Below, piece after piece: positions 1 to 64,000 of a stretch of 64,000 bases of DNA; the stretch's first letter is position 1, and each line of letters opens with the position of its first letter. The notes under the pieces were generated by a model. It ran no database searches. It was not told the origin of the DNA and was given only the letters and a program-made list of their open reading frames with translations. The position numbers and the translations under genes were made by a program. Location of the stretch: the NCBI GenBank assembly GCA_002842735.1, contig PHEB01000009.1:1-64000 (forward strand), written 5' to 3'. This DNA comes from Alphaproteobacteria bacterium HGW-Alphaproteobacteria-7 (GTDB lineage: Bacteria; Pseudomonadota; Alphaproteobacteria; Sphingomonadales; Sphingomonadaceae).

Positions 1-893
1 CCTACCCCTCCGAGCGCATTTCGCAGGGCCACGTAGTCGCGGAACAGCTCAGGACGTCCCTCCCCGCGACGGTTCGCCCGCAGCAACGTATTCTTGGGGG
101 TGTGCGACGAGGGGACGAACTCGATGGGAGTGGCCTCGTAGCCACAGCCCCGCAGGATCAACGCGCGCAACGCATCCGTCATGGTGGCAGCCACCTCGCG
201 TCGCAAGTGAGGCCACTGGCGGATCGGCGTGAAGGGATCGTCGGCATCGCACGCGGACCACTGCTTGGCCAGCTCCCCCTGGCAGCATGGCACCACGGCC
301 AGGGAAGGGGCATCCATGGAAATCCCCAGGGCGAGAGCGTCATCCGTCGCCGTGTCGCACGCGTGAAGGGCCAAGAGCAGGTGGATGGGCGCGGTGGTGG
401 GCTCGCCAAACGCGCGTTGCCAGGCCTGGTCGAGGTCGAGCCGATCGATGTTCGACGCTTCGAAACGGAGCAGGTCCTCGAGCCCGAGTCGCCACGCCCG
501 CTCGCGGCTGGCTTCGATCAGCCGGGCGTTGCGGTCCACACCGAGCACGCGCCCCGGGTGGCCGAGGCGATGACGGAGGCTCGTGGCGATCGTGAAGGTG
601 AGGTACGAATTGCCGCACGCCAGGTCGAGAACGCGAACCACGGGCTCGTGCTGCGCGAGGTCACGCAGCTGCGGCTCGATGAGCGTGAGCATGTGACTGA
701 TCTGCATGTACTTGCGCACCGACTCGGGTCCCATGGAGGCATCGGCCTTGAGCAACCCGATCGCGCGAAGCAAAGGGCCATGCTCCGCCGGCGGAAGGAT
801 GAGGTTCTTCGTCCCGAGCAGCCCCTGGGTCCGCTCGGGCGTCCAGTGGGACCGAGCACGCTCGTCGATCTCTTCCGCCCAGCGCTCACGCAT
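1..893 (-). CDS. Class I SAM-dependent methyltransferase (Methyltransferase_32-like), 3' end cut by window edge
   Basis: About 297 residues are visible on the minus strand from an ATG at 893; the frame is still open at base 1. A SAM-binding motif I, VLDLACGNS, lies at residues 88-96, followed by an acidic strand end (GVD, about 118-120). LHACD (about 176-180) and VPCCQGEL (about 201-208) match what I know of the PF13679 type methyltransferases. The frame is also open upstream, with a TTG at 939-941 as an alternative start. The substrate cannot be told; relatives are mostly uncharacterised. The gene belongs to the left-end block that seems to come from a different genome than the rest of the window. 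Confidence 0.75.
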   Translation of the reverse strand, partial: MRERWAEEIDERARSHWTPERTQGLLGTKNLILPPAEHGPLLRAIGLLKADASMGPESVRKYMQISHMLTLIEPQLRDLAQHEPVVRVLDLACGNSYLTFTIATSLRHRLGHPGRVLGVDRNARLIEASRERAWRLGLEDLLRFEASNIDRLDLDQAWQRAFGEPTTAPIHLLLALHACDTATDDALALGISMDAPSLAVVPCCQGELAKQWSACDADDPFTPIRQWPHLRREVAATMTDALRALILRGCGYEATPIEFVPSSHTPKNTLLRANRRGEGRPELFRDYVALRNALGGV

Positions 894-988
894 GACGCCA
901 GCGCTCCACCACCGGTCTCCGGACGACAGCTCGCACGCCAACGTCTCTAGCGGGCCGCCCGCAACAGCGCAAGGTAGTGGCGATCCGC

Positions 989-1189
989 CTATTGCGGCTG
1001 AGGGCGCGTAGCGACGACGGCCGAGTACGCCCCAACCGCCGCCAGCCCGCCCATCACGAGCCAGGGTTGTGCTCCCACCAAGCACGTCCCGCCGCAGGCA
1101 TTGATGACGACCGCGTAGAACCAGCCCACGCCCGCTCCGCCCGCCGCCGCGAGGGCCACGATGAACGCTCTCTTCTTCAAGGGGGGCAA
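989..1189 (-). CDS. Small two-helix membrane protein, DUF6132-like
   Basis: A 66-residue protein. The start is a TTG at 1187-1189, chosen because AGGAG lies about 7 bases upstream; there is no ATG. Two hydrophobic stretches (about residues 8-31 and 42-60) flank a short segment with two cysteines (NACGGTCLVGAQPW). This arrangement of helix, Cys-x3-Cys loop and Gly-rich helix resembles the small DUF6132 membrane proteins. It sits between the ferritin-like gene and the methyltransferase gene on the same strand. The function is unknown; size and composition alone make the call moderate. Confidence 0.55.
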   Translation of the reverse strand: MPPLKKRAFIVALAAAGGAGVGWFYAVVINACGGTCLVGAQPWLVMGGLAAVGAYSAVVATRPQPQ

Positions 1190-1244
1190 GTTTTGACTCC
1201 TAAGGAGTTTGGATGCCCCAGCGACGAGAACGGTTCCTCTCGCG

Positions 1245-1727
1245 CTACGGGCGCTTGCCGGAGAGTGTGTTCAGCTCCTGTCGCAGCGCGGCAATATGCC
1301 CCTTGTCCGCTGCCATCATGGCGCGGAACAGCTTCTCGTGCGCGGACGACGCGAACACCACGGCCACGTGCAGATGAAGCGCCGCCATCTGCTCCTCTAG
1401 CTCGATCGCCTTGCGCAGCGCTTCGTCGACCTGGACCGCACCGCCGCGCACCTGCCGCAGGAATGCGTTGGCCGAGGCAATGGCACCATCGACTTGTGCC
1501 ACCTCCGCCTTGGCCGAGGACATCACGTCTCCGCTCAACGACAAGGCCAGAGAGAACTGGGAAGCGTGATTGCCTTCTTCCGCGGCGGTCTTCGTCCACA
1601 GAGCCGACACGCGTGCATCGGCGGCATGCTTCGCCGCCAGCTCGGAGTAAACCTTGCCCATGAGCAACTCGAGCTCGTGACAACGCCGGAGGACGCTAAG
1701 AATAGGGTAGGGGATCGGCGCGGCCAT
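1245..1727 (-). CDS. Ferritin-like (rubrerythrin-type) helical protein
   Basis: A 160-residue protein, all helical in appearance. Possible metal-ligand motifs are spread over four helices: CHELELL near the N-terminus, EEGNH around residue 50, IELEEQMAALH around 110-120, and SAHEKLF around 127-133. This Glu/Glu-x2-His spacing is typical of the ferritin/rubrerythrin fold and suggests a di-iron site, but no rubredoxin-like Cys4 tail is present. ATG at 1725-1727 is preferred over a GTG one codon upstream. Only 9 bases separate it from the upstream secreted-protein gene, so the two are probably co-transcribed. The exact role (iron storage, peroxide handling or sensor) cannot be told. Confidence 0.6.
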   Translation of the reverse strand: MAAPIPYPILSVLRRCHELELLMGKVYSELAAKHAADARVSALWTKTAAEEGNHASQFSLALSLSGDVMSSAKAEVAQVDGAIASANAFLRQVRGGAVQVDEALRKAIELEEQMAALHLHVAVVFASSAHEKLFRAMMAADKGHIAALRQELNTLSGKRP

Positions 1728-1736
1728 CACCCCAGC

Positions 1737-2207
1737 CTAGCCGATCGTCGTCGTGGGACAACCCTGACCCGCCGTGCGAGAGACCCAATCTGGAGCGGAT
1801 GGGAGTCGCCTGCGAGTCGACTCCACCCGACGGTACTGCCGCCCGTCGTACCGCCAGACCACGGTGGTCACGTCGTCCGGCGCCGGACCTTCGCGGCGTG
1901 CCTCCACCAGGTCCGCCCACCCGCCAGCGTCGGTTGGGGCGATCGAGGAGGGGGTCAGGTCCCACAGCACAGACGGCGGCAAGACCACACGGTATCCGCT
2001 GCCCTCCGGCTCGTAGACCGCCACGAGGCACGTGCCCTCCTCGTCGCAGGAGTCGGGCAGGGCGACGATCAACTCTTGGGAACCGTCGCCGTTGAGGTCG
2101 GCGTGATCGAGCACGCGCCCCGCGGGCAGGCTGGATGGCACCGGAGCGGCGCCAATCGAAGCAGTCCACAGCAGCAGCGTGGCGAACAGGACAGCGGGAG
2201 CGAGCAT
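1737..2207 (-). CDS. Secreted protein with an FG-GAP/VCBS-like calcium-binding motif
   Basis: A 156-residue protein with a clear N-terminal signal peptide (hydrophobic residues 3-20, AxA-type cleavage near residue 21). DHADLNGDGSQELIVAL follows; the DxNxDG core with a following hydrophobic strand is what FG-GAP/VCBS repeats look like. A Cys pair (SCDEEGTC) may form a disulfide outside the cytoplasm. It is the first gene of the left-end minus-strand block. No specific function can be assigned. Confidence 0.6.
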   Translation of the reverse strand: MLAPAVLFATLLLWTASIGAAPVPSSLPAGRVLDHADLNGDGSQELIVALPDSCDEEGTCLVAVYEPEGSGYRVVLPPSVLWDLTPSSIAPTDAGGWADLVEARREGPAPDDVTTVVWRYDGRQYRRVESTRRRLPSAPDWVSRTAGQGCPTTTIG

Positions 2208-2424
2208 GACCTGGCGTAGAGCAAGCTCCGGTCCATGTCCCCGCGGTGCGCGATCTCGAGGTCTTTGCTCCGATCACGCGGCTCGACGGCCACAACCCGT
2301 GTCCGATGGGGCACCGGTGCCGTACGGGATCGCTTCACGAGGTGCTCAACGCGGTCCTGCGTGAGGAGCGGGGCACACCACTGGCCACCCGCTCGGGATC
2401 GCGAAGGGACTCGGTTTCGTCGAA
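2208..2424. other. Intergenic stretch and apparent genome junction
   Basis: Upstream of the secreted-protein gene there is one plus-strand open frame from a GTG at 2246 with acceptable codon use, which could be the 5' end of a divergent gene cut by the junction; I cannot identify it. The TamB frame is open from just after a TGA at 2362-2364. Sequence that reads convincingly as TamB starts near 2410. The join between the two types of sequence therefore probably lies between about 2365 and 2420. Confidence 0.5.
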
Positions 2425-4980
2425 GTGGCGATCACCTCCGCCCGGCTCAACGCGCAGCTTGATAGCAAGCTGGTTCCGGGCAGCGATGGCACGCGCACGA
2501 CGCTGGCGGGGAGCGGGCGGCAGGCGGACTACGGCCCGTTCACCTTCGATGCCGAAATCGCCGCCGATGGCCCGCGCGCGGTGCTGGTGCTGGCCGATCC
2601 TTTGCCAGCAGCGGGCCTCAAGGATGTGCGCGTGGCGCTTGCGCCCAGCGACGAAGGGTTCGGGTTTGATGTCGCAGGCCAATCGCTGCTCGGGCCGTTT
2701 TCAGGCGCGCTCGAACTGTTTTTGCCTGATGCCGCGCCAGCCCGGATCGCGGTCAACCGGCTTGAAGTCTATCGCACCAATGTGACCGGTGCGCTCACGT
2801 TGGGTGAGGCAGGCATGACGGGCGACTTGCGGCTGGCGGGCGGCGGGGTGAACGGCACCGTGAACTTCCGGCCACAGGCCGCAGGGGCAGTTGGTTTTGC
2901 GGTCAATCTGGCCGCCCGCAATGCGGCATTCGCGGGGGAAACCCCGATCAGCATCGCCCGCGCCGACATCGCCGCCACCGGCCGCTATGCCGATGGCAAG
3001 ACGCGGGTTGATGCCGATATCAGCGCGGCGGGGGTGGAATATGGCGCGCTCAATATTGCCAACTTGACCGCCAAGGCGGCGATTGATGATGGACGCGGCA
3101 GGGTTAGCGGAGCGATTGCCGGGCGGCGGGCGGATCGCTTTGCGCTCAATTTCGATGCCACGGTCGCGCCCGAACAAATCGCTGCCGCTGTGCGCGGGGA
3201 ATTTGGCGGGGAAGCGATCACCATGCCGCGCCGCGCGGTGCTGACCGCGCAGGACGATGGCGGATGGCGGCTTGCCCCGACGCAGATCGGTTTTTCGCGT
3301 GGTTACGCCATTGCCGAAGGCCGCTTTGGTGGGGACGAAACCGCTCTAGAGATCAAGCTGGCGCGGATGCCGCTGCGGCTGCTCGATCTGGCGGGTGCGG
3401 GGCTTGGACTGGGCGGGCGGCTGTCGGGTATCATTGATTACCGCCAGCAGGGCCGCGCGCCGCCATCGGCCACGGCGCGGGTGCGGATTGACCGCTTCAG
3501 CCGCGCCGGGCTGGTGCTGTCATCCAAACCGGTCAATGTGCTGGGTGTAGTCGACCTTTCGGCAGATCGGTTGACGGCAGCTGGACGCCTGCTTGAAGGC
3601 GATGCACGGCTCGGTGATGTGGCGGTCAGGATCACCGGGTTGGGCGAGGACGGTGCGTTGATGGAGCGGCTGACGCGCGGGCGGCTGGATGCTCGGTTGG
3701 CGTTTGATGGCGCGGCGGAAACGTTGTGGCGGCTGGCAGCGATTGAGGCGTTCGACCTCACCGGCCCGGTGACCATCGCCGCACGCGCCACCGGAACGCT
3801 CGGCGACCCGCGCATATCGGGCACGCTGACGAGTGATAATCTGACGCTCGAAAGCGCTGTGACCGGCACCCGCATCGAAACGGTGTCCGCGCGCGGGCGG
3901 TTCGCCGGTTCGCGGCTCGAACTCTCCCGCTTTGCCGGAAACACGCGCGGCGGCGGAACGATTATCGGCAGCGGCACGGTCGATCTTGCCGGGATCAGCG
4001 CAACGCGCGGCCCGCAGCTTGATCTGCGCGCTGCGGCCAAGAATGCGCGGCTGCTGGACGCAACTGGGCTGGAGGCGACCATCACCGGCCCCTTGCGTAT
4101 CGTCTCCAGCGGGCGGGGCGGAACCATTGCAGGGCGTGTGACGATCAACCGCGCGCGCTGGGCGTTGGGGGTCGCGGCTGAAGATGTCGCGCTGCCGCAA
4201 ATCGCCACGCGCGAAATTAACGGCGAAGGCGGGGGCGGGCGCACGCAGGTATCGGCGCGGGACAACGCATGGCGTTATCTGGTCAATGCTTCGGCCCCGA
4301 ACCGGGTCGCAGTGGACGGCATGGGGCTTGAAAGCGAATGGGGCATCGACATCGCGCTGCGCGGCACGGTCAATGATCCGCGCATCGGCGGCAGTGCGCG
4401 GTTGGTGCGCGGGGATTACACTTTCGCCGGAACCCGGTTCGAACTCACCCGAGGCCGCATCCTGTTTGACGAGAACGAGCCGATTGATCCCCGGCTGGAT
4501 ATCCTTGCCGAAACATCGCGCAGTGGCACCAATGTGGATATTGCGATCACTGGTAACGCGCAGTCGCCCGCGATTGCGTTTTCGAGCGAACCGGCGCTGC
4601 CAGAAGAAGAAATCCTGTCCCGGCTGCTGTTTGGCGGGTCGGTAACATCACTGTCAGCGACCGACGCGGTGCAACTGGCCGCTGCGCTGGCGGCATTGCA
4701 GGGCGGCGGCGCAGGACTTGACCCGATTGGCGAGCTGCGCCGTTCAATCGGGCTGGATCAATTGCGGATCATCAGTGCCGACCCGCTGATCGGGCGCGAA
4801 ACCGGGGTTGCGCTGGGCAAGAATATCACCCGCAGCCTCTATGTCGAAGTGCTGACCGATGGGCGCGGATACAGCGCCACGCAGGTCGAATACCGGATAA
4901 CCAGCTGGCTGGCGCTGCTGGGTACGGTATCGACCATTGGGCGCGACAGCGTGCTTGTGGAAGTGTCGCGGGATTATTGA
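2425..4980 (+). CDS. tamB: TamB/DUF490 translocation and assembly module protein, C-terminal part only
   Basis: 851 residues from a GTG at 2425; the frame is open back to 2365, so this start is formal. The protein is a long run of beta-strand repeats (RISGTLTSDNLTLES, DPRIGGSARLVRGDY types) and ends with the conserved DUF490 C-terminal region (EILSRLLFGGS around residue 730, then a terminal strand ending SRDY). TamB spans the periplasm from the inner membrane and, with the Omp85 protein TamA, moves lipids or proteins to the outer membrane. Sphingomonad TamB proteins are usually well over 1,200 residues, so the N-terminal anchor and several hundred residues are missing. No tamA lies upstream; foreign-looking DNA does. 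It ends convergently with the lysozyme gene, overlapping by 7 bases. Confidence 0.85.
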   Translation: MAITSARLNAQLDSKLVPGSDGTRTTLAGSGRQADYGPFTFDAEIAADGPRAVLVLADPLPAAGLKDVRVALAPSDEGFGFDVAGQSLLGPFSGALELFLPDAAPARIAVNRLEVYRTNVTGALTLGEAGMTGDLRLAGGGVNGTVNFRPQAAGAVGFAVNLAARNAAFAGETPISIARADIAATGRYADGKTRVDADISAAGVEYGALNIANLTAKAAIDDGRGRVSGAIAGRRADRFALNFDATVAPEQIAAAVRGEFGGEAITMPRRAVLTAQDDGGWRLAPTQIGFSRGYAIAEGRFGGDETALEIKLARMPLRLLDLAGAGLGLGGRLSGIIDYRQQGRAPPSATARVRIDRFSRAGLVLSSKPVNVLGVVDLSADRLTAAGRLLEGDARLGDVAVRITGLGEDGALMERLTRGRLDARLAFDGAAETLWRLAAIEAFDLTGPVTIAARATGTLGDPRISGTLTSDNLTLESAVTGTRIETVSARGRFAGSRLELSRFAGNTRGGGTIIGSGTVDLAGISATRGPQLDLRAAAKNARLLDATGLEATITGPLRIVSSGRGGTIAGRVTINRARWALGVAAEDVALPQIATREINGEGGGGRTQVSARDNAWRYLVNASAPNRVAVDGMGLESEWGIDIALRGTVNDPRIGGSARLVRGDYTFAGTRFELTRGRILFDENEPIDPRLDILAETSRSGTNVDIAITGNAQSPAIAFSSEPALPEEEILSRLLFGGSVTSLSATDAVQLAAALAALQGGGAGLDPIGELRRSIGLDQLRIISADPLIGRETGVALGKNITRSLYVEVLTDGRGYSATQVEYRITSWLALLGTVSTIGRDSVLVEVSRDY

Positions 4981-5528
4981 AGATAGAGTTCAGCCTCAGC
5001 CGCGCGGCGACGCACAAGCCCTTTGAGCACCCGCCCGCCCGCGCGGTTCCAGCGTGCAAATTCGCGCGCGGCCCCCTGATAATCACCCGCGATGTGCTTT
5101 TTCGCCAGCGTCGCACGGGCAATCGCGCCGGTGTTGTAGTGGAAACTGACCAGCGCATCGAATTGCGATTGCGTGGCTGGGGCTTCCCCCATCGCGCGCG
5201 CAACATCGGCGGCATAACGCACCAGATCATCGGTCAACCGCGCATCGGCCTGCGCCTGGGTCCAGACCGTGCCCTTGGCGATGCGCCCGCCGTGCACATG
5301 ATCGCGCCCCGTCGCGCCCCAGCCGATGGTCCACGGATCGCCGCCGGTGCCGGGATCGGGGTAAGCCTCGACCAGCCCGTCGGTTCGCAGCCGCGCGCAG
5401 CCTTCAAACCGCTTGATCAGGGCGATTCCGGCGGCACTGATGGCTTGGGGAGATGGCGGCGCAGTGTTGGTGCTGTTCATCAGGCGTTGAACAGCGGCGC
5501 GTAACGGGTTGGGCGATTGGTGGAGCAT
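4974..5528 (-). CDS. Glycoside hydrolase family 24 (phage-type) lysozyme
   Basis: 184 residues from ATG at 5526-5528; a TTG at 5627 would give 217 residues and an ATG at 5480 would give 168. KRFEG (Glu about 42) supplies the catalytic acid, and YPDPGTGGDPWTIGWGATG (about 56-74) carries the Asp/Thr part of the GH24 active site. FDALVSFHYNTGAIARATL and FARWNRAGGRVLKGLVRRR match the C-lobe of endolysins such as R/RrrD. The product cleaves peptidoglycan. No signal peptide is obvious and no holin or other phage genes are nearby, so this is a domesticated or stand-alone lysozyme rather than part of a visible prophage. The 3' end overlaps the tamB stop on the other strand. Confidence 0.85.
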   Translation of the reverse strand: MLHQSPNPLRAAVQRLMNSTNTAPPSPQAISAAGIALIKRFEGCARLRTDGLVEAYPDPGTGGDPWTIGWGATGRDHVHGGRIAKGTVWTQAQADARLTDDLVRYAADVARAMGEAPATQSQFDALVSFHYNTGAIARATLAKKHIAGDYQGAAREFARWNRAGGRVLKGLVRRRAAEAELYLQ

Positions 5529-5670
5529 GGCAAGGGCCTCGTATCTGGCAGGATGGAACAGCGAGGCCGAGGCATTAGGCACAGATTTCCCGAGTAGGAA
5601 AATGCGCAATGTGGCCGCGACCGACAAATTTGCCGATCGTGACTGCGCTCCGTTGCATCAGTCCAACCAG

Positions 5671-8600
5671 TCAGAAACGATAGGTCGCCGAAGCGCGGAA
5701 AACCTGAGCGTTGGCGGTATTGCGTCCGATGGTGGTGTCAAAACCGACGCCGAACTGCACTGGCCCCTGACCGAACTGCGCACCAATCCCCAGCTCCACC
5801 CAGCTTTGGTCGGCTTCGTCGATCACGAAATTGGCGTTCGGGCCAGTGCCTTGGGCAAAGTTAGCCGCCAAAAGCTGCGGGCCTTCGTCAAACTCGAACA
5901 CGGCTTGCGCAGTAGCGTTGACCTGCACGGCGCTGGACTGATGTTCAATATCGAACCCGGCCCGTGCCTGCGCGCTTTTGAACTTTTGACGCTCAACCGC
6001 CAACGCGAGCGTCCCGCCGCTTTCCCGGATGGTCGCCAGATCAACGCTGGCGTAGCGGCCTTCAACGCCGGGGGAAATCGTGCCGAACCCGGCATCAATA
6101 TCGTAAGACACGCCCAGCGCGCCGGATACCAGCAGATCGTCCGATGATGAGGTGAGGGTTTGCGCGGCGTTGAGGAATTGCACCTGGCGGATGGTATCAA
6201 AGCCGGTGCTGCCCATGCTGAACTGCCCGTCAATCACCGCGCCGCTATCAAGCCTGTGCCGCACATAGAGCGAGACCGCGTAGGTATCGCTATCAACATC
6301 CTGGCCAAGCGGGGTGTCCGCTTCAATTGCGTTGTAATAACCCGACACGCCCGCCATCGTGTTGTCACCGAGGTAAAATTCAAGCCCGCCTGCGATATAG
6401 AAGCCCGAAACGTCGGTTTCCTGCTGAAACCCCGGGAGCGATTCCACATCACCAAAAATCGCGCCGCCAGCCAGGAAGATCGCCATATTTTCAGGCAGAT
6501 TGGCCTTGGTCATCGTGGTGTCGTCGGCGCTCTGAAACGCCATGCCGTTCGCGCCCAGCGGCTGGCCGACCGGCGAAAGCCCGGATTGCAGCGCATTCAG
6601 CGGCGCTCCGGTGACCGCAATCTTGCCACCCGCCGTGCTGCGATCGGATTCGCGAAGCCGCGCCGCGTTGAAGTTTTGCAGCAGGTTGATCGTCTGACCC
6701 GAAAGCGATCGCACCGCTTGTTCATTGACAGGTGCCAACTGGCTGAAGGTACTGCGGATGGTATCGGTGCTGGCGAAGTCGAGGTCAAAAAGATGCGCCA
6801 GCGCGCCGTTGCCGCGGTTCTGATCGAACAGCTGGGCATAGGTCTTTTGCGCCGGGTCATTGGCGTCGATCACCGTGGCGTAGCTTGCCGCTTCGATCTC
6901 CATCAGCACCGCGTTTGTTTCATAAATGAACGTCTGGCTGAGGATCGCGGAAATGCTGGTGTCGATGAAGGCACCGCTCACCCCGCCATCTGCGGTTAGG
7001 ATGGTAAAGCGCTGCCCGGTTCCATTGACCTGCTGGCTGATATCGCCGCCCAGCCCGACGATGCCGCCGACATTGGCGATCCCGGTCACAGCGATCCGGT
7101 CGGATGCGCCGCTGCTGTTGATGTCGGCGAGGAATGTGGTGCCCGATGACATCACCAGATTGCCATCAATGGTCAGCGTGCCCGTCGTCCCCATCGTGCC
7201 GGGCGAGAACACTCCGGTGATGCTGGTCAGGAACGGCGTGGTGATGGTGCCGGTGCCTTCGAGCATCCCGGCAAACAGCGTGAAATCGCCCACCGAAGTC
7301 AGCGCGCCATCGATGTTTACCCGTCCGCCGAACTGGTTGATGTCAATCAGCGCGGTCAGATCGCCCGCTGCGGCGACATTCAGCCCCGCATTGCCGCGAA
7401 TGGTCAGTCTGTCTATGGTGATGGCGCTGCCAAGGGTGGTGGTGCCGTTCTGGCTCAGGGTCACGTCGAAATAGCGTGGGTCGACGTTGATCGCGGGATT
7501 GGCGCTGACAATCGGATCGATGTTGTTCGGCACAAACCCGGCTGCGCCCGGCAGGCCATTGGCGGGCGTTGGTGGGGGCAGGGGGGCGAAGTCGTCCTGC
7601 GCCGCCTCAAGCGGGGATGAGCCTGCGCTAGCGGACGTGCGAAGGTCAGTGCAGAAATCGTCAGGCTCTTCAAACTCGACACAGACCGCGCCGAAATCGC
7701 CTCCGGTGCCGCCTCGGCCCAGTTGCGGCGTTGTCGGCAGCCCGTTGATAACCGAGCCGTTCGCATCGATCACGCGGTAAGCCGGATCAAGCAACGTTAC
7801 CCAGTGATCGGCGTTTTCCCAATTGCCGTTCCCCGCCTGCGCGCCGACATAGCGGTAGGGGTTGGTTTCAGCGATATATTGCCAGAATAGCGACAGCGGT
7901 TGAAAAAAGCTGGTGGTGCCCAGCGAACTGAACGCCTGACCGCCGAAGAACCGCGATCCGCCCGACAGCACGCCGATCACCAGGTCTTCGTCAGTCAGCG
8001 TGTTGTTGGCCGCATCCAGAATCAGCGGGCCGCCCGAATCCCCGCCCGCAGTGGCACCTTCATTGGGCAGTGCATCGTCGCGGTGGGCGTTGATATCGAA
8101 CACGGCATCGCGGTTCTGCGAGTCGAAATCGAGCTGGAACAGGTTTTGCGGCAAAAGACCGGTGGAGCTGCCAAAAATCACAGCATTGCGATCATCGAGC
8201 GACAGAAACCCGCCGAGCATGTTTTCCGCCGCGCGCCGCCGGAAATCGATCCCGCCCACCGCGCCCTGCACCGCATTGCCGGTCGCGCCGAACCCAGTGA
8301 TGTTGACGTGATAGCCCGTGCCGCGCACCGGATCGATCGCTTCCGGCGCAGGCAGTGTGCTGAACAGCAGCGCCCATGTCGGGATATTGGCGGCCGGGGT
8401 ATCAAGGCTGGCAATCGCAATATCCGCTTCGATAAAGCCCAGCGCTGCCGGGTTTTGCAGCGATTCCGGATTGTAGAAAATGCGGTTGATGTTGAACACC
8501 GCCAGGTCGGGATTGCTGGCGAAATTGTTCGCGAACCAGTTCTGGAAACCGGGCAGCGCATTGACGTTGAATGAAAAGGCGGCGGGGATATTGTCGGTGT

Positions 8601-8862
8601 TGAAATCGGTGGCTGGCACGTCGTTCACGCAGTGCGCCGCAAACAGCACGGTGCGCGGGTTGATCAGCGTGCCGGTGCAAACAAAGCCATCGGCGCGGAA
8701 GAACATGCCGACACCGCGAAAGGCTTCATCGTTGTCGACGATGTCTTCCGGCGTGGTGTTTTCGTTCGGAACCACGGCCAGCGCCGGGGTGGCGGCCATC
8801 GACAAGGCGAGTGCTGCGGTGCCTGTCAACCGATGGCTGCGGCGGGTGTTTGTTATGTTCAT
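5671..8862 (-). CDS. Autotransporter with an N-terminal trypsin-like serine protease domain
   Basis: 1063 residues. A signal peptide (residues 1-29, ending PALA) precedes a chymotrypsin-fold protease: His77 in FAAHC, Asp147 in EADIAI and Ser276 in GGDSGGPL form the triad. A linker with Pro-rich stretches leads to a beta-helix-like passenger with a PATR-type segment (GTTFLADINSSGASDR, about 595-610). The last ~280 residues alternate like a 12-strand beta-barrel and end in ATYRF, an outer membrane signal. By family knowledge this is a type V secreted protein exposed on the surface; the substrate is unknown. The gene is monocistronic, and its upstream region (8863-8988) is the only space for a promoter. 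Confidence 0.88.
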   Translation of the reverse strand: MNITNTRRSHRLTGTAALALSMAATPALAVVPNENTTPEDIVDNDEAFRGVGMFFRADGFVCTGTLINPRTVLFAAHCVNDVPATDFNTDNIPAAFSFNVNALPGFQNWFANNFASNPDLAVFNINRIFYNPESLQNPAALGFIEADIAIASLDTPAANIPTWALLFSTLPAPEAIDPVRGTGYHVNITGFGATGNAVQGAVGGIDFRRRAAENMLGGFLSLDDRNAVIFGSSTGLLPQNLFQLDFDSQNRDAVFDINAHRDDALPNEGATAGGDSGGPLILDAANNTLTDEDLVIGVLSGGSRFFGGQAFSSLGTTSFFQPLSLFWQYIAETNPYRYVGAQAGNGNWENADHWVTLLDPAYRVIDANGSVINGLPTTPQLGRGGTGGDFGAVCVEFEEPDDFCTDLRTSASAGSSPLEAAQDDFAPLPPPTPANGLPGAAGFVPNNIDPIVSANPAINVDPRYFDVTLSQNGTTTLGSAITIDRLTIRGNAGLNVAAAGDLTALIDINQFGGRVNIDGALTSVGDFTLFAGMLEGTGTITTPFLTSITGVFSPGTMGTTGTLTIDGNLVMSSGTTFLADINSSGASDRIAVTGIANVGGIVGLGGDISQQVNGTGQRFTILTADGGVSGAFIDTSISAILSQTFIYETNAVLMEIEAASYATVIDANDPAQKTYAQLFDQNRGNGALAHLFDLDFASTDTIRSTFSQLAPVNEQAVRSLSGQTINLLQNFNAARLRESDRSTAGGKIAVTGAPLNALQSGLSPVGQPLGANGMAFQSADDTTMTKANLPENMAIFLAGGAIFGDVESLPGFQQETDVSGFYIAGGLEFYLGDNTMAGVSGYYNAIEADTPLGQDVDSDTYAVSLYVRHRLDSGAVIDGQFSMGSTGFDTIRQVQFLNAAQTLTSSSDDLLVSGALGVSYDIDAGFGTISPGVEGRYASVDLATIRESGGTLALAVERQKFKSAQARAGFDIEHQSSAVQVNATAQAVFEFDEGPQLLAANFAQGTGPNANFVIDEADQSWVELGIGAQFGQGPVQFGVGFDTTIGRNTANAQVFRASATYRF

Positions 8863-8988
8863 GGATGCGCCCCAGAAAATCTTTACGATCGCATGGCGAT
8901 CAAAGTTCGGAGTTTATCGCTTTAACCACTTGTAACAACCACTGATTGGCCAATTTCTGTATGAATATAGGGGCGTTGCGTGATTGCT

Positions 8989-9948
8989 TCACCGCAGCGC
9001 CAGAAGCGCGCAGTATCCGCAGTAAAGCACCACCAGCAACGCACCCTCAACCCGCGACAGCCGCCAGCCGCTGCGCAGTTGCACGATCAGCAGCGCGGTC
9101 ACGCCAAGCATCACCCAGACATCGATCCGGGCAATTTCGGCTGGCACCTCAATCGGATGGATCATCGCGGTAAGGCCCAGAATGCCGCACAGGTTGTAGA
9201 TGTTCGACCCCACGACATTGCCCAGTGCGACATCGCCGTGCTTGCGGATCACCGCGATCACGCAAGCGATCAGTTCGGGCAGGCTGGTGCCGATCGCGAC
9301 CACGGTGAGGCCGATCACGCTTTGTGAAACCCCAGCCGCGCTCGCCAGCACCACCGCGCCGTCAACCAGCATCCCCGCACCGAAAATCGCGGCGGCAAGA
9401 CCGGCGATGATCAGTCCGCCCAACACCACCGGGCCCGTATCGGGCGGCACGGTGTGTTCTTCAGCTTCGGCTTCGTGGCGGTGGGCCTCATCGTCATCCG
9501 ACGCGCTTTCGGACTTGTAGGCCCACCAGATATAACCGACGAGCGCGCAAAACAGGATGACGCCCGGCAACATCCCGATCACGCCGAGCATCACTGCCGC
9601 CGTCGCCAGCAGGGCGGCCCCGCCCATGGCGATCGAATCGCGCTTGAATGATGCCGGGTTGACCGCGATCGGCAGGATCAGCGCCGACACCCCAAGCACA
9701 AGCAGACTGTTAGCGACATTCGATCCGATCACATTACCAAGCGCAATTCCCGGTGAGCCGTCCATCGCGGCCTGCACACTGGTAGCCAATTCCGGCATCG
9801 AGGTGCCAAAACCAACGATGGTAAGCCCGGCGAGCAGCGGTGATATGCCCAGCCGCGCCGCCATCCCCACCGCGCCGCGCACCAGCAATTCGCCGCCCAG
9901 TGCCAGCAGCACCAGCCCCCCGGCCACCAGCAGGATTGAATTGGTCAT
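8989..9948 (-). CDS. Calcium/sodium antiporter, CaCA family (YrbG-like)
   Basis: 319 residues from ATG at 9946-9948, preceded by AGGA 6-7 bases upstream; the upstream in-frame extension lacks membrane character and was dropped. The two inverted alpha repeats are plain: GFGTSMPEL with GNVIGSNVAN (about residues 47-80) and AIGTSLPEL with GNVVGSNIYN in the second half. The halves are joined by an acidic, His-rich cytoplasmic loop (SDDDEAHRHEAEAEEH), a likely metal-regulatory segment. About ten membrane segments. It probably exchanges Ca2+ for Na+ across the inner membrane. Confidence 0.9.
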   Translation of the reverse strand: MTNSILLVAGGLVLLALGGELLVRGAVGMAARLGISPLLAGLTIVGFGTSMPELATSVQAAMDGSPGIALGNVIGSNVANSLLVLGVSALILPIAVNPASFKRDSIAMGGAALLATAAVMLGVIGMLPGVILFCALVGYIWWAYKSESASDDDEAHRHEAEAEEHTVPPDTGPVVLGGLIIAGLAAAIFGAGMLVDGAVVLASAAGVSQSVIGLTVVAIGTSLPELIACVIAVIRKHGDVALGNVVGSNIYNLCGILGLTAMIHPIEVPAEIARIDVWVMLGVTALLIVQLRSGWRLSRVEGALLVVLYCGYCALLALR

Positions 9949-10022
9949 GGTTGTTCCTGATGTTGTGACACGCGTGCGTGCCATAGCCATGCGCGCAGGG
10001 CAGAGAAAGGGGTGGCATTTGA

Positions 10023-10053
10023 GAAAAAAGGCCGCCCGGATCACCGGACGGCC
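10023..10053 (-). terminator. Rho-independent terminator of the glnB-glnA unit
   Basis: On the minus strand a 10-bp stem (GGCCGTCCGG / CCGGGCGGCC, one G-T pair) with a TGAT loop is followed by TTTTTT. It lies about 50 bases past the glnA stop codon. On the plus strand a T-run follows a few bases past the hairpin, so it could act both ways. Confidence 0.85.
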
Positions 10054-10105
10054 CATTGCATTTTTTTAGATTGCCTCTGCCCGTGGCGGGCTGAGAGGCG
10101 CAAAA

Positions 10106-11515
10106 TCACATCGAATAATACATGTCATATTCGACCGGGCACGGGGTGGTTTCCAGACGCATCACCTCTTCCCACTTCAATTCGGCATAGGCATCGATCT
10201 GATCTTTGGTGAACACGTCGCCCTTGAGCAGGAATTCGTAATCGGCCGCCAGCGAATCGAGTGCTTCACGCAAGGAACCGCACACGGTCGGCACCTCGGC
10301 GAGTTCGGCCGGGGGCAGATCATACAGGTTCTTGTCCATCGCCTCGCCCGGGTGGATTTTGTTTTCGATCCCGTCGAGCCCCGCCATCAGCAGCGCCGCA
10401 TAGCACAGGTAGGGGTTCGCCATCGCGTCGGGGAAACGGAATTCCACGCGCCTGGCCTTGTCGCCCGATCCGTAAGGAATGCGGCAAGACGCCGAACGGT
10501 TGCGCGCCGAATAGGCCAGCAGCACCGGCGCTTCGAAGCCCGGAACCAGCCGCTTATAGCTGTTGGTAGTCGGGTTGGTGAAGGCATTCAGTGCCTTTGC
10601 GTGCTTGATCACCCCGCCGATGAAAAAGAGGCACATTTCCGACAGGCCGGCATATTCATTGCCAGCAAACATCGGCTTGCCTTCTTTCCAGATCGAGATG
10701 TGGGTGTGCATCCCCGACCCGTTATCGGCCTTGATCGGCTTGGGCATGAAGGTCGCGGTCTTGCCATAGGCGTGGGCAACCTGATGCACGACATATTTGT
10801 AGATCTGCATCCGGTCAGCGGTCTGCACCAGCGTCCCGAATGTCAGGCCCAATTCGTGCTGCGCCGCAGCGACTTCGTGGTGGTGCTTGTCACACGGAAG
10901 GCCCATTTCGAGCATCGTGGTGACCATTTCGCCGCGGATGTCCACGGCGCTGTCGACCGGCGCGACCGGGAAATAACCACCCTTGGCGCGCGGGCGGTGG
11001 CCCATGTTGCCGCCGTCATATTCCTTCGAAGTGTTGCCCGGCAATTCGATATCGTCGATCGCAAAGCCCGATCCGGCATAGCCATCTTCAAACCGCACAT
11101 CGTCGAACATGAAGAATTCAGCCTCGGGGCCGACATAGACGGTGTCACCGATTCCGGTTGATTTCAGGTAGACTTCGGCGCGCTTGGCCGTGGTACGCGG
11201 ATCGCGCGCATACCAATCCCCGGTTGACGGCTCAACAATGTCGCAGTTGATGATCAGCATCGGCGAAGCGCTGAACGGATCGATCCACGTTTCGGTGAGA
11301 TCGGGCTTCAGGATCATGTCGGATTCGTTGATGACCTTCCAGCCTGCGATTGACGAACCATCGAACATCAACCCGTCTTCCAGCTCGTCTTCGCCCATGA
11401 CGCTGGCGACCATGGTCAGGTGCTGCCACTTGCCCTTGGGATCGGTGAAGCGCAGATCGATCCACTCGATTTCTTCGTCCTTGATCAGTTTCAGGACGTC
11501 TTTTGCTTTTGACAT
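10106..11515 (-). CDS. glnA: Type I glutamine synthetase
   Basis: 469 residues, the usual length of Gln[14 protein letters not shown] near the N-terminus, the metal and ATP-site motif [11 protein letters not shown], the [16 protein letters not shown] signature and [11 protein letters not shown] are all intact. NLYDLPP near residue 397 contains the tyrosine that GlnE adenylylates in this family, so post-translational control is likely. The enzyme makes glutamine from glutamate, ammonium and ATP. It lies 79 bases downstream of glnB on the same strand with no terminator between, so glnB-glnA form the standard alphaproteobacterial operon. Confidence 0.98.
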
Positions 11516-11594
11516 TTGTTTGGTGACTCCGGGCTATTCTGGCGTGTTAGGCAAAGTCGGCCTGCGATTGCGGCAGGCAGGAGAGGGCGGAAAA

Positions 11595-11993
<399 letters not shown>

Positions 11994-12080
11994 TCATGGT
12001 GCTCGCATTGAACGATCCTTGCCGCCTGAAGACTCAAGGCGAAGGATGTCTTTCGTCGAAAGCCAGCGGTTAGCAAGATT

Positions 12081-12104
12081 ATGGTGCACTGCGCAATGGT
12101 GCAC
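12081..12104. promoter_or_regulatory. Paired ATGGTGCAC motifs upstream of glnB, possible NtrC enhancer
   Basis: ATGGTGCAC occurs twice, separated by TGCGCA. The pair contains TGCAC-N9-GTGCA, close to the NtrC dyad (TGCACC-N5-GGTGCA) but two bases too long. It lies about 95-130 bases upstream of the sigma-54-like promoter, a normal enhancer distance. The assignment is an inference. Confidence 0.4.
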
Positions 12105-12151
12105 AGCATCTGATCGGGGCTTGCCTAAATTTTAAGCAGCACAGGCCTGAT

Positions 12152-13078
12152 TCAGAGCCGCAAGCCGGTGGTTTCGGGCAGGCCGCACATCAGGTTGAGG
12201 TTCTGGATCGCCGCGCCCGACGCGCCCTTGCCGAGGTTGTCGAGCACGGCGACAAGGCGGGCGTGCCAGCCACCGTCGTTGCCAAAGACGTGCAGCGTCA
12301 TCGAATCGGATGGCGCGGCCGCGCGGCCCAGTAGAATCTCGCCCGCGTCACAATTTTCACCAACCGAAATCACTTCTGATCCGGCGTAGAATTGTTCGAG
12401 CGCATCGCGCAATTGGTCGGCGGTCGGATTACCGCGCATCGCGCCAAGATGCAGCGGCACTTCGACCACCATCCCGCGATAGGCCGGGACGACCGCGGGG
12501 GCGAAAATCACGCCATGTTCCAGGCCCGCGTGCAGTTGCATTTCCGGGCGATGTTTGTGCGCCATGTCATACCCATAGGCGCGGAACGCGGGCGCGCCTT
12601 CGGCTTCGAACCGGGCAATCAAGGCATTGCCGCCGCCCGAATATCCGCTCACCGCGTTGACGGTATAGGGCCAGTCGGCGGGCAACAAACCCGCGCGCAC
12701 CAGCGGCGCGATCAGCGCGAGGAAGCCGGTGGGATAGCAGCCGGGATTGCTCACCAAACGGGCGTTGGCGATGGCCGCGCGCCCGATGATTTCGGGGAAA
12801 CCGTAAGTCCACCCCTCGGCCACGCGGTGCGCCGATGAGGCGTCGATGATGCGGGTGCCCGACCCTTCGGCCAGCTTTACCGCCTCTTTCGCGGCCTCAT
12901 CCGGCAGGCACAGAATCGCGATATCGGCGGCGTGGAGCGCATCGCGGCGGGCGGCTTCGTCCTTGCGCTGGGCATCGTCGAGCACGATCAGATCGAACTC
13001 ATCGCGCCCTTGCAACCGCTCGCGAATCTCAAGGCCGGTGGTGCCTGCCGCACCGTCGATGAACAGGCGGATCGCCAT
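12152..13078 (-). CDS. argC: N-acetyl-gamma-glutamyl-phosphate reductase, short (type 2) form
   Basis: 308 residues, the length of ArgC type 2 rather than the ~340-residue type 1. The N-terminal NAD(P) site reads FIDGAAGTTGLEI, and the catalytic cysteine is Cys114 in SNPGCYPTG. GYSGGGNALI and HRPEMQ complete the active site. It catalyses the third step of arginine/ornithine synthesis. It starts 3 bases after the stop of the SH3 protein gene, so the two are co-transcribed. No other arg genes are nearby. Confidence 0.93.
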   Translation of the reverse strand: MAIRLFIDGAAGTTGLEIRERLQGRDEFDLIVLDDAQRKDEAARRDALHAADIAILCLPDEAAKEAVKLAEGSGTRIIDASSAHRVAEGWTYGFPEIIGRAAIANARLVSNPGCYPTGFLALIAPLVRAGLLPADWPYTVNAVSGYSGGGNALIARFEAEGAPAFRAYGYDMAHKHRPEMQLHAGLEHGVIFAPAVVPAYRGMVVEVPLHLGAMRGNPTADQLRDALEQFYAGSEVISVGENCDAGEILLGRAAAPSDSMTLHVFGNDGGWHARLVAVLDNLGKGASGAAIQNLNLMCGLPETTGLRL

Positions 13079-13081
13079 GGC

Positions 13082-13444
13082 CTATGCGCCTTCCGGGGCG
13101 AGTTCGCCTGCCCGGCACCAGCCTGCGGGGCCGTGCGGGCCGGGGCAGCCCCACACCCATCCGCCCGCGACATCGAGCAATTCGAACCGGGTGCCGGGGG
13201 CAAGCTGGGCAAACACCTCGCTATCATCGCGCGGGGCGATCCGCAGGCCTGCGCCAGCTTCGCCCACCACGCGCACCTGCGGGATCACGTAATGCGCGGC
13301 GAGATGCGTGCCAGCGAGCGCGATATGCGCCAGATCCCCGCGCAGCGGCAGCGCGCCGGGCGCAGGCTTTTCGACCGGGCCTTTCAGACCCAGCACGCCC
13401 GCAGGCACCGCGTATTCCGTTTCCTCGCGCGTCGCGCCGCTCAT
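13082..13444 (-). CDS. Stand-alone bacterial SH3-domain protein, related to the N-terminal part of NlpC/P60 peptidases
   Basis: 120 residues. The segment PLRGDLAHIALAGTHLAAHYV (about 33-53) followed by an SH3b-like core (LRIAPRDDSEVFAQLAPGT, FELLDVAGGWVWG) resembles the N-terminal SH3 region of sphingomonad C40 (NlpC/P60) peptidases, which often lie next to the M17 aminopeptidase gene found here just upstream. The catalytic Cys/His domain is absent: the frame stops and argC starts 3 bases on. It is either a domain-only remnant or an evolved wall-binding protein. There is no signal peptide. Confidence 0.6.
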   Translation of the reverse strand: MSGATREETEYAVPAGVLGLKGPVEKPAPGALPLRGDLAHIALAGTHLAAHYVIPQVRVVGEAGAGLRIAPRDDSEVFAQLAPGTRFELLDVAGGWVWGCPGPHGPAGWCRAGELAPEGA

Positions 13445-13550
13445 TTGCGTTCCGTCAGCTAAAGTCGGTGTGGCCGCGCTTTCCCCGGCGGCGGCGTGGG
13501 AGGCCCGTTAGCGACAAGTCGCGATCAGAGCAAGCGGGCCGCCATCACCG

Positions 13551-14936
13551 TCACCCGTCATAACGCTCCCTAATTGCGTGCCAGGCAGCGCGCAGGCCCA
13601 AACCGCGCCCGCCGCGCGCGCGTCCGGGCTTGGGCGCTGGGTTCCACGCGAAGGTATCGAAATGCACCCAGTCCAGCCCGTCCCCCACGAACCGGTCGAG
13701 GAACAATCCGGCGACGCTCGCCCCGGCAAAGGGGTTGGCCGAGGCATTGGTCATATCGGCGACGTCCGATGACAGATATTCTCGGTAAGCCTCGGGCAGG
13801 GGCAGTCGCCACGGCGGATCATCATTGGCTGTGCCCGCCGCCAGAAACGCCTCTGCCGTTGCGTCACTGCGCGCCATCATCGCCGGATAATCGGGGCCAA
13901 GCGCCACCCGCGCCGCGCCGGTCAGCGTGGCAAAATCGACGATCAGATCGGGGTTCTCCTCGCTCGCGCGGGTCAGCGCATCGCCCAGGATCAGCCGCCC
14001 TTCGGCATCGGTATTGTGGATCTCAACCGTCAGGCCCTGGCGGCTCTTGAGCACATCGCCGGGCCGAAAGGACGAACCCGAAATCGCGTTTTCCACCGCC
14101 GGGATCAGCAGATGCAGCCGCACCTTCAGCCGCGCGCCCATGATCAGATCGGCCAGTGCCATCGCGTGGGCCGCGCCACCCATGTCCTTCTTCATCAACC
14201 GCATTCCTGACGACGGCTTGATATCCAGCCCGCCGCTGTCAAAGCTCACCCCCTTGCCGACGATGGCGAGCACCGGGTCGCTGTCCTTGCCCCACACAAG
14301 GTGCATCAACCGCGGCGCATGGTGGCGCGTGGCGGCGCGGCCGACCGCATGAACCATCGGATAGCCTTGTTCCAAAGCATCGCCGCGCACGACGGTAAGC
14401 TGCGCCTTGTGCGCCTTGGCAAGGCGTTCACACTCCGCCTCCAGCGCGGCTGGCCCCATGTCTTCGGGCGGGGTGTTGACCAGATCGCGCACCAGACATT
14501 CAGCCTCCGCCTCAGCGGTGACAGCGCCGATTTGCCCGACCTGCGTGGTCAGCAGCACCCGCGCGCCTACCGGCTTGTCATCGCTGCGATAGCGGGCAAA
14601 GCGATATTGCCCGGTGATCCAGCCAAACATCGCCGGGCCGGGATCGGCGCCAACCAGCCGATAAGTGCCTTCGGGCAATTCCTCGGCCAGCTTGGCGAGG
14701 CACCAGCTCGACAGGCTGTCGGGATCGGCAACCCCGCCCACCGCGAACCAGCTATCGCCATCGGGAACGATCCCGACCTGATAGCCGCCGCCTTCAAACT
14801 TCTGGCCCGCAAGACTCGCCCGCTGGCCAGCAGACAGGGTCTTGGTGAAGGCGGCAAAGCCATCCTTGTTCACCAGATGGATGGCAATCGCGGCTTGGTC
14901 GCGATCGGGCTGGATCAGTGCTTTGGGTTTGGTCAT
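13551..14936 (-). CDS. Leucyl aminopeptidase family (M17) metallopeptidase
   Basis: 461 residues. The M17 zinc and catalytic motifs are intact: GKGVSFDSGGLDIKPSSGM, KKDMGGAAHA, and the family signature NTDAEGRLILGDAL. The N-terminal half is the more variable macro-like domain seen in sphingomonad PepA/PepB relatives. It removes N-terminal residues from peptides in the cytoplasm. It is upstream of the SH3 protein and argC on the same strand, 106 bases apart. Its 5' region faces the parS site and map. Confidence 0.9.
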   Translation of the reverse strand: MTKPKALIQPDRDQAAIAIHLVNKDGFAAFTKTLSAGQRASLAGQKFEGGGYQVGIVPDGDSWFAVGGVADPDSLSSWCLAKLAEELPEGTYRLVGADPGPAMFGWITGQYRFARYRSDDKPVGARVLLTTQVGQIGAVTAEAEAECLVRDLVNTPPEDMGPAALEAECERLAKAHKAQLTVVRGDALEQGYPMVHAVGRAATRHHAPRLMHLVWGKDSDPVLAIVGKGVSFDSGGLDIKPSSGMRLMKKDMGGAAHAMALADLIMGARLKVRLHLLIPAVENAISGSSFRPGDVLKSRQGLTVEIHNTDAEGRLILGDALTRASEENPDLIVDFATLTGAARVALGPDYPAMMARSDATAEAFLAAGTANDDPPWRLPLPEAYREYLSSDVADMTNASANPFAGASVAGLFLDRFVGDGLDWVHFDTFAWNPAPKPGRARGGRGLGLRAAWHAIRERYDG

Positions 14937-15012
14937 GCCTGTTTCATAATCGCGGCTGGCGGCTTGTCACCCATAGATTGAAATTGTCCGGCAGCGCGAC
15001 CGGGACAAGACG

Positions 15013-15032
15013 AATGTTTCACGTGAAACATT
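15013..15032. promoter_or_regulatory. parS centromere site (ParB-binding)
   Basis: TGTTTCACGTGAAACA at 15015-15030 is a perfect match to the universal chromosomal parS consensus (TGTTNCACGTGAAACA). The dyad extends to 20 bp (AAT...ATT flanks). Chromosomal parS sites usually cluster near the replication origin and load ParB, which recruits SMC and drives segregation. It lies in the 199-bp divergent gap between the M17 peptidase and map. Confidence 0.93.
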
Positions 15033-15033
15033 G

Positions 15034-15071
15034 ACCTAGGCGGACCTAGAAGAAGTCTAGCCGGGGTCTAG
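15034..15071. repeat. Four CTAG motifs in helical phase next to parS
   Basis: CTAG occurs at 15036, 15046, 15057 and 15068, that is every 10-11 bases, each preceded by AC or GT (ACCTAG twice, then GTCTAG twice). CTAG is otherwise sparse in the window. The spacing puts all four on one face of the helix. The purpose is unknown; it may be a protein array or the control region of map. Confidence 0.6.
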
Positions 15072-15135
15072 CGCAGATTATGCGGCCGCTGACCCATGCG
15101 CGTGAAATGTAGCTTTTCGCCGCGCGCGTCGCTAT

Positions 15136-15972
15136 ATGGCCGCTATGCACCAATACCAACTCGTTGACAGCGATCAGACCGTCTACCGCGACGGCACCAT
15201 CAAACTGCATGGGCCAGAAGGCTTTGACGCGATGCGCAAGGCAGGGCGGCTTGCCGCTGAAATCCTTGATGCCTGCGTTGATCTGGTCAGGCCCGGCGTC
15301 ACTACCGGCAGCATCGACGATGCGATCCGGGGCATGATGCTGGATGCAGGCGCGGTGCCCGCGACGCTCGGCTATCGCGGCTATGCGCATTCGTCGTGCA
15401 TTTCGATCAACCACGTGATCTGCCACGGCATTCCGGGTGACAAGGTGTTGAAGGATGGTGATATTCTCAACATCGACGTGACCCCGCTGGTCGATGGCTG
15501 GCACGGCGATACGTCGCGGATGTTCTACGCGGGTGAGCCTTCATTGAAGGCGAAGAAGCTGGTCGAAGTCACCTATGAATGCCTGATGCTGGGCATCGCA
15601 GCGGCAAAGCCCGGCGCGCGGCTGGGCGATATCGGCGCGGCGATTGAAGCGCACGCCAACCAGTTCCGTTACGGCGTGGTGCGCGAATTTTGCGGCCACG
15701 GCGTCGGCCGCCTGTTCCACGATGCGCCCGAAGTCGTCCACGCTGCCAAGGCCGGGACGGGGCCGGAATTGAAGCCGGGGATGTTCTTCACCATCGAACC
15801 GATGATCAACCTCGGCAAGCCTTGGGCGAAAGTGCTGGGCGACGGCTGGACGGCGGTGACGCGCGACAAATCGCTCTCCGCGCAGTTTGAGCATTCGCTG
15901 GCGATCACCGAAACCGGCAACGAGATTTTCACGAAAAGCCCGACGGGTCGGGATTGCCCGCCTTACGTTTAG
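15136..15972 (+). CDS. map: Methionine aminopeptidase, type I
   Basis: 278 residues from ATG at 15136 (a second ATG at 15145 is equally possible; neither has a clear ribosome site). The five metal ligands are visible in NIDVTPLVDGWHGDTSRMF, GHGVGRLFHDAPEV, FFTIEPMI and AQFEHSLAIT, and the substrate His in HVICHGIPGD. It removes initiator methionine from new proteins and is essential in most bacteria. A multi-hairpin repeat starts 7 bases after the stop. Confidence 0.97.
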   Translation: MAAMHQYQLVDSDQTVYRDGTIKLHGPEGFDAMRKAGRLAAEILDACVDLVRPGVTTGSIDDAIRGMMLDAGAVPATLGYRGYAHSSCISINHVICHGIPGDKVLKDGDILNIDVTPLVDGWHGDTSRMFYAGEPSLKAKKLVEVTYECLMLGIAAAKPGARLGDIGAAIEAHANQFRYGVVREFCGHGVGRLFHDAPEVVHAAKAGTGPELKPGMFFTIEPMINLGKPWAKVLGDGWTAVTRDKSLSAQFEHSLAITETGNEIFTKSPTGRDCPPYV

Positions 15973-15978
15973 GTTTTT

Positions 15979-16071
15979 CGCACGCCCCTCCGGGCGCGCG
16001 ATCCTCGCTAGACGGGCAGCAAAGCTGCCCCCGCTGCGGGCGGGCAGTCGCCCTTGCGGCCCTACGGGCCG
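15979..16071 (+). repeat. Multi-hairpin intergenic repeat, copy A
   Basis: Four successive hairpins sit directly after map: CGCACGCCC/GGGCGCGCG, GGGCAGC-AAA-GCTGCCC, GGGC-AGTC-GCCC and CGGCCC-TAC-GGGCCG. They are joined by the constant segments ATCCTCGCT, GCTGCGGGCGG and TTGCGG. Copy B at 17880-17973 keeps the linkers and changes the stems on both sides, so the folded form appears to be conserved. Confidence 0.75.
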
Positions 16072-16098
16072 AGGGGATTGAAGCTCATTCGCCCTGTT

Positions 16099-16127
16099 CG
16101 TCATCCCGGACTTGATCCGGGATCCCG
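16099..16127. repeat. Short palindromic repeat of the GTCATCCCGG...CCGGGAT type
   Basis: ATCCCGGA-CTTGA-TCCGGGAT forms an 8-bp hairpin inside CGTCATCCCGGACTT... It shares the GTCATCCC end with the repeat found inside cysI (57737-57817). It is one of three repeat units packed between map and ccmB. Confidence 0.6.
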
Positions 16128-16137
16128 CTTCTTCTCA

Positions 16138-16245
16138 ATTCGTCATTGCGAGCGTAGCGAAGCAACCCATGGCCGGGTGTTGCGTTGCGGCGCAGCGTTG
16201 ATCCATGGATTGCCGCGTCGCCTTCGGCTCCTCGTAATGACGAAT
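16138..16245. repeat. 108-bp inverted-repeat element (ATTCGTCATTGCGAG ends)
   Basis: The ends ATTCGTCATTGCGAG and CTCGTAATGACGAAT are inverted copies (14 of 15 bases). The interior holds further partial palindromes such as CCATGG at both sides. It encodes nothing and looks like a non-autonomous mobile palindrome. It fills the gap between the convergent map and ccmB genes. Confidence 0.65.
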
Positions 16246-16253
16246 GGGGGTCG

Positions 16254-16904
16254 CTAATTCTCCCGCGCCGCGCGGATTGCGGCGCCTGCGGCGAACGGGG
16301 CGATGGCCACCAGCGCGAGGCTGATCGCGGCCACGAAGCCGAGGCTGATCTGATCCTGACGCGCCAGCGCGCCCGCGCCGAAAATCAGGATCGGCAGCGC
16401 GAGCGGTATCAGCAGCAGGCCGGACAGTGCCGCGCCGGCGCGCAAGGAGGCGGTGAGCGCGGCGATGATGAGGCCGATGGCCGCCAGCCCCGGTGTCCCC
16501 ACCAGCAGGCCTACAGCCAAAATCTGCAAGGTCTCACCCTCGATCTTCAGCAGCGCCGCCGCCGGAAGGGTCGCCAGCACCAGCGGCGGGCCGAAGCTGA
16601 GCCAATGCGCGATCAGCCGCACCGCCATCATTGCTTCTTCGGCAAGCCCACGCAGTTTCAACTGGTCAAAGAAACCGAGGTCAATATCGCGCGCCACCAG
16701 CTTTTCCAGCGGCAGGATTGCCGCCAGCAGCGCCGCGATCCACACCACCCCGCCGCCCGTCCGCGCCAGCAGATTGGCATCCGGCCCAACCGCGAAGGGG
16801 AACAGCATCGCGACCGCGACGAAGAACACCACCGGCAACGCCGCACCGCTTCCGGTGAAGGGAAAGAACTGCGCGAGATCGCGGCGGAGGAGTTGCGCGA
16901 GCAT
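16254..16904 (-). CDS. ccmB: Heme exporter membrane subunit CcmB
   Basis: 216 residues from ATG at 16902-16904, which shares its A with the ccmA stop (TGATG). Six hydrophobic segments are visible, starting with FFPFTGSGAALPVVFFVAVAML. LVARDIDLGFFDQLKLRGL is the typical CcmB cytoplasmic loop. With CcmA (and CcmC/D elsewhere) it works in cytochrome c maturation, where the CcmAB ATPase releases holo-CcmE. The overlap shows translational coupling. Longer upstream reading is the ccmA coding region in another frame. Confidence 0.93.
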   Translation of the reverse strand: MLAQLLRRDLAQFFPFTGSGAALPVVFFVAVAMLFPFAVGPDANLLARTGGGVVWIAALLAAILPLEKLVARDIDLGFFDQLKLRGLAEEAMMAVRLIAHWLSFGPPLVLATLPAAALLKIEGETLQILAVGLLVGTPGLAAIGLIIAALTASLRAGAALSGLLLIPLALPILIFGAGALARQDQISLGFVAAISLALVAIAPFAAGAAIRAAREN

Positions 16905-17512
16905 CAGGCCTCGGCCTCGTCTGATGGCGCGTAATCCTCGATCGCAAGGTGCGTCATCCCCGGCACATCCAGCGGTTGGTGCGAGGCGATCAGCGCGATC
17001 CCGCGCTGCGCGCAATGTTCGCGCACCAATTCGCTCACCAAGCCTTGCGATGCCGTGTCGAGGCCCGATAATGGCTCATCCAGCAGCCACACCTGCGCCG
17101 CCTGCCCCAGCAGCCGCGCGAAGGCGGCGCGTTTCTTCTGCCCGGTGGAAAGATAGCGCACCGGCACTTCGGCCAGAGCCTCCAGCCTTAACCGCGCCAT
17201 GATCGCTTGCGGCGCATTGCCAGCATCCACCGCGAACCAGAACGCCAGCGCGCGGCCCAAGGGCAGATCGGGATCAAGCCCGCTGCGTTCATCGAGCAAC
17301 CCCAGCGCGCCCTCGCGCCGCACCTCACCCGCATAGGGTGTCATCAACCCCGCCAGCGCGCGGATCAGCGTGGTCTTGCCCGCGCCATTCGCGCCCGTCA
17401 CATGGCACGCCGCGCCGGGTTCCAAGGCGAAGGATAGCCGCCGGAACAGCAACCGCTCACCCCGCCGACAGGCGAGGTCATGCACAGACAGGGCGGGCGA
17501 GGGTGCTTGCAT
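16904..17512 (-). CDS. ccmA: Heme exporter ATP-binding subunit CcmA
   Basis: 202 residues, normal for CcmA. Walker A is GANGAGKTT (residues 40-48), the ABC signature is YLSTGQKKR (about 119-127), and Walker B is VWLLDEPLSGLD; the switch His is in SHQPLD. It powers the CcmAB complex of cytochrome c maturation at the inner membrane. It is transcribed away from phhB, with 64 bases between them. Confidence 0.95.
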   Translation of the reverse strand: MQAPSPALSVHDLACRRGERLLFRRLSFALEPGAACHVTGANGAGKTTLIRALAGLMTPYAGEVRREGALGLLDERSGLDPDLPLGRALAFWFAVDAGNAPQAIMARLRLEALAEVPVRYLSTGQKKRAAFARLLGQAAQVWLLDEPLSGLDTASQGLVSELVREHCAQRGIALIASHQPLDVPGMTHLAIEDYAPSDEAEA

Positions 17513-17576
17513 TGGCTTGCCGCGTTAGGGAAAAGAGCGCCTGCAAACAAGCGACACGCAACAAGGAACCTGCGCC

Positions 17577-17876
17577 ATGGCCGTCCCCGAACTCGACCCC
17601 AATGAAATCGAACAACTCCTCGCCGATCATCCTGCATGGAGCCTGGCGCGCGAAGGCAAGGCGATCACCCGCACGTTCCAGTTTGCCGATTTTTCGCAAG
17701 CCTGGGGCTTCATGAGCCGGGTTGCTTTGCTGGCCGAGGCACAGGATCACCATCCCGAATGGTTCAACGTCTATGCCAAGGTCGAAGTGACGCTGACCAC
17801 GCATGATGCCGGGCCAAGCGGCGGCTTGTCACAGCGCGACGTGCGGCTGGCGCACGCGATTGATGCGCTTTTTTGA
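17577..17876 (+). CDS. phhB: 4a-hydroxytetrahydrobiopterin dehydratase (pterin carbinolamine dehydratase)
   Basis: 99 residues, the length of PhhB/DCoH. The active-site signature is intact: [21 protein letters not shown] with the double His, followed by the later His and Asp-containing [12 protein letters not shown]. It regenerates dihydropterin after phenylalanine hydroxylation; in bacteria without phhA it may serve molybdopterin or other pterin pathways. No phhA is in the window. Copy B of the hairpin repeat starts 4 bases after its stop. Confidence 0.93.
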
Positions 17877-17879
17877 TTT

Positions 17880-17973
17880 CGCACGCCGTCCGGCGTGCGG
17901 TATCCTCGCTCATGCGACCTGAAGGTCGCATCGCTGCGGGCGGCCAGTCGGCCTTGCGGTCGCTGGCGCGACC
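17880..17973 (+). repeat. Multi-hairpin intergenic repeat, copy B
   Basis: The same architecture as copy A, starting 4 bases after the phhB stop: CGCACGCC-GTCC-GGCGTGCG, ATGCGACC.../GGTCGCAT, GGCC-AGTC-GGCC and CGGTCGC-TGGC-GCGACCG. The linkers ATCCTCGCT, GCTGCGGGCGG and TTGCGG are identical to copy A. The stem bases differ from copy A but stay complementary. Confidence 0.75.
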
Positions 17974-18008
17974 GTTTCAGCACTACCCGGTTGCATCCGT
18001 CGCTTAAC

Positions 18009-18821
18009 TTACTTCCCCAGCAACCCCTGCCGCCCGGCGGCGCGTTGCTGTTTGCGCACCTTGCCGGGCATCCAGCGCTTGGCGAAGGCCAGTTGGCGCG
18101 CGGTCTTGCCGACCAGATAGTGCAGATCATCACCGTGGACCGCGTTCCACACCGCCTCGGCAACCTGCTCTACCGGAGTGATTTCCAGCCCTGCGGCTTT
18201 GACCCGCGTGCGGATATCCTCGTTGGCGTTGCGATTGCCGGTGCCATCAAGCAGCGGGGTATCGATGAAGCTCGGGCAGATCGAGGAGACTTTGATCCCG
18301 TCCGGCGCCCATTCCGCATCAAGGCTTTCGGCAATCCCGCGCACCCCGAACTTTGTCGCGCTGTAAACGCTCATCCCGCTGCCGCCGTTAAGCCCCGCCG
18401 CGCTGGCGATGTTGACCAGCGCCGATCCGGGCGCGCTTGCCTTGAGGTAGGGGTAGGCCGCCTGCGCGCCATACAGCACCCCGCGCAGATTGATGTCGAG
18501 GCAGGCGTCGATCTCGTCTTTGCTCAATTCGGCCAAAGCGCCGCCGGTGCCGATCCCGGCATTGTTGATCATCGCGTCAATCCGCCCGCCCGCCGCGGCG
18601 GCAAAGGCGGCCAGCACATCGTCCCAAGCCGCGCGGTCACGCACATCAAGCCGGTGCGCGAATTTCGCCTCGCCAGCGATCAGGGATAGCGTTTCGGCCA
18701 TTCCGGCCTCGTTGACATCGGCCACCCCGACAAACCACCCGCGCGCACTGAAATGCAGCGCGACGGCGCGGCCGATGCCCGATGCCCCGCCGGTGATGAA
18801 GATGCTGCGCTGCTGTGCCAT
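18009..18821 (-). CDS. Short-chain dehydrogenase/reductase (SDR)
   Basis: 270 residues from ATG at 18819-18821, chosen because GAGAGGGA lies just upstream. The cofactor motif TGGASGIG (about 10-17), the NNAG motif (about 86-89) and the catalytic set Ser140, Tyr153 and Lys157 (YSATK) are intact: a classical SDR. Asp35 at the end of the second beta-strand (VADVNE) suggests NAD+ preference. The C-terminus is basic (KRWMPGKVRKQQRAAGRQ), unusual for soluble SDRs. The substrate is unknown. It is flanked by the hairpin repeat B downstream. Confidence 0.85.
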   Translation of the reverse strand: MAQQRSIFITGGASGIGRAVALHFSARGWFVGVADVNEAGMAETLSLIAGEAKFAHRLDVRDRAAWDDVLAAFAAAAGGRIDAMINNAGIGTGGALAELSKDEIDACLDINLRGVLYGAQAAYPYLKASAPGSALVNIASAAGLNGGSGMSVYSATKFGVRGIAESLDAEWAPDGIKVSSICPSFIDTPLLDGTGNRNANEDIRTRVKAAGLEITPVEQVAEAVWNAVHGDDLHYLVGKTARQLAFAKRWMPGKVRKQQRAAGRQGLLGK

Positions 18822-18903
18822 GTGATCCCTCTCGATTGCGTTTTGCAACCTGTGTAGAGCGGTCTGCGGCGCTTGTCAGCAGTGCGAATGCAGCGCCGGG
18901 GCG

Positions 18904-20979
18904 CTATCCCCCGCGCCTTGCCTCAGGGCCCTGCACGTGCTGTGCGCCTTCGACGATCTGCGCGCTTGACGGCACCAGCGCATCGCCCAGCGGTTCAGCC
19001 CCCCCACCAAGACATTCGGCGAGGAAATTTTCAGCGATAGCGTAGAAGGCAATGCTGTTTTCGGGCCGGGCAAAGCCGTGGCCTTCATCCGGATACAGCA
19101 CATAGGTCACTGGTATCCCGGCGGATGTCATGGCGCTGACGATCTGATCGCTTTCCGCCTGTTTGACGCGCGGATCATTCGCGCCTTGCGCGATCAGCAA
19201 CGGCTTGATGATCTGGTCAGCCTTGTAAAGCGGGCTGGCGGCGCGCAGCAAGGCGCGGCCTTCTTCGGTATTGGGGTCGCCCATGCGTTCGTGGAAGGTC
19301 TTGACCACCGGTGCCCAATAAGGCGGGATGGTTTCCAGCAGGGTTTCAAGGTTCGACGGGCCAACAATGTCGACCCCGCAGGCAAAGGTTTCGGGCGTGA
19401 ACGCCAGCCCCGCCAGCGTGGCATAACCACCATAGGAGCCCCCCATGATCGCCACCTTGTCTGCCTGCGCAATGCCCTTGCCGATCGCCCATTGGGTCGC
19501 GTCGATCAGGTCATCATGCATCTTCAGGCCCCACTGCTTGTTGCCGGCATTGATGAAGTCCTTGCCGAACCCGGTTGAGCCACGGAAATTGACGCTGAGC
19601 ACCGCGTAACCGCGATTGGCGAGCATTTGGTGGGTAGAATTGAAGCCATAGGTATCGCGCCCCCACGGCCCGCCATGCACCAGCAACACCATCGGCACCG
19701 GGCTGTCCGGGCGGCCATCGCCATCGGCATCGCTGCCCGGCGGCAAGGTTAGGTAGGAGGGCAGGGTTAGCCCATCGCGGCTGGGGATTTCCAGTCCGTG
19801 CATCACTTGCAACGGCATCCCGGCCAGTGCGGGCCGCGACGTGTAAAACGGGGTCAGCGTCTTGGCGGTGCGATCGTAGATGTAGGTCGATACCGGCTGG
19901 GTCAGCGGATCATTCCAGACGATCCATGTCTGGTCATCATCGGTGCGGCTGGACACGCCGAAATCGCCGTCCAGCCGTTCGCCCAGCCATGCCAGCGCAG
20001 CGCCGATACCGGGATCGATCGCAGTCCATTCGGTCTTGAGGTAGTCGACCGCATAGGCCTGCACCTCGCCTGTCAGCGGATCGCGCATGGTGCTGCCGAT
20101 ATCGGCCTTGGCATCTTCGGCAATCACCCGCTTGGCGCCGGTCGATGTGTCTTGCGCCAACACGGCGGCGGTGTTGCGCCTGCGGCTGTCGATCCAATAC
20201 AGCGTGGCACCATCAGTAGTGTATCCAGCGGGCATGGTGGTGAGCGCATCCTCCATCGCCGTAGTCTCGAACGGCTCAGCCGCGACAACATCATCTTCAA
20301 CGCTGAAATAATCAGTTCCCCCCGCCGCGTTCTGGCGCATCGCCATGCGCAAGGTCAGGCTGTCATCGGCCATGAACCGGGCGTAGGAATTATTCTCCAG
20401 CACCAGCGAAAGCGCGCCAGTCGTCAGATCAAGCAGGTGGACATCGTGCCAGCGCGGATCGCGGTTGTTGATGCCGATCAGCAGCTTGTCCTTGTGGGTG
20501 GTCGACCCGCCGACGATCCGAACCAGGGTGTTTTCGAACGGGGTCAGCGTGGTTTCTGCGCCACTGGCGATATCGATGCGGTAAAGCAGGAAATTTTCGT
20601 CCCCGCCCTTGTCCTGAATATACAATACGCCGCGCGAATCCGGCGACCAGAAATGCTGACGGATCGGACGATCAGTCGCGCTGGTGATGGCGCGTGCGGC
20701 AGCCGGATCATCGGCCGGAGCGACCCAGATATTGAGCACCCCGTCCTTCGGTGCGAGCCAGCTGAGCCATTGGCCATCCGGGCTGATCTGCCCTGCCGCA
20801 CGGGTCGGGTTGCCGAACAGGGCACTGCGCGCGATCAGCGGGGCGGTTTGCGTTTGGGCGGTCATTGCGGTTCCATCAGTGGCGGTGTGATTATTGGCAA
20901 GAACAGCAGCAGGCAGCGCCACAATGCTCGCCGCTACGGTGGTCAGGAAACGGGCCCGCGTGCGTGTGAATGACGTCAT
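18904..20979 (-). CDS. S9 family prolyl oligopeptidase-type peptidase, exported
   Basis: 691 residues from ATG at 20977-20979, chosen because GGGAGAAAG precedes it and a signal peptide follows (residues 8-28, AAVLA). The N-terminal ~400 residues carry TolB/beta-propeller-like strands. The C-terminal alpha/beta-hydrolase domain has the nucleophile in GGSYGGYA, the Asp in QGANDPRVK and the His in DEGHGFA. It probably degrades short peptides in the periplasm. A near-perfect 22-bp palindrome lies about 36 bases upstream of the start. Confidence 0.92.
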   Translation of the reverse strand: MTSFTRTRARFLTTVAASIVALPAAVLANNHTATDGTAMTAQTQTAPLIARSALFGNPTRAAGQISPDGQWLSWLAPKDGVLNIWVAPADDPAAARAITSATDRPIRQHFWSPDSRGVLYIQDKGGDENFLLYRIDIASGAETTLTPFENTLVRIVGGSTTHKDKLLIGINNRDPRWHDVHLLDLTTGALSLVLENNSYARFMADDSLTLRMAMRQNAAGGTDYFSVEDDVVAAEPFETTAMEDALTTMPAGYTTDGATLYWIDSRRRNTAAVLAQDTSTGAKRVIAEDAKADIGSTMRDPLTGEVQAYAVDYLKTEWTAIDPGIGAALAWLGERLDGDFGVSSRTDDDQTWIVWNDPLTQPVSTYIYDRTAKTLTPFYTSRPALAGMPLQVMHGLEIPSRDGLTLPSYLTLPPGSDADGDGRPDSPVPMVLLVHGGPWGRDTYGFNSTHQMLANRGYAVLSVNFRGSTGFGKDFINAGNKQWGLKMHDDLIDATQWAIGKGIAQADKVAIMGGSYGGYATLAGLAFTPETFACGVDIVGPSNLETLLETIPPYWAPVVKTFHERMGDPNTEEGRALLRAASPLYKADQIIKPLLIAQGANDPRVKQAESDQIVSAMTSAGIPVTYVLYPDEGHGFARPENSIAFYAIAENFLAECLGGGAEPLGDALVPSSAQIVEGAQHVQGPEARRGG

Positions 20980-21014
20980 GACTGCTTTCTCCCGATCAGA
21001 GCCGGACAGGCTAA

Positions 21015-21036
21015 GTGTATTGCATACGTAATACAC
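21015..21036. promoter_or_regulatory. 22-bp palindromic operator upstream of the S9 peptidase
   Basis: The sequence runs GTGTATT...AATACAC with a TGCATACGTA-like centre; the outer seven bases on each side are perfectly complementary. The length and the GTNTA ends resemble sites for GntR-type dimers. It lies between the peptidase start and the 3' end of the DNA glycosylase gene, so it most likely controls the peptidase. Confidence 0.55.
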
Positions 21037-21068
21037 AAAGACAGCAAGCGCAAGCGCTGGGATACGCC

Positions 21069-21692
21069 TTACAACGCCGGGTTGGCGTAGAAATGCCACG
21101 TAAAAATCGCCATGCTGCCGCGCTGCGGGGTCCAGCATTCGGCAAGCTGGCGGGTGGCCTTTTCCGCCGGGCGTTCGGGTAGATCGAGCAAGCGTTTTAC
21201 CCCTTCCTGCACCGCCAGATCGCCCGCCGGCCAGATATCGGCGCGGCCTTCGGCGAACAGCAGGTAGATTTCGGCAGACCAGCGCCCGATGCCCTTGATC
21301 CGGGTGAGGTGTGCGATCGCGGCTTCATCGTCGCCAGGCAGGCAGCCCAAATCAAGTTCGCCAGCCTCAACCAATTCGCACAAGGATCGCGCGTAACCCT
21401 GTTTCTGATGCGACAATCCGCAGGCGCGCAGGGTATCGAAATCGCGGGCGAGCAGGCAGGCCGGGGTGAAATCCGCGCCCAGTTCGGCCTCAAGCTTGCG
21501 CCACATCGACGCCGCCGCCGCGACCGAGACTTGCTGGCCGACGATGGTGCGCAGCAGCGTCTTGTAACCGCGTTCCCGCAGGCGCGGTTCGGGATAGCCG
21601 ATCCGTTCAAGCGCAATCGCCAGTCGCGGTTCGCGCAGCGCCAGCGCATCCAGATCCGCGCGCAATCGTTCCGCCGTCAGCCCCACTGCCAC
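21069..21692 (-). CDS. DNA-3-methyladenine glycosylase, AlkA-like HhH-GPD protein
   Basis: 207 residues. The helix-hairpin-helix LTRIKGIGRWSAEIYLL (about 129-145) is followed by the catalytic Asp158 in WPAGDLAVQ, which is the HhH-GPD arrangement. TIVGQQVSVAAA matches the substrate-pocket helix of AlkA relatives. It lacks the N-terminal AlkA-specific domain of E. coli AlkA. It excises alkylated bases; no ada gene is nearby. It diverges from the ferredoxin gene. Confidence 0.88.
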   Translation of the reverse strand: MAVGLTAERLRADLDALALREPRLAIALERIGYPEPRLRERGYKTLLRTIVGQQVSVAAAASMWRKLEAELGADFTPACLLARDFDTLRACGLSHQKQGYARSLCELVEAGELDLGCLPGDDEAAIAHLTRIKGIGRWSAEIYLLFAEGRADIWPAGDLAVQEGVKRLLDLPERPAEKATRQLAECWTPQRGSMAIFTWHFYANPAL

Positions 21693-21792
21693 TTTCCTTA
21701 ACTTGCCTTGCGCTTCAGACTATCTTAGCAGCCCGCCAACACCCTCACAGCGCAATCCCTTGCGCGCAATAGCCCAAAAGGAAGTTTGATCC

Positions 21793-22110
21793 ATGCCCAG
21801 ACTGGTCGTCACCAACCGCGAAGGCGAAACCAGCGAGATTTCCGTGAGCGATGGCCTTACCGTGATGGAAGCGATCCGCGATAATGGTTTTGATGAACTG
21901 CTGGCGCTGTGCGGCGGGTGCTGTTCGTGCGCGACGTGCCATGTCCATGTCGACCCGGCCTTCGCCGACAAGTTGCCGAAAATGAGCGAGGACGAGGATG
22001 ATCTGCTCGAATCCTCCGATCATCGCGCCGCGACCAGCCGGTTGTCGTGCCAGATTGCACTGACTGCCGATCTTGATGGGCTGCACGTCACGATTGCACC
22101 GGAAGATTGA
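21793..22110 (+). CDS. [2Fe-2S] ferredoxin, adrenodoxin type
   Basis: 105 residues. The cluster ligands are Cys40-x5-Cys46-x2-Cys49 and Cys86 (SRLSCQIAL), the adrenodoxin/putidaredoxin spacing. The acidic patch [11 protein letters not shown] between them is typical of electron donors to cytochrome P450 or ring-hydroxylating enzymes. Two extra cysteines (43, 44) sit inside the cluster loop. Its partner enzyme is not in the window. Confidence 0.95.
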
Positions 22111-22134
22111 TCGCGGGGCGTTGGGGGCAGGCCG

Positions 22135-22506
22135 GTGGACGATGATCTGGCCCGTTTCCTGCGCGAAGAACTGGGCCATGCGCCGACCGGCTCTGCGGGG
22201 CCGTGGCGGGTGTGCGGGACGGTGTTGCTGTGGCAGGGCAGCGCTGGCGCTGCGACCAAAGGCAGCTGGTTTTTCCTGAGCATCGACGGCGAAACGGCAG
22301 CGGCGATCCGCGCCCACGCTGTCAATGCCGCGGCTTGGGGATCGGTCTATGTCGTGGCGACGATTGGCGCGACGACATGGCGCACCTCGCTGTTCCCTTC
22401 CAAAGCGGCCGGTGGCTGGTTGCTGCCGCTGAAGGCCGCCGTACGCAAGGCCGAGGGGATAGACGAGGGCCGCGCGGTCGAGGCCATGCTCGCGCTGGCA
22501 AACTGA
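22135..22506 (+). CDS. DUF1905 family protein
   Basis: 123 residues from GTG at 22135, 24 bases after the ferredoxin stop. Strands such as FRE..., WRVCGTVLLWQGSAGAATKGSWFFLSI and TTWRTSLFPSKAAGGWLLPLKAAVRKAEGI fit the DUF1905 beta-barrel (G-W-F, W-x-TSLFP, LPLK). The family has no established function. The short spacing suggests co-transcription with the ferredoxin. Confidence 0.75.
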   Translation: MDDDLARFLREELGHAPTGSAGPWRVCGTVLLWQGSAGAATKGSWFFLSIDGETAAAIRAHAVNAAAWGSVYVVATIGATTWRTSLFPSKAAGGWLLPLKAAVRKAEGIDEGRAVEAMLALAN

Positions 22507-22565
22507 TGGCCCGATGTGCGCCTTGACCGTTGCGGCGAGCGGCGCGAGCGACTAATCCCTGCCGC

Positions 22566-23594
22566 ATGAACATTACCCGCCCCTTTGGCGATACGCTCGC
22601 CCTGATCGGTAACACCCCGATGGTAAGGCTTGCCGGCCCCAGCGCGGCGGCGGGCTGCGACATCTGGGGCAAGTGCGAATTCGCCAACCCCGGATCGTCG
22701 GTCAAAGACCGCGCGGCCTTGTGGATCATCCGCGATGCCGAGGCGCGCGGCGAATTGCTGCCCGGCGGCACCGTGGTCGAAGGCACGGCGGGGAACACCG
22801 GGATCGGCATCGCTCTGGTCGCCAATGCGCGCGGTTACAAGACGATCATCGTCATGCCCGACAACCAGTCGCAGGAGAAGATGGACACGCTGCGGGCGCT
22901 GGGCGCACAGCTCGTTTTGGTGCCGCCGACCAAATTCGCCAATCCCGGCCATTTCGTCCACACTTCGCGCCGCTTGGCCGAAGAAACGCCCGGCGCGGTG
23001 TGGGCCAACCAGTTCGACAATATCGCCAACCGCCGCGCCCATATCGAAGGCACCGCGCCCGAAATCTGGAAGCAGCTGGGCGGCCGCATCGATGGCTTTA
23101 CCTGCGCGGCGGGCACTGGCGGGACGATTGCGGGGGTGGGCCTTGGCCTGAAAGCGCAGGACGAAAATATCCGCATCGCGCTGACCGACCCGCACGGCGC
23201 GGCGCTGTATAATTACTACGCCCACGGCGAATTGCAGGCCGAAGGCTCGTCGGTCGCCGAAGGGATCGGGCAGGGGCGCATCACCGCAAATCTCGAAGGC
23301 GCAGCGATCGACACGCAATACCGCATCAGCGACGAAGAAGGCCTGATGTGGGTCGCGCGGTTGCTGAAGGATGAAGGCCTGTGCCTTGGCCTGTCATCGG
23401 GGATCAATGTGGCCGGTGCGGTGATGCTGGGCAAGGAGCTGGTAGCCGAAGGGCGCGCCAATCCGCAGGTGGCGACGATCCTTTGCGATACGGGCTTTCG
23501 TTATCTTTCAACGCTCTACAATCCCGAATGGCTGGCGGCCAAGGGCCTGCCGGTGTTCGATTGGCTCGTGAGCGCGCAGCAGAGCGGCGCATGA
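22566..23594 (+). CDS. cysK: Cysteine synthase A-like PLP enzyme
   Basis: 342 residues from ATG at 22566. The PLP lysine is Lys47 in NPGSSVKDRA, the substrate loop is EGTAGNTGIG, and the phosphate loop is CAAGTGGTIAGVG. This is the slightly long O-acetylserine sulfhydrylase form common in alphaproteobacteria. It makes cysteine from O-acetylserine and sulfide, the end point of the sulfate-reduction genes at 55.8-59.8 kb. Its stop overlaps the next gene's start (ATGA), so the three-gene run 22.6-24.8 kb is translationally coupled. Confidence 0.92.
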   Translation: MNITRPFGDTLALIGNTPMVRLAGPSAAAGCDIWGKCEFANPGSSVKDRAALWIIRDAEARGELLPGGTVVEGTAGNTGIGIALVANARGYKTIIVMPDNQSQEKMDTLRALGAQLVLVPPTKFANPGHFVHTSRRLAEETPGAVWANQFDNIANRRAHIEGTAPEIWKQLGGRIDGFTCAAGTGGTIAGVGLGLKAQDENIRIALTDPHGAALYNYYAHGELQAEGSSVAEGIGQGRITANLEGAAIDTQYRISDEEGLMWVARLLKDEGLCLGLSSGINVAGAVMLGKELVAEGRANPQVATILCDTGFRYLSTLYNPEWLAAKGLPVFDWLVSAQQSGA

Positions 23595-24025
23595 CCCGGC
23601 CATCGCTGCTTGATCGGTTGCGGCGCATGAACCAGCGCAGCCTGTTCGGGCCGGGAAGCGGTCGTCGCGGCCTGTTTTCCGGTGAGCCGGGCGAGAGCGA
23701 AGGCCCCGCACCCGCGAGCGAGGCGCGCGCCGAGGCGATCCAGCGGCTGCAAGTCGGGCTGTTCGGGATTGGCGCGATGGTGCTGCTTGTCGGGTTGGCG
23801 AGCATCATCGGCAGTCAGGCCGATCTGGCCGATGAAGCCGCCGTGCCTGAAGCCGCACCGACCACCGAGCCAACTCCCGCGCCGACCCGCGCCAATCCGC
23901 TTGCCGATGCAGGGGTGGTGCCTGATATCGACCCCGCGCCCATTCCCTTGCCATCACCCACCCCGCTCGACCTGCCGCCGCCGCCGCGCCCATCCGGTTC
24001 GGGCAATGCCGCGCCGTCGCAGTAA
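23591..24025 (+). CDS. Single-pass membrane protein with a proline-rich tail
   Basis: 144 residues starting at the ATGA overlap with cysK. Residues 1-55 are charged and cytoplasmic-looking. One membrane helix follows (VGLFGIGAMVLLVGLASIIG), and then a Pro/Ala-rich periplasmic tail of about 70 residues ending PPPPRPSGSGNAAPSQ. I do not recognise a family. It overlaps the next lipoprotein gene by 20 bases, suggesting the two envelope proteins act together. Confidence 0.7.
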   Translation: MTRPSLLDRLRRMNQRSLFGPGSGRRGLFSGEPGESEGPAPASEARAEAIQRLQVGLFGIGAMVLLVGLASIIGSQADLADEAAVPEAAPTTEPTPAPTRANPLADAGVVPDIDPAPIPLPSPTPLDLPPPPRPSGSGNAAPSQ

Positions 24026-24788
24026 TCGCGGCCATGTTCTGGCGGCAGTGCTGCTGCTGGCGCTGGCCGGATGCAAACCCGCGCCGACCGACGAGACAGG
24101 TGCAACGCAATCGCCGCAGCAAACGATCGGGCTGATGACCAGCCTTCCGCTATATTGGCCCGAGGGGGCGGAGCTGTACGAACTGGCCGCCGGGAACACC
24201 GCACTGCCGTGGCAGCGGCAAGCGATTGAGGCACGCTATACGATTGTCCCGCTCGACACGCTCTCACCCATTCCCGCGCTCTCCCCGGATGCGGCCGAGG
24301 TTGATCCGCTGGCCGGGATTGCACGGCTGGCGGTGATTCAGCCGCGCGGATTGTCGCCTGCGGATAATGTCGCGCTGGATGTATGGGTGCGGCGCGGGGG
24401 GCGGTTATTGCTGGTGCTCGATCCGGCGCTGACGGGGGATTACGATGCGCCGCTGGGCGATCCGCGCCGTCCGGTGGATGGCGCGCTGATCCCGCCCGTG
24501 GTGGCGCGCTGGGGGCTGGCGATCAGCTTTGACGAAGGCCAGGAACTGGCAGTCACCACCACGACGCTGGCCGGTGCGCAATTGCCGCTGGTGCTGGCGG
24601 GGCGCATTGCCATCACCGATCCCCGCGCGGCTGATTGCACGCGGCTGGCCGCAGGCGCAGCGGCAAGCTGCCGGGTGGGCAAGGGCCAGGTGATGGTGAT
24701 CGCCGATGCGGCGCTGTTCGAGCATCCGGAACTGGCGGGCGAAGGCGGGGAGCGGCTGCGCGAAGTGCTGGCGGCCGCGCTGGCTTAA
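24006..24788 (+). CDS. Lipoprotein with a GldG/DUF4350-like domain
   Basis: 260 residues from ATG at 24006, where a lipoprotein signal appears (LLLALAGC, Cys23). The mature part reads like the unannotated periplasmic domain of GldG/DUF4350 proteins: TSLPLYWPEG, then DPLAGIARLAVIQPRGLSP, then the glycine-rich WVRRGGRLLLVLDP and a later GKGQVMVIADAALFEHPEL. Such domains resemble class I glutamine amidotransferases without catalysis. The upstream open frame overlaps the preceding gene and was trimmed. Confidence 0.65.
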   Translation: MPRRRSNRGHVLAAVLLLALAGCKPAPTDETGATQSPQQTIGLMTSLPLYWPEGAELYELAAGNTALPWQRQAIEARYTIVPLDTLSPIPALSPDAAEVDPLAGIARLAVIQPRGLSPADNVALDVWVRRGGRLLLVLDPALTGDYDAPLGDPRRPVDGALIPPVVARWGLAISFDEGQELAVTTTTLAGAQLPLVLAGRIAITDPRAADCTRLAAGAAASCRVGKGQVMVIADAALFEHPELAGEGGERLREVLAAALA

Positions 24789-25140
24789 CCACCCTTGGGG
24801 AAATGACGGGAGCCGCCAGACTCGGAGTCGCGACGCCCGGCAAAAGCCACCACAAATTGGCCGATTCGCGCGCGTTTCACGGGGAGATATCGCGTCAATC
24901 GCCTGCCAGGCGAGCGCCCTGATATTGGCATTAATCAATTGAAAACAACATTATAGCAAGTTATCCCGCATTTTCCCGTAAAAATCCCTTCCATCTCCGT
25001 GCCTTCCCCGATATTACCGGGGGGTATCAGACATGCTTGCTCGCACCGCGTCCGGCTGATGGGCGCTGGCGCACCGCTCGCGCTTGCGTGGGCGGCGGGG
25101 AAGAAGGCGTGTTGCACAGGGTGAGAGGGGATCAGGGAGG
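24789..25140 (+). promoter_or_regulatory. Gap carrying the dcw cluster promoter region
   Basis: These 352 bases hold no gene. An AT-rich patch contains TTGGCA (24925-24930), 18 bases, then CATTAT (24949-24954), a fair sigma-70-like promoter; TTGAAA (24939) with TATCCC (24962) is a weaker alternative. GTGGG/TGGG runs occur in the last 70 bases before mraZ and could bind MraZ, but I see no regular array. Confidence 0.45.
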
Positions 25141-25635
25141 GTGTCTGCGTTTGGAGGATATAGCGGCCAAGCCTACTCGCCTTCGGGCGACAAGGGCCGC
25201 TTTGTCCTGCCGCCCACCTTCCGCAAGGCTGTAAAGGAAAGTTCAGGCGGCAACCGCATCCTGTGCCTTGCTGCGCATGACCGGTTCGATTGCCTGATCG
25301 GGTTCGGCCTGTCGCGCACCGACAAACTCAACCAGCAGCTCGAACGCGAAGAAGAGCGCGCGATCCGCCTCAGTCTGGCCGATTTCGACCGTGATGTGCG
25401 CGCCCAGCAGCTCTTCGGCTTCGAACAGCTCCCCTTCGACGACAGCGGGCGCTTCATCATGCCCGAACATCTGCGCGATCTCGGCAAGGTTGGCGATGGC
25501 CTGTATTTTCAGGGCGCGGGCGATTTCTTCTTCGTCTGGAACCCGGCCGAACTCGCGCGGATGGACCCCGCGTGGAAGGGCGCGCAGGCCGCCTGCGCCA
25601 AGCTGATCGCCGCCGCAACCAAAGGGGCGGCATGA
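25141..25635 (+). CDS. mraZ: Transcriptional regulator MraZ of the dcw cluster
   Basis: 164 residues from GTG at 25141 with GAGAGGGG and GGGAGG upstream. It has two swapped-hairpin AbrB-like domains, each with the conserved motif: DKGRFVLP (about 19) and DDSGRFIMP (about 100). MraZ binds repeats near its own promoter and tunes the division cluster. The stop overlaps rsmH by ATGA. Confidence 0.93.
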
Positions 25636-26576
25636 TGGTTGACGCTCCGCACATCCCCGTGCTGCTCGATGAAGTGATCGCCGCCATCCAACCTGCCCCA
25701 GGCATGACTATCATCGATGCGACCTTTGGCGCGGGCGGTTATACGCAGGCGCTGCTCGATGCCGGTGCGCAGGTGCACGCGTTTGACCGTGATCCCGATG
25801 CCATTGCTGCCGGGCAGGTGATGGTGGCGCATTATCAAACCCGCCTCGCGCTCCACCCGGCGCGCTTTTCCGCGATGCGTGATGAACTGGCGCGGCTCGG
25901 CATTGCGCAGGTTGATGCGGTGGTGATGGATATCGGCGTGTCATCGATGCAGCTTGATCAAGGCGACCGGGGCTTTGCCTTCATGCATGACGGCCCGCTC
26001 GACATGCGGATGAGCCGGGATGGCGAAAGCGCGGCCGATTTCCTCAACACCGCCGATGAAGAAGCAATTGCGAACGTGCTCTATCGTTACGGCGAAGAAC
26101 GCCAGTCGCGCCGCGTCGCCCGCGCGATTGTCGCCGCGCGCCCGCTGGCGACCACCGGCGAACTCGCCCGCGTGGTGCGCCGCGCGCTGGGGCACAAGCC
26201 GCACGACAAGAAAGACCCCGCCACCCGCACGTTTCAGGCGGTGCGCATCCATGTGAACGATGAATTGGGCGAGCTGGAAGCTGGCCTTGCCGCGGCCGAG
26301 GCGCTGCTGGGCGAAGGCGGGGTGCTGGCGGTGGTCAGTTTCCACAGCCTTGAAGACCGCATCGTCAAACACTTCCTGCGTGAACGCAGCGGCGCGGGTC
26401 GTTCCGTATCGCGCCACCTGCCCGGCGAAATCCCCGGCCCGCCGCCGACCTTCGCCAACCTGTCAAAGGGCATCCGTCCGACCGAAGCAGAACTTGCCCG
26501 CAACCCGCGCGCCCGTTCATCCACCTTGCGCCATGCGATCCGCACCGGCGCGCCAGCCAGGAGCATTGCAGCATGA
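25632..26576 (+). CDS. rsmH: 16S rRNA (cytosine1402-N4)-methyltransferase
   Basis: 314 residues starting in the ATGA overlap with mraZ. The SAM-binding motif [14 protein letters not shown] and the family motifs [36 protein letters not shown] and [13 protein letters not shown] are intact. RsmH methylates C1402 of 16S rRNA. The stop overlaps ftsL. Confidence 0.97.
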
Positions 26577-27109
26577 TCAGCAGCACTCAGGCAAGGTCGC
26601 TGGGATGGATGGCGGTGCTGGCGGTTTGTTTTGCGCTGGTCGTCATCCTCAGCTTCAAGGTTCATGCCGTCAAAAGCCAAGTGCTGCTGGCCGAACGCCA
26701 GGTGATCGCGCTGCAACGCGAGACGCTGCTGCTCGAAACCGAATTCCAGACCCGCGCCAGCCAACGCCAGCTTGCCACGTGGAACACTGTCGAATTCGGT
26801 TACGCCGCCCCGCGTGCCGGGCAATTTCTTGATGGCGAACGCCAGCTTGCCAGCCTTGGCCAGCGGCCCGGCCCGAATGCGCCCGCACCGATCCGCCTTG
26901 CGCGGGCGGACATCCCTGATGGGAGCCTTGCCGCCGAAGCCCCGATGCGTTCACCCGTGTCAGGCGCGACTGTCACGCTCGCCTCGGGCGTCGGCGAAAG
27001 GGGCGCGGGCGAAGTGTTCAGCGACGCCTTTGGCGATTTCCTGATCGAAGCCTCCCCGATCCGCGCCGCGCAGGCCCAGACCATCTCCGCCAAGGGTGTT
27101 GGCGAATGA
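26573..27109 (+). CDS. ftsL: Cell division protein FtsL-like
   Basis: 178 residues. One N-terminal membrane helix ([17 protein letters not shown], about 12-28) is followed by a coiled coil ([27 protein letters not shown]), the FtsL/FtsB fold. The position between rsmH and ftsI is decisive. The C-terminal ~90 residues are alphaproteobacterial additions of low complexity. It bridges FtsB/FtsQ and FtsWI in the divisome. Start and stop both overlap neighbours by ATGA. Confidence 0.88.
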
Positions 27110-28830
27110 ACACCATGACTGCCGCCACGGCAGTCCCTTCAATTCCGGCTGGCCGCTTGCAGAGTGTCAATCTGCGGGCGCAATTATTGTGGACGGCCCG
27201 GTTCCGGGTGCTGTGGATCTTTGCCGCATTTGCCCTGATCACGCTGATCGCGTTGTTGCGGATCGCCTCGCTGGGGCTGGCCGGCCAAACACCGCAGCGC
27301 ACCAGCCTGCAGGACGCCTTGCTGCCTTCGCGCGGTGAGATCACCGATCGCAATGGCGCCCCGCTGGCGCGCGCATTTCCGGCCTATGCCTTGTGGTTCG
27401 ATCCATCCGCAATGGGCGATGTTGGCGCGCCGCTGGTGCGCAGCCCGCAGGTGGTCGCGCGCGAATTGAAGGCGATTTTCCCCGATATCGACGAAGCCCG
27501 CATGGCCAGCCGCCTGGCATCGGGCCGGGCGGGCTATCTGCGCCGCCGCCTGCTGCCCGAAGAGGCCAACAAGGTGTTTGCGCTGGGCGAAATCGCGCTG
27601 GAAATCCCGCGTGAGACTGATCGTTACTACCCCCAAGGCACGCTGGCAGCCCATGTTCTGGGCTATGTCGTCGAAGGCAAGGGCGGTCAGACCGGGATGG
27701 AGCAGGTGCTCGATGCGCGGCTCAGCAATACCGACACGCGCGCAGAGCCGGTGGCGCTGTCGATCGATGTGCGGGTGCAGGGCGCGCTTGAGGATGAATT
27801 GCGGCGCGGGATGCTGGCAACCAATGCGATTGGCGCAGCGGGGATCGTACTGGATGTCGATACCGGCGAGGTGATGGCGATGGCCTCCTTGCCCGAATTC
27901 GATCCCAATACCGCGGGCGCAGCTGGGGCCGAAAACGGGTTCAACCGCGTCACCAACGGGGTTTATGAACTGGGTTCAACCTTCAAACCGCTGAGCATTG
28001 CCGCCGCGATTGATGCAGGCGTGGTGCGCGATCTGGGCAAACCGTGGAATGCCACCCCGATTTCAGTCGGCCGCAGCACGATCAGGGATCTCAAGCCCAA
28101 GGGCGAAACGCTCAATGTCCCGCAGGCGCTGGTCTATTCCTCCAACACCGTGACCGCGCGGGTGGCGGATGAACTCGGCCCCGAACGCCTGCGCCGCACC
28201 ATGATCGATCTGGGCATGGACAGCCGCCCGTTTATCGACTTGCCCGCGCGCGGGTTTCCGCTGTGGCCCAAGGGCAAGTGGAGCCGCATCACCAACATGA
28301 CCGTCAGCTATGGTCACGGCCTCGCCGTCACCCCGCTGCATCTGGCGAGCGCCTATGCCGCGATGGTCAATGGCGGGATCTGGCGTCCGTCAACGCTGAT
28401 GAAGCTTGATCCTGCTGATGTGCCGCGCGGGCGGCGGGTGTTCAAGGAATCGACCTCGTCGCGGATGCGGCAGATGCTGCGGATGATCTCGCTTTATGGC
28501 ACCGGCAGAAACGCCGATGCGCCGGGATACCGGGTCGGAGGCAAGACTGGCTCGGCTGAGAAAGCCTCGGGCGGGGGGTATAACAAAACCTCGCTGGTAT
28601 CATCCTTCGCTGCTGCGTTTCCCATGGATGCACCGCGATATGTCGTGGTGATCGTGATCGACGAGCCCAAAGGCACGGTGGCATCATCATTCCAGCGCAC
28701 CGCCGCGTTCAACGCCGCGCCGGTGGTGGGTCGGCTGGTGCCGCGCATCGGCCCGATGCTGGGGGTGCAGCCTGATGAGCGGCGCGATGTCGATATTTCC
28801 GATCTGCGCTATCTGGTGGACAAGCACTGA
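27106..28830 (+). CDS. ftsI: Septal peptidoglycan transpeptidase FtsI (PBP3)
   Basis: 574 residues. One membrane helix (about 36-58) precedes a PBP dimer domain with SRGEITDRNGAPLA. The transpeptidase domain has STFK (nucleophile Ser291), SSN (345-347) and KTGSAEK. It crosslinks septal peptidoglycan together with FtsW and is a beta-lactam target. The last base of the stop is the first base of murE (TGATG). Confidence 0.97.
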   Translation: MNTMTAATAVPSIPAGRLQSVNLRAQLLWTARFRVLWIFAAFALITLIALLRIASLGLAGQTPQRTSLQDALLPSRGEITDRNGAPLARAFPAYALWFDPSAMGDVGAPLVRSPQVVARELKAIFPDIDEARMASRLASGRAGYLRRRLLPEEANKVFALGEIALEIPRETDRYYPQGTLAAHVLGYVVEGKGGQTGMEQVLDARLSNTDTRAEPVALSIDVRVQGALEDELRRGMLATNAIGAAGIVLDVDTGEVMAMASLPEFDPNTAGAAGAENGFNRVTNGVYELGSTFKPLSIAAAIDAGVVRDLGKPWNATPISVGRSTIRDLKPKGETLNVPQALVYSSNTVTARVADELGPERLRRTMIDLGMDSRPFIDLPARGFPLWPKGKWSRITNMTVSYGHGLAVTPLHLASAYAAMVNGGIWRPSTLMKLDPADVPRGRRVFKESTSSRMRQMLRMISLYGTGRNADAPGYRVGGKTGSAEKASGGGYNKTSLVSSFAAAFPMDAPRYVVVIVIDEPKGTVASSFQRTAAFNAAPVVGRLVPRIGPMLGVQPDERRDVDISDLRYLVDKH

Positions 28831-30317
28831 TGCGGCTGGCCGACCTGATGCAGCGCGCGGGGATTGCGCCGGACGGGGCGGGCGACGTCAGCGTCACCGG
28901 CTTTGCGATCGATCACCGCAAGGTTGCCCCCGGCACGGTGTTCGGCGCGTTTCAGGGCGCGGCGGTCAATGGGGAAGATTTCATCGCCGCCGCGATTGAA
29001 GCGGGCGCGGTCGCCATCGTTGCCCGGCCCGAAGCGCGGGTTGCAGGCGCGCTCCACATCGCCGATGCGCAGCCGCGCCGCGCCTTTGCGCAGCTGGCGG
29101 CGGGGTTCTTTGCCCCGGTGCCGCACACCATCGTCGCGGTAACGGGCACCAACGGCAAAACCTCCTGCGTGGAAATGACGCGACAAATCTGGCGCATGGC
29201 GGGCGAACGCGCGGCGAGCATCGGGACGCTGGGCGTGACCACCCCTGATGGCTCGGTTTCGACCGGGTTGACCACCCCCGACATCGTCACCTTCCTCAGC
29301 AATATGAGCGGGCTGGCGCGCGAAGGCGTGACCCATGTGGCGTTTGAGGCATCAAGCCACGGCCTGTCGCAATACCGCAACGAAGGGTTGAGCGTGGCAG
29401 CCACCGCCTTCACCAATTTCAGCCGCGATCACCTTGACTATCACGGCACGATGGAGGGCTATTTCGCGGCCAAGATGCGGCTGTTTACCGAAGTCGCCGC
29501 GCCCGGAACCCCGGCGGTGATCCATGATGCGGGCGATGGTTCGGAATGGACAGCACAGGCGATTGCCACCGCATCAGCGCGCGGGCTGGATGTGCGCACC
29601 GTGGGCGAGGGGGGCAGTTTTCTGCGGCTCGCCAACCGGGAGCCCGGCCAGCTTGGCCAGACGCTGATGATTGCGCATGGCGATGAGACGCGCACAATCA
29701 ATCTGCCGCTGATCGGTGCCTATCAGGCCGCCAATGCGCTGGTTTCTGCTGGGCTGGCGCTGGCGACGGGGATTGCGCCTGCTTCGGTGTTCGATGCACT
29801 CACTCGCCTGCAACCGGTGCGCGGGCGGCTGGAACGCGCCGCGCTCAACCCCGCTGGTGCGCCCGCCTATGTCGATTATGCCCACACCCCCGATGCGCTG
29901 GAGGCCGCAATTGCCGCGCTTCGCCCCCACGTGGCAAGCGGTGGCCGGTTGATCGCGGTGTTCGGCGCGGGCGGTGATCGTGACACCGGTAAGCGCGCGT
30001 TGATGGGCGAAGTCGCCGCGCGCACGGCTGATCTTGCCATTATCACCGATGATAACCCCCGCAGCGAAGACCCCGCCGCCATCCGCGCCGCCATCATGGC
30101 CGGCGCAGGCGGATCAGCGCGCGAAATCGGTGATCGCCGCGCCGCCATCGCCGCCGCAGTTGGGGAAGCCGGGCCACGCGACATTGTGCTGATCGCTGGC
30201 AAAGGGCACGAGCAGGGACAAATATTCGGGTCTGGAGAAACTATGCGGATCGAAGCCTTCGATGATGTCGAGGTTGCGCGCCAATGCGCTGCGTTTGGCG
30301 GGAGCGCGCCGCGATGA
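28830..30317 (+). CDS. murE: UDP-MurNAc-tripeptide synthetase MurE, meso-DAP type
   Basis: 495 residues. The ATP loop is TGTNGKTS, the middle domain has ASSHGLSQYRN and FSRDHLDYHG, and the C-terminal DNPR motif (TDDNPRSEDP) selects meso-diaminopimelate rather than lysine. It adds the third residue to UDP-MurNAc-L-Ala-D-Glu. It overlaps ftsI by one base and murF by ATGA. Confidence 0.97.
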   Translation: MRLADLMQRAGIAPDGAGDVSVTGFAIDHRKVAPGTVFGAFQGAAVNGEDFIAAAIEAGAVAIVARPEARVAGALHIADAQPRRAFAQLAAGFFAPVPHTIVAVTGTNGKTSCVEMTRQIWRMAGERAASIGTLGVTTPDGSVSTGLTTPDIVTFLSNMSGLAREGVTHVAFEASSHGLSQYRNEGLSVAATAFTNFSRDHLDYHGTMEGYFAAKMRLFTEVAAPGTPAVIHDAGDGSEWTAQAIATASARGLDVRTVGEGGSFLRLANREPGQLGQTLMIAHGDETRTINLPLIGAYQAANALVSAGLALATGIAPASVFDALTRLQPVRGRLERAALNPAGAPAYVDYAHTPDALEAAIAALRPHVASGGRLIAVFGAGGDRDTGKRALMGEVAARTADLAIITDDNPRSEDPAAIRAAIMAGAGGSAREIGDRRAAIAAAVGEAGPRDIVLIAGKGHEQGQIFGSGETMRIEAFDDVEVARQCAAFGGSAPR

Positions 30318-31795
30318 ATGCGCTGCACCCGATGCTGCGCCAATGGCCCGTTGCCGCGCGCGATGCCCTGCAACAAGCATTGTGGAGCGCTGCTGAAATC
30401 GAAGCGGCGACGGGCGGTATTGCCAGCCACGATTTTCAGGCCGCGGGCGTCGAAATGGACTCGCGCGATGTGAAGCCGGGCGATGTGTTCGTGGCGCTGC
30501 GCGGCGAAGCGATGGACGGTCACAAGTTCATCGCTCAGGCCTTTGAAAAGGGCGCGGTTGCCGCGATTGTCGATCGCCCGGTCGATTTCCCGCACGTGCT
30601 GGTCGCAGATACAACCGCCGCGCTGCAAACGCTCGCCCACGCCGCGCGGGATCGGGCTGCGGCGGTGCGGATCGCGATCACCGGATCGGTCGGCAAGACC
30701 GGGGTGAAGGAGGCGATTTTCGCCTGTCTTGACCGTGCCAGCCGGGGCGCAGCGCATCGCTCTGTGCGTAGCTACAACAACCATGTCGGTGTGCCATTGA
30801 GCCTTGCGCGGATGCCTGCGCGGGCCAAGTTCGGCGTGTTCGAAATGGGGATGAACCACGCGGGCGAAATCGCGCCGCTGGCCGATCATGTGCGCCCGCA
30901 TATCGCGCTGATCACCACCATCGCGCCCGCGCATATCGAAAACCTTGGCAGTCTCGAAGCGATTGCCGACGAAAAAGCGCAGATATTTACCGGGCTGGTT
31001 CCCGGCGGCACGGCGATTATTCCCGCCGATGCCGAACACGCCGACCGGCTGATCGCTCATGCGAAGGCGTGCGGGGCCAGGGTCATCACGTTCGGGCGCG
31101 CAGATGGCGCGGACGTGCGGCTGCTCGATGCGATCCCGGCCGCCAGTGGCGGGGCGCTGGTCACGGCGGATATGGGCGATATCCGGCTATGCTACACGAT
31201 TGCCGAACCGGGCGAACATTGGGTGCTCAATTCGCTCGGTGTGATGGCTGCGGTGCGCGCGGCGGGCGGCGATCTGGCGAGCGCCGGGCTGGCGCTGGCC
31301 GAAATGGGCGGGCTGAAGGGGCGCGGTGCGCGCCATACCTTAAATGTGCCCGGCGGCAGCGCGTTGCTGATCGATGAAAGCTACAACGCCAACCCCGCAT
31401 CGATGCGCGCAACGCTCAAAACACTCGCCGCCACCAATGCCGTCCGCCGTATCGCGGTGCTGGGCAGCATGAAGGAACTGGGCGATTTCGCCCCCGCCTT
31501 TCACCGTCAACTCGCTGAGCCCTTGGCCGAAGCCGGGGTGAGCCACGCAATTCTGGTGGGTGACGAGATGCGCGCGCTGGCGGAGGAACTGGGGAAACTG
31601 CCCGCTGCCGCGCTTGGCAAGCCCATCACCTTCGCGCATTGCGGAACACCTGCCGAAGCCATCGCGGCGCTCGGGCAATATGGTCTTGCTCCGGGGGACG
31701 CGGTGCTGGTCAAGGGTTCCAATTCGGTCGGGTTGGGCCGGCTGGTGACACATTTTACCGATAACGCCCCTGCCGGGACCGCAGCGGGAGGCTGA
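30314..31795 (+). CDS. murF: UDP-MurNAc-tripeptide--D-Ala-D-Ala ligase MurF
   Basis: 493 residues from the ATG in the ATGA overlap with murE. The ATP loop is ITGSVGKTGVKE, followed by YNNHVGVPLSLAR and FEMGMNHAGEI, and the C-terminal DESYNANPASMRA is a family signature. It attaches D-Ala-D-Ala, made by the ddl product encoded further down the same cluster. Confidence 0.97.
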   Translation: MNALHPMLRQWPVAARDALQQALWSAAEIEAATGGIASHDFQAAGVEMDSRDVKPGDVFVALRGEAMDGHKFIAQAFEKGAVAAIVDRPVDFPHVLVADTTAALQTLAHAARDRAAAVRIAITGSVGKTGVKEAIFACLDRASRGAAHRSVRSYNNHVGVPLSLARMPARAKFGVFEMGMNHAGEIAPLADHVRPHIALITTIAPAHIENLGSLEAIADEKAQIFTGLVPGGTAIIPADAEHADRLIAHAKACGARVITFGRADGADVRLLDAIPAASGGALVTADMGDIRLCYTIAEPGEHWVLNSLGVMAAVRAAGGDLASAGLALAEMGGLKGRGARHTLNVPGGSALLIDESYNANPASMRATLKTLAATNAVRRIAVLGSMKELGDFAPAFHRQLAEPLAEAGVSHAILVGDEMRALAEELGKLPAAALGKPITFAHCGTPAEAIAALGQYGLAPGDAVLVKGSNSVGLGRLVTHFTDNAPAGTAAGG

Positions 31796-31828
31796 GGCCC
31801 GAAGCACCGGGCGCCGAGGAACGATTAA

Positions 31829-32899
31829 ATGCTCTATCTGCTTGCCGAGTGGCTTGGCTTCGAAGGCATCTTCAATCTGGTGCGCTACCAGAGCTTTCGC
31901 GCCGGGGCGACGTTGATGACAGCGTTGCTGATCGGCATGGTTATCGGCCCGCGCTTCATCAACCTTTTGCGCGTGCGGCAGGGCAAGGGCCAGCCGATCC
32001 GCGAAGACGGGCCGCAAACCCATTTCGCCAAGCGCGGCACGCCCACCATGGGCGGGTTGATGATCCTGACCGCGCTGACGCTGTCGCTGCTGTTGTGGAT
32101 GGATTTGGAAAGCCCGTTTGTCTGGGCCTGTCTGGCGGTGACAATCGGGTTCGGCTTCATCGGTTTCCTTGACGATTATGACAAGGTATCGAAGAACAGC
32201 CACGCAGGCGTTTCGGCGCGGGTGCGGTTGGCGCTGGAATTCGTGGTGGCCGGGGTGGCGAGCTACCTGATCGTCAGCCAGATCAACACCAACCTTTACC
32301 TGCCGTTCCTGTCAGACGTCAGCATCCCGCTCGGCCCGGCCTATTACGTGTTTGCCGCTTTTGTGATTGTGGGCGCGGGCAATGCGGTCAACCTGACTGA
32401 TGGCCTGGATGGGCTCGCGATCATGCCGGTGATCATCGCGGCCGGCACCTTTGCGATCATCGCCTATCTGGTCGGCCGCGCGGATTTCAGCGCCTATCTC
32501 GGTATTCCCTATGTGCCCGGTGCGGGCGAACTTGCGATTTTCTGCGCGGCGATCATGGGCGCGGGGCTGGCGTTCCTGTGGTTCAACGCGCCGCCCGCTG
32601 CGGTGTTCATGGGCGATACCGGATCGCTGGCCTTGGGCGGGGCGCTGGGCGCGATTGCGGTGGCTTCGCACCACGAAGTCGTGCTCGCCATCGTCGGCGG
32701 GCTATTCGTGCTTGAGGCGGTGTCGGTGATCGTGCAGGTGTTCTGGTTCAAGCGCACCGGCAAGCGAGTGTTCCGCATGGCCCCGATCCACCATCATTTT
32801 GAACAGCTCGGCTGGAGCGAAAGCAAGGTCGTGATCCGGTTCTGGATCATCGCCATCGTGCTCGCGATGATCGGCCTTTCCACGCTGAAGTTGAGGTAA
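31829..32899 (+). CDS. mraY: Phospho-MurNAc-pentapeptide translocase MraY
   Basis: 356 residues with about ten membrane segments. The signatures [40 protein letters not shown] and APIHHHFE are all present; the Asp pairs bind Mg2+. It forms lipid I on undecaprenyl phosphate at the inner membrane. It starts 33 bases after murF, one of the few non-overlapping steps in the cluster. Confidence 0.98.
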
Positions 32900-32913
32900 G
32901 GGGTGATGCGCGC

Positions 32914-34299
32914 GTGATCACCTCCCCCGCCTTTGCCGGTCAACGCTTTGCGGTGCTGGGCCTCGCCCGGTCGGGCGCTGCGGCGGCTGAGGCGTTGATG
33001 GCCAGCGGGGCAGAGGTGGTCGCTTGGGATAGGCAGGACGTGGCGCGCGCGCCGTTCGAGGGGCGGTGCCAGTTGGTCGATCCGCTGGAGCTTGACCTGA
33101 CTGGGTTTGCGGGTGTGATCGTGTCGCCCGGCGTGCCATTGAACACCCACCCCATCGGGCCCCATGCGTGGCAATATGGCCTGCCGGTGATCGGCGATAT
33201 CGAGCTATTTGCGATGGCACGGGCAAGCCTGCCGCCGCACAAGGTGGTCGGCATCACTGGCACCAACGGCAAATCGACCACCACCGCGCTGGTGCATCAC
33301 ATCCTGACCGAGGCTGGCGTGCCATCGGTGATGGGCGGCAATATTGGTGAGGCGATTCTGGCGCAGACGCCGCTTATCCCCAACCAAAACGGCACCGGCG
33401 TCTATGTGCTCGAACTGTCGAGTTTCCAGCTCGATCTCACCTTCACGCTTGATTGCGATGTCGCCGCGCTGACCAACATCACCCCCGATCACCTTGATCG
33501 CTATGCCGGGTTTGCCGCCTATGCCGCATCCAAGGAACGCCTGTTTGCGATGCAGGAAACCGGCACCGCGCTGATCTGCGATGAGGATGCCCCGACCAGT
33601 GCGATTGCCGATCGCATCGCCGCAGCGGGCAAGCCGGTCGTGCGGGTCAAGACCGATGATCTGGCGGCCGCCGGGTTTGCCGAAGGGCGTTCGCCCTCGC
33701 TCGCCGGGCCGCATAATGCCCAGAACGCGGCGGTGGCGGTTGCCATCTGCCGCCAGCTTGGCCTGAACGATGCGACCATCGCCCGCGGGCTCGCCTCCTA
33801 TCGCGGCCTGCCGCACCGGATGGAGCGGGTGTGCGACGTCAACGGCGTGGTCTATATCAATGACAGCAAGGCGACCAACGCCGCCTCTGCCGCCCCGGCG
33901 CTGGCCGCGTTCACGCCCGAGGCGGCCATCAATGACGGCGCGCCGCGCATCCACTGGATAGTCGGCGGCCTGCCCAAGGAAGATGGGCTGGGTGCCTGCG
34001 GTGATCACCTTGGCAATGTCGCGGCGGCCTATACCGTGGGTGAGGCCGGGCCGGTATTTGCCGACCTGCTCGAAGGGCGCGTCCGGGTTGAACGCTGCGA
34101 ACTCATCAGCGAAGCCGTGCGCCGTGCTGCCGAGGCTGCGCGGCCGGGCGAGGTGGTGCTGTTGTCCCCCGCCTGCGCCAGCTATGATCAGTTTCGCGAC
34201 TATGAAAAGCGCGGGCACCATTTCCGCCAGATGGTCGGCGCGATAACGGGCTGCGATACTGGCGGGGGCGGCGCTGCGAGCGGGAGCCCCTTGCCATGA
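32914..34299 (+). CDS. murD: UDP-MurNAc-L-alanine--D-glutamate ligase MurD
   Basis: 461 residues from GTG at 32914, 14 bases after mraY. GLARSGAAAAEAL forms the N-terminal UDP-binding fold, GITGTNGKSTTTAL the ATP loop, NITPDHLDRY the central motif and DSKATNAASA plus SPACASYDQF the C-domain. It adds D-Glu to UDP-MurNAc-L-Ala. The stop overlaps ftsW (ATGA). Confidence 0.97.
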   Translation: MITSPAFAGQRFAVLGLARSGAAAAEALMASGAEVVAWDRQDVARAPFEGRCQLVDPLELDLTGFAGVIVSPGVPLNTHPIGPHAWQYGLPVIGDIELFAMARASLPPHKVVGITGTNGKSTTTALVHHILTEAGVPSVMGGNIGEAILAQTPLIPNQNGTGVYVLELSSFQLDLTFTLDCDVAALTNITPDHLDRYAGFAAYAASKERLFAMQETGTALICDEDAPTSAIADRIAAAGKPVVRVKTDDLAAAGFAEGRSPSLAGPHNAQNAAVAVAICRQLGLNDATIARGLASYRGLPHRMERVCDVNGVVYINDSKATNAASAAPALAAFTPEAAINDGAPRIHWIVGGLPKEDGLGACGDHLGNVAAAYTVGEAGPVFADLLEGRVRVERCELISEAVRRAAEAARPGEVVLLSPACASYDQFRDYEKRGHHFRQMVGAITGCDTGGGGAASGSPLP

Positions 34300-35525
34300 C
34301 CGCGCCGACCTATACCGCAGCGGCGCGCGGACGCAGCAATTCCCTCGCCCCGGTTTCGATCCAGCGCCGCTGGCGTGATGCCCTGCGCATCTGGTGGAGC
34401 GAAATCGACAAGGTGTTGCTGGCGCTGATCATTACCCTGATGGCGGTCGGCATCGTCGCGGTGGCCGCCGCGTCACCCGCCAGCGCCGATCAGCTTTCGA
34501 CCGCCACAGTCACGCTCGATGAATTCATGTTCTTCAAACGCCACATCGTGTTTCAGCTGATGGGCCTGACGCTGATGATCGGGCTGTCGTTTGCCAGCCG
34601 GGATCAGGCGCGCCGCATCGGCATTCTGGTCGGCGCGATCATGTTGGCGCTGATGTTTCTGGTGCCGATTATCGGTGAGGAAAAGAACGGCGCGCGGCGC
34701 TGGATCAATCTGGGCATGTCGCTGCAACCATCGGAGTTCCTCAAACCCGGCTTTGCGATCATCTGCGCGTGGATTTTGAGCTGGCGACTGCGCGATCCCG
34801 GCCTGCCGGTGATCCTCTATGTCAGCGCGCTGATGGCGCTGATCGCCGGATTGCTGATGGCGCAGCCCAATCTGGGCGATGCGATCCTGTTTGCGGGCAT
34901 CTGGCTGGTGATGGTGCTGCTGGCGGGCATCCCCTGGCAACGCATCGGCGCAGTGATCGCGCTGGGCACGGGCGCTTTGACGCTGGCCTATTTCTTTTAC
35001 GACAATGCCCGCCACCGGATTGACGGGTTTCTTGGCGGCGGCACCGCGTTCGATCAGGTCGATCTGGCGCAGCGCACGCTGACAGCGGGCGGGTGGACGG
35101 GCAGCGGCTTGTGGCTCGGCATCCGCAAGATGAACCTGCCCGAAGCGCACACCGATTACATTTTCTCGGTGATTGGTGAGGAATTCGGGCTGATCATCTG
35201 CGCCCTGATCGTATTGTTATATTGCGGGCTGGTGCTGCGCGCGTTGATGCGGTTGGTGAATGAAGACAACCTGTTCGCGCTGCTCGCGGGTGCGGGGCTG
35301 ATCACCCAGTTCGGCGGGCAGGCCTTCATCAACATTCTGGTGAACCTCAAACTGTTCCCGTCCAAGGGGATGACTTTGCCGCTGATTTCCTATGGCGGAT
35401 CATCGACACTGGCGGTCTGCTTCACGCTTGGGCTATTGCTGGCGATCACCCGGCGCAATCCGTTCCTCGCTCGTGAGGGCGGCGGATTGCGTGGGTTGAT
35501 TGATCGCAAGGAGGAACGCGCATGA
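34296..35525 (+). CDS. ftsW: Septal peptidoglycan polymerase FtsW
   Basis: 409 residues, SEDS family, with about ten membrane helices after a charged N-terminus. KNGARRWINLGMSLQPSEFLKPGF and AHTDYIFSVIGEEFG carry the conserved SEDS residues, and the last conserved block is LPLISYGGSSTLA. It polymerises lipid II with FtsI, encoded 5.5 kb upstream. It overlaps murD and murG. Confidence 0.97.
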   Translation: MTAPTYTAAARGRSNSLAPVSIQRRWRDALRIWWSEIDKVLLALIITLMAVGIVAVAAASPASADQLSTATVTLDEFMFFKRHIVFQLMGLTLMIGLSFASRDQARRIGILVGAIMLALMFLVPIIGEEKNGARRWINLGMSLQPSEFLKPGFAIICAWILSWRLRDPGLPVILYVSALMALIAGLLMAQPNLGDAILFAGIWLVMVLLAGIPWQRIGAVIALGTGALTLAYFFYDNARHRIDGFLGGGTAFDQVDLAQRTLTAGGWTGSGLWLGIRKMNLPEAHTDYIFSVIGEEFGLIICALIVLLYCGLVLRALMRLVNEDNLFALLAGAGLITQFGGQAFINILVNLKLFPSKGMTLPLISYGGSSTLAVCFTLGLLLAITRRNPFLAREGGGLRGLIDRKEERA

Positions 35526-36745
35526 CCAGCCAGATATCGACAGGCGCGTCACGCCATTTCGTGCTGGCGGCGGGCGGCACCGGCGGGCATTTGATCCCGG
35601 CCTTCGCGCTGGCGGCAGAACTGCACGCGCGCGGGCACCACGTCGCGCTGATCACCGATGAACGCGGGGCGAATATCCCAGGCAAGCCCGATTACCTGAC
35701 CGCCCACGTCCTGCCCGCAGGCCGGTTCGGCAAGAACCCGCTGGGCTGGCCCAAGGGGATTTCCGCGGTGCTCGAAGGGCGGCGCATGGCGCTGCGGCTG
35801 TTCGACGCGTTCGAGCCTTCGGCCATCGTCGGCTTCGGCGGATACCCCGCGCTGCCCGCACTGCTGGCGGCGACGGCGGCGGGGTTGCCGAGCGTGGTGC
35901 ATGAACAGAACGCGGTGCTGGGCCGGGTCAACCGGCTGCTGGCGGGCCGCGTCGATGGAATCGCGACGTCTTATGCCAAGGTTGACCGGCTGAACCCGAA
36001 ACACGCCGACAAGGTGCACCTGACCGGTAACCCGGTGCGCGCCGATGTGGGCGCTTTACGCGAACAGGATTTCCCCGCCTTTACCGAAGACAGCCTGCTG
36101 CGCATCCTTGTTACCGGCGGCAGTCAGGGCGCACGGGTCTTGTCCGAGGTCGTGCCCGATGGGCTGGCGATGCTGCCCCCGGCGCTGCGTCAGCGTTTGC
36201 AAGTGACCCAGCAATGCCGCGCGGAGGATATTGACGCGGTGCGGGCGCGCTATGCCGAACATGATATTCCCGCCGAACTCGGCACCTATTTTGAAGATAT
36301 GCACGAACGGCTGGCGGACGCGCATCTGTTTATCGGGCGCGCGGGCGCTTCGACGATTGCCGAACTGACCGCGGTCGGGCGGCCTGCGATCTTGATCCCG
36401 CTGCCGATTGCGACCGACGACCATCAGGCCGCCAACACCCGCGAGATGGTCAAGGCGGGCGGAGCGCGGATGATCCGGCAGGCTGCGTTCCAGCCGAAAG
36501 AACTGGCCAAGCAGATACAGGCGATGGCGATGAACCCGGCCAGCCTCGCCAACGCCGCGCATTGTGCGTTCAATTGCGGGCGGCCCGATGCGGCGAAGGA
36601 CTTGGCCGATCTGGTCGAGAGCATGAGCGGGATCGATCTGATGGACGTGATCCGGGTGGGAGAGGGCGCGCCCCGCGCCGCGCAAACCGCCACGCGCCCG
36701 CAGACCGCAACCCGCAAGGCTGCCAAGGATAGGGCCTATCCATGA
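35522..36745 (+). CDS. murG: UDP-GlcNAc transferase MurG
   Basis: 407 residues, GT-B fold. The N-terminal loop [38 protein letters not shown], and the donor-binding [19 protein letters not shown] and [13 protein letters not shown] motifs are intact. It converts lipid I to lipid II at the membrane. The C-terminus carries a ~30-residue low-complexity extension rich in Ala, Thr and Arg. The TGA stop also contains an ATGA, the apparent original murC start, now followed by a repeat. Confidence 0.97.
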
Positions 36746-36790
36746 AGGGTGTCCTTCGACAGGCTCAGGATGCGCGGACGACACCCTTCA
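36743..36790. repeat. Palindromic repeat inserted between murG and murC
   Basis: TGAAGGGTGTC (36743-36753) and GACACCCTTCA (36780-36790) are perfect inverted repeats; the first contains the murG stop. The interior CCTTCGACAGGCTCAGGATG is a repeat common in sphingomonads. It is the main non-coding interruption inside the dcw cluster before ftsZ. Confidence 0.75.
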
Positions 36791-36803
36791 CCGGAGGTGT
36801 CCG

Positions 36804-38237
36804 ATGAAGGGCGTCGGAACCGATATCGGCACCATCCACTTCGTCGGCATCGGCGGGATCGGGATGTCCGGCATTGCCGAGGTTATGCGCAACCTTGGCT
36901 ACACCGTGCAGGGCAGCGACATCGCCGAAGGGCCGAGCGTTGAACGCCTGCGCGCGCGCGGTATTACCGTGCATATCGGCCACGCGCGTGAGAATGTGGA
37001 GGGCGCGGCGGTCGTCGTCACCTCCACCGCAGTGCGCCGCACCAATCCCGAAGTCGCCGCCGCGCTGGAAAACCGCATCCCGGTGGTGCGCCGCGCGGAA
37101 ATGCTGGCTGAACTGATGCGGCTTAAATCCACCGTCGCGGTGGCGGGCACGCATGGCAAAACCACGACGACCAGCATGATCGCCACGCTGCTTGATGCGG
37201 GCGGGGTCGATCCCACCGTGATCAATGGCGGGATCATCGAACAATATGGTTCGAACGCGCGGCTGGGCGATTCCGACTGGATGGTGGTTGAAGCCGACGA
37301 AAGCGACGGCAGCTTCCTGCGATTGGACGGCACCATCGCAGTCGTCACCAATATCGATCCCGAACACTTGGATCACTACGGCGATTTTGACGGGGTGAAG
37401 CGCGCCTTTGTGGAGTTCATCCACAACGTCCCGTTCTACGGCGCGGCGGTATTGTGCATCGATCACGCCGAAGTGCAGGCGGTAATCGGGCAGGTGCGCG
37501 ATCGCAAGGTGGTGACCTATGGCTTTTCGCTGCAAGCCGACATTTGCGGGGTCAATGTGCGCAGCAGCGCAGGCGGGAACACCTTCGATGTGATCGTGCG
37601 CCAACGCGGGGCGGAGGACAGGCGTATCGAAGGCGTGCACCTGCCGATGCCGGGGCGGCACAATGTCCAGAACGCGCTCGCCGCGATTGCGGTGGCGATT
37701 GAAATGGGCTGCTCTGACGAAGTGATCCGCACCGGATTTGCCCGGTTCGGCGGGGTGCGGCGGCGGTTCACCAAGGTTGGCAGCGTGGCGGTGGATGGCG
37801 GCACGGCGACGATCATCGATGATTACGCCCACCACCCGGTGGAAATCCGCGCGGTGCTTTCCGCCGCGCGCGAGGCTGTGGCGGGGACAGAAGGCCGCGT
37901 GATCGCGGTCGCCCAACCGCATCGCTATTCGCGGCTCAATGATCTGATGGAGGCGTTCCAGTCCTGCTTTGACGATGCCGATATCGCCTATGTCGCCCCG
38001 GTCTATTCTGCGGGTGAGGAGCCGTTGCCCGGTATCGATCACGCTGCGTTGGTCGCGGGGATGAAGGCGCGCGGGCACCGGGCGGCGCGGGTGATCGACG
38101 GGGCCGATACGCTCGCCGATGTGCTGGCGGACGAAATTGCGCCCGGTGATATGGTGGTGTGCCTTGGCGCGGGGGATATTACCCGCTGGGCGGCGGGCCT
38201 TGCCCCGGCGATTGCGGCGAAGCGGGGCGCGGCATGA
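36804..38237 (+). CDS. murC: UDP-MurNAc--L-alanine ligase MurC
   Basis: 477 residues from ATG at 36804 with GGAGG 6 bases upstream. The N-terminal [20 protein letters not shown] loop [33 protein letters not shown] and C-terminal [10 protein letters not shown] are all present. It adds L-Ala to UDP-MurNAc, the first peptide step. Its stop overlaps murB (ATGA). Confidence 0.97.
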
Positions 38238-39199
38238 ACCAGCCGGGTGATGATTATGAATATGATAGCGGCGCGGCCCCGACCTGCGCGGTTGATGGTG
38301 CGGTTGCATCGCCCATCCCGCTCGAAGGCATTCGCGGCAAGCTGACCTGCAAGGCGCCGCTTGCGCCCTATGTCTGGTTCAAGACCGGCGGCGCGGCGGA
38401 CTGGCTGTTTGAACCGGCGGATCTGGATGATCTCAAGACCTTTCTCGAACGGCTCGGCGGGGAAATCCCGGTGATGGCGCTGGGCCTTGGATCAAACATG
38501 ATCATCCGCGATGGCGGGGTTCCCGGCGTGGTGGTGCGGCTGGGCAAGGCGTTTGCGGGCTGCGCGGTGACGGGCGCAAACGAACTGACCTGCGGCGGCG
38601 GGGCGAGCGGCATTCTGGTCGCCTCCACCGCGCGCGACAGTGGCATTGCGGGGCTGGAGTTCCTGCGCGGTATCCCCGGCACGGTCGGCGGGTTCGTGCG
38701 CATGAACGGCGGGGCTTACGGGCGCGAGGTCGCCGATATTCTCGTCACCTGCGACGTGATTTTGCCCGCTGGCGAGTTGGTGACTCTGCCGGTGGATGAC
38801 CTCGGCTACACCTATCGCCACTCGGCGCTGCCTGACGGGGCGATTGTGGTTTCGGCGCGGCTGCGCGGCCACCCCGGCGATCCCAAGGAAATCGGCGCGG
38901 AGATGAACCGCATCGCCGCCGCGCGCGAAGAATCGCAGCCCTTGCGCACCAAGACCGGCGGTTCGACCTTCAAGAACCCTGCTGGCATGAAAGCATGGCA
39001 GCTGGTCGATGAGGCCGGATGCCGCGGGTTGACGCTAGGCGGGGCGCAGGTCAGCGAAAAGCACACCAATTTCCTGATCAACACCGGCACCGCCACCAGC
39101 GCCGATATCGAAGGGCTGGGCGAATTGGTGCGTGAAAAGGTCTATGCGAACTCGGGCGTGAGCCTCGAATGGGAAATCCAGCGGGTGGGGCGGCCGTGA
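38234..39199 (+). CDS. murB: UDP-N-acetylenolpyruvoylglucosamine reductase MurB
   Basis: 321 residues from the ATG in the ATGA overlap. FAD-binding strands include [14 protein letters not shown] and [14 protein letters not shown]. The active-site region has [27 protein letters not shown] and TGGSTFKNP (catalytic Ser), then [13 protein letters not shown]. It reduces the enolpyruvyl group with NADPH. The first ~30 residues are a variable extension. The stop overlaps the GTG of ddl. Confidence 0.95.
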
Positions 39200-40188
39200 G
39201 TTTCGACACCCCCCTCCACATCGCTGTCCTGATGGGCGGTTGGGCGAATGAGCGCGAAGTTTCGCTCTCCAGCGGCGCGGGCGTCGCCGATGCGCTGGAA
39301 AGCAAGGGCCACCGCGTCACCCGCATCGATATGGGCCGTGATGTTGCGCTACGCCTTGCCAAGGCAAAGCCCGATGTCGTGTTTAACGCGCTCCACGGCG
39401 TGCCGGGAGAAGATGGCAGCGTGCAGGGGATGCTCGATCTGATGGGGCTGGCCTATACGCACTCAGGCCTCGCCACTTCGGTGATTGCGATTGACAAGCA
39501 GCTGACCAAACAGGCGCTCGTCCCCCACGGCATACCGATGCCCGGCGGGCGGATTGTTACCTGCGAAGAACTGTTCGAACGCGACCCGCTGCCGCGCCCC
39601 TATGTGCTCAAGCCCGTCAACGAAGGATCGTCCGTGGGTGTCGCCATTGTCACCGAGGGCAGCAATGTCGGCAATCCGATCAGCCGCGACGCGACCGGCC
39701 CGTGGCAGGAATTCCCCGAATTGCTCGCCGAACCCTTCATCAAGGGGCGCGAACTCACCGCTGCTGTCATCGACGGCCCCGATGGCCCTCGCGCATTGGG
39801 CGTCACCGAACTCGTGATCGAAAACGGTTTCTACGATTACGAGCACAAATACACCGCCGGGCGCACGCAGCACATCTTCCCCGCTCAACTGCCGCCCGAA
39901 ATCACCGCCCTTTGCGAACATTACGCGGTGCGCGCCCATCAGGTGCTCGGTTGCCACGGCACCAGCCGCACCGATTTCCGCTGGGATGACGAAGCGGGCG
40001 AGGCGGGGCTGTTCGTGCTGGAAACCAACACCCAGCCGGGGATGACCCCGCTCAGCCTCGTCCCCGAACAGGCGGCGCATTGCGGCATTCCCTATGCCGA
40101 TCTGGTCGAAATGCTGGTGGCAGAGGCGCTGCGGGTGCACGCGCTGAAACAGGCAGGAGGATCGCATGGCGCAGCAGATCCGGCGTAA
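39196..40188 (+). CDS. ddl: D-alanine--D-alanine ligase
   Basis: 330 residues from GTG at 39196 (GTGA overlap with murB); the ATG 27 bases upstream would intrude into murB. LMGGWANEREVSLSSG is the N-terminal motif, VLKPVNEGSSVGV the ATP-grasp loop, and FVLETNTQPGMTPLSLVPEQ the C-terminal Mg/ATP motif. It supplies D-Ala-D-Ala to MurF. The 3' end overlaps ftsQ by 23 bases. Confidence 0.96.
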   Translation: MSFDTPLHIAVLMGGWANEREVSLSSGAGVADALESKGHRVTRIDMGRDVALRLAKAKPDVVFNALHGVPGEDGSVQGMLDLMGLAYTHSGLATSVIAIDKQLTKQALVPHGIPMPGGRIVTCEELFERDPLPRPYVLKPVNEGSSVGVAIVTEGSNVGNPISRDATGPWQEFPELLAEPFIKGRELTAAVIDGPDGPRALGVTELVIENGFYDYEHKYTAGRTQHIFPAQLPPEITALCEHYAVRAHQVLGCHGTSRTDFRWDDEAGEAGLFVLETNTQPGMTPLSLVPEQAAHCGIPYADLVEMLVAEALRVHALKQAGGSHGAADPA

Positions 40189-41089
40189 TGGCACCACCGG
40201 GGTGCGCCGCGCCGCCAAGGCGCAGAGCCGCAGCCTGACCGCGCGCCGCGCGCAAGGGCGGGCGAGCAGGTTCCTCGATTGGCTGATGGGCCTGCTGCCG
40301 TTCACCGAAGACCAATGGAGCCGCATCTGGATGGCCATGATCATCGGCGGCGCGGTGGGGATCGCCTTCGTTATCGCCAGCCTCGCCGGTGTGCCTGCGC
40401 TGGCCGAGGCGCAGGTGGCGCGGATTGCCGCCGATGCGGGCTTTGAAGTGCGCAACGTGCGCGTCACCGGAACGTCCCGCATGGACGAACAGCAGGTCTA
40501 TGCCCGCGCGCTTGCCCAGCGCAATCAGGCGATGCCCGATGTGGATATTGCCGCCCTGCGCGCCGAATTGCGTGCACTGCCGTGGGTCGAGGACGCGCGG
40601 GTTTCAATCCAGCTGCCGCACACGCTCGCCATCGATATCGTCGAACGCACGCCGCACGCGGTGCTGGAAAAGGCCGACAGGTTGGTGTTGATCGACGCAG
40701 GCGGGGTTGAGCTTGAACCGATCAGCGCGGACAAGGCCAAGGGAATGCTGCACCTGTCCGGGCCGGGGGCTGCCAAGCAGGCCCGCAATCTGGAACAATT
40801 GATCGCCGCCGCGCCCGCGCTTGCCCCGCAGGTCGAAGCCGCCGAATGGGTTGGCAACCGCCGCTGGAACCTCACCTTCCGCACCGGGCAATTGCTCGCG
40901 CTGCCCGAAGGCGAGGTTGAGGCCGCCACCGCGCTGGTTAAATTCGCTCGGCTGGACGGGCAGAACCGTTTGCTGGGCGGCAAGGTGCTGGCGTTCGATA
41001 TGCGCTCACCCCCGCGCCTGTATATGCGCTTGCCCGAAGGCGTGCGCGAAGGGCCGGTCATCGCCGCCAATGCCGGAGGGGGCGAATAA
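40166..41089 (+). CDS. ftsQ: Cell division protein FtsQ
   Basis: 307 residues. A basic N-terminus (about 1-50) precedes one membrane helix (WMAMIIGGAVGIAFVIASLAG) and a POTRA domain (FEVRNVRVTGTSRMDEQQVYARAL), then the FtsQ domain with LPWVEDARVSIQLPHTLAIDIVER. It links FtsL/FtsB to the early divisome. It starts inside ddl, and its stop shares bases with the ftsA start (TAATG). Confidence 0.95.
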   Translation: MAQQIRRNGTTGVRRAAKAQSRSLTARRAQGRASRFLDWLMGLLPFTEDQWSRIWMAMIIGGAVGIAFVIASLAGVPALAEAQVARIAADAGFEVRNVRVTGTSRMDEQQVYARALAQRNQAMPDVDIAALRAELRALPWVEDARVSIQLPHTLAIDIVERTPHAVLEKADRLVLIDAGGVELEPISADKAKGMLHLSGPGAAKQARNLEQLIAAAPALAPQVEAAEWVGNRRWNLTFRTGQLLALPEGEVEAATALVKFARLDGQNRLLGGKVLAFDMRSPPRLYMRLPEGVREGPVIAANAGGGE

Positions 41090-42423
41090 TGGCGTCGCGC
41101 GCTGTCCCCGCTCGCCGGCTCGCCCGCACCTTTGCGGCTGTGAATGTCGGTAGTTTCCGCATTTCTGCGATGATCATGGGCGAAACCGAAAGCGGTGAAT
41201 TGCAGGTGCTGGGATCGGGCCACCGCGCCAGCGCCGGGATCAAACGCGGCTATGTCACCGATATGGAAAGCGCCACCTTCGCCATCCGCGATGCGGTGGA
41301 ACGCGCCGAAAAAAGCGCCAACAGCAACGTGCGCAGCGTATGGATCGCCTGCGCCGGGGCGGGGCTGGCGAGCAGCGTGGTCGCGGTCGATATCGAAATT
41401 GGCGGGCGGCGGATCGAGGATGAGGATGTCGAACAGCTGCTGATTCATGCGCGCGCCATGATCCAGCCTGACGGGCGCACCGTGCTGCACGCGCAGCCCG
41501 CGCATTACACGCTCGACGGCGCGCACGGGGTCGCCAATCCGCGCGGGCTGCATGCCGAGCGGCTGGGGGTCGATATCCACGTGATGCTGGCCGATGGCGC
41601 GCCGGTGCGCAATCTGACCGAAGCGGTGCAGAACGCGCATCTTGAAGTTGAAGGCGTGGTCGCCGCGCCGCTGGCAGCGGGCCACGCCTGCCTGTCGGTC
41701 GAAGAACGCGAATTGGGCGTGGCGCTGGTCGAAATCGGCGCGGATGTTACCAATGTGGCGGTGTTTGCAGGCGGGATGCTGCTGGGGCTGCGGGCTTTGC
41801 CAATCGGATCGGCTGATATCACCGATGCGATTGCCAGCAGTTTCGGCATCCGCCGTTCGCAGGCGGAGCGATTGAAATGCGTCGCCGGATCGGCGGTTGC
41901 CAGTCCGGCCGATCACCGCGAACTGATCCCGGTCAGCGCGCCCGGAGAAGCAGGGGGCGAAGGCGGCGATGGCACGCCCGTCGGCCCGCTGGCGCGCGGC
42001 GCGGATGACAAGAACCGGATCGTGCGCGCCGAACTGATCTCGGTCGTCACCCAGCATCTGGAAATCCTCACAGGTGAGGTCGGCAAAGCTCTGAAAGAAA
42101 TGGGATTTTCCGGCGCGCGCGCAGGGCAGGTGGTGCTCACCGGCGGCGGGGCAGAAATGGCCGGGATGGCCGATTTCGTGCAGGGCGCGCTGGGGATGCC
42201 GGTGCGGTTGGGACGACCACCGCAGCTTGCCGGAATGCCCGAAGCGCATCACGCCCCCGGTTTTGCGACGCTGGCGGGGCTGTGCCTTTACGCCGCCGAA
42301 GACCCGGTTGATATCCGCGCAGTGGGCGCTGGGCGCGGCGGGGTCTATCGCGGTTTCGCGCGTGAAAGCGGGACGATGGCGCTTGCAACGCGGCTGTTTC
42401 GCGCGCTCAAGGAGTATTTCTGA
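41089..42423 (+). CDS. ftsA: Cell division protein FtsA
   Basis: 444 residues, actin fold with the SHS2 1C domain. VNVGSFRISAMI is the phosphate-1 region (a weaker match than the usual DIGSSK), ALVEIGADVTNVAVF phosphate 2, and VVLTGGGAEMAGM the adenosine motif. A Gly-rich insert (APGEAGGEGGDG, about 283-294) interrupts the core. The C-terminal ARESGTMALATRLFRALKEYF is the amphipathic membrane-targeting helix. It tethers FtsZ to the membrane. Confidence 0.95.
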   Translation: MASRAVPARRLARTFAAVNVGSFRISAMIMGETESGELQVLGSGHRASAGIKRGYVTDMESATFAIRDAVERAEKSANSNVRSVWIACAGAGLASSVVAVDIEIGGRRIEDEDVEQLLIHARAMIQPDGRTVLHAQPAHYTLDGAHGVANPRGLHAERLGVDIHVMLADGAPVRNLTEAVQNAHLEVEGVVAAPLAAGHACLSVEERELGVALVEIGADVTNVAVFAGGMLLGLRALPIGSADITDAIASSFGIRRSQAERLKCVAGSAVASPADHRELIPVSAPGEAGGEGGDGTPVGPLARGADDKNRIVRAELISVVTQHLEILTGEVGKALKEMGFSGARAGQVVLTGGGAEMAGMADFVQGALGMPVRLGRPPQLAGMPEAHHAPGFATLAGLCLYAAEDPVDIRAVGAGRGGVYRGFARESGTMALATRLFRALKEYF

Positions 42424-42598
42424 GGTGGCTGATCATAGGTTCGCCGCGACCTGCCACCTGACCGAGCCCTGCCACCTGACCGAGCATTGTGGATAAGGCC
42501 TTCGTAGCTATAAAATGTGCAACCTTATTATGTCACAGAGGAAATAATGTGGGGCGCGTGTCGAACATTCTGATTACCTGCGCCTGGAGGGCAAGCTG
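42424..42598 (+). promoter_or_regulatory. ftsA-ftsZ intergenic control region with tandem repeat and promoter
   Basis: CTGCCACCTGACCGAGC occurs twice in tandem (42451-42467 and 42469-42485). AGGTGGC at 42424-42430, right after the ftsA stop, can pair with the GCCACCT of either copy. TTGTGG (42487-42492), 16 bases, and TATAAA (42509-42514) make a good sigma-70-like promoter. GGAGG lies 7-8 bases before the ftsZ ATG. ftsZ is therefore likely to have its own promoter. Confidence 0.6.
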
Positions 42599-44359
42599 AT
42601 GAGCATCAATATCGGACCTGCGGTGATCGACGATATGCGTCCGCGCATCACGGTTATCGGGATTGGCGGCGCGGGCGGCAACGCCATCGCCAACATGATC
42701 CAAGCTGAGATCGAAGGCGTCGAATTCATCGTCGCCAATACTGATGCGCAGGCGCTGAGCACCTCGCCAGCCGAACGCCGCATCCAGCTTGGCCCCGAAA
42801 TCACCGGCGGCCTTGGGGCAGGTGCGCGGCCCGAAGTGGGCAAAGCCGCCGCCGAGGAAACCGTTGCCGAAGTCGAAAGGGCGCTCGAAGGCGTCAACAT
42901 GTGCTTCATCGCGGCGGGCATGGGCGGGGGCACCGGCACCGGGGCCGCGCCGGTCATCGCCGAAGCCGCGCGCCGGATGGGTGTGCTGACAGTCGGCGTC
43001 GTCACCAAACCGTTCCTGTTCGAAGGCACGCGCCGGATGCGCGCCGCCGAAGCCGGGATTGCCGAGCTGCAAGACCATGTCGACACGCTGATCGTCATCC
43101 CCAACCAGAACCTGTTTCTGGTCGCCAAGGCCGAAACCACCTTCAAGGAAGCGTTCCAGCTTGCTGACGAGGTGCTGCAGCAGGGCGTGCGTTCGATCAC
43201 CGATCTGATGGTGATGCCCGGCCTCATCAACCTCGATTTTGCCGACGTGCGCTCGGTCATGAGCGAGATGGGCAAGGCAATGATGGGCACGGGCGAGGGT
43301 GAGGGTGAGAACCGCGCGCTCGAAGCCGCCGAACAGGCGATCGCCAATCCGCTGCTTGACGGGGTGAGCATGGCCGGTGCCAAGGGCGTCATCATCTCGA
43401 TCATCGGCGGCGAGGATATGCGCCTGCTCGAAGTCGATGAGGCCGCGAACCATATTCGCGAACTGGTTGATGAAGATGCCAACATCATCTGGGGCAGCGC
43501 CTTTAACCCCGATCTCAAAGGCAAGATCCGAGTATCGGTGGTCGCCACCGGGATCGAACAGGGCGCGGTTGGGGCGTTTGAACGTTCGCAGCCGGTATCG
43601 CTCGGCGTTTCGCGCGCGCCCAAACGGCCGGTGCTGGAACTGTCGGAAGACGATGGTCTGATGGAACTGCCATCCGAAGAGGCCGAACTGCCTGCCGCCG
43701 CTGCTCCTGTCATCCCCGCGTTTGAACTGACCCCGCCCGAAATGTCGCCTGCGGCTTATTCGGATGAGGATGAGGATGAGGACGAGGACGGGGACGAGGC
43801 GCTGGAGCTTGCCGATGAGGCAGAGGAACAACCGGCAGCTGCTGCGCCGTTTGATCTTAGCGGGATGCAGGAATCAGACGGTTACGCAAATGAATATGAT
43901 GACGATGTCGATGGCATTGTCGATCCGCTCGCCGGACTTCGCAGCGATGAAGATGAGGGCCTTGGCTCCGATTCGTCCCAAGCCGCCCCGGCGGTATCGG
44001 GCGAAGATGATGACGCGCTTGAACTCGGCGATGAATATGCACCCTACACCGATGCAGCGGATAACGCCGATGCGCAGGACGGGCCGGTGCAGGATGATCT
44101 GCTCGCCAATGCCGACAGGCTGGCCGCCGAAGACAGGCCGGTTGAAGCGAAGCTGGGCGGCAATCGTCGGCGCTCTCTGCTTGGCGGCGCGGAGGGTGAT
44201 GGCGGCGATGCTGGCGCGACTTCCAATGCTGGCAGCACGCTGTTTGAACGCATGGCCAACCTGTCGCGCAGCACTGCGCGCGATGACGATGATGATGGCG
44301 ACGATGATGGCCCCGCGCTCAGCATCCCGCGTTTCCTCGGGCGGCAGAATAACCAGTAA
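42599..44359 (+). CDS. ftsZ: Cell division GTPase FtsZ with a long acidic linker
   Basis: 586 residues, much longer than the ~380 of E. coli FtsZ. The tubulin signature GGGTGTG is at 109-115, and the T7-loop is in [22 protein letters not shown]. The GTPase core ends near residue 320. Then about 250 residues of disordered linker follow, with long Asp/Glu runs (around residues 385-405 and 560-570). The conserved C-terminal peptide [11 protein letters not shown], which binds FtsA and other partners, is intact. Long linkers are known in alphaproteobacteria such as Caulobacter. It closes the dcw cluster. Confidence 0.97.
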
Positions 44360-44477
44360 TCGTTGTCAGCCAGCAATTGCCGCAGGAATGCGCCCGGCGA
44401 TCCATCCGGCGTATTGGCGGTGCCATTCGCCGCTTAGGCAGGCTGATGGCTCTGGCGGGCGACGGTTGGTCGGCTAA

Positions 44478-45947
44478 ATGCAACTGATGAAAGCTGGTTT
44501 CCTTGGGTTTGCCCCGCTGACGTTGACGCTGACGCTGGCGGCAGTCGCCGCGCCGTTCGTCGCATCCCCTGCAGAGGCGCAGGATGTGGTTGCGCGCGAA
44601 GTGGTGCAGCCACTGCCTTCGCCCGAAGTCCAGCGCCTGAACCGCGCATTGGTCGCGCTGTCCAAGGCCCCGCGTGACCGCGATACCTTGGTTGAGGCCG
44701 GGGCGGCGGCGATGGGCGTTGATGATCTTGATGCCGCGATCGGTTTTTTTGGGCGGGCGGCGGAACTCGATCCCAATCATCCGCGCGTGGCGCACGGCTT
44801 GGCCGGGGTTTACCTGCGATCGGGCCGCGCTGGTGAGGCGTTGGTGCAGTTTGAACGGGCGCTGGCGGCCGGGGTGCCGGCGCGTGAGGTGCTCACCGAT
44901 CAGGCGCTGACGCTTGATCTGGTGGGGGAACAGGCGGCGGCGCAGGCGGCCTATACGCGCGCGCTGGAACTCGATCCGGCCAATGACGAGGCCCGCCGCA
45001 GACTCGCGATCAGCCATGCGATTGCGGGCAACCGTGTGCAGTTTGAAGAAGCCTTGCGCCCGCTGATCGGCAAGCGTGATATGGCGGCGCAGCGTGCCCG
45101 TGCCTTTGGCCTCGCGATTCTGGGTGATAGCGACCGCGCGGCGGCGATTGTCGAACAGATCATGCCGCGCGATATGGCGACCCGGCTGGTGCCCTATCTC
45201 GGCTATATGCCGCGCCTGACCAAACCGCAGCAAGCCGCCGCCGCCAATCTGGGCATTTTTCCGCGCGCTGCCGACATTGGCCGCGATGATCCGCGCCTGG
45301 CCCGGTTCGCGGCCGAAGAGCGCGCCGATAGCAGGCTTGCCCCGGCTGGCCCGCCGCTCGATGCGCGCACAAGGCCGCCGTCAACGCTCGCAGAACTCGT
45401 GCCGCCCGCTCCTGCCCCGGTAAAGTCGTCGGTTGCGGTGCCTGCGCCAACGCCCGTGCCAACGCCAACGCCAGCCCCTGATCCCACCCCGGCGCCAGCG
45501 CCGCCCCCTCCTCCACCGGCGCGGGTGGCCGATGCCTTTGCTGATCTCAGCAGCGCGGCGCTGCCCGATGCGCGGGTCAGCGGCGATGCGGTTGACCTCA
45601 GCCGTATCACCGTCAAGCGCGAAGCCCCGCCGCCGCCGCCTGAAAAGCCCAAGCCCAAAGAGCCGGTCAAACCCGTCCATCCCAGCCGCGTGTGGGTGCA
45701 GGTTGCGACTGGTAAGAATGCGAAGGCTTTCCGCTTCGACTGGCGGCGCATCGCGAAAGGCGGCGGCGACACGCTGGCCAAGCTGAAACCGCACACCACC
45801 CGCTGGGGTGAGGCGCACCGCCTGCTGGCCGGGCCGGTCGACACCCGCGAAAAGGCGCAGGCAATGGTGCGCGAGCTTAAGGGCAAGGGGATCGACAGCT
45901 TCCTCTATGTCAGCCCGGAAGGTGAAGAAATTCAGCTGGTTAAATAG
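44478..45947 (+). CDS. Exported TPR protein with a C-terminal SPOR domain
   Basis: 489 residues. A signal peptide (about 1-35, AEA-Q) is followed by TPR units (IGFFGRAAELDPNHPRVAHGLAGVYLRSG, AAAQAAYTRALELDPANDEARRRLA), then a Pro-rich linker (about 310-350 and 375-395), then a SPOR domain from about 405 (SRVWVQVATGKNAKAFRFDWRR ... SFLYVSPEGEEIQLVK). SPOR domains bind denuded septal glycan, which fits its place just after ftsZ. A second ATG 9 bases in is an equal start candidate. A separate promoter is likely in the 118-base gap. Confidence 0.85.
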   Translation: MQLMKAGFLGFAPLTLTLTLAAVAAPFVASPAEAQDVVAREVVQPLPSPEVQRLNRALVALSKAPRDRDTLVEAGAAAMGVDDLDAAIGFFGRAAELDPNHPRVAHGLAGVYLRSGRAGEALVQFERALAAGVPAREVLTDQALTLDLVGEQAAAQAAYTRALELDPANDEARRRLAISHAIAGNRVQFEEALRPLIGKRDMAAQRARAFGLAILGDSDRAAAIVEQIMPRDMATRLVPYLGYMPRLTKPQQAAAANLGIFPRAADIGRDDPRLARFAAEERADSRLAPAGPPLDARTRPPSTLAELVPPAPAPVKSSVAVPAPTPVPTPTPAPDPTPAPAPPPPPPARVADAFADLSSAALPDARVSGDAVDLSRITVKREAPPPPPEKPKPKEPVKPVHPSRVWVQVATGKNAKAFRFDWRRIAKGGGDTLAKLKPHTTRWGEAHRLLAGPVDTREKAQAMVRELKGKGIDSFLYVSPEGEEIQLVK

Positions 45948-46108
45948 TAATTTCCGGCTCTCCCCCACTTTCTTTGCACAGGCTTTGCACAGCTCTATCC
46001 GGTTCTCCCCAGCCGCTGGGCGATGGTGCATTGCCAAGCCCCGCGCTCGGCGTCCAAACGTGCTTCGGACGGCGTGATCGTGCCTTCCCCCCAAGCGAAA
46101 GAGCGCCG

Positions 46109-46615
46109 ATGAGAGTGAGCAATATGGAATATTCCGCCGAGGACGATGCCGCCCCCGTCGAAATGCTCGCCAACCTGTTCGCAGCGCGTGGCTGGCCGTA
46201 TGAGATGGTTTCCGACGACGAAATGAGCGGCGAGGTGCAGGGCAGCTGGGCCAATTACCAACTGCGCGCGATCTGGCGTGCTGAAGACAGCGTGCTGCAA
46301 TTCCTGTGCCTGCCCGATATCCGCGTCACCGATGACAAGCGCGCATCCGCCTATGAATTGCTGTGTCTGGTCAACGAACAGATGTGGCTGGGGCATTTCG
46401 ACATCTGGTCGAACGGCGATGTGCTGCTGTATCGCCACGGCGCGCTGCTGGGCGATGACGGGCGGCTGAGCCTCGACATGGCGCAGGCGCTGGTCGAATG
46501 CGCGATCGACGAATGCGACCGGTTCTACCCGGCGTTCCAGTTTGTGCTGTGGGGCGACAAGACCCCGCGCGCGGCGCTGGAGGCGGCAATGGTTGACGCG
46601 GCGGGCGAGGCCTGA
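46109..46615 (+). CDS. YbjN domain protein
   Basis: 168 residues from ATG at 46109; upstream in-frame sequence is non-coding in character. The pattern VEMLANLFAARGWPYEMVSDDEMSGEVQG, a beta-sheet with LQFLCLPDIRV, and LLCLVNEQMWLGHFDIW fits YbjN/type III secretion chaperone-like folds, widespread in alphaproteobacteria. The function is unknown. It is 14 bases upstream of proC and probably co-transcribed with it, a pairing common in sphingomonads. Confidence 0.8.
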   Translation: MRVSNMEYSAEDDAAPVEMLANLFAARGWPYEMVSDDEMSGEVQGSWANYQLRAIWRAEDSVLQFLCLPDIRVTDDKRASAYELLCLVNEQMWLGHFDIWSNGDVLLYRHGALLGDDGRLSLDMAQALVECAIDECDRFYPAFQFVLWGDKTPRAALEAAMVDAAGEA

Positions 46616-46628
46616 GAGGCTCCCTCTT

Positions 46629-47432
46629 ATGATAAACCAACTTCTCATTATCGGATGCGGCAATATGGGCGGGGCCATGCTTGCCGGGTGGCTGGCGGCG
46701 GGGGCAGACCCTGCGCGGTTTGCGGTGCTCGACCCCGGCCTGCCCGCTGCGCCCGATGGCGTAACACTTTATCGCAGCGCCGATGATGCCGCAGCGGCGG
46801 ACGCGCATGACGCGGTGATGTTGGGGTTCAAACCGCAGCAATTGGGAACGCTTGCGCCGGGATTGCAGCGACTGACCGGCAGCGGCGTTACGGTGTGTTC
46901 ACTGCTCGCCGGGATGACTTTGGCGCAGCTGGCGCAGGCGTTTCCCGATGCGGGCGGCCAAGTGCGGGTGATGCCCAATCTGGCGGCGCGGATCAACAAA
47001 TCGCCGGTCATCCTGCTTGAACAGGGGTTGGATGAAGCCGCCCGCGCCGATCTGTTTTCACTGTATGATCTGCTTGGCAGTGCCGTGTGGCTGGACGATG
47101 AAGCGCAATTCGATCTCGTCACCGCGCTGGCCGGGTCGGGGCCGGGCTTTGTCTATCGCTTCATTGATGCGCTGGCGGGCGCGGCGATCGATCTGGGGCT
47201 GGATGCCGATACGGCTGCGCAGCTTGCACTCGCCACGGTTGACGGCGCAGCGACGCTTGCCGCCGCAGCCGATGTCAGCCCCGCCGCGCTGGCCGACCGG
47301 GTGGCAAGCCCCGGCGGGATGACCCGCGAAGGGATGAATGTGCTCGATAATGGTGACGCCTTGCGGCGGTTGCTGGCCGAAACCTTGCGCGCCACCCGCG
47401 ACAAGGGCGCGGCGCTTTCCAAGGGTGATTAA
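46629..47432 (+). CDS. proC: Pyrroline-5-carboxylate reductase
   Basis: 267 residues from ATG at 46629. The Rossmann motif is LIIGCGNMGGAML (7-19), FKPQQL and VRVMPNLAARI follow, and the C-terminal helical domain carries GSGPGFVYRFIDAL and VASPGGMTREGMNVL. It makes proline from P5C with NAD(P)H, the last step of the pathway that starts with proB at 53.2 kb. Confidence 0.95.
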   Translation: MINQLLIIGCGNMGGAMLAGWLAAGADPARFAVLDPGLPAAPDGVTLYRSADDAAAADAHDAVMLGFKPQQLGTLAPGLQRLTGSGVTVCSLLAGMTLAQLAQAFPDAGGQVRVMPNLAARINKSPVILLEQGLDEAARADLFSLYDLLGSAVWLDDEAQFDLVTALAGSGPGFVYRFIDALAGAAIDLGLDADTAAQLALATVDGAATLAAAADVSPAALADRVASPGGMTREGMNVLDNGDALRRLLAETLRATRDKGAALSKGD

Positions 47433-47571
47433 CATTAACGCCCGTTAAGCTGAATGAAGTGCATAGTTTGCAATCCGGTTTCGCTTGAAAAGCGCACAGG
47501 AAAGCCCGATATTGCCGGTTATGGAGAGCGCGACGTTTCGCGCTTTGATTGCAAGGATTAGAGGTTTCGCA

Positions 47572-48315
47572 ATGGCTGACTGGAAAGACACCTCGCGCAA
47601 TGCGCAGCGATTGGGCTCCGTGCCCCGCGCGGGCGGCGATGTTGCCGGCCGTGCAGGGTATGATGAGGGCCTGCGCTCATACATGCTCTCGATTTACAAT
47701 TACATGTCCTCGGCGGTGTTGCTGACCGGGATCGTGGCGCTGGTGGCTGCCAGCAGCGGCTTTGCCGCCGCGATGGCGGGCACTCCGTTGATGTGGGTGG
47801 TGATGCTTGCCCCGCTTGGCTTTGTGCTGGCGATGAGCTTTGGCTTGCACAAGATGAGCCGGGCGACGCTGAACATCCTGTTCTGGTCATACGCGGCCGT
47901 GATGGGCCTGTCGCTGTCAACGATCTTCCTGGTCTTCACCGGGGAATCGATTGCCGTGACCTTCTTCGCGACGGCGGGTGCCTTTGCCGGTCTCAGCCTG
48001 TGGGGTTACACCACCAAGAAGAACCTGTCCGGCTGGGGCAGCTTCCTGATCATGGGGGTGATTGGCCTGATTATCGCCAGCGTCGTCAACCTGTTCCTGC
48101 AGTCGGGCGCAATGTCGTTCGTGATCAGCGGGCTGGGCGTGCTGATTTTTGCGGGCCTTACCGCCTATGATACGCAGCGGCTGAAAATGCAGTACGAACA
48201 TCTGCGCGGCACCCAGTTCATGGGCAAGGCCGTGATCATGGGCGCGCTGACCCTGTATCTCGACTTCATCAACATGTTCATGTTCCTGCTGCAGTTCCTC
48301 GGCAACCGCGAGTAA
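47572..48315 (+). CDS. Bax inhibitor-1/YccA family membrane protein
   Basis: 247 residues from ATG at 47572. About 50 soluble residues are followed by seven hydrophobic segments (from YNYMSSAVLLTGIVALVAA to LYLDFINMFMFLLQFLG). The terminal LDFINMFMFLLQFLG and YDTQRLK are typical of the BI-1 family. E. coli YccA modulates FtsH proteolysis; other members leak Ca2+ or protons. The substrate here is unknown. A strong terminator follows. Confidence 0.92.
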   Translation: MADWKDTSRNAQRLGSVPRAGGDVAGRAGYDEGLRSYMLSIYNYMSSAVLLTGIVALVAASSGFAAAMAGTPLMWVVMLAPLGFVLAMSFGLHKMSRATLNILFWSYAAVMGLSLSTIFLVFTGESIAVTFFATAGAFAGLSLWGYTTKKNLSGWGSFLIMGVIGLIIASVVNLFLQSGAMSFVISGLGVLIFAGLTAYDTQRLKMQYEHLRGTQFMGKAVIMGALTLYLDFINMFMFLLQFLGNRE

Positions 48316-48360
48316 CCGCCAGCCTTGGGCTATAAGCCCGGCACGAATGCTGAATATCCG

Positions 48361-48396
48361 ATGCCCGGAACCTTTCGTCAGGTTCCGGGCATTTGC
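48361..48396 (+). terminator. Rho-independent terminator after the BI-1 gene
   Basis: A perfect 12-bp stem ATGCCCGGAACC / GGTTCCGGGCAT with loop TTTCGTCA is followed by a T-rich stretch (TTGCTTTG). It lies 45 bases after the stop codon. Confidence 0.85.
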
Positions 48397-48509
48397 TTTG
48401 TTGCGTGACGCCGCTATCTCGCGCACTTCAGCTTTGAGCAAGCTGGCGGGCGCGATATAGGCTCGTCAAAGCGGCTGCACCGCTGACAACAAGAGAGGTT
48501 GATTGATCC

Positions 48510-49457
48510 ATGAGCGCGGCCACCCACAAGCCTTCGTCAACGTTCCAAAGGCCCAGCGCCGCGCCGCGCGCGCCATTCGGGTTGAAGATCACCACGGTTG
48601 CGGTCGGCAGCGCCTTGCTGGCAGCCTGCGCCACGCCCGCTCCTCCTCCCCCTCCGCCGCCGCCGCCCCCCCCGCCTCAGGCCGTGGTTGAGGCCGCGCC
48701 CTACCGCCCGCTGCCGCCGGGCGGCGCGCATTACCTGATGGAGATTCCGACCCGCGGGCCTGATGGGCGGCGCGTCACCGTCAATAGCGACCTTTCTGAC
48801 GACCAGATGGTGTGGAACTTCCGTTCGGCCTGGAACGTCGCGGCGCTCAATTGCCTTGCGCCCGAATATGCCCCGATTCTGGATGGCTATCGCGCTTTTC
48901 TGAACGGCAATGTCCGGCCATTGAAGGCGGTGAATGACCGGATCGAAAAGACCTATACCAGCCGTTTCCGGGTGCGCCGTGATGCGGTGGTGGCGCGCGA
49001 TGGCTATACCACGCAGGTCTATAATTTCTTTGCGCTGCCGCCCGCGCGCGCCGGGTTCTGCCGCGCCGCGCTTGATGTTGCCAACCGTATGCTGGCCGCG
49101 CCGCGAACCGATCCGCTCAGCTTTGCCCGCGCCAATTTTGATGTGCTGTTGATGCCGTTTGACCAGTTCTTCAACGAATACGAAGCCTATCAGCAGGCCT
49201 CGGCGCAGTGGGACGCCAAGTGGGGCGCGCAGTATGGCCCGTCGCAGCCCGGCTGGGTAGTGGTGCAACAGGCCCGCGCCAGCGGTGCCGCCGTGCCCAG
49301 CTTTACCAGTCTGGTCAGCCAGACGGCGGAGGCGCAGACTGTGATTGACCCGGCAACCGGCGTCGCGGTGCCGGTGATCCCGGTTACAGAAGGGTTCGTG
49401 TCGCAGCCGGTGGTGGAACCGATCACAGCCCCGCCCGGAAGCCAATCCGGCGAGTAG
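48510..49457 (+). CDS. Lipoprotein with a polyproline segment, sphingomonad-type, function unknown
   Basis: 315 residues. A basic leader precedes a lipobox (SALLAAC, Cys40), followed by a run of about 12 prolines; the long leader before the lipobox is unusual. The mature domain (about 65-255) has a regular helical look ([46 protein letters not shown]) and two conserved-looking cysteines. No known fold recognised. A Val/Pro-rich tail ends the protein. Confidence 0.7.
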
Positions 49458-49561
49458 TTGTGCCCTGCCAGCAGCGGTAAAATCTTGCGTTGCATGGGTG
49501 CGAGCTTCGGGTTAATGCGCGCGCCTGCCTGATCGGGGTGCCCGTCAGGCCAACCTGGAAC

Positions 49562-49637
<76 letters not shown>

Positions 49638-49640
49638 GGT

Positions 49641-49687
49641 GTTTTTGTTTTCGCCCTCAGACGCTGGGGGCGGGCGAAAACAAAAAC
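49641..49687. terminator. 16-bp perfect hairpin after tRNA-Ala
   Basis: GTTTTTGTTTTCGCCC and its exact complement GGGCGAAAACAAAAAC flank a 15-base loop. It starts 4 bases past the tRNA. The T-run is on the 5' side and the A-run on the 3' side, so it is not a standard terminator; it may stop or process the tRNA transcript, or be a repeat. Confidence 0.5.
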
Positions 49688-49717
49688 CACGATATTGCGC
49701 TCGCGGAGGCGAGCGCC

Positions 49718-49902
49718 TAACGCGACAACGCGCCAAGGTAACGGGAATGCGGTTTGATTCCGCAGCTGTCCCTGCAACTGTAAGCGGTGAGTATGCGGTG
49801 TGCGTTCCTCTAGCGGGAGCAGCCACTGGAGCGGCAACGTTCTGGGAAGGTGAGCACCGGATATGTTGATCCGTGAGCCAGGAGACCGACCGGGGCGTGT
49901 CG
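49718..49902 (+). ncRNA. Cobalamin (AdoCbl) riboswitch upstream of btuB
   Basis: The conserved core is readable: AAGGTAACGGGAATGCGGT, GATTCCGCAGCTGTCCCTGC, AACTGTAAGCGG, GCCACTGG, CTGGGAAGGTGAG and GTGAGCCAGGAGACCGACC in order. A small hairpin (GCGCTCGC-GGAG-GCGAGCGC) lies just before it. It ends about 120 bases upstream of the TonB receptor start, leaving room for an expression platform (GTCGCTC at 49899 and GAGCGAC near 49953 can pair). It should repress btuB when B12 is plentiful. Confidence 0.92.
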
Positions 49903-50023
49903 CTCTTTGCTTGGCTCAGGGATTGGTCAGGCGCGGAAAAACACTTCTGTTGTGAGCGACATCACCGGGCTGTGGGGAATGAAACCCTCGCGGTCTTCAT
50001 GTTGCTGATGACGGGAGAAATCC

Positions 50024-51970
50024 GTGAAGAATTTACTATTGTTGAGCGGCGTTGCGAGTGCAGCGCTGGTTTTTAGCGCGCCACTGGCGGCACAGGCTGG
50101 CCGCGACGGCGAACCTGATTACGATCAGATTGTCATTGCTGATACCAAGCGCACCGATATCATCGTCAGCGCCACGCGTTCCGGCGATATCCTGCTGCCC
50201 GAAAACTACACGGGATCGGTAACGGTGCTGGACGCTGACACGCTCGAAAACCGCCAGACCCGCGACATCGCCGATGTGCTGCGCGATGTTCCCGGCGTTG
50301 CGGTGGCAGGCATCGCAGGCCAGACCCAGATCCGCCTGCGCGGTTCGGAAGCCAATCATGTGCTGGTGCTGGTCGACGGGATCGAAGTGTCCGATCCCTT
50401 CGCAGGCGAGTTCGACATCGGCACACTGCAAGCCGAGGTCGGCGCGCGGGTTGAGGTGCTGCGCGGGCCGCAATCGGCGCTCTACGGGTCGGACGCGATT
50501 GGCGGGGTGGTTGCTTATGAAAGCGCCAGCGGTCGCGCTGTGCCGGGATTGGCCGCGCGGGTCGAAGGCGGCACGCAGGCCACCGTCAACGGCGCGCTGC
50601 GTTACGGCGCGTTTGGCGATAGCTGGGACGCGGCGCTGTCTGCCACGGTCGTCAGCACCGATGGCCAGCCCAACGCGCGCGGCGGCACCCGCGATATCGG
50701 GCGCGATAGCTACACCGTCTCGGGCAAGGGCAGCGTGGACGTGACGGGCACCGTCGCCCTGCGCGCCGCCGCCCGCTTCATCCGCACCGAGGGCGAGTTC
50801 AACGACAGCGATTTCGACTTCACCAGTCCCACTTTCGGCCTCACCATCGACAGCCCCGGCACCGGTTATGTCAACGAAGCGGTCTATGCCCTTGTCGGCG
50901 CGCGGGCCGAGGCGCTGGAGGGGCGCTGGACGCATGATCTGTCCGCCCAGCGGGCCGAAATCGACCGCAAGACCTTTGGCCCGTTCGGCCTGACATCGGG
51001 GAGCGAGGGCGACCGGATCAAGGCGTCCTACGTCACCGCACTGCGACTGGATACGGCGCACAACCTCACCTTCGCCGCCGATTGGGAGCGTGAACGGTTC
51101 CGCAATGCCGATCCATCGGGGTTTGCCTTTGCCGGGCGGCGTGCGATCGAAACGGTCGGGCTGGTCGGCGAATATCGCTATGCGGGCGCGGCGATCGACC
51201 TGACGGCGGCTGTGCGCCACGATCTCAATGACAAGTTCCGCGATGCCACCACCTTCCGGGTGGGCGCGGGATACCGCCTTACCGATACCACCCGGCTGCG
51301 CGCGGCGGCGGGATCAGGCGTCAAGAACCCCGGCTTTTTCGAACTCTACGGCTTCGTCGACGGTCGCTTCATCGGCAATGATGCGCTGCGGCCCGAAAAA
51401 TCGACCGGGTGGGAAGTGGGCGTGGATCAGGACGTGGGCGACAGCGCGCGCCTATCGGTCACATATTTCGACAGCGAGTTGGACGGCGAGATTTTCACCA
51501 CCTTCCCGGCCCCCACCTTCATCGCCACTCCGGCGAACCGTCTGACGGAAAGCAAGCAGCGCGGGGTTGAAGTGTCGTTGGCCGCCAGATTGTCCGAGCA
51601 ATGGAGCTTCGATGCGGCATATTCCTACCTTGATGCCAAGGAAAACGGGGTCGAGGAAGTGCGCCGCCCCGACCATATCGCCAGCGCGGCGCTGACATGG
51701 AGCGCGCCCGGCGATGCGGCGTCGGCAACGCTGGTGGTGCGGCACAATGGCGCGACGCCCGATGTGGCCTTTACCGATCCCAGCTTTGTGCCGGTGCGTG
51801 TGCGGCTGGATGATTACACGCTGGTCAACCTTAATGCGCGGGTGCGGCTGGCCGAGGGGATCAGCGGCTTTGCCCGCGTCGAAAACCTGTTTGATGAGGA
51901 TTACGAACAGGTGTTCAGCTTTGTGTCGCCGGGGCGCAGCGCGGTGGTTGGTGTTGAGGCGCGGTTCTAA
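50024..51970 (+). CDS. btuB: TonB-dependent cobalamin receptor, BtuB-like
   Basis: 648 residues from GTG at 50024 with GGGAGAA upstream. A signal peptide (1-25) is followed by a TonB-box-like stretch (TDIIVSATRS). The plug domain has IADVLRDVPGVAVAGIAG, QIRLRGSEANHVLVLVDGIEVSDP and VEVLRGPQSALYGSDAIGGVV, then a 22-strand barrel ending in GVEARF. The cobalamin riboswitch directly upstream points to B12 or a cobinamide as ligand. No btuCDF or B12 synthesis genes are in the window apart from the siroheme-type methyltransferase. Confidence 0.93.
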   Translation: MKNLLLLSGVASAALVFSAPLAAQAGRDGEPDYDQIVIADTKRTDIIVSATRSGDILLPENYTGSVTVLDADTLENRQTRDIADVLRDVPGVAVAGIAGQTQIRLRGSEANHVLVLVDGIEVSDPFAGEFDIGTLQAEVGARVEVLRGPQSALYGSDAIGGVVAYESASGRAVPGLAARVEGGTQATVNGALRYGAFGDSWDAALSATVVSTDGQPNARGGTRDIGRDSYTVSGKGSVDVTGTVALRAAARFIRTEGEFNDSDFDFTSPTFGLTIDSPGTGYVNEAVYALVGARAEALEGRWTHDLSAQRAEIDRKTFGPFGLTSGSEGDRIKASYVTALRLDTAHNLTFAADWERERFRNADPSGFAFAGRRAIETVGLVGEYRYAGAAIDLTAAVRHDLNDKFRDATTFRVGAGYRLTDTTRLRAAAGSGVKNPGFFELYGFVDGRFIGNDALRPEKSTGWEVGVDQDVGDSARLSVTYFDSELDGEIFTTFPAPTFIATPANRLTESKQRGVEVSLAARLSEQWSFDAAYSYLDAKENGVEEVRRPDHIASAALTWSAPGDAASATLVVRHNGATPDVAFTDPSFVPVRVRLDDYTLVNLNARVRLAEGISGFARVENLFDEDYEQVFSFVSPGRSAVVGVEARF

Positions 51971-51982
51971 ATCCAAGTGTGC

Positions 51983-52041
51983 GCTCCCGCGCAGGCGGGA
52001 GCCTTGTTCGTCAATGCACGAGTTCCCCGCCTGCGCGGGGA
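51983..52041. repeat. Two GC-rich hairpins between btuB and obgE
   Basis: GCTCCCGC-GCAG-GCGGGAGC (51983-52002) and TCCCCGC-CTGC-GCGGGGA (about 52024-52041) stand 20 bases apart; the loops and arms are similar to each other in opposite sense. This is a known style of short intergenic palindromes in sphingomonads; they may also end the btuB transcript. Confidence 0.6.
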
Positions 52042-52093
52042 CTCACCCCCTGCCTTTTTCTACCCCCTCGCAATTGCAGCAAGAAATGCGTAG

Positions 52094-53173
<1,080 letters not shown>

Positions 53174-53204
53174 CAATCGAACACCAGATACCTTAGAGGA
53201 AGCC

Positions 53205-54338
53205 ATGAAAATCGAGTCGCTGCTCGACTTCCGCGAAATAGACAAATGCCCCCGGCTGGTGATCAAGCTGGGATCGGCGCTGTTGGTGCATGGCGACGGC
53301 GAATTGCGGTATGAATGGCTGCGCAGCGTCGCCGCAGAAGTGGCTGGCGCACGTGCACGCGGGCAGGAAATCATCGTTGTGTGTTCCGGCGCGGTGGCGG
53401 TGGGCGCGGCCAAGCTGGGGCTGCCGGGCGGGGGGCGTGAAACACTTGCCCATGCACAGGCGGCGGCGTCTGTCGGGCAGGTGGTGCTGATCGCCACCTG
53501 GGCGCAGTTGCTGGCTGAACATGGGTTGATGGCCGGGCAGATGCTGCTGACGCTTGACGACCTGGAGGGGCGGCGGCGTTACCTCAACGCTTCGGAAACC
53601 TTGCGCCAATTGCTGGACAGCGGGGCGGTGCCGATCATCAACGAAAACGATTCCATCGCCACCTCCGAAATCCGGTTTGGCGATAATGATCGGCTGGCCG
53701 CGCGCGTGGCGCAGGCGGCGTCCGCTGATGGCATCCTGCTGTTGACCGATGTCGATGGGCTGTATGATCGTGACCCCGCCCACCCCGAGGCCGAAATCCT
53801 GCCCGAAGTGCGCGGCGTGACCGATAAAATCCACGAGATGGCGAGCGGCAAATCATCATCGGGCAAGGGTTCGGGCGGGATGACGTCCAAACTGCTCGCC
53901 GCGCAAATTGCCGAGCGTGCCGGGATTGCGCTGGCGATCATCAAGGGCGTGGACGAAATGCCGATTGCCTGCGCGATGGCGAGCGGCCTTGGCACCGTGT
54001 TCCTGCCGACGCGCGATGACAATGCATGGAAAAGCTGGATCGGCGGGCGGCTGCGCTTCAACGGCGGGATCCGGGTGGACGCGGGCTGCGTCGCGGCGCT
54101 GGGCCGCGGCAAGAGCATCCTCGCCGCCGGAATCACCGAAGTTTACGGCAATTTCGAACGCGGCGATGTGATCAGGGTAGAAGATCAGGATGGCAGGCTG
54201 ATTGCCAAGGGTATGGTCGAATATGACTGGGACGAATGTGACGCGATCAAGGGCCTCCGCCGTGAGGAATTGGTTGAACAACTGGGCTATCTGCCGCGCT
54301 CCTGCGTGATCCACCGCGATCATATGGTGTTGATTTGA
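53205..54338 (+). CDS. proB: Glutamate 5-kinase
   Basis: 377 residues from ATG at 53205 with AGAGGAAG upstream. The amino-acid kinase domain has RLVIKLGSALLV, CSGAVAVGAAKLG, INENDSIATSEIRFGDND and TDVDGLYDRDP. A C-terminal PUA domain (from about 285: GGIRVDAGCVAALGRGKSILAAGI) is present as in most ProB. It starts proline synthesis; proC is at 46.6 kb, proA is not in the window. The obgE-proB neighbourhood is widely conserved. Confidence 0.96.
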   Translation: MKIESLLDFREIDKCPRLVIKLGSALLVHGDGELRYEWLRSVAAEVAGARARGQEIIVVCSGAVAVGAAKLGLPGGGRETLAHAQAAASVGQVVLIATWAQLLAEHGLMAGQMLLTLDDLEGRRRYLNASETLRQLLDSGAVPIINENDSIATSEIRFGDNDRLAARVAQAASADGILLLTDVDGLYDRDPAHPEAEILPEVRGVTDKIHEMASGKSSSGKGSGGMTSKLLAAQIAERAGIALAIIKGVDEMPIACAMASGLGTVFLPTRDDNAWKSWIGGRLRFNGGIRVDAGCVAALGRGKSILAAGITEVYGNFERGDVIRVEDQDGRLIAKGMVEYDWDECDAIKGLRREELVEQLGYLPRSCVIHRDHMVLI

Positions 54339-54348
54339 GCGTGCTGGC

Positions 54349-55263
54349 ATGAGTGTGCTGGCAATCACGGGCGCAACCGGGTTTGTCGGCAGCGCGGTGA
54401 TGGAAGCGGCGCTGGCGGCAGGGCATCAGGTACGCGCGCTCGCCCGCCGGGCGCAGCCGGAACGCGCCGGGGTGGAATGGGTGCCGGGCGATCTGGCTGA
54501 TCGGGCCGCGCTTGCCGCGCTGGCCCAAGGCGCGGATGCGGTGATCCACGTTGCGGGCCTTACCAACACCCCCGATCCGGCGGAGTTCGAGACGGCGAAT
54601 GTCACCGGCACCGCCAATGTCATTGCCGCCGCGAAGGAGGCTGGCACCCGGCGCATGGTGTTCGTTTCGTCACTGGCATCGCGGATGCCTGCGCTGTCAG
54701 CCTATGGCGCGTCCAAGGCGCGGGCCGAAACTTTGGTGGAGGCGAGTGGGTCAGACTGGACAATCGTGCGCCCGCCTGCGGTCTATGGCCCGCGTGACCG
54801 CGAAATACTCGATCTGTTTCGCGCGGCGAAATGGGGCGTGGTGCCGCTGCCGCCGGGCGGCGCGACCTCGATCATCCATGCCGATGATCTCGCGGATTTG
54901 CTGTTGGTGCTATCGGGTAACGCCGCGCCTTCGCGCAAGCAAATCTACGAACCCGATGATGGGCGCGAAGGCGGGTGGAGCCACAAGGAACTGGCGCAGG
55001 CGATCGGCCATGCGGTGGGAAAGCGCAGCGTGTTCGCCCCCCACCTGCCGCGCGTGGTGCTGGAATCGGCTGCGGCTGCCGACCGCCTGCTGCGCGGTGA
55101 TCGGGCCAAGCTGACGCCCGACCGGGTGGGCTATATGTGCCACCCCAACTGGGTCGCGCGGTTTGATCGGGCGGTGCCGCCGGGCATCTGGCAGCCGCGC
55201 ATTGCCGGTGAAGAGGGGCTGAAGGCGACCGCGCAGTGGTACGCCCGCGAAGGCTGGCTCTGA
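54349..55263 (+). CDS. NAD-dependent epimerase/dehydratase family protein (extended SDR)
   Basis: 304 residues, 11 bases after proB. The Rossmann motif is TGATGFVG (7-14), and YGASKARAE holds the Tyr-x3-Lys pair; Ser in FVSSLAS completes the catalytic set. VIHVAGLTNTPDPAEFETANVTGTANV matches NAD-dependent sugar-nucleotide or complex-I-assembly-like SDRs. The substrate is unknown. Confidence 0.82.
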   Translation: MSVLAITGATGFVGSAVMEAALAAGHQVRALARRAQPERAGVEWVPGDLADRAALAALAQGADAVIHVAGLTNTPDPAEFETANVTGTANVIAAAKEAGTRRMVFVSSLASRMPALSAYGASKARAETLVEASGSDWTIVRPPAVYGPRDREILDLFRAAKWGVVPLPPGGATSIIHADDLADLLLVLSGNAAPSRKQIYEPDDGREGGWSHKELAQAIGHAVGKRSVFAPHLPRVVLESAAAADRLLRGDRAKLTPDRVGYMCHPNWVARFDRAVPPGIWQPRIAGEEGLKATAQWYAREGWL

Positions 55264-55367
55264 ATAAAAACTCGACATAGCTATCGGAAGTCTTATCGCT
55301 GGGGGCGGGGTTGCAAATAGCGGCAAAAACAATTGCCATTGTTCGCATTTGTAAAATGGGGGAAATC

Positions 55368-55763
55368 ATGAAGAAATTTGCATTTATAGCCGTGCTTGGT
55401 GCTTTGGCGGCCTGCACACCGGAAGCTGAAACTCCGACCGAGTCGGCAGTCGAAGAAACCGCAGCGGTCATGACTGCTGCTGATGGCGGCACGCCATATG
55501 GCACTTTCCGCATCACCGAATCAGACGGCAAAGTCTCCATGGAAGATATTCGCGAGGACGGCACCTGGACCAGCACCGCTGCCGATGGTGCGGTAACAAC
55601 CGGAACCTGGGAACAGAAAAGTGCAAACCTGTATTGCACCACCAAGGATGAAGAAGGTGCCAAACAGGTTTGCCATGAAGAAACCATCGATGAAAACGGG
55701 GTCTGGACCTCGAATAACCCGGATGACGGCACGGTTGTGACGGTCGAGCGGGTCGAGGGCTGA
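55368..55763 (+). CDS. Small acidic lipoprotein
   Basis: 131 residues from ATG at 55368 with GGGGGAA upstream. The lipobox is ALAAC (Cys16). The mature part is acidic with a beta-strand pattern (YGTFRITESDGKVSMEDI, TWEQKSANLYCTTKDEEG, VCHEETIDENGVWTS); two cysteines may pair. Its base composition looks more AT-rich than its neighbours. No known family recognised, though similar short lipoproteins occur in sphingomonads. Confidence 0.75.
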   Translation: MKKFAFIAVLGALAACTPEAETPTESAVEETAAVMTAADGGTPYGTFRITESDGKVSMEDIREDGTWTSTAADGAVTTGTWEQKSANLYCTTKDEEGAKQVCHEETIDENGVWTSNNPDDGTVVTVERVEG

Positions 55764-55816
55764 ATTTTACTGATCGGCGGGAAGGCGATGTCTGGTCGCT
55801 TTTCCGCCGCATCACT

Positions 55817-56593
55817 TCACAAAAACGGTTCCTCGCCCGGCCTGTGGATGCCGCATTCGGTCTTGTCCCAGCCTTTCCACCGGCCTGATCGCGGGTCTTC
55901 GCCCGGCGCGACCTGGGTGGTGCAGGGCGAACAGCCGATTGACGGATAGCCAGCCGCGATCAACGGGTGGCGCGGCAGGTCATGCTGAATAAAGTAGCCT
56001 TCGATCTGGCCCGCATCCCAATCGATCAGCGGATTGATTTTGAGCCGCCCAGCTGCGTCCGAGGTATCCACTTCAAAGCGCGGCAGATTGGCGCGGGTGG
56101 CAGCCTGAAACGCCTTCCTGCCGGTGAAACTGGCATCGTAGTTCGCGAGCGCTTTTTCCAGCGGGCGCACCTTGCGGATTTCGCAGCAGCCATCGGGATC
56201 ATAAGACCAGCGCAGCCCGGTTTCATCCCGTGCCGCCAGATCAGCCGGATCGGGCGTCAGCACCACAAGGTTCAGCCCCAGCAGCTGCACAAGGCGATCA
56301 CGATAGGCCAGCGTCTCGGCAAAATGCTTGCCCGTGTCGAGGAACAGCACCGGCACTGACGGATCAACGCTGGCGATCAGGTGCAGCAGCACCGCGCTTT
56401 CCGCGCCGAAGCTGGATACAATCGCCAGATCGCCCGCCAGATTATCGCGGATGACGCTTTCGAGCATATCCCGCGTCGTGCTGCCCCGGAACATCCGGTT
56501 CAATCGCAAGGCATCATGATCGGTAAAGCGCGGCGCGAGGTTCAACGTGTCGCGGGTGCGCGCGGCGGTGGGCAGCGACAAGTCAGGCTTCAT
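55817..56593 (-). CDS. cysH: Assimilatory adenylyl-/phosphoadenylyl-sulfate reductase with a [4Fe-4S] motif
   Basis: 258 residues from ATG at 56591-56593. VSSFGAESAVLLHL is the substrate P-loop. Cys136-Cys137 and Cys221-x2-Cys224 form the CC...CxxC iron-sulfur motif that marks APS-reducing enzymes, and the catalytic cysteine is Cys247 in ECGIH. It reduces activated sulfate to sulfite. It is the last gene of the overlapping cobA-DUF2849-cysI-DUF934-cysH block and overlaps DUF934 by 11 bases. Confidence 0.95.
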   Translation of the reverse strand: MKPDLSLPTAARTRDTLNLAPRFTDHDALRLNRMFRGSTTRDMLESVIRDNLAGDLAIVSSFGAESAVLLHLIASVDPSVPVLFLDTGKHFAETLAYRDRLVQLLGLNLVVLTPDPADLAARDETGLRWSYDPDGCCEIRKVRPLEKALANYDASFTGRKAFQAATRANLPRFEVDTSDAAGRLKINPLIDWDAGQIEGYFIQHDLPRHPLIAAGYPSIGCSPCTTQVAPGEDPRSGRWKGWDKTECGIHRPGEEPFL

Positions 56594-57044
56594 GGCGTTT
56601 GTCCGCGATCGTGCGGCGCGTATCTGCGGCGCGTTGATAGACATTGTCCCATGTGGCGAAGGCGCGGGCGGCGTCGCCTTCGTCCAGCCGTTTGTCCGGG
56701 GCGAAACTGTCAAACCCGCAGCGGAGCATATGGCTAAGCTGATCGATCAATACATCGCCCACCGCGCGCAATTCTCCGGTGTAGCCCGCCTCACGCAGAA
56801 TCCGCGCCGCCGAATAGCCGCGCCCGTCGGTGAAGCTAGGGAAATTGACCTCAACCAGCGCCAGCCGGTCAAGGAACGGCAGCAACAGCCGCGCATCATC
56901 GCCCGGTTCGATCCGCACAGCGGTGGCGTTGGTCTGATCGCAGCAGGAGTCCACGGTGACGGTGCCGTGATCGACGGGTTCATCATCGCGGAACCGGAAC
57001 TGCACTTCGTCGGGGCTGGTGCCGAGATCGCGGGACTCAACCAT
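56583..57044 (-). CDS. DUF934 protein of the sulfite reduction operon
   Basis: 153 residues from ATG at 57042-57044, overlapping the cysI stop by 8 bases. The PFLDRLALVEVNFPSFTDGRGYSAARILRE segment is the DUF934 signature. The family is almost always found with cysI and cysH and is thought to help sulfite reduction, but has no proven activity. CCD (about residues 33-35) gives a cysteine pair. The cysI start-to-stop overlap on both sides shows strict coupling. Confidence 0.88.
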   Translation of the reverse strand: MVESRDLGTSPDEVQFRFRDDEPVDHGTVTVDSCCDQTNATAVRIEPGDDARLLLPFLDRLALVEVNFPSFTDGRGYSAARILREAGYTGELRAVGDVLIDQLSHMLRCGFDSFAPDKRLDEGDAARAFATWDNVYQRAADTRRTIADKRHEA

Positions 57045-58710
57045 AAAGCGCCTCCTTGAACGGTTCCATGCCGATCCGGCGGTAGGTGTCGATGAAGCGT
57101 TCGCCATCAGTGCGCGCGTCGAGATAGACGTCGGTGACAGTCTCAACCGCCGCGATCACGCCGTCTTCGTCAAAGCCGGGACCGGTGATCTTGGCGAGGC
57201 TGACGTCCTCCGCCTCAGACCCGCCCAATGAAAGCTGGTAATTCTCGGTGCCTTTCCGGTCGACGCCAAGGATCCCGATATGGCCCGCGTGGTGGTGCCC
57301 GCAGGCGTTGATGCAGCCTGAAATCTTGAGCTTCAATTCGCCCACCACTTCGGTGCGTCCGCTCTCGGCAAAGCGTTCCGAAATGCGCTGCGCCAGCGGG
57401 ATCGAGCGGGCATTGGCGAGGCTGCAATAATCAAGGCCGGGGCAGGCGATGATGTCCTCGATCGTGTCCATGTTCGGCGCGGCGAGGCCAGCTGCATCCA
57501 GCGCCGCCCAGATCACGGGAAGATCGGCAATCCGCACGTGCGGCAGCAGCAGGTTCTGGGTGTGCATCACCCGCAATTCGTCAAAACTGTATTCGCGCGC
57601 CAGCCGTGCCACGATCCGCATCTGATCGGCGGTGGCATCGCCGGGAATGCCGCCCACGGGTTTGAGGCTGATGACGGCGGAGACGTATCCCGGCGCCCTG
57701 TGCGGGTGGGTGTTGCGGCGCACCCACAATCCAAACCCGTCATCCCAGCGCAGGCTGGGATCTCCGGCGGCTTTGCTCTGCAATTGCTCCAGGTCCCAGC
57801 TTTCGCTGGGATGACGGAACGTGGGCGGAGCGAAATATTCCGCAATCCGCGCCAATTCCTCACGCGGCGGCTCCACCCCCACGCTTAGCAGATGGGCGAA
57901 TTCCTCCTCGACCTGCCGCGTATATTCCGCCGCGCCCAGTTCGTGGACGAGGATCTTGATCCGCGCCTTGTATTTATTGTCGCGCCGACCGTAGCGGTTG
58001 TAGACCCGCAAGCACGCCTCGGCATAGGTGATCAGCTGATCGATCGGCACGAAATCGCGCACCAGCGGCGCGATCATCGGGGTGCGGCCCATGCCGCCGC
58101 CGACATAGAACTGCGCGCCCGTTTCTCCGGCCGCGTTCTGCACAATGCGGATGCCGATATCGTGCAGCCGCATCGCCGCGCGGTCTTTTGCGCTCGCGAT
58201 CACGCAGAACTTGAACTTGCGCGGCAGGTAAGTAAATTCGGGGTGAAAGCTCGACCATTGGCGCAGCAATTCGGCATAGGGGCGCGGATCGGTGACTTCA
58301 TCGACGGCCGCGCCCGCGAAGTGATCGGCGCTGATATTGCGGATGCAATTGCCGCTGGTCTGGATCGCGTGCATCTCGTGCCTAGCCAGATCGGCGAGCG
58401 CGTCGGCGGCGTCTTCCAACCTGATCCAGTTATACTGGATGTTCTGCCGAGTGGTGAAATGGCCGTAGCCGCGATCATATTTCTCGGCGATGTCGGCCAG
58501 CGCCTCCATCTGGCGCGCATTGAGCGTGCCATAGGGGATCGCCACGCGCAGCATATAGGCGTGAAGCTGGAGATAGAGGCCGTTCATCAACCGCAGCGGC
58601 TTGAACTGGTCTTCGGTCAAGCGGCCTTCCATGCGGCGGCGCGCCTGATCGCGGAATTCTTCGACGCGGGCATCGACCATGGCTTGATCGTATGAGTCGT
58701 ATTGGTACAT
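57037..58710 (-). CDS. cysI: Sulfite (nitrite/sulfite) reductase hemoprotein
   Basis: 557 residues. The duplicated ferredoxin-like and siroheme domains are present, with the cluster cysteines in CPGLDYCSLANARS and GCINACGHHHAGHIG. NIQYNWIRLEDAAD and TSGNCIRNISADHFAG are typical of the first half. It reduces sulfite to sulfide in six-electron steps, probably with ferredoxin. Residues about 298-325 are encoded by an inserted palindromic repeat (57737-57817) and look like no sulfite reductase sequence. Its start shares bases with the DUF2849 stop. Confidence 0.94.
   Translation of the reverse strand: MYQYDSYDQAMVDARVEEFRDQARRRMEGRLTEDQFKPLRLMNGLYLQLHAYMLRVAIPYGTLNARQMEALADIAEKYDRGYGHFTTRQNIQYNWIRLEDAADALADLARHEMHAIQTSGNCIRNISADHFAGAAVDEVTDPRPYAELLRQWSSFHPEFTYLPRKFKFCVIASAKDRAAMRLHDIGIRIVQNAAGETGAQFYVGGGMGRTPMIAPLVRDFVPIDQLITYAEACLRVYNRYGRRDNKYKARIKILVHELGAAEYTRQVEEEFAHLLSVGVEPPREELARIAEYFAPPTFRHPSESWDLEQLQSKAAGDPSLRWDDGFGLWVRRNTHPHRAPGYVSAVISLKPVGGIPGDATADQMRIVARLAREYSFDELRVMHTQNLLLPHVRIADLPVIWAALDAAGLAAPNMDTIEDIIACPGLDYCSLANARSIPLAQRISERFAESGRTEVVGELKLKISGCINACGHHHAGHIGILGVDRKGTENYQLSLGGSEAEDVSLAKITGPGFDEDGVIAAVETVTDVYLDARTDGERFIDTYRRIGMEPFKEALYG
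57737..57817. repeat. 81-bp palindromic repeat inside the cysI reading frame
   Basis: CCGTCATCCCAGCG and CGCTGGGATGACGG (14 bp) are perfect inverted ends. Each end also folds locally: ATCCCAGC-GCAG-GCTGGGAT and TCCCAGC-TTTC-GCTGGGA. The length is a multiple of three, so 27 codons are added without shifting the frame. Confidence 0.85.
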
Positions 58711-59009
58711 CAGATCACCCAGTCCCAGCCGGTTTTGTCCGCAGTCGGCACCGCCAGATCGCGCCGCACCGTCGGGCCGAGCGCGCGCACACGGTCTTTG
58801 ATATGCGCGGGGCGAACATGGCCGCCTGCGTCGATGCTGGCGTCGATTGCGTAAGGTACATTGACCCGGCGCGCGGCCTCTTCACGGGCGAGGATTTCTT
58901 CAGAATCATCACCTGCATCGACTGCATCATCGACGAACAGCGACCAGCCGGAGCCGTTCCACCACACCACCGCGCCCGAACGAAGGTCATTGCCGGTGAG
59001 GATTTTCAT
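58710..59009 (-). CDS. DUF2849 protein
   Basis: 99 residues from ATG at 59007-59009. MKILTGNDLRSGAVVWW, then an acidic middle (DDAVDAGDDSEEILAREEAARRVNVPY) and AHIKDRVRALGPTVRRD, fit DUF2849. The family is confined to sulfur-assimilation loci of alphaproteobacteria and has no known activity. It overlaps both the cobA-type gene and cysI. Confidence 0.88.
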   Translation of the reverse strand: MKILTGNDLRSGAVVWWNGSGWSLFVDDAVDAGDDSEEILAREEAARRVNVPYAIDASIDAGGHVRPAHIKDRVRALGPTVRRDLAVPTADKTGWDWVI

Positions 59010-59761
59010 TGCGCGGCCTCCTTCGCGAGCGCTGCGACGGCCGCATTCTCGCGCGCCGTAACCTCACCAATCACGATCAGCGCGGGGCTTTTCACCGCTT
59101 CGCGCGCGACCAGTTGCGGAAGGCCTGCCAGCAGCCCGCGCAGCACTCGCATTTCGGGGCGCGCGGCGTTTTCGATCACGGCGATGGGCATGTCGGGGGC
59201 GAGCCCGTCGCCCATCAGCTTTTCGGCAATTTGCGGCGCGGTGGACACGCCCATGTAGATCACCAGCGTGCGGCCAGCGCCCGCAAGGCCTGACCAATCC
59301 TGCTCGGAAAGCCCCTTGCACTGGCCAGCGACAAAGCTGACGATGCTGGATGCGTCGCGGTGCGTCAGCGCAATCCCGCTCGCCGCTGCTGCGCCGTTCG
59401 CCGCCGAAATGCCGGGGATGATTTCGACCGGAACGCCGGCTGCGCGCGCGGCCTCTGCCTCCTCACCGCCGCGCCCGAAGATGAACGGATCGCCGCCTTT
59501 CAGCCGCACGACATCGCGGCCCGCCAGCGCCTCATCCACCAGCAGCGCGTTGATATCATCCTGCGCCATGGTGTGGCGCGCGCGGCGTTTGGCGACTGGT
59601 ATCAGCCGCGCATCGGCGCGCGCCAGCCCAAGAATATCGGGGCCGACAAGCCCATCATGCACGATCACCCGCGCAGCTTCGATCAGCCGCGCGGCGCGCA
59701 GGGTGAGGAGGTCTGCCGGGCCAGGCCCCGCGCCAACCAGATAGATGGTGCCAATCTGCAT
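59006..59761 (-). CDS. cobA: Uroporphyrinogen-III C-methyltransferase (siroheme pathway)
   Basis: 251 residues from ATG at 59759-59761. The N-terminal VGAGPGPADLLTLRA and VVRLKGGDPFIFGRGGEEA, then VEIIPGISAANGAAAASGIALTHRD, are the SUMT signatures. It makes precorrin-2 for siroheme, the cofactor of the CysI encoded two genes downstream; the CysG dehydrogenase/ferrochelatase half is absent here. It overlaps DUF2849 by 4 bases. The longer in-frame extension upstream has no ribosome site. Confidence 0.94.
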   Translation of the reverse strand: MQIGTIYLVGAGPGPADLLTLRAARLIEAARVIVHDGLVGPDILGLARADARLIPVAKRRARHTMAQDDINALLVDEALAGRDVVRLKGGDPFIFGRGGEEAEAARAAGVPVEIIPGISAANGAAAASGIALTHRDASSIVSFVAGQCKGLSEQDWSGLAGAGRTLVIYMGVSTAPQIAEKLMGDGLAPDMPIAVIENAARPEMRVLRGLLAGLPQLVAREAVKSPALIVIGEVTARENAAVAALAKEAAQ

Positions 59762-59828
59762 GACACCGCAAATGGGCGAGCGTGCGTCGCCGTGCCAGCG
59801 AGAATGGATTGGAGCCGTAAAAGCCCAG

Positions 59829-60890
59829 CTATTGCCCGTCCCGTTCCGCGTCATCGCTGCGCTGCGTCAAGGCCGCGATCAGCGCCTTGACCTGCGCATT
59901 GTCGCGCAGGTTGATGTCGCGCTGCGGGAAGGGGATTTCGATCCCGTGTTCCTTGAACAGCCACCACAGGTTTTTCAGCACTTCGCTGCGGACATTGCCC
60001 ACCCCGTCTTCGGGATCGGTGATCCAGCAATGGATGGTAAAATTGACCGAGCTATCGCCATATTCGCTCATCCACACGGTCGGCGGCGGGGTTTTCAGCA
60101 CCCGTCGAGCCTTGGCCGCCGCTTCGAGCATCAGCTTTTCGGCCAGTTCCATATCGGCATCATAACTGACCCCGACATTGACCTGAATGCGCACATTTCT
60201 GGATGAATAAGACCAGTTTTCCACCTGATTGATCATCAAGTTTTCGTTGGGAATTAGGTATTCACGTTCATCGCGGGTGACGACTGAGATGGCACGAATG
60301 CCGATCCTGCGGATTTGCCCGAAGGTGTGATTGCCCGACTGATCGGCCACCGCAATCACATCGCCCGGCTTGATCGATTTATCCATCAACAGGATGATGC
60401 CCGAAATCAGATTGCCGAAGGTTTTCTGCAGCCCGAACCCGATGGCAAGCCCGAACGCGCCCGAAAATACCGTGAGCGCGGTGAGATCGATCCCGAGCAG
60501 ATCGACGCCCATGAAGAAGGTCACCACCCAGATGATGATCGTGGCGATTTTCTCGGTCAAAACACGTTGCGTGCTGTCAAGCGCGGTCAGGTGGCGTAGC
60601 GCGCTGCGGGTCAGCCGGGTGGCAGCCCACGCAAATCCTACCAACAGCAGCACCGCCATCACGGCGAACAGCACGTCGAACGCGGATATTCGCCAGTTGC
60701 CGACCGCCACCGCCCAGCTATCCATCCGGTTGAGGATATCGCCGATGGTTTCATTTTTCGCCGCAATATCTGCGCGCACATTGTCCGCGCCGCTGACGAT
60801 TTGTTCAGGGGTAACGGTGGGGGCAGATGTCGGCGCAGGGTCGGGGGCGGTGTCGGAGGCGGGATCGGGAGTTGGAATTGGCGCAATCAT
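59829..60890 (-). CDS. MscS-type mechanosensitive channel
   Basis: 353 residues. A Pro-rich N-terminus, three membrane helices (about 70-90, 112-130 and 138-165) and the MscS beta-domain. The pore helix reads LTVFSGAFGLAIGFGLQKTFGNLISGIILLMD, as in MscS, followed by DKSIKPGDVI. The C-terminal cytoplasmic part is intact. It releases osmolytes under hypo-osmotic shock. Its ATG overlaps the metC stop (ATGA), an odd partner for a sulfur gene. Confidence 0.93.
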   Translation of the reverse strand: MIAPIPTPDPASDTAPDPAPTSAPTVTPEQIVSGADNVRADIAAKNETIGDILNRMDSWAVAVGNWRISAFDVLFAVMAVLLLVGFAWAATRLTRSALRHLTALDSTQRVLTEKIATIIIWVVTFFMGVDLLGIDLTALTVFSGAFGLAIGFGLQKTFGNLISGIILLMDKSIKPGDVIAVADQSGNHTFGQIRRIGIRAISVVTRDEREYLIPNENLMINQVENWSYSSRNVRIQVNVGVSYDADMELAEKLMLEAAAKARRVLKTPPPTVWMSEYGDSSVNFTIHCWITDPEDGVGNVRSEVLKNLWWLFKEHGIEIPFPQRDINLRDNAQVKALIAALTQRSDDAERDGQ

Positions 60891-62071
60891 CCGACAGTCT
60901 CCAATGCCTGCGCCAGATCGGCGATCAGATCGTCCGCATCCTCCAGCCCGATGGCGAGCCGGATCGCCGGGGCGCCGGTGCCGGGCATGGTGCTGCGATG
61001 ATCCTCGGGCCGGATCGGCAGGGCCAGGCTTTCATACCCGCCCCAGCTATAGCCGATGCCGAACAGTTCCAGCGCATCGGCCACCCGGGCCGAGGCCTGC
61101 GGATCATCGCTCGCCAGCACGAAGGCGAACAACCCGCACCCGCCAGTGAAATCGCGCTGCCATAGCGCGTGGCCGGGATCGGACGGCAGGAGCGGGCACA
61201 GCACCCGCGCCACCTGCGGCTGGCTTTCCAGCCACTGCGCGATTTTGAGCGCGGTGCGGGTCTGCGCGTCGAGCCTGAGGCCCATGGTGCGAAGGCCCCG
61301 TGTGGCCAGCGCGGCATCATCGGGCGAAACCACCTGCCCCAGTTCCTGCGCGGTGCGGCGCAGCGCGGTGTACCAGCGTTTGCCCGCGCTCGCCGCGCCC
61401 ATCATCAGATCAGAATGGCCGCCGACGTGTTTCGACAGGCTCATCATCACGATATCGCAGCCGTGGCTGATCGCGGCAAAGCCAAGCGGCCCCGCCCAGG
61501 TATTGTCGATCAGGCTGACCGCGCCATGTTCGCGCGCGATGGCGGCGAGTGCGGGCACGTCGCACAGCTCAAACGTCAGGCTGCCGGGGCTTTCCAGCCA
61601 CACCGCACGCACAGGATCGGCAAACAGCGAGCGATAGGCGTCGATATCGCGCGGGTCGAAGAAGGTCGTCGTCACCCCCATCCGTTTGAGCAGGCCCATC
61701 GCCATGCTGCGCGATGGGTCATAGGCATTGTCTGCCATCAACAGGTGGTCGCCGGGTTTGAGCACCGCCAGCAGGCACCCGGCAATCGCCGCCACCCCGC
61801 TGGGATAGAGCACCGTGCCGTGTGCGCCGGGTTCAATCTGCGTCAACGCTTCGGCCAGCGCCCACTGCGTCGGCGCGCCGCGCCTGCCGTAGAAGAACTG
61901 ACCGTCAGCATTGTTGCCGCCCGCAGCGTGGCGATCAGCGTCGCATTCATACAGGTGGGTCGAGGCGCGCCATATCGGCGGGTTGACCACCGGCCCGGTC
62001 CATTCCTTGCGCCGGCCGCCGCGCACAAGCTTGGTCGCGGGCTTCAGATGTTTGCCATCGCCGCCGCTCAT
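60887..62071 (-). CDS. metC: Cystathionine beta-lyase
   Basis: 394 residues from ATG at 62069-62071, in the ATGA overlap with the sulfurtransferase gene. The PLP lysine is in MMSLSKHVGGH. FFYGRRGAPTQWALAEAL, LYPSGVAAIAGCL and SLIDNTWAGPLGF are the Cys/Met-metabolism PLP family motifs; the WESLAL-like SWGGYESLALP favours MetC over MetB. It splits cystathionine to homocysteine. Confidence 0.92.
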   Translation of the reverse strand: MSGGDGKHLKPATKLVRGGRRKEWTGPVVNPPIWRASTHLYECDADRHAAGGNNADGQFFYGRRGAPTQWALAEALTQIEPGAHGTVLYPSGVAAIAGCLLAVLKPGDHLLMADNAYDPSRSMAMGLLKRMGVTTTFFDPRDIDAYRSLFADPVRAVWLESPGSLTFELCDVPALAAIAREHGAVSLIDNTWAGPLGFAAISHGCDIVMMSLSKHVGGHSDLMMGAASAGKRWYTALRRTAQELGQVVSPDDAALATRGLRTMGLRLDAQTRTALKIAQWLESQPQVARVLCPLLPSDPGHALWQRDFTGGCGLFAFVLASDDPQASARVADALELFGIGYSWGGYESLALPIRPEDHRSTMPGTGAPAIRLAIGLEDADDLIADLAQALETVG

Positions 62072-62940
62072 GCAGCCGGCCCCAAATGTTCGGGGCCCTG
62101 CGCCTTGGGGGTGGCGGGATCGGCGCTCCATTCGCTCCAACTGCCATCATATAACGCAATGTCGTGCTTGCCGATCAGGTGGAGCGCGAACAACAGCACG
62201 CTCGCCGTCACCCCGCTGCCGCAGGTGGTGGTGACGGGGCGCGCCAGATCGACCCCGGCCCCGGTAAAGGCGGCGCGCAGATCAGCGGGCGATTTGAAGG
62301 TGCCGTCCGCGTTCAGCACCTCGGTAAACGGCAGGTTGAGCGCGCCGGGAATGCGCCCGTTTGGCCCGCCATGCACCGGATCGGTGCCGCTGCCGAACAC
62401 CCGGTCGGCACTGCGCGCATCAAGCACCTGTTCGGCCTGCGTATCAAGATTGGCGAGCATCTGCGCTTTGCTGCGCACGCTGCGCGCCGGGGCAAGGGCG
62501 GCGGGGGATGCAGGGGCGATTTCGGGCGCGGAGCCTTCCATCGCGCGTCCCTCGCCGCGCCACTTGGCCAACCCGCCATCAAGGATCGCGACCTTATCCC
62601 ACCCGCAGGCGTGCAGCATGAACCACGCCCGCGCCGAAGTGCGGATCGTGCTGTCATCATAAAGGATGATGGTGTCGTTCGGGGCCACGCCCAACTCTCC
62701 CAGCCGCTCCGCCAGCTGTTCAGGGCGAGGCAGGGCAGCGGGCACGCTGGAGGTTTGATTGATCAGGCTGGCGAGGCCCAGAAACCGGGCACCGGGGATA
62801 TGCCCGGTGGCAAATTCAGCCGCAGCATCGCGTCCGGCAGCGGGTAGGTGGTGCGAGGCATCGAGGATGGCAAGGCCCGGCGCATCGCCGTGCGCGGCAA
62901 GCCATTCGGTCGAAACCAGATCGGGGATGGGGTTTGTCAT
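62068..62940 (-). CDS. sseA: Thiosulfate/3-mercaptopyruvate sulfurtransferase
   Basis: 290 residues, two rhodanese domains. The C-terminal active-site loop is TTCGSGVTA, with the CG-[SG]-G-VT-A pattern that indicates 3-mercaptopyruvate rather than thiosulfate. [19 protein letters not shown] and [23 protein letters not shown] are as in SseA. It heads the sseA-metC-MscS chain of overlapping genes and diverges from queF. Confidence 0.92.
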
Positions 62941-63033
62941 GCCGCATCCCTAGCGCGCCAGTGGCGCTGGCGCAAAGTGCAAGCTGTGCTCTATGCGCTT
63001 GCGCCGATCCCGCATTCGCGGCAACAGCGCGGC

Positions 63034-63519
63034 ATGGAAAGCACACCTGAACAGCCCGCGGCCAAGCCGACACTGACCCCGCAATTCCTTGGCAAGGATA
63101 CGCCCATGCCAACCTCGCCAGAGGATGCGCGGCTCGATTACGTGCCCAATCCGCGCCCGGGCCACACCTATCTGGTGCGGTTTGCCGCGCCCGAGTTCAC
63201 CTCGCTCTGCCCGGTGACGGGTCAGCCCGATTTTGCCCATCTGGTGATCGATTATGTGCCGGGCGAGACGATTGTCGAGAGCAAGAGCCTGAAATTATTC
63301 CTTGGCTCGTTCCGCAATCACAATGGCTTTCACGAAGATGTGACGGTCGGCATCGGCGCGCGGCTGTTTGATGAAATGCGCCCGCAATGGCTGCGAATTG
63401 GCGGATACTGGTATCCGCGCGGCGGCATTCCGATTGATGTGTTCTGGCAATCCGGCGCGCCGCCCGAAGGGGTGTGGCTGCCCGATCAGGGGGTCGCCCC
63501 CTATCGCGGGCGCGGATGA
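63034..63519 (+). CDS. queF: NADPH-dependent 7-cyano-7-deazaguanine reductase
   Basis: 161 residues from ATG at 63034, the short unimodular QueF. The catalytic Cys59 and Asp66 are in [12 protein letters not shown], and the family motif [20 protein letters not shown] holds the substrate Glu and His. It makes preQ1 for queuosine tRNA modification. No other que genes are in the window. Confidence 0.95.
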
Positions 63520-63529
63520 TAAGAGGCGG

Positions 63530-63988
63530 TTAGATTCCAATATCCAACTGCAAGAAACGCGGTGCGGTTTTGTTCGCTGCGCGCCATTTCGCCAGCGGGA
63601 ATGCGCCTGCGCCCAGCGCCGCCAGCGGGATGCCCGCTTCGGCCAGCGAATAGGGCGAAATCCGGTTGCGGGTCATGAACCCACCCCCGCCGTCGCTTAT
63701 CAGCGTGGTTTCGAATTGCAGTCCCTGGCTGCTTTCGGAGGCATTCACCACCTTGCTCACCACCAACTGGCCGTGGCCCAGATCAAGCACCACATCGGTG
63801 CCAACCGGCACCCCGGCCAGCCCGCTTATACGCGCGCCCGATTTGGAGAGGTTGCGCAGGATCACCTGATAATAGTGATCTTCATGAATCAACCCGACCT
63901 TGCGGAAGATCGAAATGCGATCGGAACGGTGGCGCGGTGGGCCGTTCGGGGTGAATTTCATGGCACCGTTGCTGACCTGCGCCAGCAC
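63530..63988 (-). CDS. PilZ domain protein, probably continuing past the right edge
   Basis: 152 residues from a formal GTG at 63988; the frame is still open to base 64000 (residues PQEE precede), so the true start may lie outside. RHRSDR (RxxxR) and NLSKSGARI (a [DN]xSxxG form with Asn in place of Asp) are the c-di-GMP contacts. VVLDLGHGQLVVSKVVNAS fits the PilZ barrel. A role in c-di-GMP control is likely but untested. The Asn replacement may weaken binding. Confidence 0.75.
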   Translation of the reverse strand: MLAQVSNGAMKFTPNGPPRHRSDRISIFRKVGLIHEDHYYQVILRNLSKSGARISGLAGVPVGTDVVLDLGHGQLVVSKVVNASESSQGLQFETTLISDGGGGFMTRNRISPYSLAEAGIPLAALGAGAFPLAKWRAANKTAPRFLQLDIGI

Positions 63989-64000
63989 TTCTTCCTGCGG

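Follow-up and report, generated by a model that had tools for sequence, protein, structure and literature searches.

An in-frame palindromic repeat in a sphingomonad sulfite reductase, and the different repeats that fill the same CysI linker in other lineages

Introduction

How does a dispersed palindromic repeat come to lie inside the reading frame of a core metabolic enzyme, and does the enzyme carry the peptide that it encodes? This question is raised by the sulfite reductase gene in the window, which is the whole stretch of 64,000 nucleotides analyzed here. A first-pass annotation had proposed that an 81-bp palindromic repeat adds 27 codons to cysI at about residues 298 to 325, without a stop or frameshift and within normal CysI sequence, and that such repeats can create new protein segments, as in Rickettsia.

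Results

The repeat is read in frame in an intact cysI gene

The minus-strand open reading frame at 57037–58710 encodes a cysI-type sulfite reductase hemoprotein of 557 residues, and it is read through the repeat with no stop and no frameshift, as had been proposed. Pfam finds the NIR_SIR and NIR_SIR_ferr domains in two stretches each, and all features of the class are present (two NIR_SIR domains, two ferredoxin-like half domains and the cysteine motifs); the nearest solved structure, both by sequence and by predicted fold (Z 33.2), is NirA (1zj8). The motifs CPGLDYC (residues 423–429) and CINAC (residues 466–470), which we take to be the siroheme/4Fe-4S ligands, are intact, and the gene therefore bears no mark of a dead gene; the inactive gene that would have spoken against the proposal is, as judged by frame and motifs, not what is seen. 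By eye, the region 55817–59854 of the window looks like a sulfate-assimilation cluster, with a cysH-like gene, cysI and a uroporphyrinogen methyltransferase-like gene.

The peptide encoded by the repeat, RHPSESWDLEQLQSKAAGDPSLRWDDG, occupies residues 299–325 (codons at 57736–57816, minus strand), which confirms the proposed region and sets its exact limits. The repeat does encode 27 codons, but a simple addition of 27 codons is rejected: the segment from EEEFA to PGY has 75 residues in the window versus 61–62 in the native members of the genus, and a native stretch like VDGPKTVDRSDPD is absent from the window protein. The native loop has thus been replaced, and the net gain is 13–14 codons. 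Likewise, CysI is otherwise intact, but the residues beside the insert are not those of a normal CysI, being VRRN/HPHRAPGY in the window versus VDRN/HRHKHDAY in the nearest native rows; on sequence comparison, the downstream flank FGLWVRRNTHPHRAPGY (57685–57735, minus strand) is unlike the flank of these rows.

The repeat has the form of a CGTC-tagged REP dimer

Genome search, folding and comparison with published REPs (PMC3733652) describe the 81-bp repeat (57737–57817) as a head-to-head dimer of two CGTC-tagged REP halves. Half 1 (57738–57761, plus strand) has a CGTC tag, the 8-bp stem ATCCCAGC/GCTGGGAT and the 4-base loop GCAG, and half 2 (57793–57816, minus strand) has a CGTC tag, the stem ATCCCAGC/GCTGGGAC and the 4-base loop GAAA. 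The stem of half 1 is fully paired, the first pair of half 2 is an A-C mispair, and the tags lie at the outer ends of both halves. The predicted fold of the repeat strand (104 nt with flanks) has an energy of −56.4 kcal/mol versus −34.9 ± 3.4 kcal/mol for shuffled sequences (z −6.3), and none of 200 shuffles folds as well.

When the repeat is used as a query against its own genome (2.66 Mb, 39 contigs), 59 matches are obtained at E ≤ 10; with a limit of about 0.005 on E, 25 places were retained and the weaker matches dropped. Half-sites are seen at 24 of the 25 retained loci, and the 25 loci hold 22 opposed dimers and three single halves (with at most six mismatches per half); 82 bp is the length of 13 of the 22 dimers. 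Three dimers lie inside long open reading frames recognized as conserved, namely cysI, ileS and uvrA, and the remaining 19, assessed by eye and by the length of the ORFs only, appear to be intergenic or nearly so. In cysS there is one more dimer, a degenerate one with five and six mismatches in its halves, which was left out of the 22. The first-pass annotation had suggested a search for other reading frames that encode a similar peptide; REP dimers are found in ileS and uvrA, and in degenerate form in cysS. Within the window, the 20 largest families of direct repeats and the 25 longest pairs of inverted ones (at least 30 nt) include no second copy. About 3 kb past the end of the window, at about 3036–3117 of locus L144 (G000:C17), there is a sequence related to the UvrA insert of two other genomes (G259 and G306).

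REPINs are paired inverted REPs dispersed as a unit, with a GTAG tag and a RAYT transposase gene. The window dimer is like them in being a pair of inverted REPs, and unlike them in its CGTC tag and in its relation to transposases. Of two Y1_Tnp matches in the genome, one is full-length and one partial, and no REP was found within the 3.4-kb locus of the full-length Y1 transposase, so that the arrangement of GTAG-tagged REPs flanking a RAYT gene is not present there. A Y1 transposase of 162 residues, which is IS200-sized, is encoded at L147 (G000:C39:188497–188853), near an open reading frame that by eye resembles a tyrosine recombinase. Its sequence identifies the element as a REP dimer of the CGTC type, one of the palindromes scattered over this genome, and its apparent translation in frame within cysI agrees with what had been proposed.

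Different repeats occupy one CysI loop

A CysI match is found in 112 of 114 genomes of the genus, with no stop inside any of the matched stretches, and 111 loops are readable, including that of the window; one genome (G283), with CysI in pieces and the loop missing, was excluded. The loop is native in 92 genomes, of type C in nine, of type B in five, of type A in four and of type D in one, so that 19 of the 111 loops are repeat-derived, of four distinct kinds, every one in frame and at one shared site. Type A is HPSESWDL..., type B is RRPGPRAGTPL...GVPGQARDGG, type C is VSSEVETPFEQRLSTTLEANGG and shorter forms, and type D (L215) is a single CGTC-like REP. An odd 65-residue loop, DHFPSGELDPDDLDDPDF (L174, from G270), is unplaced and is tallied here as native, and it could be a worn repeat. 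The segment is lacking in the 92 native members, including the nearest native sister (G233), and it is met solely as a copy of the repeat, never in relatives that lack the repeat. Mis-assembly of one genome is rejected as its source, the same kind of loop being present in G255, G269, G257 and G158 (one contig).

Filled loops are also found beyond this set. Type A occurs in G158 (one of five genomes of its genus) and in L064, and Aurantiacibacter xanthus (L081) has a type C loop. G006 and G316 (two of ten in their genus) carry another CGTC heterodimer, named B2. In a Sphingomonadales metagenome-assembled genome (L109), another palindrome, AAAATAGGGACAGTCCCTATTTT, here named type E, lies in frame at the CysI loop, with the native DRSDPDF retained behind it; type E has zero matches among the other loci compared, and it is therefore the palindrome itself that marks it as a repeat. 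Types A, B, B2 and D can be told apart by sequence, but they all look CGTC-tagged, whereas C and E do not. The longest perfect stem in the loop DNA has a median (range) of 19.5 (11–26) for type A, 8 (7–10) for C and 8 (8–11) for B, versus 5 (4–10) for native loops. In a chosen set of 18 genomes, types A, B and C prove to be dispersed repeats, each matched in 14, in counts that take in both strands of one palindrome.

Elsewhere in CysI, internal insertions of at least four residues are seen in five rows only, with lengths of 4–9 residues, among 230 rows in which some genomes are represented twice (reference, the native L152); many of the CysI rows come from metagenome-assembled genomes. In different lineages, one CysI linker is filled by palindromic repeats of about six recognizable kinds (A, B, B2, C, D and E), and the alignment of CysI from relatives that the first-pass annotation had called for has delimited the insertion.

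The loop type departs from the gene tree

The distribution of the loop types was compared with a loop-free tree of 139 cysI genes, a quick tree with SH-aLRT support only, in which 39 of 136 inner branches are open. On this tree, at least 19 changes among seven types are needed, and the well-supported branches force at least five changes for A, at least six for C and at least four for B. The window gene and that of G255, a 96% relative, are sister to the native gene of G233, and the type A rows of the genus fall at three places. The loop type departs from the gene tree. Whole-gene transfer as the sole cause of this scatter is rejected, since on the loop-free tree L031 does not join the clade of the window gene, and L081 is placed next to native genes of Aurantiacibacter type. 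Identity windows show no clear recombination tract around the loop.

The type A spacers of CysI in the four genus members are 79–97% alike, versus at most 73% when they are compared with 72 genomic spacers in both orientations, and pS across these four inserts is 0.139 versus 0.378 for the rest of the gene. For type B, the search covered three of the five rows (G215, G235 and G306): the G306 copy is matched at 95% by that of G215 and at 93% by that of G235, versus at most 83% for any other match of at least 70 bases in the 18 genomes, with shorter partial matches of up to 100%. A further B row, L176, is far more divergent than the other four. The CysI copies of these A and B rows are closer to each other than to any further copy of comparable length in the comparison, which points to a shared origin plus exchange between lineages, and it is likely, on these comparisons, that filled loops of type A (four rows) and type B (the three tested) have a common origin and have moved between lineages. 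Copies of type C from outside CysI are just as close as those within it, so that repeated capture and exchange look alike; repeated capture would be an equally possible origin for type C and for the type A loops of L031 and L064.

Constraint on the peptide and its place in the fold

In the comparisons of pN/pS, in which the pairs are not independent, the six type A inserts have a value of 0.28 (0.13–0.51) versus 0.21 for the rest of the gene. This six-row value includes L031 and L064 and, if these are separate captures, partly reflects the repeat family instead of protein evolution. For the four genus rows, the insert value is 0.44 (0.27–1.13) versus 0.15. The type B insert has a value of 0.71 (0.41–1.27) and the type C insert values of 0.31 (0.06–1.05) and 0.24 (0.04–0.87), and the rest of the gene is lower, at 0.12–0.16, in the B, C and four-row A sets. 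Constraint on the peptide is indicated by these values for type A, and it appears weak or undecided for types B and C. In L064, the palindrome has been partly lost by synonymous differences (CCC to CCG, GAT GAC to GAC GAT), and DPSFRWDDG is kept.

The AlphaFold2 model of the window protein has a mean pLDDT of 84.7 and a predicted helix at residues 307–314, with values of 88, 77, 83 and 89 for the 10-residue blocks over 291–330. The type C protein L081 is predicted to have a helix at 308–317, with block values of 86, 64, 83 and 91. The alignment with 1zj8 is interrupted from query residue 273 to residue 353, and by this reading the insert region is the linker that joins the homologous halves of CysI; the predicted model and the alignment suggest a surface position for the segment. 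As far as can be judged from the open frame, the intact motifs and the pN/pS values, the segment is probably present in the translated CysI.

Loops of UvrA, CysS and IleS

The IleS, UvrA and CysS genes were named by eye and by alignment with relatives, and all counts include the own genome. The IleS of the window genome (L008, G000:C31) has repeat-derived peptides in two loops, and its relatives (L335–L354) have other repeats, other sequence or nothing at those loops; one loop is filled in six of 21 genes, with three kinds of repeat, and the other in two of 21. In UvrA, repeat-derived loops occur at one place in seven of the best 30 loci (of 56 genomes matched among 61), with at least four kinds. 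The own gene (L013/L355, G000:C37, compared with L356–L384) has its own REP dimer in frame, five relatives have other repeat peptides, and the sister G233 has a half copy at the same loop; the UvrA loop table holds 29 of the 30 loops, L362, which did not fit the pattern, having been read separately. In CysS, ten of the best 30 loci (of 58 matched among 61) have repeat-derived loops, of two kinds: LPGAGRDPA..LRRGDEW in the own genome (L009/L385, G000:C16) and in L386, and a RHAELVSASI..WTLKQVQGD-type loop in eight of the best 30 (among L386–L414).

A search with 29 filled loops against the loci compared gave, for 28 of them, one or more matches in another gene or between genes, and some of these matches are short or weak, as for the second IleS loop of the window genome. 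The type C family is common to CysI, IleS and UvrA.

Discussion

The best reading of these data combines loops that tolerate insertion, a filter by selection and spreading through recombination. Very probably, a REP dimer was captured in frame in a permissive CysI linker, where it replaced the native loop; the linker was refilled in different lineages, the survivors were filtered and the filled loops spread by recombination, with IleS, UvrA and CysS affected likewise. On this account, the repeat would arrive through its own dispersal mechanism, and most insertions would presumably disrupt the protein and be lost. Copies that are free of stops and in the right phase would survive in tolerant loops, and they would be trimmed, so that the net length stays modest. 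The repeat-derived peptide would then evolve as protein, and homologous recombination would carry filled and native loops across species. In this genus, IleS, UvrA and CysS loops would be subject to the same process.

It is also conceivable that the filled loops are adaptive cassettes, with peptides kept because they help and loop types maintained as a polymorphism shared across species. This is in agreement with the pN/pS of the six type A rows, which is near the whole-gene value, with loop types that are common to several species and scattered on the tree, and with the predicted helices that two different repeats form at one place. We consider it unlikely, however, since tolerance together with purifying selection against disruptive change fits the same data, 92 of the 111 genus members do without a repeat loop and type B is weakly constrained.

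Another possibility is that insertion is directed to this DNA, with, for example, a CGTC/GACG-like site of the native loop as its target. Different kinds of repeat do share one short stretch of cysI, the native L152 has CGTCGACGG at the site and near versions occur in the other three of the four native rows compared, and several inserts start with CCGT or CGTC and finish with ACGG. Against such a preference, kinds with different ends use the one site, loops of IleS, UvrA and CysS are also hit, and just three of the genome's 22 dimers fall within long open reading frames recognized as conserved; a targeted site is accordingly an improbable explanation.

Ribosome hopping over palindromes is known from Magnusiomyces mitochondria (PMC6649704), and the hairpin of the window repeat is strong, so that the segment could in principle be absent from the protein. 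Hopping is nevertheless very improbable here: the frame is open through every repeat-bearing loop read, loops of 71, 74, 75 and 78 residues all keep the downstream frame, and the six type A rows differ more often at synonymous than at nonsynonymous sites. That the insert is one of the lesions of a decaying gene is hardly credible, unusual as an insertion in a core enzyme may be, given the stop-free matched stretches in 112 of 114 genus genomes, the intact cysteine motifs and a pN/pS of 0.21 for the rest of the gene among the six type A rows; a pseudogene is rejected on the same stop-free stretches and motifs.

The capture of repeats in permissive loops may be part of something broader. New protein segments seem to arise from these repeats time and again, and we suggest tentatively, as an idea that we still hold to be somewhat doubtful, that dispersed palindromes form a standing pool of stop-free peptides, from which a few acceptor loops are repeatedly refilled; the loops would then pass between species as cassettes, and selection on the peptide would retain them. 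If true, free-living bacteria would have here a lasting means of gaining new protein segments. Across close relatives there is a natural series in which one loop of a biosynthetic enzyme is native or comes from several repeats, with the same repeat families elsewhere in the genomes, and loop swaps would therefore directly test whether the peptides are carried along neutrally or can give rise to new functions. As a warning, a loop insertion seen in a sphingomonad protein may have come from a repeat.

The best-known coding palindromes are those of the intracellular Rickettsia and Wolbachia, and the bacteria considered here are free-living, as judged from the named isolates among the relatives. 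The Rickettsia palindromic elements (RPEs) were reportedly described by Ogata in 2000 and 2002, and the first of them are about 150 bp and rickettsial; the window repeat, an 81-bp REP dimer, is set apart from RPE-1 by description. RPEs are inserted in frame in unrelated genes, where the peptide is tolerated (PMC10969869), and by analogy the window repeat would be a similar case, an in-frame palindrome in a gene with a peptide that seems to be tolerated. The creation of a new protein segment in the manner of an RPE, which the first-pass annotation had put forward, is to this extent supported. The Wolbachia palindromic elements (WPEs) are in-frame inserts in addA, addB and priA, stop-free in most strains (PMC4224334); they share the in-frame insertion with the window repeat, and they are other repeats in other genes, for which the sections of PMC4224334 at hand do not describe serial refilling of loops. 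RPEs and WPEs are, as far as these three sources go, the known coding palindromes (PMC10969869, PMC4224334, PMC6649704).

A close parallel is found in the CGTC-1/2 REPs of Di Nocera, De Gregorio and Rocco (2013, PMC3733652), some copies of which are in frame within genes. The window repeat is like these CGTC REPs, as the parts of that paper at hand describe them, in its CGTC tag, 8-bp stem, 4-base loop, head-to-head dimers and lack of a linked transposase. It agrees with their stems of 8–9 bp that start with complementary A and T and with their loops of 4–5 bases, and it fits the CGTC-1 description except for its tails, which are CTC and CTG versus the CCA consensus of most, not all, of those elements. 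The intragenic CGTC repeats of R. conorii correspond, according to the same pages, to RPE-4 and RPE-6, which makes these the closer kin of the window repeat among the RPEs.

In-frame CGTC REPs are reported there in tRNA synthetases of S. alaskensis and of 'E. lithoralis', which is taken to be Erythrobacter litoralis; uvrA is among the REP-carrying genes in other species, and CysI is not among the genes named in the parts of PMC3733652 covered. Outside the recB case, in which two Xanthomonas carry different REPs at about one site (PMC3733652), the parts of the open-licence literature covered gave no report of one loop being refilled serially by several families of repeats. In-frame REPs and RPEs are known already, including in-frame CGTC REPs in sphingomonads, and what is unreported in the literature covered is the repeated refilling of the same loops by several families. 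Compared with the one gene, recB, for which PMC3733652 describes different REPs, about six kinds of repeat are found here at one CysI loop, and, unlike the cases described there, native and filled loops are mixed within one genus, with three further enzymes showing the same.
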